Source of the DNA: a virus
Direction: 5' to 3' (one strand)
Length of the DNA stretch: 28,691 nt
IMG/VR virus record: IMGVR_UViG_3300025671_011277
Coordinates: 1-28,691 of that record
Numbering within the stretch: position 1 is the stretch's first letter; each line of letters opens with the position of its first letter. The notes under the pieces were generated by a model that worked only from the letters and a program-made list of their open reading frames with translations, did not search any database and was not told the origin of the DNA. This document shows positions 1 to 28,691 of this stretch, piece after piece. Made by a program: the position numbers and the translations under genes.

Positions 1-738
1 CTTAGATGCTTATCTGAGTATGATTCAGTAACTGCTTTATCTTTTGATTATGGTCAAAAACATAAAGTAGAACTAGAACGTGCCCAACAATTAGTAGGTT
101 ATCTACTAAACAATGGGCTTAATGTAACATATCGAGTTATTAAACTTGATGGACTTGTAGACCTACTAAACTCAGCTTTAGTAACAGGTGGAAAAGATGT
201 GCCTGAAGGGCATTACGAGCAAGACAACATGAAAGAAACTGTTGTTCCTAACCGAAACAAAATATTTGCTTCTTTAACTCAAGCAGTTGCATTATCAATT
301 GCAAACGAGAAACAAGAACAAACTGATATTGCTTTAGGAATACACGCAGGTGATCATGCAATTTATCCTGATTGCAGACAAGAATTTAGAGATGCAGACG
401 ATGCTGCCTTTAGAATTGGTAACTGGGATGCTGATAGAGTAGGTTATTTTACACCTTACTTAGAAACTGATAAACTAGGAATTTTAAAAGATGGACAAGA
501 ATTGGTTAAAGAGCTCGGAATTGAGTTTAATGAGGTTTACAAACGTACTAATACTTCATATAAGCCCTATCCTAGCGGCAATAGCGATTACAAGTCTGCC
601 TCATCTGTTGAGCGCATTGAAGCATTTATCAACCTTGGTGTGGACGACCCTGTACAATATGAGGATGAAACTGGACCAGTCGATTATAACGTTGCGAAAG
701 CACATGTTGAAAAACTATTAGCAGAGCACGCAGCATAA
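1..738 (+). CDS. queC: 7-cyano-7-deazaguanine synthase QueC, 5' truncated by window edge
   Basis: QueC converts 7-carboxy-7-deazaguanine to preQ0 using ATP and ammonia. The frame is open from base 1, so the start and the SGGxDS PPi loop lie upstream. Visible QueC features are FDYGQKH near the N-end, VPNRNK, YPDCRQEF and a C-terminal VERIEAF. The zinc site is abnormal. The family has four cysteines in a C-x8/9-C-x2-C-x2-C pattern before this C-terminal motif. Here the equivalent codons are Ser (556), Asp (586), Ser (595) and Ser (604), with flanking residues well conserved. The family call is secure, but whether preQ0 synthase activity survives is not. It is followed directly by a terminator, and queE and folE lie downstream. 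No queD is visible, so it probably lies outside the window. Confidence 0.9.
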   Translation, partial: LRCLSEYDSVTALSFDYGQKHKVELERAQQLVGYLLNNGLNVTYRVIKLDGLVDLLNSALVTGGKDVPEGHYEQDNMKETVVPNRNKIFASLTQAVALSIANEKQEQTDIALGIHAGDHAIYPDCRQEFRDADDAAFRIGNWDADRVGYFTPYLETDKLGILKDGQELVKELGIEFNEVYKRTNTSYKPYPSGNSDYKSASSVERIEAFINLGVDDPVQYEDETGPVDYNVAKAHVEKLLAEHAA

Positions 739-781
739 AAAAGTTAATTTTACTAATTACTCTTATTTAGCTAAGTAAATT

Positions 782-805
782 GGGTCGTTAATAACGACCC
801 TTTTT
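782..805 (+). terminator. Rho-independent terminator after queC
   Basis: A perfect 8-bp stem (GGGTCGTT at 782-789, AACGACCC at 793-800) with a 3-nt loop is followed by five T (801-805). It lies 44 bases after the queC stop and ends that transcription unit before the fibre gene. Confidence 0.9.
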
Positions 806-838
806 ACATATTTATTGCCACAAACCTAGCTATAAATG
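806..838 (+). promoter_or_regulatory. Possible promoter of the tail-fibre gene
   Basis: Between the terminator and the fibre gene lie an ATATTTAT motif (808-815), also seen before other genes here, and TATAAATG (831-838). The latter differs by one base from the T4 late promoter core TATAAATA, but it overlaps the start codon, so an mRNA from it would begin inside the gene. No TTTG -33 element is present. A promoter is expected here because a strong terminator precedes it. Which motif is used cannot be decided from sequence. Confidence 0.3.
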
Positions 839-2416
839 TCTACATTAACAGGAAGAACGATTAGATCAACTTATGATCAGTTAATACAATTAGAGGATAA
901 TTTAATACAAGATGGTTTTGGAACCCATTCCTTAAATGGTTCTTATAACCTTACAGGAAGTCAATTTATATCTGGTAATCTTTATATAAATGGTACCGCC
1001 TCTATTGATTATATAGTTTCTTCTTATGAATCCTCATCTATTATATATAGTTCAGGTTCAACAAAATTTGGAGATGACACCTCAGATACACATGAATTTA
1101 CTGGGAGTGTTACAATATCCGGTTCACTTTTTAGTGATAATCTTAGTGGTTCTTTTAGTGGTTCCTATTTTGGTTTAGTTGATTCTGCCTCAAATGCCGC
1201 AAGATCTATAAGTGCTTCTCAAGCTGATAATGCTACAACGGCTTCTCATGCTTTAACTTCTTCTAAACTTAATACGATTAATGAAGAATCAACTGCTGCT
1301 CAACAAAACGTATTATTTGCAGAAAATCTTAGTGGAACTAATGAAGTAAGAACCGATGTAGCTTTTAGATATTTACCTAATACTGAAACTTTAACAGTTA
1401 CTAGAGTATTAGGATATTTAGAGGGTACTGCCTCATTTGCTGAAACAGCTTCTGTAGTATTAGGTAGTATAGAAAGTGCTTCTTTTGCTGAAACTGCTTC
1501 TTTAGCATTATCTACTTCTGTAACAGTTGAAGTTACAACTTCATTTGCCCAAAGTGGTGATGGTCCTTTTACAGGTTCATTTTCTAGCAGCTTCTATTCT
1601 TTTCTATCCGGATCTTTTACTGGTTCTTCTTTAGGAACATTTACAGGATCTTTATTTGGAACAGCATCAATAGCAGATAATTCTACTTCTGCTTCCCATG
1701 CTAATAGTTCTATATCCTCTTCATTTGCTGAATCAGGAGATGGTGTGTTTAGTGGATCATTTAGTGGATCCTTTGAAGGAGATGGAACAAATCTAACAGG
1801 TGTTGCTTCACCAACAGGATCTTATACCGGATCCTTTACAGGAAGTATGTTAGTAGATGATGGATCAGGTTCATTTAGTGGATCCTTTGAAGGAGATGGA
1901 ACAAATCTAACAGGTATAGATACATTTACAGTAACTAACTCATCTAATAATAGAGTAATTACATCAATAACATCTACTTCAGGTAATGCCGAACAAAATT
2001 TAACATTTGATGGAACTACTCTTACTATAGGAGGTAATATTAATACTGGACAAGGTATTACAGAAGTTTATCTAATGAACCAAAATGTTAGAACTTCAGA
2101 TGCAGTTAGCTTTGCTTCTATCACAGAAACCTCAGCTCAAAGATATAAAGAAAATATTCAAACCTTGGAATCCGGAGATAGTATTCTTAAATTACGTCCT
2201 GTAACATTTGACTGGAAAGAATCTGGTGAAAAAGATTATGGTTTAATCGCTGAAGAAGTAAACGATCATTTACCAGAATTAGTTAAGAAAAATGAAGAAG
2301 GAGAAGTAGAAGGTATTAAATATTCTAAATTAACTTCATTATTAGTTAAAATAGTTCAAGAACAACAAATTGAAATATCTAATTTAAAAAATCGATTAGA
2401 TAGTTTGGATATTTAA
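836..2416 (+). CDS. Tail-fibre-like protein with C-terminal S74 intramolecular chaperone
   Basis: The 526-residue protein is mostly low-complexity beta-type repeat rich in Gly, Ser, Thr and Phe (many GSFSGSF and ASFAETAS units), typical of fibrous phage adhesins. The last ~95 residues match the peptidase S74 chaperone domain, with SAQRYKENI, LRPVTFDWK and YGLIAEEV. The self-cleavage dyad is probably Ser433 and Lys438 (S-x4-K), which would release a ~94-residue chaperone after trimerisation. The usual Asp after the Ser is Ala here. Two 45-bp identical repeats encode a block ending in EGDGTNLTG. It is the only evident virion gene in the window. The start has no Shine-Dalgarno sequence. Fibre versus another spike-like protein cannot be separated. 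Confidence 0.85.
   Translation: MSTLTGRTIRSTYDQLIQLEDNLIQDGFGTHSLNGSYNLTGSQFISGNLYINGTASIDYIVSSYESSSIIYSSGSTKFGDDTSDTHEFTGSVTISGSLFSDNLSGSFSGSYFGLVDSASNAARSISASQADNATTASHALTSSKLNTINEESTAAQQNVLFAENLSGTNEVRTDVAFRYLPNTETLTVTRVLGYLEGTASFAETASVVLGSIESASFAETASLALSTSVTVEVTTSFAQSGDGPFTGSFSSSFYSFLSGSFTGSSLGTFTGSLFGTASIADNSTSASHANSSISSSFAESGDGVFSGSFSGSFEGDGTNLTGVASPTGSYTGSFTGSMLVDDGSGSFSGSFEGDGTNLTGIDTFTVTNSSNNRVITSITSTSGNAEQNLTFDGTTLTIGGNINTGQGITEVYLMNQNVRTSDAVSFASITETSAQRYKENIQTLESGDSILKLRPVTFDWKESGEKDYGLIAEEVNDHLPELVKKNEEGEVEGIKYSKLTSLLVKIVQEQQIEISNLKNRLDSLDI
1757..1915 (+). repeat. 45-bp exact direct repeat inside the fibre gene
   Basis: Bases 1757-1801 and 1871-1915 are identical over 45 bp. The 114-bp period equals 38 codons, so reading frame is kept. 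Nucleotide identity, including third positions, points to a recent duplication or gene conversion that can lengthen or shorten the fibre shaft. Confidence 0.9.
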
Positions 2417-2435
2417 AATAGTTATATTATATTGG
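2404..2435 (+). promoter_or_regulatory. Bacteroidota-type promoter upstream of queE
   Basis: TTTG at 2404-2407, a 20-base spacer and TATATTGG at 2428-2435 resemble the Bacteroidota primary-sigma consensus TTTG-N19/21-TAnnTTTG, with one mismatch in the -7 box. It would drive queE and the overlapping genes downstream. The -33 box lies in the end of the fibre gene. In AT-rich DNA chance matches are possible. Confidence 0.45.
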
Positions 2436-2436
2436 G

Positions 2437-2483
2437 ACCAAATTGGTTCAAGTGACTGTAAAACCACTTTAAAAAATTAACAT
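2437..2483 (+). promoter_or_regulatory. Structured leader before queE
   Basis: The leader holds a palindrome ACCAA-A-TTGGT (2437-2447), a TGGTT/AACCA pairing (2444-2448 with 2462-2466) and then a CTTTAAAAAATTAAC tail. The GGTTC, distal CC and A-rich tail order recalls preQ1-I riboswitch aptamers. The required loop-tail pseudoknot is at best weak (TGT with ACA). It could equally be an operator palindrome. Confidence 0.25.
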
Positions 2484-3263
2484 ATGACACAACTCAAACG
2501 TATTGAGGACTACGATAAAGTCCTTCCAATCCTAGAGCTTTATACAGCAGTACAATCAGAAGGTAGCCGTCAGGGTTATCCTACTATTGTTGTTAGAACA
2601 TCCGGTTGCACCCACCGTTGCTATTTTGGCGAAGGTGGATGGTGCGATTCTTGGTATACAAGTATCCATCCAGAAAAAGGTAAATATAGTTTTCAAAACA
2701 TTATTGATATGTACAAAGAACATCCTCATATCAAAGAAATGATGTTAACAGGTGGATCACCCACAATGCATCCCGCATTAGTAAACGAGTTAACACATTT
2801 TGCCCATGAAAATAATATATTCATCACTATTGAAACTGAAGGATCACATTTCCTTCCTACTGACTATCCCATTAATCTTCTTAGTATTAGTCCTAAGTTT
2901 TCCAATTCTATTCCTGTACTTGGAGTGGAAACTCCTCAAGGAGCAATTACAGACCAACGAATGGTTGACAGACACAATAAATTTAGAGTAAATAAAGATG
3001 CAATTAAAAAAAGTATTGATTATCATGATGACTACCATATTAAGCCTGTCCTTGATAAAGAACTTTCTATGGTTGGAGAAGTTGAAGAATTTCTTAAAGA
3101 TCTAGAAATCCCAGATGAAAAAGTTTGGGCAATGCCCGCTGGTGATGATAGAGAATCTCTATTTGAAAGTTATGGACCCGTAATGAATTTCGTAAGAGAT
3201 AGAGGATGGAGATATACTGGTAGATCACATATTATGGCATTTGGTACTGAACGCTGTGTCTAA
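2484..3263 (+). CDS. queE: 7-carboxy-7-deazaguanine synthase QueE (radical SAM)
   Basis: QueE rearranges 6-carboxytetrahydropterin to 7-carboxy-7-deazaguanine, the substrate of QueC. The 259-residue protein begins with the substrate-side motif ELYTAVQSEG. The cluster-binding region has Cys42, Cys46 and Cys54, followed by the usual WCDSWYT. The SAM-contacting motif is TGGSPTMHP, in place of the usual GGEP. The three cysteines are spaced C-x3-C-x7-C, while most QueE have C-x3-C-x2-C, so there is a five-residue insertion (around YFGEGG). Pairing with folE and queC supports the pathway. The start at 2484 has no Shine-Dalgarno sequence. Confidence 0.9.
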   Translation: MTQLKRIEDYDKVLPILELYTAVQSEGSRQGYPTIVVRTSGCTHRCYFGEGGWCDSWYTSIHPEKGKYSFQNIIDMYKEHPHIKEMMLTGGSPTMHPALVNELTHFAHENNIFITIETEGSHFLPTDYPINLLSISPKFSNSIPVLGVETPQGAITDQRMVDRHNKFRVNKDAIKKSIDYHDDYHIKPVLDKELSMVGEVEEFLKDLEIPDEKVWAMPAGDDRESLFESYGPVMNFVRDRGWRYTGRSHIMAFGTERCV

Positions 3264-3390
3264 AGAAAAAGCTTTACAAATTTTAGAAGAAATAGAAAAC
3301 AATGTAAACACTTGTTGTGCTATTACTATGGAACCTGAAGAAGTTTTAGATTTAATAGTAGAATTAAGAAATTTTTTAGAAAAGTTATGA
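3256..3390 (+). CDS. Small acidic protein, 44 aa, function unknown
   Basis: An open frame starts at GTG 3256, overlaps the end of queE by 8 bases and ends at TGA 3388-3390, where it overlaps the next ATG as ATGA. The product has alternating hydrophobic and acidic positions (KALQILEEIEN, VLDLIVELRNFLEKL) and is probably two short helices around a CC pair. The tight overlaps on both sides make it a likely gene in the queE-folE operon. I do not recognise a family. Confidence 0.6.
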   Translation: MSKEKALQILEEIENNVNTCCAITMEPEEVLDLIVELRNFLEKL

Positions 3391-3584
3391 CAGTAGGACA
3401 CAAATTAAAAGTAATCCACGATATGTGGATGAAAAAATCAATAGAACCTTCTCATATAATAAATTATTTAGATCATTTGGATCTTACATTAGGATTTATT
3501 ACATTAGGGGGTATTTCAGCAATTTCAAAAGATAAAAAAGAAAAATACGAATGGACAGTAGAAAAAAACAACACAATAATTTAG
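3387..3584 (+). CDS. Hypothetical protein, 65 aa
   Basis: Its ATG overlaps the preceding stop (ATGA) and is preceded by AAGTT, a context repeated at other starts in this window. The product is a small, basic, probably helical protein with no recognised motif. Its 3' end overlaps the folE start by 34 bases, so translational coupling with folE is likely. Confidence 0.6.
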   Translation: MTVGHKLKVIHDMWMKKSIEPSHIINYLDHLDLTLGFITLGGISAISKDKKEKYEWTVEKNNTII

Positions 3585-4243
3585 AAGTAGTACCCGTAGG
3601 TTTTGCTAATGGGATCGCCCCTGGTTTTCCTTTTTCAGATAAGGAAAAAGAATCTATGATAGAAGAGGCTGCTGAAGCCTATGGTCAATTTTTAGATGCA
3701 CTTAAATGTGATTGGAGAAATGACCCAAATTCAGAAGATACACCTCGTCGTGTAGCTAAAGCTTATGTAAATGATCTTTGGAAAGGTAGGTATTCTGAAA
3801 TGTCAGCAATTACATCTTTCCCCTCTGATGGATACGATGGTATAGTAATTGAGAGAAACATACCCCTTACTTCGATGTGCTCGCATCACCACCAAACCAT
3901 TAGAGGAGTAGTACATATTGGATACGTAGTTGGAGATGAAGGCCGTGTAATTGGTCTATCTAAACTCAATCGTATTGTTGAATTATTTGGTAGAAGAGGA
4001 GCAATCCAAGAACAACTAACCTCAGCAATTCACAACGCTGTAGATAAAATTTGTGAGAACAATAAAGGTGTAGTTGTTACTATAGTTGCTACTCATAATT
4101 GTGTTAGTTGTAGAGGTGTAGGACATCAAGGTGCTTCTATGGTTACTACTAAATGCAGTGGTGTTTTCTTTGATAAAGATAATGTAGCACGTCAGGAATT
4201 TTTTGATTCAATTAAAGTTAATAATGGAAATCATCCCGTATAA
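3551..4243 (+). CDS. folE: GTP cyclohydrolase I
   Basis: FolE makes 7,8-dihydroneopterin triphosphate from GTP, the first step towards both folate and 7-deazaguanine. The 230-residue protein has the family length. The zinc ligands are visible: Cys110 and His113 in SMCSHHH, and Cys184 in THNCVSCRG. Other typical parts are EDTPRRVAKAY, VIGLSKLNRIVELF and RRGAIQEQLT. The start at 3551 overlaps the previous gene by 34 bases. An internal ATG at 3656 would remove the N-terminal ~35 residues and is possible. It would feed QueD (not seen here), QueE and QueC. The stop overlaps the next start as TAATG. Confidence 0.95.
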   Translation: MDSRKKQHNNLEVVPVGFANGIAPGFPFSDKEKESMIEEAAEAYGQFLDALKCDWRNDPNSEDTPRRVAKAYVNDLWKGRYSEMSAITSFPSDGYDGIVIERNIPLTSMCSHHHQTIRGVVHIGYVVGDEGRVIGLSKLNRIVELFGRRGAIQEQLTSAIHNAVDKICENNKGVVVTIVATHNCVSCRGVGHQGASMVTTKCSGVFFDKDNVARQEFFDSIKVNNGNHPV

Positions 4244-4680
4244 TGTTAAAAGCACAAGGCAAAATATATCTTAGTTGGGATGACATTAAAAATGTTGTTG
4301 AAAAACTAGCTGAGAAAATTAATAATTTAGAAAAAAAACCTTTTTATATTTACGGAATACCTCGTGGTGGGCTAATTCCTGCCACTTGGATATCTCATAA
4401 AACAGGAATTGAATATCAACAGATAAATTCTGCTCAAATTTCTAAAATGGCAGATTTATCTCATATTTTAATAATTGATGATATTTGCGATTCGGGTAAA
4501 ACTGTAAAAAAAGTAAGAGAAAATTTTCCTAAAGTTAAAGTAGCTTGTTTATATTATAAAGAAAACGAAATTGCTAAACCTGATATTTATGGTGAGCTCG
4601 TTGGGGATGAATGGCTTTATTTTCCCTGGGAAGAGAAAGAAAAAATAGGAAATAGAGACAACACTTATGGAGAACTTTGA
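4243..4680 (+). CDS. Phosphoribosyltransferase (type I PRTase fold)
   Basis: The 145-residue protein has a PRPP-binding loop of the PRTase type (ILIIDDICDSGKT) and an upstream GIPRGGLIPA segment that matches the pyrophosphate loop of xanthine or hypoxanthine phosphoribosyltransferases. It probably attaches a purine or related base to PRPP. In a 7-deazaguanine gene block it could act on a modified base, but that is inference and plain purine salvage is as likely. The start overlaps the folE stop (TAATG) and the end overlaps the next gene by 14 bases. Confidence 0.8.
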   Translation: MLKAQGKIYLSWDDIKNVVEKLAEKINNLEKKPFYIYGIPRGGLIPATWISHKTGIEYQQINSAQISKMADLSHILIIDDICDSGKTVKKVRENFPKVKVACLYYKENEIAKPDIYGELVGDEWLYFPWEEKEKIGNRDNTYGEL

Positions 4681-5053
4681 TCCAAAACAAAAATCTAAAG
4701 GGTTAGGAGATACAATTGCAAAAATAACCCACGCTACTGGTTTAGATAAGGTAGCAGATAAAGTAGCAAAAATGGCAGGAAAAGAAGATTGTGGTTGTGG
4801 AAGACGAAGAGAAATTTTTAATGAATTTTTACCTTATACATCAACCGAAGAACCACCAAAACCTCAAATAGACGCTGAACTCCCAGATGAATTAGATGGA
4901 GAATATGTGGTTCTTGAAGAAATCCATTGTACTTTAGAAGGAATTGGTCCCACAGTTTTAAATAAAGGAACTAATTTAACCATTTATAAAGAACATCCTT
5001 TATATAAAGATGTCCCTTACTATATTAAAAAACATATAATTAAAAAGTTATGA
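4667..5053 (+). CDS. Hypothetical protein with N-terminal Gly-Cys motif, 128 aa
   Basis: The N-terminal ~50 residues form a compact unit: GLGDTIAKITHATGLDKVADK, then DCGCGRRREIFNEFLPY. The CGC triplet followed by basic residues could bind metal or nucleic acid. The C-terminal half is acidic and ends in a basic KKHIIKKL. I recall similar short modules in other large phages but can name no function. It overlaps both neighbours, so it is cotranslated with the nucleotide genes. Confidence 0.65.
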   Translation: MENFDPKQKSKGLGDTIAKITHATGLDKVADKVAKMAGKEDCGCGRRREIFNEFLPYTSTEEPPKPQIDAELPDELDGEYVVLEEIHCTLEGIGPTVLNKGTNLTIYKEHPLYKDVPYYIKKHIIKKL

Positions 5054-5631
5054 GTAAACAGTTATCACTATTTGAAAATCTCGAACCAGGAATGGACCCC
5101 AGCACTGGATTAAGTGCAGATGTTCCTTTTGTTAACGAGGTAGAAACTTTTAATGCAACATTTGGTAAACCAAATAATTATGAACCAACAATCCCAGAAG
5201 AAAAAGAATGGAAGTTTGTCTACGACTTCATCCTTGAAGAACTCCAAGAATATAGAGAAGCTTGCGAAAGGGGCGACATTGTGGAAGTTCTGGACGCTTT
5301 GTGCGACATTGCTTATGTTTCCCTTGGGAACGGTACTATGTTACATGGCCTTAAGAGCAAGATATGGCCGGCATATCAAGAGGTACAAGCTAGTAATTTA
5401 TCGAAAGCTTGCTCAACTGAAGAAGAAGCCATACAGACCGTCAGCAAAAGAACTGAGGAACAAGGTGAGGCCTGTCATTTTGAAAAGGTTGCGGAAGGAA
5501 GGTATATTGTCTATAGATCCAGAGATAGAAAAGTAATGAAATCTATTAATTATTTTAGACCAGACTTACATCAGTTTTTTAATGCTGAAGATATTCAAAG
5601 AACAAAACCACAACAACATATAGGAATTTAA
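5050..5631 (+). CDS. MazG-like nucleotide pyrophosphohydrolase
   Basis: Residues ~35-100 resemble the all-alpha NTP pyrophosphohydrolase (MazG/HisE) fold. There is an acidic ILEELQEYREACERGD helix followed by EVLDALCDIAYVSLG, giving the ExxE...D-x3-D type metal-binding pattern. Such phage enzymes remove NTPs or sanitise nucleotide pools. The C-terminal part (~120-193) has a YRSRDRKVM stretch of unknown role. ATG at 5050 overlaps the preceding stop and has the AAGTT context. Confidence 0.7.
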   Translation: MSKQLSLFENLEPGMDPSTGLSADVPFVNEVETFNATFGKPNNYEPTIPEEKEWKFVYDFILEELQEYREACERGDIVEVLDALCDIAYVSLGNGTMLHGLKSKIWPAYQEVQASNLSKACSTEEEAIQTVSKRTEEQGEACHFEKVAEGRYIVYRSRDRKVMKSINYFRPDLHQFFNAEDIQRTKPQQHIGI

Positions 5632-5645
5632 CAATATTTATTATT

Positions 5646-7016
5646 GTGAAGAACTTCCTAAAAAACATACGCAAGGGAACATTCCCTACTATTATAGCAT
5701 TCTCTGCCCTGTCAGTTAGCGCTTCGGCCGCTTTTTATAGTGTAAGCGGCCTGAGCAAACTATTTGCAGGAGCATCATTTGAAGTAATTATTATGGCTGG
5801 TTCACTTGAAGTAGCTAAATTAGTAATTGCTTCTTTATTATATCAATATTGGGGCACAATTAATAAAATACTCAGAGTTTATTTATCTATAGCTACAGTA
5901 ATTTTAGTATTAATTACTAGTATGGGTATTTATGGTTTTTTAAGTGCAGCATATCAAGATACTTACAGACAATTAACTATTAAGGAAAACCAAGTAGCAT
6001 TTTTAGATCAAAAGAAAGTATTTTATGAGAAAGATGTGGCGAGATATGATGAGGAGCTTGAAAGAATATCTAATAACATTTCTACTTTATCTAATGCGAA
6101 AGCGTCCTCGATTCAAGTACGAGACACGACATCATCTACAGGCTTTAGACAAACAATTAGTACTACCGAACTTCGCTTATCCCAAAAGCGTATTGATGTT
6201 GAAGAACAAAATAGAAAAGCTGTTCAAGCAAAAAGAGAACAAGTAGCAGATTCATTACAAAAATACCAGTTAGCTATTTTAGATTTAGAAAATAACGCTG
6301 AAGTAGCTGGTGAATTAGGTCCATTACAATATCTATCAGGTTTAACTGGTATTGGTATGGATAAAATTATTAACTATTTGTTACTAGTAATTATTTTTGT
6401 ATTTGATCCTTTAGCCATTTCACTTGTAGTAGCTGCTAACTTTGCTTTTGCTAATGCCTTTCCTAAACGAGAAGAAGAAACACCTATACCTGATGTATTT
6501 GAAGATGAAGAATTTGAAGGTTGGGATGAAGACATAAAAGAAGACTTAACTGAACACGATACTTTTCTAAAAGGAACCGAAGTTATTAATCCTAAAGAAC
6601 TTGAAGTTAAAGACCCCATAATAATTGATAATAAAGAAAATTTTTTATCTAAATTAGATGAAATTGAAGCTCGGATGATGCAAGATAATATTATCGAGGA
6701 ACAATCAAAAAAAATAGAACAACTAGAAAGTGAAATAGACTTAGCACACGAGGAAATTAACGAATTAGATCGTGCTGCTATTAAGTTAGTTGATTCTATT
6801 AAACATATAGATGATTATTTAAAACATCATGGAAAGTTTTATGCTCCTAATATTGCTAATTGGAATGAAGTAAAACTTGGTTTTGCTGAAGAAAGTGATT
6901 ATATTGAACAACGTAAACCAAGGTCAAAACCAAAGGGAAAAACAGATCCTTATTTAGATAAAAATAAAGACCCTGATTATCCCCAAAAAGATAATGATAA
7001 TGTAATTACATATTAA
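5646..7016 (+). CDS. Membrane protein with long coiled coil, function unknown
   Basis: The 456-residue protein starts at GTG 5646. It has three N-terminal hydrophobic segments (about residues 13-35, 44-66 and 75-100), a charged helical coiled-coil region (~105-215), a fourth membrane segment (~241-268) containing FDPLAISLVVAANFAF, and a long acidic C-terminal tail with a second coiled coil (~330-390). This resembles membrane and coil proteins found in other T4-type marine phages, whose role is unknown to me. The layout would place the first coiled coil on one side of the inner membrane. Candidate roles are lysis control, superinfection exclusion or virion assembly at the membrane; none is shown by the sequence. 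Confidence 0.7.
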   Translation: MKNFLKNIRKGTFPTIIAFSALSVSASAAFYSVSGLSKLFAGASFEVIIMAGSLEVAKLVIASLLYQYWGTINKILRVYLSIATVILVLITSMGIYGFLSAAYQDTYRQLTIKENQVAFLDQKKVFYEKDVARYDEELERISNNISTLSNAKASSIQVRDTTSSTGFRQTISTTELRLSQKRIDVEEQNRKAVQAKREQVADSLQKYQLAILDLENNAEVAGELGPLQYLSGLTGIGMDKIINYLLLVIIFVFDPLAISLVVAANFAFANAFPKREEETPIPDVFEDEEFEGWDEDIKEDLTEHDTFLKGTEVINPKELEVKDPIIIDNKENFLSKLDEIEARMMQDNIIEEQSKKIEQLESEIDLAHEEINELDRAAIKLVDSIKHIDDYLKHHGKFYAPNIANWNEVKLGFAEESDYIEQRKPRSKPKGKTDPYLDKNKDPDYPQKDNDNVITY

Positions 7017-7034
7017 GGGTTTTAAAAATAAGTT

Positions 7035-8810
7035 ATGTATAAAAAGATTTACGAAGTAGGTAATAAAAGACAAACCGGTAAAGAGAATACCCATTTAATT
7101 CATCTGTGGACAGATGAAGGTTATGAAAAAATCGAATGGGAAAATCATTCCTATAGAGAATGCCGTGAAGATGAAGCTGAATTTAGAGGTTTAAACGGTG
7201 AACCCTTAGTACGTACCCATAACTGGAATAGAGATACAAATAAACTCCATTTTGGAGATATATCAGCACACCAAAAATTTTTAATTGAAAGGTACGGTAT
7301 TGATGATAGACCTTCTACTACTTGTAGAGAAGTATTTTTTGATATTGAGTGTGAAATGGGTGGTGCACTTACAGAAGAATATATTTCTAATGCACCAAAA
7401 CCCATAACTTCAATTGCATGGTATGATAAACAAGCTGACCAGTGGGCTATTGTTATTTTAGATAAAAAAGGTCAATTAAAACGTACTAAAGCAAAAAATA
7501 AAGAAATTATACCCTTTAGACATGAGGCAGATTTGTTAGATTGTTTTCTTTCCCGAATGGAAGAAATCCAACCTGATATGCTCGTAGGATATAATAGTGA
7601 TTATTTTGATATTCCTTATCTTTATTATAGAATGTGTATAGTATTAGGTGATAGACAAGCTAAGCGTTTATCTCCTATTGGTATAACAAAACATGCTAAA
7701 AATAATCAATATTGGTATAAAAAAGATATGTACGTTGATATCGCTGGTGTTGAATCAATGGATTACATGCGCTTACATAAAAAGTATGGGTGGGAAGATG
7801 AACCAAGTTGGAAACTCGATGCAATCGGCGAAAAATACGTAGGTATCAATAAAATTGAATATGAAGGTACACTAGATGATTTATTTGAGACTGATATTCA
7901 AAAGTTTATACAATATAACTTTGTGGATGTTGAAATATTAGTTGAATTAGATAAAAAGTTGCAATATCTAGCATTAACAAGAAACTTAGCACATAAAGGT
8001 AAAGTAAAATATAGTGAAGTATATGCTTCTTCTAAAATACACGATGGAGCTATTTCGGCATACTTACTTTCTCAAGGAATCATTCCTCCAAGTCGCCCTC
8101 ATGGAGAAAAAAAATTAAATTATGCTGGGGGGTATTTATTTTGTCCTAAAGCGGGTCTATACAAATATATGTTTGATGAAGATTTAACTTCACTATATCC
8201 TTCAATTATAATGTCTTTAAATATAGGACGAGAAACAATTGTCGGTAAAATTGTACCTGAATCATTACCAGATAAATTAGTTGAATATGGACCTTATGGA
8301 GAAAAACCAGATCGGAATAATTACCTAGGTTTAAATGATTTAAAAGAAATGGAACCCCATGAATCCGTTATAGTAATGGATCCTAATAAAAAAAATAATC
8401 CTAGAGCTACAGTTCCTGTTGGAAAACTTATTAATATAATAGAGCAAAATAAATGGGCTGTAGCGGCAAATGGTACCTTTTTTAGAACAGATAAAGAATC
8501 TGTATTATCAACTATTTTGAGTAAATGGTTTGATGAAAGAAAAATGTATAAAGATGAAATGAAAAAATCATATAAAGCAGGAGATACTGAAATGGGTGAA
8601 TACTACCACTTAATGCAATACACAATGAAAATTTTACTTAATTCCCTATATGGAGCTACAGCACTAAATTCGTTTAGATATGGAATGCCTTTGTCTATAT
8701 TAAGTGAAGCCATTACATTATCAGGGTGGCGTATTATACAGGAATCAGCATTAGTTGCTAATCGTCATATGAATAAAATTTTAAGAAATGAAATAAAGTT
8801 AGAAATATAA
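7035..8810 (+). CDS. 43A: DNA polymerase gp43, part A: exonuclease and palm motifs A and B
   Basis: This is the N-terminal 591 residues of a T4-like family B polymerase. Proofreading exonuclease motifs are intact: FFDIECE (Asp103, Glu105), YNSDYFDIP (Asp192) and YNFVDVE (Asp298). Polymerase motif A is DLTSLYPSI (Asp383) and motif B is KILLNSLYG (Lys532 to Gly540). The reading frame then ends at residue 591, before motif C, which is encoded by the gene at 9419. The summed length of the two parts, 898 residues, equals that of T4 gp43. The ATG has the AAGTT context. The stop overlaps the next start as TAATG, so this is a stable gene split and not a simple sequencing frameshift. Confidence 0.95.
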   Translation: MYKKIYEVGNKRQTGKENTHLIHLWTDEGYEKIEWENHSYRECREDEAEFRGLNGEPLVRTHNWNRDTNKLHFGDISAHQKFLIERYGIDDRPSTTCREVFFDIECEMGGALTEEYISNAPKPITSIAWYDKQADQWAIVILDKKGQLKRTKAKNKEIIPFRHEADLLDCFLSRMEEIQPDMLVGYNSDYFDIPYLYYRMCIVLGDRQAKRLSPIGITKHAKNNQYWYKKDMYVDIAGVESMDYMRLHKKYGWEDEPSWKLDAIGEKYVGINKIEYEGTLDDLFETDIQKFIQYNFVDVEILVELDKKLQYLALTRNLAHKGKVKYSEVYASSKIHDGAISAYLLSQGIIPPSRPHGEKKLNYAGGYLFCPKAGLYKYMFDEDLTSLYPSIIMSLNIGRETIVGKIVPESLPDKLVEYGPYGEKPDRNNYLGLNDLKEMEPHESVIVMDPNKKNNPRATVPVGKLINIIEQNKWAVAANGTFFRTDKESVLSTILSKWFDERKMYKDEMKKSYKAGDTEMGEYYHLMQYTMKILLNSLYGATALNSFRYGMPLSILSEAITLSGWRIIQESALVANRHMNKILRNEIKLEI

Positions 8811-9151
8811 TGGAGATATCAAACCGCCCTTGGGGCACATATGAAGTGCTACTTGATTCACCTGAATGTAAGGTAAAACGCATTACAGTAGCACCTGACC
8901 AAAGATTATCATACCAATACCATTTAAAAAGATCTGAAGTATGGACTGTAATAAAAGGTAATTTATGTATTATTTTAGACGATGAAAGAGTATTTAGAGG
9001 ACCAGGTGAAACTATTAGAATACCTCAAGGTGCTAAACATAGAGCTTGGAATTTAACAGACGAAATAGTACAATTTATAGAAGTACAAACTGGAACTTAT
9101 TTTGGTGAAGACGACATAATAAGAATAGAAGACGATTATAACAGAGAATAA
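8810..9151 (+). CDS. Type II phosphomannose isomerase-like cupin
   Basis: The 113-residue cupin matches the isomerase domain found at the C-terminus of ManC-type enzymes: RPWGTYEVLL at the start and FIEVQTGTYFGEDDIIR near the end. Metal-ligand candidates are Gln36, His38 and Glu43 (YQYHLKRSE) and His77 (AKHRAW). It probably interconverts fructose-6-phosphate and mannose-6-phosphate. It sits between the two polymerase halves, with TAATG overlap upstream. The phosphomannomutase at 10734 and GDP-mannose dehydratase at 24905 make a GDP-mannose route plausible. The nucleotidyltransferase half of ManC is absent. Confidence 0.85.
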   Translation: MEISNRPWGTYEVLLDSPECKVKRITVAPDQRLSYQYHLKRSEVWTVIKGNLCIILDDERVFRGPGETIRIPQGAKHRAWNLTDEIVQFIEVQTGTYFGEDDIIRIEDDYNRE

Positions 9152-9152
9152 T

Positions 9153-9419
9153 ATGGCATTAACAAAACAATCATTAAGAAAAGGAGTTCATGTATTAATG
9201 AACGACAAACTTGCTACAAAAGAAGAACTCATAGAAATGAGTGAATCTTGGAGTGAAAAACGTGAAGTATTTTTTAGAAAAATGCTCCAACAAGGAGGTA
9301 AATTTAAATTTGATGGAATTCAATTTGAAGTAAAAATTAGAGCTAATGTAGCCGAAAGATCAGATGGATATGTTGATGCGGGAATAGTTCAAATACCTGG
9401 AGAAGATAGTAGGTTTTAA
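9153..9419 (+). CDS. Hypothetical protein, 88 aa, inside the split polymerase locus
   Basis: The gene follows the cupin after one base and its stop overlaps the start of polymerase part B (TAATG). The N-terminal half is helical and charged (KEELIEMSESWSEKREVFFRKML). The C-terminal half looks like a small beta unit (KFKFDGIQFEVKI). It has no GIY-YIG, HNH or LAGLIDADG motif, so it is not an evident homing endonuclease. Its position next to both polymerase parts makes a replication role conceivable but unproven. Confidence 0.65.
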   Translation: MALTKQSLRKGVHVLMNDKLATKEELIEMSESWSEKREVFFRKMLQQGGKFKFDGIQFEVKIRANVAERSDGYVDAGIVQIPGEDSRF

Positions 9420-10342
9420 TGAAGCATTTAGAAGAAACACCTTGGTTTATATGCGATGAAGATGATACGAATCTGTGTGCTTATGTAGATACAGATTCGA
9501 ATTATTTTAATGCTGAACCTCTATTATTACATTTATATCCTGATTTTGAACAAAAAACAAATGAGGAAAAAGATGAAATTTTAGAGAAGGTTGCTTTATA
9601 TTACCAAGATTTTATTTCTGATCATTATAATAACCTTGCTAAAGATTGTTTTAATGTTACTGACCATAGGTTAGAAATGAAAACTGAATGTGTTATTCGT
9701 TCTGCCTACTTCAGAGCCCCTAGACGTTATGCTCAATGGATTACTAAACAAGAGGGTATAACTAAAGAATCTTTAGATGTAAAAGGGTTAGAATATAAAA
9801 AATCAAATTTTCCCAAAGTATTTGGTAATTTCTTTAAACAAGTAGTTGAAGATGTTTTAAAAGGTACACAACAAAGTGAAATTGATGCTCGTATACTTGA
9901 TTTTAAAAAGAAAATACTAAATGATATGCCTATTGGGGAATTAGGTAATCCTACAGGAGTTAAAACATTAAACAAATATATTGAACGTAAGCCTGTAGGG
10001 GGTGAAGCTTTTACAGTTATACGTAAAGGTGCCCCCGCTGCTGTACGAGCTACCATTAAGTATAATGATTTACTTAAATATTGGAAGTTAGACAACCAAT
10101 ATGAAACAATAGTTCAAGGTAGTAAAGTAAAATGGATTTATTTAAAAAAGAATCCATATAACATTGATGCTTTAGCTTATCTTGACTATAATATTCCTCC
10201 TAAAATTGAAGAATTTTTAGATAAATTTGCTGATAAAGAAAAAGTATTTGATACTATATTATTAAATAAATTAGAGGGATTTTATTCAGATCTGGGATGG
10301 AGATTAGTTACAAACCCATATATTAACCAATTTTTTATATGA
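9419..10342 (+). CDS. 43B: DNA polymerase gp43, part B: palm motif C and thumb
   Basis: This is the 307-residue C-terminal part of the polymerase. Motif C is YVDTDSNYF, with catalytic Asp24 and Asp26, and corresponds to GDTDS of T4 gp43. The following residues fit the palm and thumb, including KTECVIRSAYFRAPRRYAQW (the T4 K-x-Y region). Part A ends about 20 residues before motif C, so the two products together rebuild the active site with essentially no missing sequence. Both parts must associate for activity. The start overlaps the preceding stop (TAATG). Confidence 0.93.
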   Translation: MKHLEETPWFICDEDDTNLCAYVDTDSNYFNAEPLLLHLYPDFEQKTNEEKDEILEKVALYYQDFISDHYNNLAKDCFNVTDHRLEMKTECVIRSAYFRAPRRYAQWITKQEGITKESLDVKGLEYKKSNFPKVFGNFFKQVVEDVLKGTQQSEIDARILDFKKKILNDMPIGELGNPTGVKTLNKYIERKPVGGEAFTVIRKGAPAAVRATIKYNDLLKYWKLDNQYETIVQGSKVKWIYLKKNPYNIDALAYLDYNIPPKIEEFLDKFADKEKVFDTILLNKLEGFYSDLGWRLVTNPYINQFFI

Positions 10343-10737
10343 TTAAAGGAGTTATAGCAGGATCATTTGATGTCCTACACCCAGGTTACATAGATATGTT
10401 TAGTCAAGCAAGTATTAAATGTGATAACCTAACAGTTTTATTGCATGATGATCCTTCTATTGAACGTCCCCATAAACTAAAACCTATATTATCTATTTTA
10501 GAAAGGACCAATATGTTATTAGCACTTAAGGCTGTAGATATTGTTAAAACTTATAAAACAGAAAAGGATTTATATAAATTATTATCAAATTCAAATTATG
10601 ATATCCGTTTCCAAGGTGTAGACTATAAAGATAAATCATTTACAGGAGATGATTTAAATATCCCTATTATATGGATAACTAGAAATCATGGATGGTCTAC
10701 AACTAAATTTAAAAAATTAATTGCAAAATCGTTATGA
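10339..10737 (+). CDS. Cytidylyltransferase-like nucleotidyltransferase
   Basis: The 132-residue protein has the short nucleotidyltransferase fold of the glycerol-3-phosphate cytidylyltransferase group: GSFDVLHPGYIDMFSQA at residues 8-24 and a C-terminal WSTTKFKK matching the STTK signature. The HxGH nucleotide-binding motif reads HPGY, so the second His (residue 17) is Tyr; this may lower or alter activity. It lies between polymerase part B and phosphomannomutase with 4-base overlaps. It might activate a sugar or polyol phosphate for the glycan genes, but its substrate cannot be read from sequence. Confidence 0.75.
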   Translation: MIKGVIAGSFDVLHPGYIDMFSQASIKCDNLTVLLHDDPSIERPHKLKPILSILERTNMLLALKAVDIVKTYKTEKDLYKLLSNSNYDIRFQGVDYKDKSFTGDDLNIPIIWITRNHGWSTTKFKKLIAKSL

Positions 10738-11435
10738 TTTACATTTTTGATGTTGATGGAACCTTAACTCCATCTCGTGGATTAATTAATCCTACTTTTA
10801 AAACATTTTTTCAAGCATTTATCAAAAAAAACCGTGTATGGTTAATTTCTGGTAGTGATAGAGATAAAACAATTGAACAAGTTGGATTTGATATATGGGG
10901 CTCAGCAGAACGTTGTTATCAAAATTCGGGTAACCAACTTTTTATCAATGATAAACTAGAATATCAATATGAATTTGAATTACCTATACAATGTGAAGGT
11001 TTATTAGAAATGTTTTTAGAAAGGTCTGAATATCCCTATCGATATGGAAATCATATTGAAAAACGTGAGGGTGCTGTTAATTTTTCTATTATTGGTAGAA
11101 ATTGCACTCAAAAGCAAAGAGAACATTATAGTGCGTGGGATAAAGAGCACCAAGAACGTAAAGAATTTGCTTGGGAAATACGAGAACGATATCCGTGGTT
11201 AGATGCAGTAGTAGGGGGAGAAATTAGTATTGATATCTATGAAAAAGATAAAGATAAAGGACAAATTGTAAAAGATATTAAAGGTAAATTTGAATTCTTT
11301 GGAGATAGATTACAACCAGGGGGAAATGATTTTCCAATACAACAACAAATTATATCCCAAAAACGAAAAGGTTGTAAAACCCACCATGTAGAAAGTTGGA
11401 AAGACACAGAAAAGTTATTACATTCACTAATATGA
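10734..11435 (+). CDS. Eukaryote-type phosphomannomutase (HAD superfamily)
   Basis: The protein begins with the HAD motif FDVDGTLTPSR (Asp6, Asp8) and continues with NSGNQLFI, EKREGAVNFSIIGRNC, GGEISIDIYEKDKDKG and FEFFGDRLQPGGNDF. The middle and C-terminal motifs match the alpha-phosphomannomutase family known from eukaryotes (PMM1/PMM2), not the usual bacterial ManB/AlgC type. It would convert mannose-6-phosphate to mannose-1-phosphate, the step after the cupin isomerase. The length of 233 is close to the ~250 typical of the family. The start has CGTT-ATG, overlapping the previous stop, and the end overlaps the next gene (ATGA). Confidence 0.88.
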   Translation: MIYIFDVDGTLTPSRGLINPTFKTFFQAFIKKNRVWLISGSDRDKTIEQVGFDIWGSAERCYQNSGNQLFINDKLEYQYEFELPIQCEGLLEMFLERSEYPYRYGNHIEKREGAVNFSIIGRNCTQKQREHYSAWDKEHQERKEFAWEIRERYPWLDAVVGGEISIDIYEKDKDKGQIVKDIKGKFEFFGDRLQPGGNDFPIQQQIISQKRKGCKTHHVESWKDTEKLLHSLI

Positions 11436-11815
11436 AAATAGAAGTATCAAATGGAGAGATAGTTGATAAAATGACTATCCTAGAGTTAAAACTAAACAAA
11501 ATTAAAGATTCGTCTAAGTTAGATAATATCATAAAAGAATGGGAAATTCTTAATGATCATGTTATGGCATTATACCAGGTATTTGGAGACAAATTTTTTT
11601 ATAATAAAGTAGACCAACTATCAGAAGTTAATAGTAAACTCTGGGACGTAGAAGATTGGATTCGTGAATGTGAAAAGGAACAACGTTTTGATAAAGAGTT
11701 TGTGGAATTAGCCAGATCTGTTTATACATTAAATGATGAAAGATCTCAAATAAAAAGACATATTAATATATTAACTAAATCTAATTTAATTGAAGAAAAG
11801 TCATATAGTAAATAA
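11432..11815 (+). CDS. DUF6165-like protein
   Basis: From ATG 11432 the product begins MKIEVSNGEIVDKMTILELKL, which fits the DUF6165 family as I remember it. The remainder is helical. This start overlaps the phosphomannomutase stop as ATGA and removes 12 unlikely N-terminal residues compared with the longest open frame from 11396. Members often occur near surface-sugar genes; the function is unknown. The 3' end overlaps the sliding-clamp gene by 26 bases. Confidence 0.7.
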   Translation: MKIEVSNGEIVDKMTILELKLNKIKDSSKLDNIIKEWEILNDHVMALYQVFGDKFFYNKVDQLSEVNSKLWDVEDWIRECEKEQRFDKEFVELARSVYTLNDERSQIKRHINILTKSNLIEEKSYSK

Positions 11816-12509
11816 TATTGAAAAGTATTATTTAGGGGGTTTAACTAAAGAAGTAGTATGGAATTTAGTAGGGGGCAAAGCCACAATTAATTTTGCTACT
11901 GAAACTAAAGATGCTGTGGGAATGGTTATATTTGATATGCCTTTACCTGATGGTCCTTTAGCTATTTATAGTACAGATGCCCTACTAAGATTAATTGGTA
12001 TTACAAATGAAGAAATACAAATTGAATTAAGTGAAGGCCCCACAGGTTTAGTTGACAAATTAAAAATACAAGACAATAAATTTGACTTAAACTACCACCT
12101 TAGTGATATCAATTCAATCCCAGAGGTACCTAATGTAGCAGAAACTGATTATGATTTTTCATTTAAAGTAAATGATGAATTTATTATGGGGTTTCTTAAA
12201 GCACATAATGCATTAGAAAAAGTAAAGGATGTTACTTTAAATACTACAACAACTAAACAAGGAGAAAATGTAGTTGAAATTGTATTAGGTGAACGTTCAC
12301 AACATTCACATAAAGTTAAATTTACAGAATTAGCCATATTCGAATCACCAAGTGACCTCTTACCATTCTCAGCTAATGTATTACGCGAAGTATTAGCAGC
12401 TAATAAAGGCACAGAGGGTACAATTTATGTAAGTAATAAAGGGTTAATGAAATTAGAATTTAACTCTGAAGAAAGTAGTGCAAAGTATTTTGTTGTAAGA
12501 CAACAATAA
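11790..12509 (+). CDS. 45: Sliding clamp, gp45-like
   Basis: The 239-residue protein matches the phage processivity clamp in length and in short blocks: LAIYSTDALLRLIG early, a central FSFKVNDEFIMGFLKAHNAL helix region, and a C-terminal KYFVVRQQ strand. A trimeric ring would tether the split polymerase to DNA. There is no ATG near the 5' end. A stop at 11787-11789 limits the frame, and TTG 11790 is the likely start, overlapping the upstream gene by 26 bases. The clamp-loader genes lie 3.7 kb downstream, separated by the chaperone block, unlike T4 where 45, 44 and 62 are adjacent. Confidence 0.8.
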   Translation: MKKSHIVNNIEKYYLGGLTKEVVWNLVGGKATINFATETKDAVGMVIFDMPLPDGPLAIYSTDALLRLIGITNEEIQIELSEGPTGLVDKLKIQDNKFDLNYHLSDINSIPEVPNVAETDYDFSFKVNDEFIMGFLKAHNALEKVKDVTLNTTTTKQGENVVEIVLGERSQHSHKVKFTELAIFESPSDLLPFSANVLREVLAANKGTEGTIYVSNKGLMKLEFNSEESSAKYFVVRQQ

Positions 12510-12519
12510 TATATATTTA
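12489..12519 (+). promoter_or_regulatory. Bacteroidota-type promoter of hsp20
   Basis: TTTG at 12489-12492, a 19-base spacer and TATATTTA at 12512-12519 fit the TTTG-N19-TAnnTTTG pattern except for the final base. Transcription would begin near 12525, giving a leader of about 78 bases. The -33 box is within the end of the clamp gene. Confidence 0.5.
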
Positions 12520-12526
12520 TAGAAAA

Positions 12527-12587
12527 ATAACTGAGACTCTAGGGCGAGCAGTTATGTTTTATGTTTAACCGGTGAGCTAAAGCCACC
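12527..12587 (+). promoter_or_regulatory. Structured 5' leader of hsp20
   Basis: Two hairpins can form. The first pairs ATAACTG (12527-12533) with CAGTTAT (12549-12555) and CTC (12537-12539) with GAG (12546-12548) around a TAGGGC loop. The second pairs GGTG (12571-12574) and GC (12576-12577) with GC (12582-12583) and CACC (12584-12587) around TAAA. Small heat-shock genes are often controlled by RNA thermometers. No Shine-Dalgarno sequence is present to mask, so the mechanism would have to differ. Confidence 0.5.
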
Positions 12588-12602
12588 ACAAATTTTAATG
12601 AT

Positions 12603-13013
12603 ATGAGTACATTATTTTATGAACGAAATCCGTTCGACATTTTAGTTAGGAATTTTTTCCAAGACGCTGGAGCATACAGACCTCTAGCAGAATCCAAATT
12701 ACCCCACCCAGTAGATATTTACGAAAGAGACAATGGTTTAGGCCTAGATATAGCCTGTACTGGAATCTCTAAAGACGATATTGAAATTCTTATAGAGGGT
12801 AATATAATCAGAGTAAATTACGATAAACCAAAAGAAGAAGATTTAGGTGAATATATCCATAAAGGTATCGCTAAAAGATCTTTTAATTTAGGTTGGAAAA
12901 TTGATAGTAGATTTGATCTATCAAAAGCAACAGCCGAATTTAAAAACGGACTGTTACAGATTATTATACCTTTTGCTAAAGGTTTAGAGCCAAAAACTTT
13001 AAAAATTAGCTAA
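12603..13013 (+). CDS. hsp20: Small heat-shock protein Hsp20
   Basis: The 136-residue protein has an alpha-crystallin domain (about residues 35-130). It contains LPHPVDIYERDNGLGLDI at the start, a FNLGWKIDSRFDL strand pair, AEFKNGLLQIIIP (the family's GxLxI..P signature), and a C-terminal LKI that can serve as the I-x-I anchor. It holds unfolding proteins for refolding, here most simply for the phage GroEL/GroES next to it. Hsp20 genes are known from T4-like cyanophages. It has its own promoter and a structured leader. Confidence 0.92.
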   Translation: MSTLFYERNPFDILVRNFFQDAGAYRPLAESKLPHPVDIYERDNGLGLDIACTGISKDDIEILIEGNIIRVNYDKPKEEDLGEYIHKGIAKRSFNLGWKIDSRFDLSKATAEFKNGLLQIIIPFAKGLEPKTLKIS

Positions 13014-13018
13014 AAAGT

Positions 13019-13031
13019 CTCTGCCCTAGAG
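13019..13031 (+). repeat. Inverted-repeat partner after hsp20
   Basis: GCCCTAGAG (13023-13031) is the exact reverse complement of CTCTAGGGC (12537-12545) in the hsp20 leader. Locally, CTCT (13019-13022) and AGAG (13028-13031) form a small hairpin whose loop, GCCCT, is complementary to the leader loop TAGGGC. The remaining bases to 13086 hold an AT-rich stretch that may contain a promoter for the next gene, but no clear -33 box is seen. Confidence 0.5.
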
Positions 13032-13086
13032 CTAGGTTATTTAAAATATTATTCGTATATTCACGTAAATAAACAAGTTATAAAAT

Positions 13087-13368
13087 ATGGCAAATCCAAA
13101 CTTTAAAGGTCGACCAAAAGGATCGGGCAAATCAACATTTATCGAAGATCCTGTACTGGGAGATTACAAAATCGCTATTGATGAATATAGCTTTAATGTA
13201 GTTGATACTATTAAAAACAAAACTGTAAGTTTTTCTACTTCACTACCAAGAGCTTTATTACAAGTTGCAAAACACCAAATGCTTCAGGAAAAAGTTTTTA
13301 GTTTAGAAGAATATGCGAGAGAATTTAAAGAAACACATGAGAAACTTCAACAATCAATTTTAAAATGA
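13087..13368 (+). CDS. Hypothetical protein, 93 aa, before groES
   Basis: The protein starts NPNFKGRPKGSGKSTFIEDP, a flexible basic N-end; the GSGKST piece resembles a P-loop but has no following Walker B context. The rest is a probable beta-hairpin and a charged C-terminal helix. Its stop region overlaps the next small gene (ATGA). I do not recognise a family. Confidence 0.65.
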   Translation: MANPNFKGRPKGSGKSTFIEDPVLGDYKIAIDEYSFNVVDTIKNKTVSFSTSLPRALLQVAKHQMLQEKVFSLEEYAREFKETHEKLQQSILK

Positions 13369-13478
13369 GTAAAGCACGTGGACAATCACCTATGCGTAGG
13401 TACAAAAGACGAGATCAATTTAAATTGACAACTAATCAAGGAAATAAAATCAATAAAGCTAAATTTAGTAAAAAATGA
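13365..13478 (+). CDS. Small basic protein, 37 aa
   Basis: ATG 13365 overlaps the stop of the preceding gene and the frame ends at TGA 13476-13478, overlapping the groES ATG. Both junctions are ATGA overlaps. The product (SPMRRYKRRDQFKL near its middle, KINKAKFSKK at its end) is strongly basic and may bind nucleic acid. The two exact overlaps argue for a real gene despite its size. Confidence 0.6.
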   Translation: MSKARGQSPMRRYKRRDQFKLTTNQGNKINKAKFSKK

Positions 13479-13765
13479 GTAAATTAAAACCAGTTAATGG
13501 TAATATTGTTCTTCGCCCAGTAGAAGAAGAAGAACAAATGGCAGGTAATATTATTATTCCTGATATGGGTAAAGAAAGACCTGATATGGGGGAAATTATA
13601 GCAATTGCTCCTGTTTATAATTTTAATAAGGGAGAATATCTAACTTCAGTATTAAAAGTTGGTATGAAAGTACTAATACCAAAAATGGGTGCCCAATCTA
13701 TTACAATCGACGGAGAAGAATATTATATAACAGCACAAAGTTCAGTGCTATCAATTGTTGAATAA
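13475..13765 (+). CDS. groES: Co-chaperonin GroES
   Basis: The 96-residue protein matches GroES throughout: LKPVNGNIVLRPVEEEE, a mobile loop AGNIIIPDMGK carrying the hydrophobic III tripeptide that docks on GroEL, a GEIIAIAP strand, VGMKVLIPK, and the C-terminal VLSIVE. It is closer in length and motif order to bacterial GroES than to T4 gp31 (111 residues). It overlaps groEL (TAATG), the standard groES-groEL gene order. Confidence 0.92.
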   Translation: MSKLKPVNGNIVLRPVEEEEQMAGNIIIPDMGKERPDMGEIIAIAPVYNFNKGEYLTSVLKVGMKVLIPKMGAQSITIDGEEYYITAQSSVLSIVE

Positions 13766-15411
13766 TGACAGAAACAAGTTTCGGAACAGAATTAAAAAAT
13801 AATCTCTTAGAGGGAATTAAAAAATTAAATAACAGTGTTGCATCAACTTTAGGCCCAGCTGGTAGAACCGTTTTAATTAAGGAAAGCACCGGTGAAATTA
13901 AAGTAACTAAAGATGGAGTTACAGTAGCTAAATCTTTTAATGAATTAGAAGACCAAATAGAATCTATTGGTGCTGAATTAGCTAAAAAAGTATCTATTAA
14001 GTCGGCTAATGAAGTAGGAGATGGTACTACAACGTCTACAGTTTTAGCTACAGCTATATTAGAAGAAGGAATCAAACAAATTAATGATGGTTCAAATCCT
14101 GTAAGTATTAAAAAAGGCATTGATGAAGCTGTATCTATAGTAGTATCTAAGCTTAAAGAAATGGCTACTGAAATTACTGATGATTCTCAAATTAAAGAAG
14201 TTGCTACTATCTCAGGCAATAATGATATTGAAATCGGTAATTTAATAGCTACATCCTTAGATAAAGTAGGTCGTGAGGGTATTGTAACTATTGAGGAATC
14301 TAAAACGGGTGAAACATCACTTGAAGTAGTAGAAGGGATGCAATTCGATAGAGGATTTAAATCACCTTATTTTGTTACAGATAATGATTCAATGTCTGCT
14401 GTATTAGATGATCCTTATATCTTAATTTTTGATGGCCGAATTACCCAAGCTTCTGAATTATTAAATGTATTAAATAAAGCAAGTGGTGAAAATAAACCTA
14501 TTTTAATTGTAGCAGAAGATATTGATAATGAAGCATTAGCAACACTTATTGTTAATAAAATGAGAGGTACTATCCAAGCTGTAGCCGTTAAGGCCCCAGA
14601 TTTTGGTGATAGAAGAACTATGGCTTTAGAAGATTTAGCTACAGTTACTGGTGGACAAGTAATGTCTAAAAATAAGGGACATAAACTTGATAAAATGCAA
14701 CCTTTACAATTTAATGATTTGTTAGGTTCAGCTCGTAAAGTAACAGTTACTAAAGAAAATACTACAATTATTGATGGGAAAGGAACTGAAGAAGCTATTA
14801 CTGAAAGAGCATCTCAAATAAAAACCCAATTAGATAATGCTACTTCAGCATTTGAAAAAGAAAAATTACAAGAAAGATTAGGTAAATTAATAGGCGGTGT
14901 CGCAATTATAAACGTTGGTGGCAATTCTGAAATCGAGATCAAGGAGAAAAAAGATCGAGTAGAGGATGCTTTGTTTGCAACCAAAGCAGCCCTTGATGAA
15001 GGAATTGTAGTAGGTGGCGGCACCGCTCTATTATATGCTGCTGGTGCAATTGATCCTTTAGGTAATGATGATGTTGCTATTGGTCGCAGAATTGTAAAAC
15101 AAGCAATTACAGAACCATTTGTTAAAATCTTAACTAATGCAGGTCATGATATAAATGATATTAGATTTGCTTCATTTAAACTAATCGATTCAGGCGATAG
15201 TTTATGGACTGGATTGAATTATAAAGACCTATCAGTAATTGATTATAAAAAAGAAGGTATTATTGACCCTAAAAAAGTAACAAGAATTGCTTTAGAAAAC
15301 GCTGCTTCAATTGCTGGTACTATTCTCACCACAGAATCAGTTGTATACGAAAAACGAGAAAACAATAATAACCAAACCCCAGACCCAATGGCGGGAATGG
15401 GAATGATGTAA
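13765..15411 (+). CDS. groEL: Chaperonin GroEL, full length
   Basis: The 548-residue protein has the size of bacterial GroEL. The ATPase parts are intact: [26 protein letters not shown] and ATISGNND in the equatorial and intermediate domains, [21 protein letters not shown] with the catalytic Asp, and [14 protein letters not shown] near the end. The apical domain is present ([12 protein letters not shown]). The tail, PMAGMGMM, is a short version of the GGM tail. It should form the folding ring used with the upstream GroES, for example for the major capsid protein. There is no sign of decay. A complete GroEL is rare in phages, especially beside GroES. Confidence 0.96.
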
Positions 15412-15423
15412 ATTTAATTAATT

Positions 15424-15597
15424 ATGAGTGCAAAACAAGAATTGTTTGAACAAATTGCAGAGCAATTTGCCATTTTAGAGAGCGAAAACAGTGGAACAAC
15501 AAAAGCTTCCCAACAACGCGCTAGAAAAGCCGCAGGTGAAATTAAAAAACTAATTACACCCTATAAAAAGGCAAACATGGACGCAGTAAAGTCCTAA
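15424..15597 (+). CDS. Histone H1-like (Hc1 family) protein, 57 aa
   Basis: ATG 15424 to TAA 15595-15597 encodes a helical protein: a first helix ELFEQIAEQFAILESE, then KASQQRARKAAGEIKKL. The latter matches the conserved AxxxRARKA-x-EIKKL core of the short Hc1-type histone-like proteins common in Bacteroidota. It lacks the long lysine-rich tail of chlamydial Hc1. It may coat or condense phage or host DNA. It lies 12 bases after groEL and just before a terminator, so it closes the chaperone operon. Confidence 0.75.
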   Translation: MSAKQELFEQIAEQFAILESENSGTTKASQQRARKAAGEIKKLITPYKKANMDAVKS

Positions 15598-15609
15598 AAC
15601 TTAATTTAG

Positions 15610-15636
15610 GGGAGCTTTTGCTCCCTTAATTATTTT
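15610..15636 (+). terminator. Rho-independent terminator after the Hc1-like gene
   Basis: GGGAGC (15610-15615) pairs with GCTCCC (15620-15625) around a TTTT loop and is followed by TTAATTATTTTT. The T-tract is interrupted, but the stem is strong and the position fits the end of the chaperone operon. Confidence 0.75.
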
Positions 15637-15647
15637 TCGTACATTTA
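15617..15647 (+). promoter_or_regulatory. Bacteroidota-type promoter overlapping the terminator
   Basis: TTTG (15617-15620), exactly 19 bases, then TACATTTA (15640-15647) fit TTTG-N19-TAnnTTTG with one mismatch. The -33 box lies in the loop and stem of the preceding terminator, so one short region both ends the chaperone operon and begins the clamp-loader operon. Transcription would start near 15653, just before ATG 15670. Confidence 0.55.
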
Positions 15648-15669
15648 GGTCTAATCAAATAAATAGGTT

Positions 15670-16260
15670 ATGTTTACAGAAAAATTAGTTAACAATTTTT
15701 TAAAAAAGCAAGAATTAATTATAAGTGAAATTAATTTAGCTATTGAAAATTTTAAAAAGAACAAAGTTCTTAAATATGAATTAGATATAGATGAATTTAA
15801 ATTAGATAGACGTTCTTTAAGATCATTTTTAAATCAATTAAAAAAAGATGTTCCTAATTCTGTAAGTGCTGTATATTGGTGGTATACCCCTGAAGGAAAA
15901 ATTTTGAATCAATCTTTAGCTTTAAAATATGATCAAATCAAGAAAAAAATAAAATCTAAACATGGTGCTATGATGCCTTTACGCCGCAAATCAGGATTTA
16001 GTGAAAGAATGGTTTATATTGGTTCAAAAGCTAAAAGTAAAACTACCTATTTAAGTAATAGAATTGAACAACATATAGGAATAAATTTGGCTTCTAGTAA
16101 AGTTTTTAAAAATACAAGTATTAAATTCAATGAATGGTATACTGGGAAAGTAATTTTAGTAGTTTTACCTTTAGGAGAAACCGGTAAGTTTGGAGCGAAT
16201 TTTATTGAAGAAGAACTTAAAAATAAAACTCAAACTTTTATAGGTAGAAGAGAAAATTAA
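15670..16260 (+). CDS. Possible GIY-YIG-like nuclease domain protein
   Basis: The 196-residue protein has a helical N-terminus (~1-60), then VSAVYWWYTP (~63-72), MVYIGSKAKSKTTYLSNRIEQHIG (~117-140) and FIEEELKN (~178-185). The order resembles GIY...YIG...R...H...E of GIY-YIG nucleases, but the gap between the first two strands is much longer than usual and the first motif is VYW. It could be a divergent homing or restriction-type endonuclease placed next to gp44, or a different fold. It has its own promoter upstream and leads directly into gp44. Confidence 0.45.
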   Translation: MFTEKLVNNFLKKQELIISEINLAIENFKKNKVLKYELDIDEFKLDRRSLRSFLNQLKKDVPNSVSAVYWWYTPEGKILNQSLALKYDQIKKKIKSKHGAMMPLRRKSGFSERMVYIGSKAKSKTTYLSNRIEQHIGINLASSKVFKNTSIKFNEWYTGKVILVVLPLGETGKFGANFIEEELKNKTQTFIGRREN

Positions 16261-16261
16261 T

Positions 16262-17182
16262 ATGATAAAAGAACATACTTTATTTACAGAACGTTTCCGC
16301 CCAACTGATCCTAAGGATTATATTGGAAACGAAGTGTTTAAAACAAGTTTAGACCAATGGATTAAACAGCAAGATATACCACATATTTTACTATACGGCC
16401 CAGCTGGTACTGGAAAAACTACTGCTGCTAAACTAATTGTAGCTAATCTAGATTGTGACCACATCTATATCAATTGTTCTGATGAAAATGGTATAGAAAC
16501 AATTAGAGAAAAGGTAAAATCGTTCGCATCCGCCGCGACATTCCGCGCTTTAAAGGTGGTTATCATGGATGAAGCTGATTTTTTAACCATAAACGCACAA
16601 GCTGCTTTACGCAACGTTATTGAAACGTTTTCTAAAACAACTCGCTTTATATTTACTTGTAATTATGTTGAACGTGTAATTGATCCTATACAATCTAGAA
16701 CATCAGTATTTGAAGTATTACCTCCATCTAAATCAGAAGTAGCAAAACGTTGTGTACAAATTTTAGATGAAGTTGCTTGTAATCGCTCAACTGATGATAT
16801 AGTTGCTATTGTAAATAAAACCTATCCTGATATTCGTAAAACATTAAATTTACTACAATCTTGTATTATATCAGAACCTGCAGGTACATTTTTACAATTA
16901 AATAAAGAGATTGTTAACCAAAAACAATATACAGATCAAATCATTGATCTAATTAAATCTAATGATGGTAAAGCATTTAATCAAATACGACAATTAGTTG
17001 CTGATTCAAATATTAGAGATTATAACGAATTATATAGGGCCTTATTCGAAAACATAGATACATTTCATAATCCTGTGTTAGGTACAATTATCATTGCCGA
17101 ATCACAGTATCAATCCGTAATGGCCCCGGATAAAGAGATTACCTTTATGTCTTGTATCGCTAATTTATTAAAACCATTCTAA
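16262..17182 (+). CDS. 44: Clamp-loader large subunit gp44 (AAA+ ATPase)
   Basis: The 306-residue protein is a typical T4-like gp44. It has ERFRPTDPKDYIG at the N-end, Walker A GPAGTGKT (residues 46-53), Walker B VVIMDEAD (Asp103, Glu104), sensor 1 around FTCNYVERVI (Asn134), and IQSRTSVF (Arg146), which corresponds to the SRC arginine finger. A DIRKTLNLLQ sensor-2 type helix follows. With gp62 it loads the gp45 clamp using ATP. It overlaps the next start (TAATG). Confidence 0.95.
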   Translation: MIKEHTLFTERFRPTDPKDYIGNEVFKTSLDQWIKQQDIPHILLYGPAGTGKTTAAKLIVANLDCDHIYINCSDENGIETIREKVKSFASAATFRALKVVIMDEADFLTINAQAALRNVIETFSKTTRFIFTCNYVERVIDPIQSRTSVFEVLPPSKSEVAKRCVQILDEVACNRSTDDIVAIVNKTYPDIRKTLNLLQSCIISEPAGTFLQLNKEIVNQKQYTDQIIDLIKSNDGKAFNQIRQLVADSNIRDYNELYRALFENIDTFHNPVLGTIIIAESQYQSVMAPDKEITFMSCIANLLKPF

Positions 17183-17406
17183 TGGAACAACCACAAATGA
17201 ATTTGGATCTATCCAAAACAACAGCAATTGACACACCTTCAGGAGGTAAAATTTGGCAACAAGGAGTAATACTTAGAAAAGTATCTAAATTTGTCACAGG
17301 AACATCAGATGATGCTCTAGTCCCAATTCCAGTATTTTATGATCCAGAAACTAAAGAAATTTTAGACGAAACGATTCCACGTGAAATCCGAGAAGAATAT
17401 AAATAA
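17182..17406 (+). CDS. Hypothetical protein, 74 aa, between gp44 and gp62
   Basis: The protein is a probable small beta-rich unit (GGKIWQQGVILRKVSKFV, then LVPIPVFYDPETKEIL). It overlaps gp44 at its start (TAATG) and gp62 by 26 bases at its end, so it is tightly coupled to clamp-loader synthesis. No family is recognised. A role at the replication fork is suggested only by location. Confidence 0.65.
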   Translation: MEQPQMNLDLSKTTAIDTPSGGKIWQQGVILRKVSKFVTGTSDDALVPIPVFYDPETKEILDETIPREIREEYK

Positions 17407-17809
17407 TATATTTGGTTGGTTAGATGAAATAACCTATAATAAAAGGGAATGGTTCTTTTTCTCTCAACAAGAAAAGGATCTATTCAACCCTTTTATGGTT
17501 CATCGTTTTATATCGATGAAAGAGGAATATATTGATCTAGCAGATACAATACAAAAGTATGCTATAGATAAACGTCTTATATATCAATTTTATTGTTCTA
17601 CTTTACCAAAAAAGAAAGAATTTTTTAGGTACATAAAATCTAAAAGTTATGTGCCTAATAAAGAACTCCTTATTATATTATCCAAATATTTTGAAATTAG
17701 TACTCGTGAAATTAAAGATAATTGGGAATTTTTTAAAGAAAGTGATTTAAAAAGTTTACTTTTACAGATAGGTATAGATGAAAAACAAATTAAAAAATTA
17801 TTAAAATGA
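17381..17809 (+). CDS. 62: Clamp-loader small subunit, gp62-like
   Basis: The 142-residue helical protein has the pattern of gp62 from marine T4-like phages as I recall it: FGWLDEITYNK, then FNPFMVHRFISMKEEYIDL, then LIYQFYCSTLPKKKEFFRYIK. It is shorter than T4 gp62 (187 residues). It has no ATPase motifs, as expected. The likely start is GTG 17381, inside the preceding gene; no ATG fits better upstream of the conserved block. The position after gp44 supports the assignment. Confidence 0.75.
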   Translation: MKSEKNINNIFGWLDEITYNKREWFFFSQQEKDLFNPFMVHRFISMKEEYIDLADTIQKYAIDKRLIYQFYCSTLPKKKEFFRYIKSKSYVPNKELLIILSKYFEISTREIKDNWEFFKESDLKSLLLQIGIDEKQIKKLLK

Positions 17810-18039
17810 CAAAAGAATTATACAAAATGTTAGAAACCTCTGCACAAGCAGATCGAGCTAAAGCACTATTATCTCTTGAGTTATTAGGTAATAATGCTGT
17901 TGGAATTGGGGATCATTCTACTGAAGATTTCTATAAAAATGCTGAAGAAGCCCTTGTAATGTTAGTAGATGCTGAAGATAGATTAAATACATTAAGTAAA
18001 TATTTTTTTACTGTTAAAGAGAAACAATTAAATGGATAA
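17806..18039 (+). CDS. Hypothetical protein, 77 aa
   Basis: The product is helical and acidic, with RAKALLSLELLGNNAVGIGDHS followed by NAEEALVMLVDAEDRL. Both ends overlap neighbours by a few bases (ATGA with gp62, 8 bases with the oxygenase gene). Function is unknown. Confidence 0.65.
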   Translation: MTKELYKMLETSAQADRAKALLSLELLGNNAVGIGDHSTEDFYKNAEEALVMLVDAEDRLNTLSKYFFTVKEKQLNG

Positions 18040-18718
18040 GATCCCACCTTTTGCTGAAGAAATTAAAAATCTTAAATCTACACATAAAAAATTTATTAGT
18101 ACGTATGAAAATTTTTTAAGCAAAAAAGAATGTAAACAATTTATTAAAATTTTTAATAAATCTAGAACTTATAATAGACAAGAATCAGAAGGTATAAGTC
18201 CTCTATTAAAAAAGGATGATGCTTTTAGTTATAGCCATAACCTGGATCTTTTAACTAAATCTGATCATGAACTGTTTAAAAATTTTCATCATCGCCTTGA
18301 TTATCTTTTACATCAAGAATACCCAAAAATATATCCTGGAATAAAAAATATACCCCTTTATTTAGAAGGTATAAAAATCCAAAAAACAATCCCTGGAGGA
18401 GGGTATCATATATGGCACTCTGAACTTTCACCTAAAACCCCTTCTAGAGCTGTAGTATACACTGTGTATTTAAATAATATAAAGGAAGGAGGAGAAACTG
18501 AATTTCTTGACCATCATATGAGAGTATCCCCTAAAAAGGGTTTATTATGTTTATTTCCTGCTTCTTATACCCATTTACATAGAGGTAACCCTCCTTTAAA
18601 TAAAGCAAAATACCTTATAACAGGATGGTTTAATATAAACCTACAAACAAAGCAAAGTATAGAAGAAGAAATAAAGCGTCTAGAATTAAGATTAAAAAAT
18701 AAACAATATCAACAATAA
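18032..18718 (+). CDS. 2-oxoglutarate/Fe(II)-dependent oxygenase
   Basis: The double-stranded beta-helix core spans about residues 110-205. The iron ligands are probably His129 and Glu131 in YHIWHSEL (H-x-E in place of the usual H-x-D) and a distal His in THLHRGNPP (181 or 183). Lys193 in KAKYLITGWF is suited to hold 2-oxoglutarate. The core resembles the prolyl-4-hydroxylase-like oxygenases common in T4-type marine phages. The substrate (protein side chain, nucleobase or sugar) is unknown. With deazaguanine and glycan genes nearby, a base or sugar hydroxylation is possible. Confidence 0.85.
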   Translation: MDKIPPFAEEIKNLKSTHKKFISTYENFLSKKECKQFIKIFNKSRTYNRQESEGISPLLKKDDAFSYSHNLDLLTKSDHELFKNFHHRLDYLLHQEYPKIYPGIKNIPLYLEGIKIQKTIPGGGYHIWHSELSPKTPSRAVVYTVYLNNIKEGGETEFLDHHMRVSPKKGLLCLFPASYTHLHRGNPPLNKAKYLITGWFNINLQTKQSIEEEIKRLELRLKNKQYQQ

Positions 18719-18722
18719 ATAA

Positions 18723-19004
18723 ATGGGAGATTCAGTAAAAAAATATAAAGAAAGTAAAGAAGTAAAAATAACTCCTGAAAGTTACCCCAATTATACAGTA
18801 GTTGAACCTAAAGACAAACATGTCCAATCAGTAAAAAACAAATTTGAACAACGTTCTCAAACTGGTATTAAAAAATATAATACAACATTAGAACGTGAAG
18901 ACTTAAATTTACAAGAGTGGCTAAACCATCTTCAAGAAGAATTGATGGATGCAACATTGTATATTGAACGATTAAAATCAGAGGTTGGAAATAAACTACG
19001 CTAA
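18723..19004 (+). CDS. MazG-like / DUF5664-type small protein, 93 aa
   Basis: The C-terminal half (KNKFEQRSQTGIKKYNTTLE, then LNLQEWLNHLQEELMDATLYIERLK) matches a short phage family related to nucleotide pyrophosphohydrolases, with the acidic EELMDA helix as the likely metal site. It would be the second MazG-like protein in the window after 5050. It overlaps the following nuclease gene by 20 bases. Confidence 0.6.
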   Translation: MGDSVKKYKESKEVKITPESYPNYTVVEPKDKHVQSVKNKFEQRSQTGIKKYNTTLEREDLNLQEWLNHLQEELMDATLYIERLKSEVGNKLR

Positions 19005-19923
19005 AGATAAGGTTGTATCATTCTCGCAATACTCTACTTTTAAGTCTTGCCCTCATAAGTGGTATTTGCAGTATGTAAAGGGTCATAGAGACGTTAAGCC
19101 AAATATGCATTTTGTTTTTGGAACTGCTATGCATGAGGCATTACAACATTACTTACAAACTATGTTTGATTCAACAGCAAAAACTGCTGATGAAATTAAC
19201 TTAGAACAATTCTTTAAAGATAAAATGATTAAAGAATATAGTAAGTATAAGAAAAAACATGGTCATTTTGCTACACAAGAAGAACTACAAGAATTTTATT
19301 TTGATGGTGTTGCTATCTTAAATTGGTTTAAAAAGCATAAACGAGGACGTAGAATGTATTTTTCACCTCGTAGACAAGAGTTAAAAGGTATAGAAGTACC
19401 CTTAATTTTACAACCTATTAAAGAAAGACCTAATATTAAGTATATGGGTTATGTAGATTTAATTATCTATGATAAGCGAAGTGAAAAATATACTATATTT
19501 GATATTAAAACGTCTACTAAGGGATGGAGTAAATGGGAAAAAGGTGATGAAATAAAACATCAACAATTATATTTGTATAAACAATATTATTCTGAGTTGT
19601 TTAAAGTTCCCTTAAATAAAATAGAAGTAGAATTTTATATTGTAAAACGTAAAGTATTAGACTTTGATGATGAAAAGTTAATGTCACCTCATCAAGCTTA
19701 CCGTGTTCAAAATTTTAAACCTGTAGATAATAAATTAAGATTAAAAAGAGCTAAAGAAGACTTTACAGAATTTATCCGTGAATGTTACACCCCAGAAGGC
19801 AATCCAATTGATAAAGAATTTGATAAAAAAATAGATAAACCTTGTGACTGGTGTGAGTTTGGAAAAGATAGAAAATTATGCGGAGCGGCGTTAGCACCTG
19901 AAGAAAAATTCTTTAGTTTTTAA
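18985..19923 (+). CDS. Cas4/RecB-type PD-(D/E)XK exonuclease
   Basis: The 312-residue protein has the RecB nuclease layout: FSQYSTFKSCPHKWYLQYV at the N-end, GTAMHEALQHY (His50), GYVDLIIYD (Asp158), FDIKTS (Asp173, Lys175) and a Q-motif HQQLYLY. Cys22 together with Cys287, Cys290 and Cys299 (PCDWC...LC) can hold a 4Fe-4S cluster, as in Cas4 and AddB. It probably resects DNA in phage recombination or degrades host DNA. No CRISPR array or other cas gene is present. The start is TTG 18985 inside the previous gene. Confidence 0.85.
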   Translation: MEINYAKDKVVSFSQYSTFKSCPHKWYLQYVKGHRDVKPNMHFVFGTAMHEALQHYLQTMFDSTAKTADEINLEQFFKDKMIKEYSKYKKKHGHFATQEELQEFYFDGVAILNWFKKHKRGRRMYFSPRRQELKGIEVPLILQPIKERPNIKYMGYVDLIIYDKRSEKYTIFDIKTSTKGWSKWEKGDEIKHQQLYLYKQYYSELFKVPLNKIEVEFYIVKRKVLDFDDEKLMSPHQAYRVQNFKPVDNKLRLKRAKEDFTEFIRECYTPEGNPIDKEFDKKIDKPCDWCEFGKDRKLCGAALAPEEKFFSF

Positions 19924-19968
19924 TAAAAAAAGAATATCGATATATTTATATACAAATAATATAACGTT
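19924..19968 (+). promoter_or_regulatory. Possible promoter before the ribbon-helix-helix gene
   Basis: TATATTTATA at 19941-19950 repeats the -7-like motif seen before hsp20 and contains the ATATTTAT core. No TTTG is found at the right distance upstream. This is the only gap longer than a few bases between the nuclease gene and the glycan cluster, so a promoter here is plausible. Confidence 0.3.
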
Positions 19969-20160
19969 ATGAATAATAAAGAAAAGTTACAATTAACAAG
20001 TGTAAAGGTACACAGACACTTGTTCGATGATTTTAAAATTGAATGTGTTAAAACAAAATTCTCACTACAAAAACTTGCAGATCGGTCTCTTTATTTGTAT
20101 CTTACAAATGAAGAATTTAGAAAACAAATTCACAATCAAACAAATTTAAATTTAGATTAA
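19969..20160 (+). CDS. Ribbon-helix-helix-like DNA-binding protein, 63 aa
   Basis: The order is a short strand (LTSVKVHRHLF), a first helix (DDFKIECVKTKF), a turn with S, and a second helix (LQKLADRSLYLYLTN). This fits the Arc/MetJ ribbon-helix-helix fold. Such proteins act as dimers on operators. It is the first gene after a possible promoter and precedes the glycan cluster, so it may regulate that cluster or itself. The start has CGTT-ATG. Confidence 0.6.
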   Translation: MNNKEKLQLTSVKVHRHLFDDFKIECVKTKFSLQKLADRSLYLYLTNEEFRKQIHNQTNLNLD

Positions 20161-20170
20161 ATAAAGTTTT

Positions 20171-21610
20171 ATGAAAGAAGGTTATTTACCTAAAGAACAA
20201 CGTAAAACCATATTGTTCTTATGTGATGATATTCGCATGCACTCAGGGGTTGCCACAATGGCAAGAGAAATAGTATTAGGTACTTCCCACCGTTATAATT
20301 GGATTAATATTGGTGCTGCTATTAATCACCCCGAAGTAGGGAAAAAGATTGATTTAAGTCAAGATTCCGGAAATAGAGCAGGGATTCCTGATGCTTCTGT
20401 ATTTCTATATCCTCAAAATGGATATGGAGATTCTATGCTAATCAGACATATGCTTAAAACAGAAAAACCAGATGCTATACTTTTCTTTACGGATCCTAGA
20501 TATTGGGAATGGTTATTTCAAATAGAAAATGAAATAAGAACCAAGATTCCTATGGTATACTTAAATATTTGGGATAACTACCCAGCTCCTATGTATAATA
20601 AGTCTTATTATGAATCATGTGATACATTGCTTGCTATTTCTAAACAAACTAAAAATATTAATGAAATAGTATTAGGAGATAAAGCTAAAGATAAAATTAT
20701 AGAATACGTACCCCATGGTATTAATGAAGACCAATTTTTCCCGGTTCCCAAAGACCATGAACAATACCCAGAATTACTAAAAGCTAAAAAACAAGTTTTT
20801 GGTGATAAAGAATATGACCATGTATTTTTCTTTAATTCAAGAAATATTAGAAGAAAAAATGTTTCTGGTTTATTAGCAGCTTATAGTTTATTTAAAAATA
20901 AATTACCTGAAGATAAAAAAGATACAGTAGCTTTAGTATTACACACTCAACCTATAGATGATAATGGTACCGATTTATATGCTGTACGTGATTTATTTCT
21001 AGGAGAAGATCCAAGTGTAAGATTTTCTAATGGAAAACTATCCGTTCAAGCTATGAATTATTTGTATAATATAGCTGATACTACTGTATTACCCTCTAAT
21101 GCTGAAGGATGGGGGTTAGCATTAACAGAATCAATGATGGCTGGTACCATGATTATGGCTACAGTTACAGGTGGTATGCAAGATCAAATGCGTTTTGAAG
21201 ATGAAAACGGTAATTGGATAACATTTAATTCTGATTTTCCATCTAACCACAGAGGTACATATAAAAAACATGGTAAATGGGCTATACCTGTTTTTCCAAA
21301 AACTAGAGCAATAGTTGGTTCACCTAAAACTCCCTACATTTATGATGATCATGTTGATATAGAGGATTTAGCTGATGGATTAATGACTTCTTTTAATATG
21401 TCTAAAAAAGAACTTAAAGAAAATGGACTAGCAGGACGTGAATGGGTTACATCAGATGAATCAATGGCTTCATCAAGAAAGATGAATGAAAATATGATAA
21501 AATACCTTGACCAGTCTATAAATGAATTTAAACCTCGTAGAAATTTTAACTTTATAAAAGTTGATAATAATCTACCAGTTAAAGAATTACGTCACAAGTT
21601 AATATATTAG
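20171..21610 (+). CDS. Glycosyltransferase, GT4-like (GT-B fold)
   Basis: The 479-residue protein has an N-terminal domain with ILFLCDDIRMHSGVATMARE and a C-terminal nucleotide-sugar domain. The latter contains NSRNIRRKNVSGLLAAY and LPSNAEGWGLALTESMMAGT, the E-x7-E type motif of retaining GT4 enzymes. An insertion of ~40 residues after the E-x7-E region (NWITFNSDFPSNHRGTYKK) is unusual. It probably transfers a sugar from a nucleotide donor to a glycan or base. The donor may be made by the GDP-sugar genes downstream. Confidence 0.85.
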   Translation: MKEGYLPKEQRKTILFLCDDIRMHSGVATMAREIVLGTSHRYNWINIGAAINHPEVGKKIDLSQDSGNRAGIPDASVFLYPQNGYGDSMLIRHMLKTEKPDAILFFTDPRYWEWLFQIENEIRTKIPMVYLNIWDNYPAPMYNKSYYESCDTLLAISKQTKNINEIVLGDKAKDKIIEYVPHGINEDQFFPVPKDHEQYPELLKAKKQVFGDKEYDHVFFFNSRNIRRKNVSGLLAAYSLFKNKLPEDKKDTVALVLHTQPIDDNGTDLYAVRDLFLGEDPSVRFSNGKLSVQAMNYLYNIADTTVLPSNAEGWGLALTESMMAGTMIMATVTGGMQDQMRFEDENGNWITFNSDFPSNHRGTYKKHGKWAIPVFPKTRAIVGSPKTPYIYDDHVDIEDLADGLMTSFNMSKKELKENGLAGREWVTSDESMASSRKMNENMIKYLDQSINEFKPRRNFNFIKVDNNLPVKELRHKLIY

Positions 21611-21612
21611 TT

Positions 21613-22908
21613 ATGAGTAAACCTTTTGTAGTAGTAAGTTGTCCTATTGACACATATAGTGGTTATGGGAGTAGAAGTCGCGATGTAGTTCGGGCAATAA
21701 TGAAATCTGAAAAATATGATGTAAAAATTATATCTCAAAGATGGGGTAATACCCCTTATGGTTTTTTAAATGAAAACAATCCTGAAGACAAAAAACTTCT
21801 AGATGCTATAATCCCACCACAATTACAAAGACAACCTGATGTTTGGATAATGATCTCAGTCCCTGATGAATTTCAAAAAATAGGTAAATTTAATATTGGT
21901 ATTACAGCCGGTATTGAAACTGATATTTGTGATGCTAGATTTTTAGAGGGATGTAATAGAATGGATTTAATTTTAGGATCCTCTGAACATACAATAAATG
22001 TTTTTAAAAATACTAATTACGATAAAAAAGATCAAGCGGGTAATACTGTAGGTACTTTAAGTTTAGAAACCCCTGTTGATGTTTTATTTGAAGGAGTTGA
22101 TTTAGAAAAATATTTTTATATTGAACCTAAAGATTTACCTCAAACTGAATTAGTAAAAACTTTAAATACTATAGATGAACAGTTTTGTTTTTTATTTGTA
22201 GGTCATTGGTTACAAGGTCCCATAGGTGAAGATAGAAAAAATACCGGATTATTAATAAAAACATTTTTAGAAACATTTAAAAATAAAAAAGGTGCTCCTG
22301 CTTTAATTTTAAAAACAATGAGAGGTCCTGCTTCAATTATGGATCGAGATGAAATCCTTAAAAAAATAGATGCTATTAGAAAAACTGTAAATGGTAAATT
22401 ACCTAATATCTATCTATTACATGGTGAAGTTGAAGATGAAGATGTAAATCATTTATATAACCACCCTAAAGTTAAAGCAATGGTTAATTTAACTAAAGGA
22501 GAAGGATTTGGTAGACCTTTATTAGAATTTACTCAAAGTAAAAAACCAATTATAGCTTCAAATTGGAGTGGACATTTAGATTTTTTAAATAAAGAATTTG
22601 CTAACTTAGTTCCCGGAGAATTAAAACAAGTCCACCCTGAAGTAGTCCAGGATAGCCTAATATTAAAAGAATCCAAATGGTTTTCACCTGATATAAATTA
22701 TACTTCATTATTAATGAAGGATTATGTTAATGGTTATAAAGGATACGCAGAAAGAGGAAAACGTTTAGGATATTATTGTAAAACTAATTTTTCGTTTAAT
22801 CAAATGGTTGATAAAATAGAAGAAATTATGGATAAACATGCTCCTAAAAAAGTAGAAATAAAACTACCTAATATTAAGAAAATTTCATTACCTAAAAAAA
22901 ATGAATAA
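21613..22908 (+). CDS. Glycosyltransferase, GT4-like
   Basis: The 431-residue protein resembles its neighbour in layout: an N-terminal CPIDTYSGYGSRSRDVVRA, a central VGHWLQGPIGEDRKNTGLLI, and LTKGEGFGRPLLEFTQSKKP followed by SNWSGHLDFL, the donor-binding E-x7-E region. The basic C-terminal tail (KVEIKLPNIKKISLPKK) may contact membrane or DNA. The start has AGTT-ATG two bases after the previous stop. Acceptor and donor are unknown. Confidence 0.82.
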   Translation: MSKPFVVVSCPIDTYSGYGSRSRDVVRAIMKSEKYDVKIISQRWGNTPYGFLNENNPEDKKLLDAIIPPQLQRQPDVWIMISVPDEFQKIGKFNIGITAGIETDICDARFLEGCNRMDLILGSSEHTINVFKNTNYDKKDQAGNTVGTLSLETPVDVLFEGVDLEKYFYIEPKDLPQTELVKTLNTIDEQFCFLFVGHWLQGPIGEDRKNTGLLIKTFLETFKNKKGAPALILKTMRGPASIMDRDEILKKIDAIRKTVNGKLPNIYLLHGEVEDEDVNHLYNHPKVKAMVNLTKGEGFGRPLLEFTQSKKPIIASNWSGHLDFLNKEFANLVPGELKQVHPEVVQDSLILKESKWFSPDINYTSLLMKDYVNGYKGYAERGKRLGYYCKTNFSFNQMVDKIEEIMDKHAPKKVEIKLPNIKKISLPKKNE

Positions 22909-23359
22909 AGATAATTTAGAAATCTGCCCTAAATGTGGAGGTGACGCAGCTTACACTACACAATTAAATGCAACAGCTAAAAATTATTTTTGTTTTGGTT
23001 GTGGTTTTACCTCTAATGATTTAATGATTGCTGGAGAATTTGATTTTGATCAATATGAAGAAACACTCCCAGAACTATATAAAGATATTAAAGTTGATGA
23101 TGGTTCAGGTCGTATTTGGTATCCTATTACAATTAACATAGAAGATAAAGGTACGGTATTTGCTAAAGGTACTAACTATGAAGATTGGGTGTGGGCTGGA
23201 GTTAAAGTAAAAGAAGTATCAAAAGAAGAACAAAAAAAGTTTAAAATCCCTGGTACCAATAAAACCTATAAGTATAAAACTGATATGACTACTTTAAAAG
23301 AGTACAAACAAGGGGATTTTATAGAAGCACTAGATTACATTAACTTTTTTGAAAAATAA
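22901..23359 (+). CDS. Zinc-ribbon protein, 152 aa
   Basis: Two cysteine pairs, CPKCGG (residues ~9-14) and CFGCGF (~31-36), form a zinc ribbon. The rest has aromatic and charged beta strands (GRIWYPITINIEDKG, EDWVWAGVKVKEV). Similar small zinc-ribbon proteins occur in other large phages. The function is unknown. It overlaps the upstream glycosyltransferase gene by 8 bases and stands between two glycosyltransferases. Confidence 0.7.
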   Translation: MNKDNLEICPKCGGDAAYTTQLNATAKNYFCFGCGFTSNDLMIAGEFDFDQYEETLPELYKDIKVDDGSGRIWYPITINIEDKGTVFAKGTNYEDWVWAGVKVKEVSKEEQKKFKIPGTNKTYKYKTDMTTLKEYKQGDFIEALDYINFFEK

Positions 23360-23360
23360 T

Positions 23361-23993
23361 ATGATATCCTTTTTTATAACAGCCTATAACGAATATGAAG
23401 ATTTAAAACGTCTTTTAGCACAATTAACTCAAGTTATGAGTTATACTGATGAATTAGTTATTCAATTAGATAACAAAGCAACAATTGAAGTAATTACTTT
23501 AGTGGATGAATTTATTATTAAAAATAAAGATAAATTTGAAATTAAAAAATGTCACTTTGATTTAAATGGAGATTTTGCTTCATTCAAAAATAATGGTAAA
23601 AATTATTGTACTAAAGAATGGGTATTTCAAATCGACGCAGATGAGACATTAAGTGAAACATTTTGTACAATCCTACACCAGGTATTAGAAGTTAATGAAG
23701 AAATTGATTTAATAGCTGTGCCTCGTGTCAATATTGTTAAGGGTTTAGAACAAAATGATGTTATTCAATGGCATTGGAGAGTAAACCAACATGGTTGGAT
23801 AAATTGGCCTGATAACCAACATCGAATCTTTAGAAATAAACCTGAAATTAAATGGGTAAATAAAGTTCATGAAAAAATAGTAGGATGGAAAACATATGCT
23901 GAATTACCATCTGAAGATGATTCGTATGCTTTATACCATATAAAAGATATAGATAGGCAAAGAGCACAAAATGCGTTTTACTCAACATTATAA
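23361..23993 (+). CDS. Glycosyltransferase, GT2-like (GT-A fold)
   Basis: From ATG 23361 the product begins MISFFITAYNEYEDLKRLL, the usual first strand of GT2 enzymes. WVFQIDADETLS carries the DxD metal-binding motif. HRIFRNKPEIKWVNKVHEKI corresponds to the conserved segment after the acceptor loop. TTG 23349, four codons upstream, is possible but would overlap the previous gene without need. With 210 residues it is a short single-domain enzyme with no membrane helix. Confidence 0.82.
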   Translation: MISFFITAYNEYEDLKRLLAQLTQVMSYTDELVIQLDNKATIEVITLVDEFIIKNKDKFEIKKCHFDLNGDFASFKNNGKNYCTKEWVFQIDADETLSETFCTILHQVLEVNEEIDLIAVPRVNIVKGLEQNDVIQWHWRVNQHGWINWPDNQHRIFRNKPEIKWVNKVHEKIVGWKTYAELPSEDDSYALYHIKDIDRQRAQNAFYSTL

Positions 23994-24009
23994 ATTAAAT
24001 TAAACAGTT

Positions 24010-24918
24010 ATGGAAAAAAAAGTATTAATAACAGGAGGTGGGGGAATGGTAGGTTCGGCAATGGAATCTCCAATTAAATTAACACGTGAATACTGTGATT
24101 TAACTAACCCCAGACAAACAAATAGTTTATTTAAAGCAATTAGACCTGAAGGAGTAATTCATTGTGCTGGTAAAGTAGGAGGTATTGGGGGTAATTCAAA
24201 TTATAAAGGCGAGTACTTTTATGATAATATAACGATTAATACTAATGTTATTGAGGCCGCTAGACAAGCTGGTACTAAAAATCTAGTAGCATTTTTATCT
24301 ACTTGTGTATTCCCAGATAATGTAAAATATCCACTTACCGTAGATCAAATACATTTAGGAGAACCACACGAATCAAATTACCCATATGCTTATGCTAAAC
24401 GAATGGCCGATGTTCAAATCAGAGCATACCGTGAACAATATGGGTTAAATTATACTTCAATTATACCTTCAAACATTTATGGTCCTAATGATAATTTTAA
24501 TTTAGATCATGGTCATGTAATGCCTATGTTAATTCATAAATTATATTTAGCTAAGAAAAATAAAACAGACTTTACTGTATGGGGTAGTGGGAAACCATTA
24601 AGAGAATTCATATATTCAAAGGATATAGCTAAAATAGCAGAATGGGCTTTATTTAATTATGAAGGTATAGAACCTTTAATTGTAAGTGGTGATGAAGAAA
24701 TATCAATTAAAGATTTAGTTGGTTTACTAGTTGATGAATTCAAATTTAAAGGTAAAGTCAAATTTGATAAAACCAAACCTGATGGACAATTAAGAAAACC
24801 TTCTGATAATTCCACAATTAAAGAATTATTACCTGATTTTGAATACACCCCGTTTGAACAAGGAATAAAAGAAACAGTTAATTGGTTTAAAGAAAATTAC
24901 GAAGATGCCAGAAAATAA
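24010..24918 (+). CDS. fcl: GDP-L-fucose synthase-like epimerase/reductase
   Basis: The 302-residue short-chain dehydrogenase has the NADP motif GGGGMVGSA, the STCVFPD active-site strand with a conserved Ser and Cys, YAYAKR (Y-x3-K), and NIYGPNDNFNLDHGHVMPMLIHK, which is close to the GDP-fucose synthase signature. It would epimerise and reduce GDP-4-keto-6-deoxy-mannose to GDP-L-fucose. A ColC-type enzyme for GDP-colitose belongs to the same family, and the ColD-like gene at 27117 keeps this open. The start has CAGTT-ATG; the end overlaps gmd by 14 bases. Confidence 0.88.
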   Translation: MEKKVLITGGGGMVGSAMESPIKLTREYCDLTNPRQTNSLFKAIRPEGVIHCAGKVGGIGGNSNYKGEYFYDNITINTNVIEAARQAGTKNLVAFLSTCVFPDNVKYPLTVDQIHLGEPHESNYPYAYAKRMADVQIRAYREQYGLNYTSIIPSNIYGPNDNFNLDHGHVMPMLIHKLYLAKKNKTDFTVWGSGKPLREFIYSKDIAKIAEWALFNYEGIEPLIVSGDEEISIKDLVGLLVDEFKFKGKVKFDKTKPDGQLRKPSDNSTIKELLPDFEYTPFEQGIKETVNWFKENYEDARK

Positions 24919-25882
24919 AGTTGCACTTATAACAGGTATAAATGGTCAAGATGGCTCTTATTTAGCCGAATTTTTATTAGAAAAAGGATACGAAGTATGG
25001 GGTACAGTAAAACGTAATTCTGTAGCTGAAAACCAAACATCTAGATTAGATGATATATATCCTCAATTATTAGGTAAATTACAATATGCCGATTTAACTG
25101 ATTTAGCATCATTAATTTCTGTTATCCAACAATGTCAACCTGACGAAATTTACAATTTAGCAGCGCAAAGTCACGTTCGAATTTCATTTGACCAACCCAT
25201 TTATACAGCACAAGCTACTGGCGTAGGTACGCTTAATTTACTGGAGGCGATCCGTCTAACTAAACCTGATGTTAAAATGTATCAAGCATCAAGTAGTGAA
25301 ATGTTTGGTAATAACATAGATGAAGACGGATTCCAACGAGAAACCACCCCCTTATCCCCAGTATCACCTTATGGATGTGCTAAAGTATATTCATATAATA
25401 TTTGTAACAACTATAAGAACTCTTATGGCATGTTTATATCAAATGGGATTTTATTTAATCATGAATCACCAAGACGAGGTACTAATTTTGTAACAAATAA
25501 AGTAGTTAAGGGTGCTGTAATGATTAAAAAAGGTTTAAAAGATAGTTTAGCATTAGGTAATTTAAATGCTACCCGTGATTGGGGGCATGCTAAAGACTAT
25601 GTTAAAGCCATGTGGTTAATGTTACAACAAGATAAACCAGATAATTTTGTATGTTCTACGGGTGTATCCCACTCTGTAGAAGACCTAGTTGCTTATACAT
25701 TTGGTAAATTAGATTTAGATTGGAAACAATACGTTACACAAGATCCTAAATTTTTACGTCCTGAAGAATTAGAAGATTTAAAGGGTGATTCTACTAAATT
25801 AAGAAAATTAGGTTGGAAACCTAATTATACATTCGAGACAATGATTGATGAAATGATTGAGTATTGGATGGGGATCTTATGA
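24905..25882 (+). CDS. gmd: GDP-mannose 4,6-dehydratase
   Basis: The 325-residue protein contains GINGQDGSYLAEFLLEKGY (NADP site), VKRNSVAENQTSRLDDIY, NLAAQSHVRISFDQP, the active-site SSSEMFG, SPYGCAKVYSY (Y-x3-K) and NHESPRRGTNFVTNK, all diagnostic for Gmd. It makes GDP-4-keto-6-deoxy-D-mannose, the branch point to GDP-fucose, GDP-colitose, GDP-rhamnose and GDP-perosamine. It overlaps fcl and the next gene (ATGA). Confidence 0.95.
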   Translation: MPENKVALITGINGQDGSYLAEFLLEKGYEVWGTVKRNSVAENQTSRLDDIYPQLLGKLQYADLTDLASLISVIQQCQPDEIYNLAAQSHVRISFDQPIYTAQATGVGTLNLLEAIRLTKPDVKMYQASSSEMFGNNIDEDGFQRETTPLSPVSPYGCAKVYSYNICNNYKNSYGMFISNGILFNHESPRRGTNFVTNKVVKGAVMIKKGLKDSLALGNLNATRDWGHAKDYVKAMWLMLQQDKPDNFVCSTGVSHSVEDLVAYTFGKLDLDWKQYVTQDPKFLRPEELEDLKGDSTKLRKLGWKPNYTFETMIDEMIEYWMGIL

Positions 25883-26694
25883 GATTAAAAATTAAACATT
25901 TTGATGCTAAAGTATTTGAATCCAAAATGGAACATCTTAAGGATGTTGACTTTACATTATTTGTAGATGATATACCCCAATCAGCTGATGAATTAACTGA
26001 TTTAAACATTTTAGTATTACAGGAACCTAACGAGTATTTTGGGTTACACGATTGGGCAATTAAAAACCAACACTTATTTTCTTTAATTTTAACTTGGGAT
26101 GACAAGGTTTTAAATAATTGTGATAATGCTGCGTTTTTAGCTTTTGGACATACTTGGTTTACACCTCATATTTGGAATAAATCATATGATAAAAAATTCC
26201 AAGTATCTCATTTAGCAGGTAAACTACAAAAAACATATGGACATAGTTTACGTCACGAATTATTAGCTAGACAAAATGAAATAAAAATAGACAAAGTATT
26301 CCATCACACTTATGGTGATAGAAATAATATTGAGGATGCCCGTATAGGCAAAGTAGATGTGTTTGCTCAAAGTCAATTTGGAATAGCAATTGAAAATACC
26401 CAACATAGAGGATATTTTACAGAAAAAATATTAGATTTATTTTTATTAAAAACTATCCCTGTATATTGGGGTTGTTCTAATATAAGTGATTTTTTTAATC
26501 CTTATGGGATATTTGAATGTAGTAATGTAGATGATATGGTTTTTACTCTTAACAGTTTTGATGAAACTACATATACACATTACCAAGAAGCTATAGAAGA
26601 AAACTATCAAACAGCTTTAAAATATGTTGATTATGAACAAAATATAGTTGATTATATAACTAAAGTATTTACCGAAAATGGAATACTTATTTAA
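25879..26694 (+). CDS. Fucosyltransferase-like protein (GT10 family pattern)
   Basis: From ATG 25879, overlapping the gmd stop as ATGA, the protein has 271 residues. The decisive block is FGIAIENTQHRGYFTEKILD followed by TIPVYWGCSNISDFFNP, matching the ExN...YxTEK...PVxxG motif of alpha-1,3-fucosyltransferases, where the Glu, Lys and aromatic residues bind GDP-fucose. A longer frame from TTG 25864 is less likely. Position directly after fcl and gmd supports GDP-fucose or a related GDP-deoxy sugar as donor. Acceptor unknown. Confidence 0.8.
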   Translation: MRLKIKHFDAKVFESKMEHLKDVDFTLFVDDIPQSADELTDLNILVLQEPNEYFGLHDWAIKNQHLFSLILTWDDKVLNNCDNAAFLAFGHTWFTPHIWNKSYDKKFQVSHLAGKLQKTYGHSLRHELLARQNEIKIDKVFHHTYGDRNNIEDARIGKVDVFAQSQFGIAIENTQHRGYFTEKILDLFLLKTIPVYWGCSNISDFFNPYGIFECSNVDDMVFTLNSFDETTYTHYQEAIEENYQTALKYVDYEQNIVDYITKVFTENGILI

Positions 26695-27148
26695 AAAATA
26701 CAAATCAGATTGCACCGTGTTTTTTGAAACAGGAACACATATAGGTACTGCTGTACAATCAGCTTATGATTTAGGTTTTGAAAGAATTGTATCTATAGAA
26801 ATACAAGAACGCTTTTATGATTATTGCATGCAACGATTCCAACCATTAGATGCTTGGGATCAAATAAAATTATTTCTAGGTAGAACTGAAGACAATATTG
26901 AAAAATTAATACAGGAATGGGTAAATGGTAAAGCAATGTTTTGGATTGATGCTCATGAACATAGTAGCCCTTATAAGTTAGAAATAGAAGCAATAATGAA
27001 ACATGAACGTAATGATCATGTTATAATAATAGATGATATAGACAAATATTCAATCGATGTAAATTGGATTAAAAATACCTTGTCTAAGCATAATCCTTTA
27101 TATACATTTAGAACATATGAGAAAAAAAGTTTGGTATGCTCCCAATAA
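26678..27148 (+). CDS. Class I methyltransferase-like protein
   Basis: The 156-residue protein has FFETGTHIGTAVQSAYDLGFERIVSIEI, a motif I-like E/DxGxxxG loop followed by an acidic end of the second strand. FWIDAHEHS and IIIDDIDKYS come further on. It is short for a methyltransferase, close to minimal Rossmann cores in glycan clusters. It could methylate a sugar hydroxyl, or be a related domain without methylation. Overlaps of 17 bases upstream and 32 downstream tie it to the cluster. Confidence 0.6.
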   Translation: MEYLFKKYKSDCTVFFETGTHIGTAVQSAYDLGFERIVSIEIQERFYDYCMQRFQPLDAWDQIKLFLGRTEDNIEKLIQEWVNGKAMFWIDAHEHSSPYKLEIEAIMKHERNDHVIIIDDIDKYSIDVNWIKNTLSKHNPLYTFRTYEKKSLVCSQ

Positions 27149-28271
27149 GTTTGAATCTTATGGTGAGGAAGAAATTAAAGCAGTAGAAAAAGCACTCCGA
27201 GATGGTTGGTTAGCTGGGTTTGGGCCTTATACTACTGAATTTGAAGAAAAAATTGCTAAAGAATTTGGCAAAAAGTACGGCGTATTTGTCAATTCAGGTT
27301 CATCAGCCTGTTTATTAGCATTAGCGTCATTGGATTTAGAAAAAGGTAGTGAGGTAATTACACCTGCACTCACATTTTCTACTACATTAGCTCCTATACT
27401 ACAATTAGGTTATAAACCTAAATTTATAGACAGTGAATCAACAACTTATGTACCTAGTGTATCTACAATTATACACGCTATTAGTAAATACACTAAAGCA
27501 ATTATGATACCTAATTTAATAGGTAATGTCCCTGATTGGGAAGGATTACGTAGTGAATTAAAGCGCCTTGGTAGAGAAGATATCTATATAATTGAAGATT
27601 CAGCAGACACAATCACTAACACACCTTCTACAGATATATCAACTACTAGTTTTTATGCCTCACACGTTATTACAGCAGGTGGAATGGGTGGTATGGTAAT
27701 GTTTAATGACGAAAAGCATAAAAAACGTGCTTTAATGTATCGTGATTGGGGACGTATTGGGGATAATAGTGAAAATATGGATGAACGATTTGCACACGAT
27801 GTAGATGGGATACCTTATGACTATAAATTTTTATATGGTGTATTAGGTTATAATATGAAGTGTACTGAAGCATCAGCAGCCTTTGGTTTAGTCCAATTAG
27901 AAAAATTCCAAACATATAAAGACATAAGACGTAAAAATATAGAACGTTATTTAGAACGTTTATCTATTATCAATGAAATAATTCTACCAGATGATAGTAG
28001 AAAACCTAATTGGTTAGCCATTCCACTACAAACAGAACGTAGGTTAGAGTTATTAACATTTTTAGAAAAACGAAACATACAAACAAGAGTTACTTTTGCT
28101 GGAAATGTTACTAGACATCCAGCATACAGAGAATATTTACGACCATTTAAGGTAGCAGATGAAGTAATGAGGAACGGGTTTCTCTTAGGTGCCCATCATG
28201 GAATGACTATAGAAGATGTTGATTATGTTTGCGATTGTATAGAAGAATTTTTTTGGAACAGATATGAGTAG
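27117..28271 (+). CDS. DegT-family PLP/PMP enzyme with His for Lys, ColD-like 3-dehydratase
   Basis: The 384-residue protein belongs to the DegT/DnrJ/EryC1/StrS aminotransferase fold: NSGSSACLLAL, IEDSAD with Asp161 for the pyridine nitrogen, and SFYASHVITAGGMGGMV. The position of the Schiff-base Lys is His183. In ColD (GDP-4-keto-6-deoxy-mannose 3-dehydratase) and RfbH a His takes this place, and the enzyme removes the C3 hydroxyl instead of transaminating. The length matches ColD (~388). The cysteine set of the iron-sulfur RfbH/E1 type is missing. It would act on the Gmd product to give a 3,6-dideoxy sugar such as colitose. The C-end HHGMTIEDVDYVCD is typical. Confidence 0.82.
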   Translation: MRKKVWYAPNKFESYGEEEIKAVEKALRDGWLAGFGPYTTEFEEKIAKEFGKKYGVFVNSGSSACLLALASLDLEKGSEVITPALTFSTTLAPILQLGYKPKFIDSESTTYVPSVSTIIHAISKYTKAIMIPNLIGNVPDWEGLRSELKRLGREDIYIIEDSADTITNTPSTDISTTSFYASHVITAGGMGGMVMFNDEKHKKRALMYRDWGRIGDNSENMDERFAHDVDGIPYDYKFLYGVLGYNMKCTEASAAFGLVQLEKFQTYKDIRRKNIERYLERLSIINEIILPDDSRKPNWLAIPLQTERRLELLTFLEKRNIQTRVTFAGNVTRHPAYREYLRPFKVADEVMRNGFLLGAHHGMTIEDVDYVCDCIEEFFWNRYE

Positions 28272-28691
28272 TATAAAAACAGTATATGTAACAGGTGCAT
28301 TTGGATTCATTGGCAGTTATGTAACTAGAGCATGTTTAGAAAAAGGTTGGCACGTTTATGGTGTTGATAAAATGACATATGCTTACTTTGAAGATGCATA
28401 TGATGAATTCCTAGAACACCCTCGTTTTTCATTTGAAAGAAGCGATATAAACGATTTAGACTTTTTATATGAGTGTGACTATATAATTAATACTGCTGCC
28501 GAAACCCACGTTGGTAATTCTATAGTTAAAAGTGAAGATTTTTTACATTCTAATGTAAATGGAGTTCATAATTTACTTGAATTAATTAGAAATTATAGAG
28601 CAGAAAATGGCAAAAAACCAACTTTATTACATTTTTCAACTGATGAAGTATATGGTGATATTGCAAAAGGAGAACATATTGAAACGGATAC
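28264..28691 (+). CDS. RmlB-like NAD-dependent sugar dehydratase, 3' truncated by window edge
   Basis: ATG 28264 overlaps the previous stop by 8 bases. The visible 142 residues have VTGAFGFIGSYVTRACLEKG (NAD site), INTAAETHVGNSI and LLHFSTDEVYGD. The last two match dTDP-glucose 4,6-dehydratase (RmlB), where Asp and Glu of TDE are catalytic. The Y-x3-K motif lies beyond the window. Substrate could be dTDP-, UDP- or GDP-linked. The glycan cluster clearly continues past 28691. Confidence 0.82.
   Translation, partial: MSSIKTVYVTGAFGFIGSYVTRACLEKGWHVYGVDKMTYAYFEDAYDEFLEHPRFSFERSDINDLDFLYECDYIINTAAETHVGNSIVKSEDFLHSNVNGVHNLLELIRNYRAENGKKPTLLHFSTDEVYGDIAKGEHIETD

Follow-up and report, generated by a model that had tools for sequence, protein, structure and literature searches.

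QueC-family proteins without the zinc cysteines in phages, marine archaea and bacteria

In the literature QueC figures as a zinc enzyme, with the motif C(x)8CxxCxxC used as a signature of the family, including in a survey of 2026 (PMC13329287). Zinc is described there as required for canonical QueC function, which counts against any zinc-free reading, and mutation to Ala of Y35, R99, Y131 or Y189 of E. coli QueC abolished function (PMC13329287). In phages, dPreQ0 has been reported for Rosebush and dADG for Campylobacter phages (PMC6884629). A literature search, with many subscription papers outside its reach, found no report of a bona fide QueC without the cysteines. Cluster 1 or the small archaeal clusters of the survey may contain such a group without comment (PMC13329287).

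The stretch analysed here (the window, 28,691 nucleotides) derives from a marine phage and opens with a queC gene (Table 1) that very probably encodes a zinc-free, otherwise ordinary synthase converting 7-carboxy-7-deazaguanine (CDG) to preQ0 in a phage 7-deazaguanine DNA-modification pathway. The gene start lies before the contig, and the visible protein corresponds to the last 245 aa; the full-length QueC of the closest relative has 264 aa. The initial annotation had read the four zinc positions as Ser (556), Asp (586), Ser (595) and Ser (604). These codons (TCA, GAT, TCT and TCT) are confirmed in the sequence, and alignment with E. coli and other phage QueCs places them on C188, C197, C200 and C203, anchored by an invariant Tyr right after the first zinc position and an invariant Arg after the last, both retained in the window protein (Tyr at 559, equivalent to E. 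coli Y189; Arg at 613). A cysteine set elsewhere in the protein had been foreseen as a possible objection, but the visible 245 aa hold no replacement set of four, the only cysteines being residue 3 and that of YPDC. Since the zinc cysteines are absent, the protein was filed as a Cys-less variant and not as a canonical member. Its best relatives among solved structures are QueC structures.

Table 1. Positions of the queC features and pathway genes in the window, and of the compact DpdA in a relative
Feature	Sequence	Positions	Strand	Basis or remark
queC	window	1..738	+	PF06508 E 6e-31; N-terminus cut by contig end
YGQKHKVE, QueC YxQxHxxE substrate/ATP motif (E. coli Y35-E42)	window	49..72	+	Y, Q, H, E invariant across all Cys-less sequences
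VPNRN, QueC VPxRN motif	window	244..258	+	E. coli R99 essential (PMC13329287)
YPDC, QueC substrate motif	window	364..375	+	E. coli Y131 essential (PMC13329287)
Lys matching conserved E. coli K165	window	472..474	+	alignment
Former zinc motif of QueC, KRTNTSYKPYPSGNSDYKSASSVER	window	541..615	+	window sequence and alignments
queE, 7-carboxy-7-deazaguanine synthase	window	2484..3263	+	PHROG 2076 QueE E 6e-48; TIGR03365 E 2e-14
folE, GTP cyclohydrolase I	window	3551..4243	+	PF01227 E 1e-42
Phosphoribosyltransferase, same cluster	window	4243..4680	+	PF00156 E 6e-12
Compact DpdA, 263 aa	L124 (relative of the window)	17278..18066		fold match 7ui4

Structure prediction, which had been proposed as a check, was carried out with AlphaFold2 on the full-length QueC nearest to the window (pLDDT 82.6; weak around residues 135-144). 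The predicted fold is best matched by B. subtilis QueC 3bl5 (Z 16.5, rmsd 3.6, 193 aligned), followed by Erwinia QueC 2pg3 (Z 15.3), Cap9 9nto (Z 15.2) and QatC 9y01 (Z 13.6). Confidence over the Ser/Asp segment is moderate to good (residues 201-230, with block means of 73, 84 and 91), and in the model its last positions form the start of a helix (219-231).

Scanning IMG/VR yielded at least 599 confirmed relatives of the window QueC. From these scans we considered 161 phage loci, 81 from a first scan (window included) and 80 from a second, some contigs being in both; as best matches to the window query, they form a set biased toward this family. The CxxCxxC motif is found in 0/161 of these loci, versus 31/31 canonical cellular controls. 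The claim of a QueC without its four zinc cysteines was therefore true and even understated, the same swap being present in 161/161 loci examined. In 159 of them the peptide reads SDYKS[A/S]SSVER, for which 85 different DNA spellings occur with Ser codons of both families, which indicates that the Cys-less motif is under strong purifying selection. A pseudogene or an assembly error is ruled out by the near-invariance of the motif across the 161 loci. The SGGMDS loop occurs in 80/80 phage relatives of the first scan, and in every relative whose N-terminus is present; in the window itself this loop, which the initial annotation had proposed to look for, lies beyond the contig end.

Across 290 Cys-less sequences (E. 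coli numbers), SGGxDS, Y35, Q37, H39, E42, V96, P97, R99, N100, Y131, P132, K165 and Y189 are invariant or missing in one, and D133 and C134 nearly so, while the zinc positions hold one Cys in all (first position of the archaeal protein L353). The earlier remark that family motifs are kept without decay is thus borne out by the catalytic residues and by a near-invariant peptide under synonymous turnover. Among isolates, Flavobacterium phage immuto comes nearest, at 65% identity.

A tree of QueC, from which the motif columns were removed and five long-branch rows left out, places the Cys-less proteins in two clades. The first (clade A; support 100/100) gathers flavophage, gammaproteobacterial, verrucomicrobial and archaeal QueCs; the second (support 97/91) comprises Iggy, Knedl, RHEph06, R5C, Pan1, HD01 and Bhz54, and is sister to the Cys-bearing archaeal QueC L352. 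A single loss for all Cys-less QueCs was rejected (AU p = 4.8e-5, with all Cys-less rows held together). On this phylogeny, the second phage clade lost its cysteines independently. It carries HT[SA]YDG...[TV]..[DN]H[AS] at the former zinc motif; viral contigs scanned with the Iggy QueC as query gave few loci. Pseudomonas phage Iggy has QueE, QueC, QueD, FolE and DpdA in one cluster, and its phage group is reported with dPreQ0 in the title of doi 10.1093/nar/gkad622 (via PMC11008142, PMC11945000), though the preQ0 in Iggy DNA could derive from the host QueC instead.

The window also carries queE, folE and a phosphoribosyltransferase gene. Its QueE has a radical-SAM cluster motif of the type CX3CX7C (CTHRCYFGEGGWCD), not CX3CX2C, and this spacing is found in 65 phage-side loci; Cysteiniphilum has CX3CX8C in its only close QueE match, and marine group II (MGII) archaea have a QueE with ordinary spacing. 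A tie between the Cys loss in QueC and the odd QueE spacing is rejected, since MGII pairs a Cys-less QueC with an ordinary QueE. The phosphoribosyltransferase is near folE in both phage lineages, that of immuto and that of the window relatives, and our guess is that it recycles guanine released by DpdA.

DpdA and QueD are not within the window contig. In syntenic relatives the genes run DpdA-QueC-QueD-QueE-FolE-phosphoribosyltransferase, and after them comes the split DNA polymerase B region also seen in the window; DpdA is therefore to be expected immediately ahead of the point where the contig begins. Among relatives tested, 13/13 have DpdA, which adjoins queC in the syntenic ones, and 9/9 have QueD; the window genome presumably encodes both. 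The genes identified beside queC in relatives belong to the preQ0 pathway, replication and nucleotide functions. The family B DNA polymerase of the window is split in two genes (7035-8810 and 9419-10342), between which lie a small gene and one for a cupin resembling mannose-6-phosphate isomerase, an arrangement similar in syntenic relatives. Further along, Hsp20-, GroES- and GroEL-like genes are clustered (12603-15411; ORF list and matches to the immuto annotation).

The DpdA of these phages is compact and was missed by the PF01702 profile; it was detected with the immuto protein as query and by fold search. Its model (pLDDT 94.8) has as best PDB match the DNA preQ0 insertase 7ui4, followed by tRNA-guanine transglycosylases. 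Asp52, Asp83 and Asp198 are invariant in 44 sequences, there is no CxCxxC site, and the corresponding PHROG 19058 is labelled as of unknown function. The sister phage immuto carries FolE, QueD, QueE, QueC, DpdA and QueF. Among the relatives G001-G014, QueF is present in 6/13, exactly those with an immuto-type DpdA (6/6 vs 0/7), and was not detected in the window-type lineage (0/7 relatives). This coincidence suggests that DpdA switched substrate, between preQ1 and preQ0, as the end of the pathway changed.

The Cys-less QueC is not a phage-specific peculiarity, because the same protein is found in cellular genomes. Searching the genomes of 84,980 bacterial and archaeal species gave 532 relatives, the best 80 of which all lack CxxCxxC, part of these 80 loci being evidently phage contigs in MAGs (DpdA beside queC). 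Cellular members occur in marine group II/III archaea, Cysteiniphilum, Facilibium, two Thiotrichales, Legionella gresilensis and some Verrucomicrobiota. In 23/23 cellular genomes, a set that comprises MAGs as well as isolates and a single-contig chromosome, no full-length PF06508 QueC other than the Cys-less one is present, further hits being weak or partial and mostly in longer ORFs. Phage-specific repurposing is ruled out by these genomes. TGT is present in 21/23 of them and QueA in 10/13 checked. QueF scores above cut-off in 8/8 gammaproteobacterial and 3/3 verrucomicrobial genomes checked, directly upstream of queC in Verrucomicrobiota, and retains intact the Cys, Asp and Glu that form the active site of nitrile reductases. 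From this co-occurrence with QueF, which takes preQ0 as its substrate, and from its status as sole QueC, the Cys-less QueC is predicted to carry the QueC reaction through both of its steps.

In marine group II/III archaea the gene order around the Cys-less QueC is FolE-QueE-QueC-QueD. Of 30 QueC loci listed in an archaeal-class sample, 29 are without the zinc motif (L353 keeps the first Cys) and L352 has it. MGII loci of 358-383 aa (e.g. L157, 2505-3641) consist of a Cys-less QueC with a C-terminal extension, which in L157 is an MsrB (SelR) domain. The sole QueC of Legionella gresilensis (L155) falls in the Cys-less clade beside the phage/gammaproteobacterial group, a position that suggests horizontal transfer.

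In the pathway that we propose, FolE, QueD and QueE would make CDG, which the Cys-less QueC would adenylate with ATP and convert with ammonia to the amide ADG; consuming a second ATP, the enzyme would then dehydrate ADG to preQ0. The part that zinc plays in canonical QueC, fixing the C-terminal loop, would fall to the conserved Ser/Asp/Ser/Ser arrangement, and the catalytic Tyr (equivalent to Y189 of E. coli) could thereby still be presented. In the window lineage, preQ0 would pass to the compact DpdA encoded beside queC in relatives, which would put it into phage DNA in exchange for guanine; QueF could reduce it to preQ1 beforehand in the sister lineage, that of immuto. The initial annotation had offered either folding without zinc or a different reaction. 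The first is supported; the second, and with it a repurposed enzyme, is unsupported, as the residues essential for preQ0 synthesis are kept and the clade provides the sole full-length QueC of cells with QueF, TGT and QueA or with the archaeal operon.

Departures from this scheme were weighed. That the QueF-less window lineage has either shifted its product to ADG, inserted by DpdA to give dADG DNA, or turned the Ser/Asp cluster into a new metal site is, taken as one alternative, unlikely. Binding of another, harder metal such as Mg2+ at the same place seems quite unlikely: most clade A members do have one acidic residue among the four zinc positions, but this Asp changes place between groups (position 2 in the phage and gammaproteobacterial proteins, position 4 in MGII-type ones), and the Ser/Thr/Asn/Asn set of Iggy contains no acid. 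Ser hydroxyls are moreover weak metal ligands.

We regard as very unlikely that the enzyme stops at ADG, leaving phage DNA with dADG and not dPreQ0. With no QueF detected in the window lineage, its product could be either ADG or preQ0, and downstream demand for the nitrile is lacking there; dADG has a precedent in the Campylobacter phages mentioned above. However, phages and bacteria both include orthologues that carry this motif alongside QueF, which requires the nitrile, and CxxCxxC is retained in the QueC of CP220, a Campylobacter phage from the group with dADG, from which it follows that ADG is not coupled to Cys loss. A QueC-family ligase joining deazaguanine to protein, like Cap9 or (probably) QatC, would have a defence-system precedent and the same predicted fold, but is hardly credible: YxQxHxxE, VPxRN, YPDC and Y189 are retained, unlike in QatC, and the relatives adjoin FolE, QueD, QueE and DpdA. 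Moreover, Cap9 and QatC, to which the initial annotation had pointed as a parallel, both retain the zinc cysteines (PMC13279940, PMC13329287), and Cys loss is therefore no mark of repurposing. Finally, a decaying or non-functional queC, which the lost hallmark motif might evoke, is practically out of the question, since all relatives keep the frame open and encode a nearly unchanged peptide, and is already refuted at the family level.

Although zinc is regarded as defining for QueC, two lineages of the family apparently dispense with it. If true, the metal would be dispensable for QueC chemistry and would only scaffold the loop with the essential Tyr. Natural material for testing the role of zinc is offered by the Cys-less proteins that serve as sole QueC in a major marine archaeal group and in cultured bacteria, together with the second loss in phages. 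Annotation based on motifs or cut-offs can miss Cys-less QueCs, and queuosine, archaeosine and DNA-modification pathways can be overlooked as a result.

With canonical QueC (TIGR00364 / PF06508 cluster 1; E. coli, 3bl5, 2pg3), the Cys-less form shares the fold, SGGxDS, YxQxHxxE, VPxRN, YPDC, Lys165, Tyr189 and the pathway partners; it differs by the absence of C(x)8CxxCxxC and by a longer C-terminal tail, and the closest relative of the window (L002) scores 135.9 bits against TIGR00364, just below the cut-off of 150.3. The QueCs of Rosebush-type mycobacteriophages and of Arthrobacter/Rhodococcus phages (Laurie, Finch, Sonali) are the sister group of clade A: they have surroundings such as HAGDHAxYPDCR and VERxEAF in common with it, but keep CxxCxxC. 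Marine group II/III archaeal QueCs (Poseidoniales) belong to the same Cys-less clade, with identical catalytic residues and as sole QueC, but have mostly Ser/Ser/Ser/Asp, often a C-terminal MsrB (SelR) fusion, and an operon with an ordinary QueE. Those of Iggy, Knedl, RHEph06 and R5C are also Cys-less, with all catalytic residues and in preQ0 gene clusters, but stem from a separate loss and have other residues at the motif. Cap9 and QatC share the QueC-family fold, and differ by their zinc cysteines and by other partners and chemistry. DksA2 and the alternative ribosomal proteins likewise lost cysteines and kept function; these are zinc-limitation paralogues beside a zinc form (PMC9213440, PMC5912738), whereas the Cys-less QueC is the only form.
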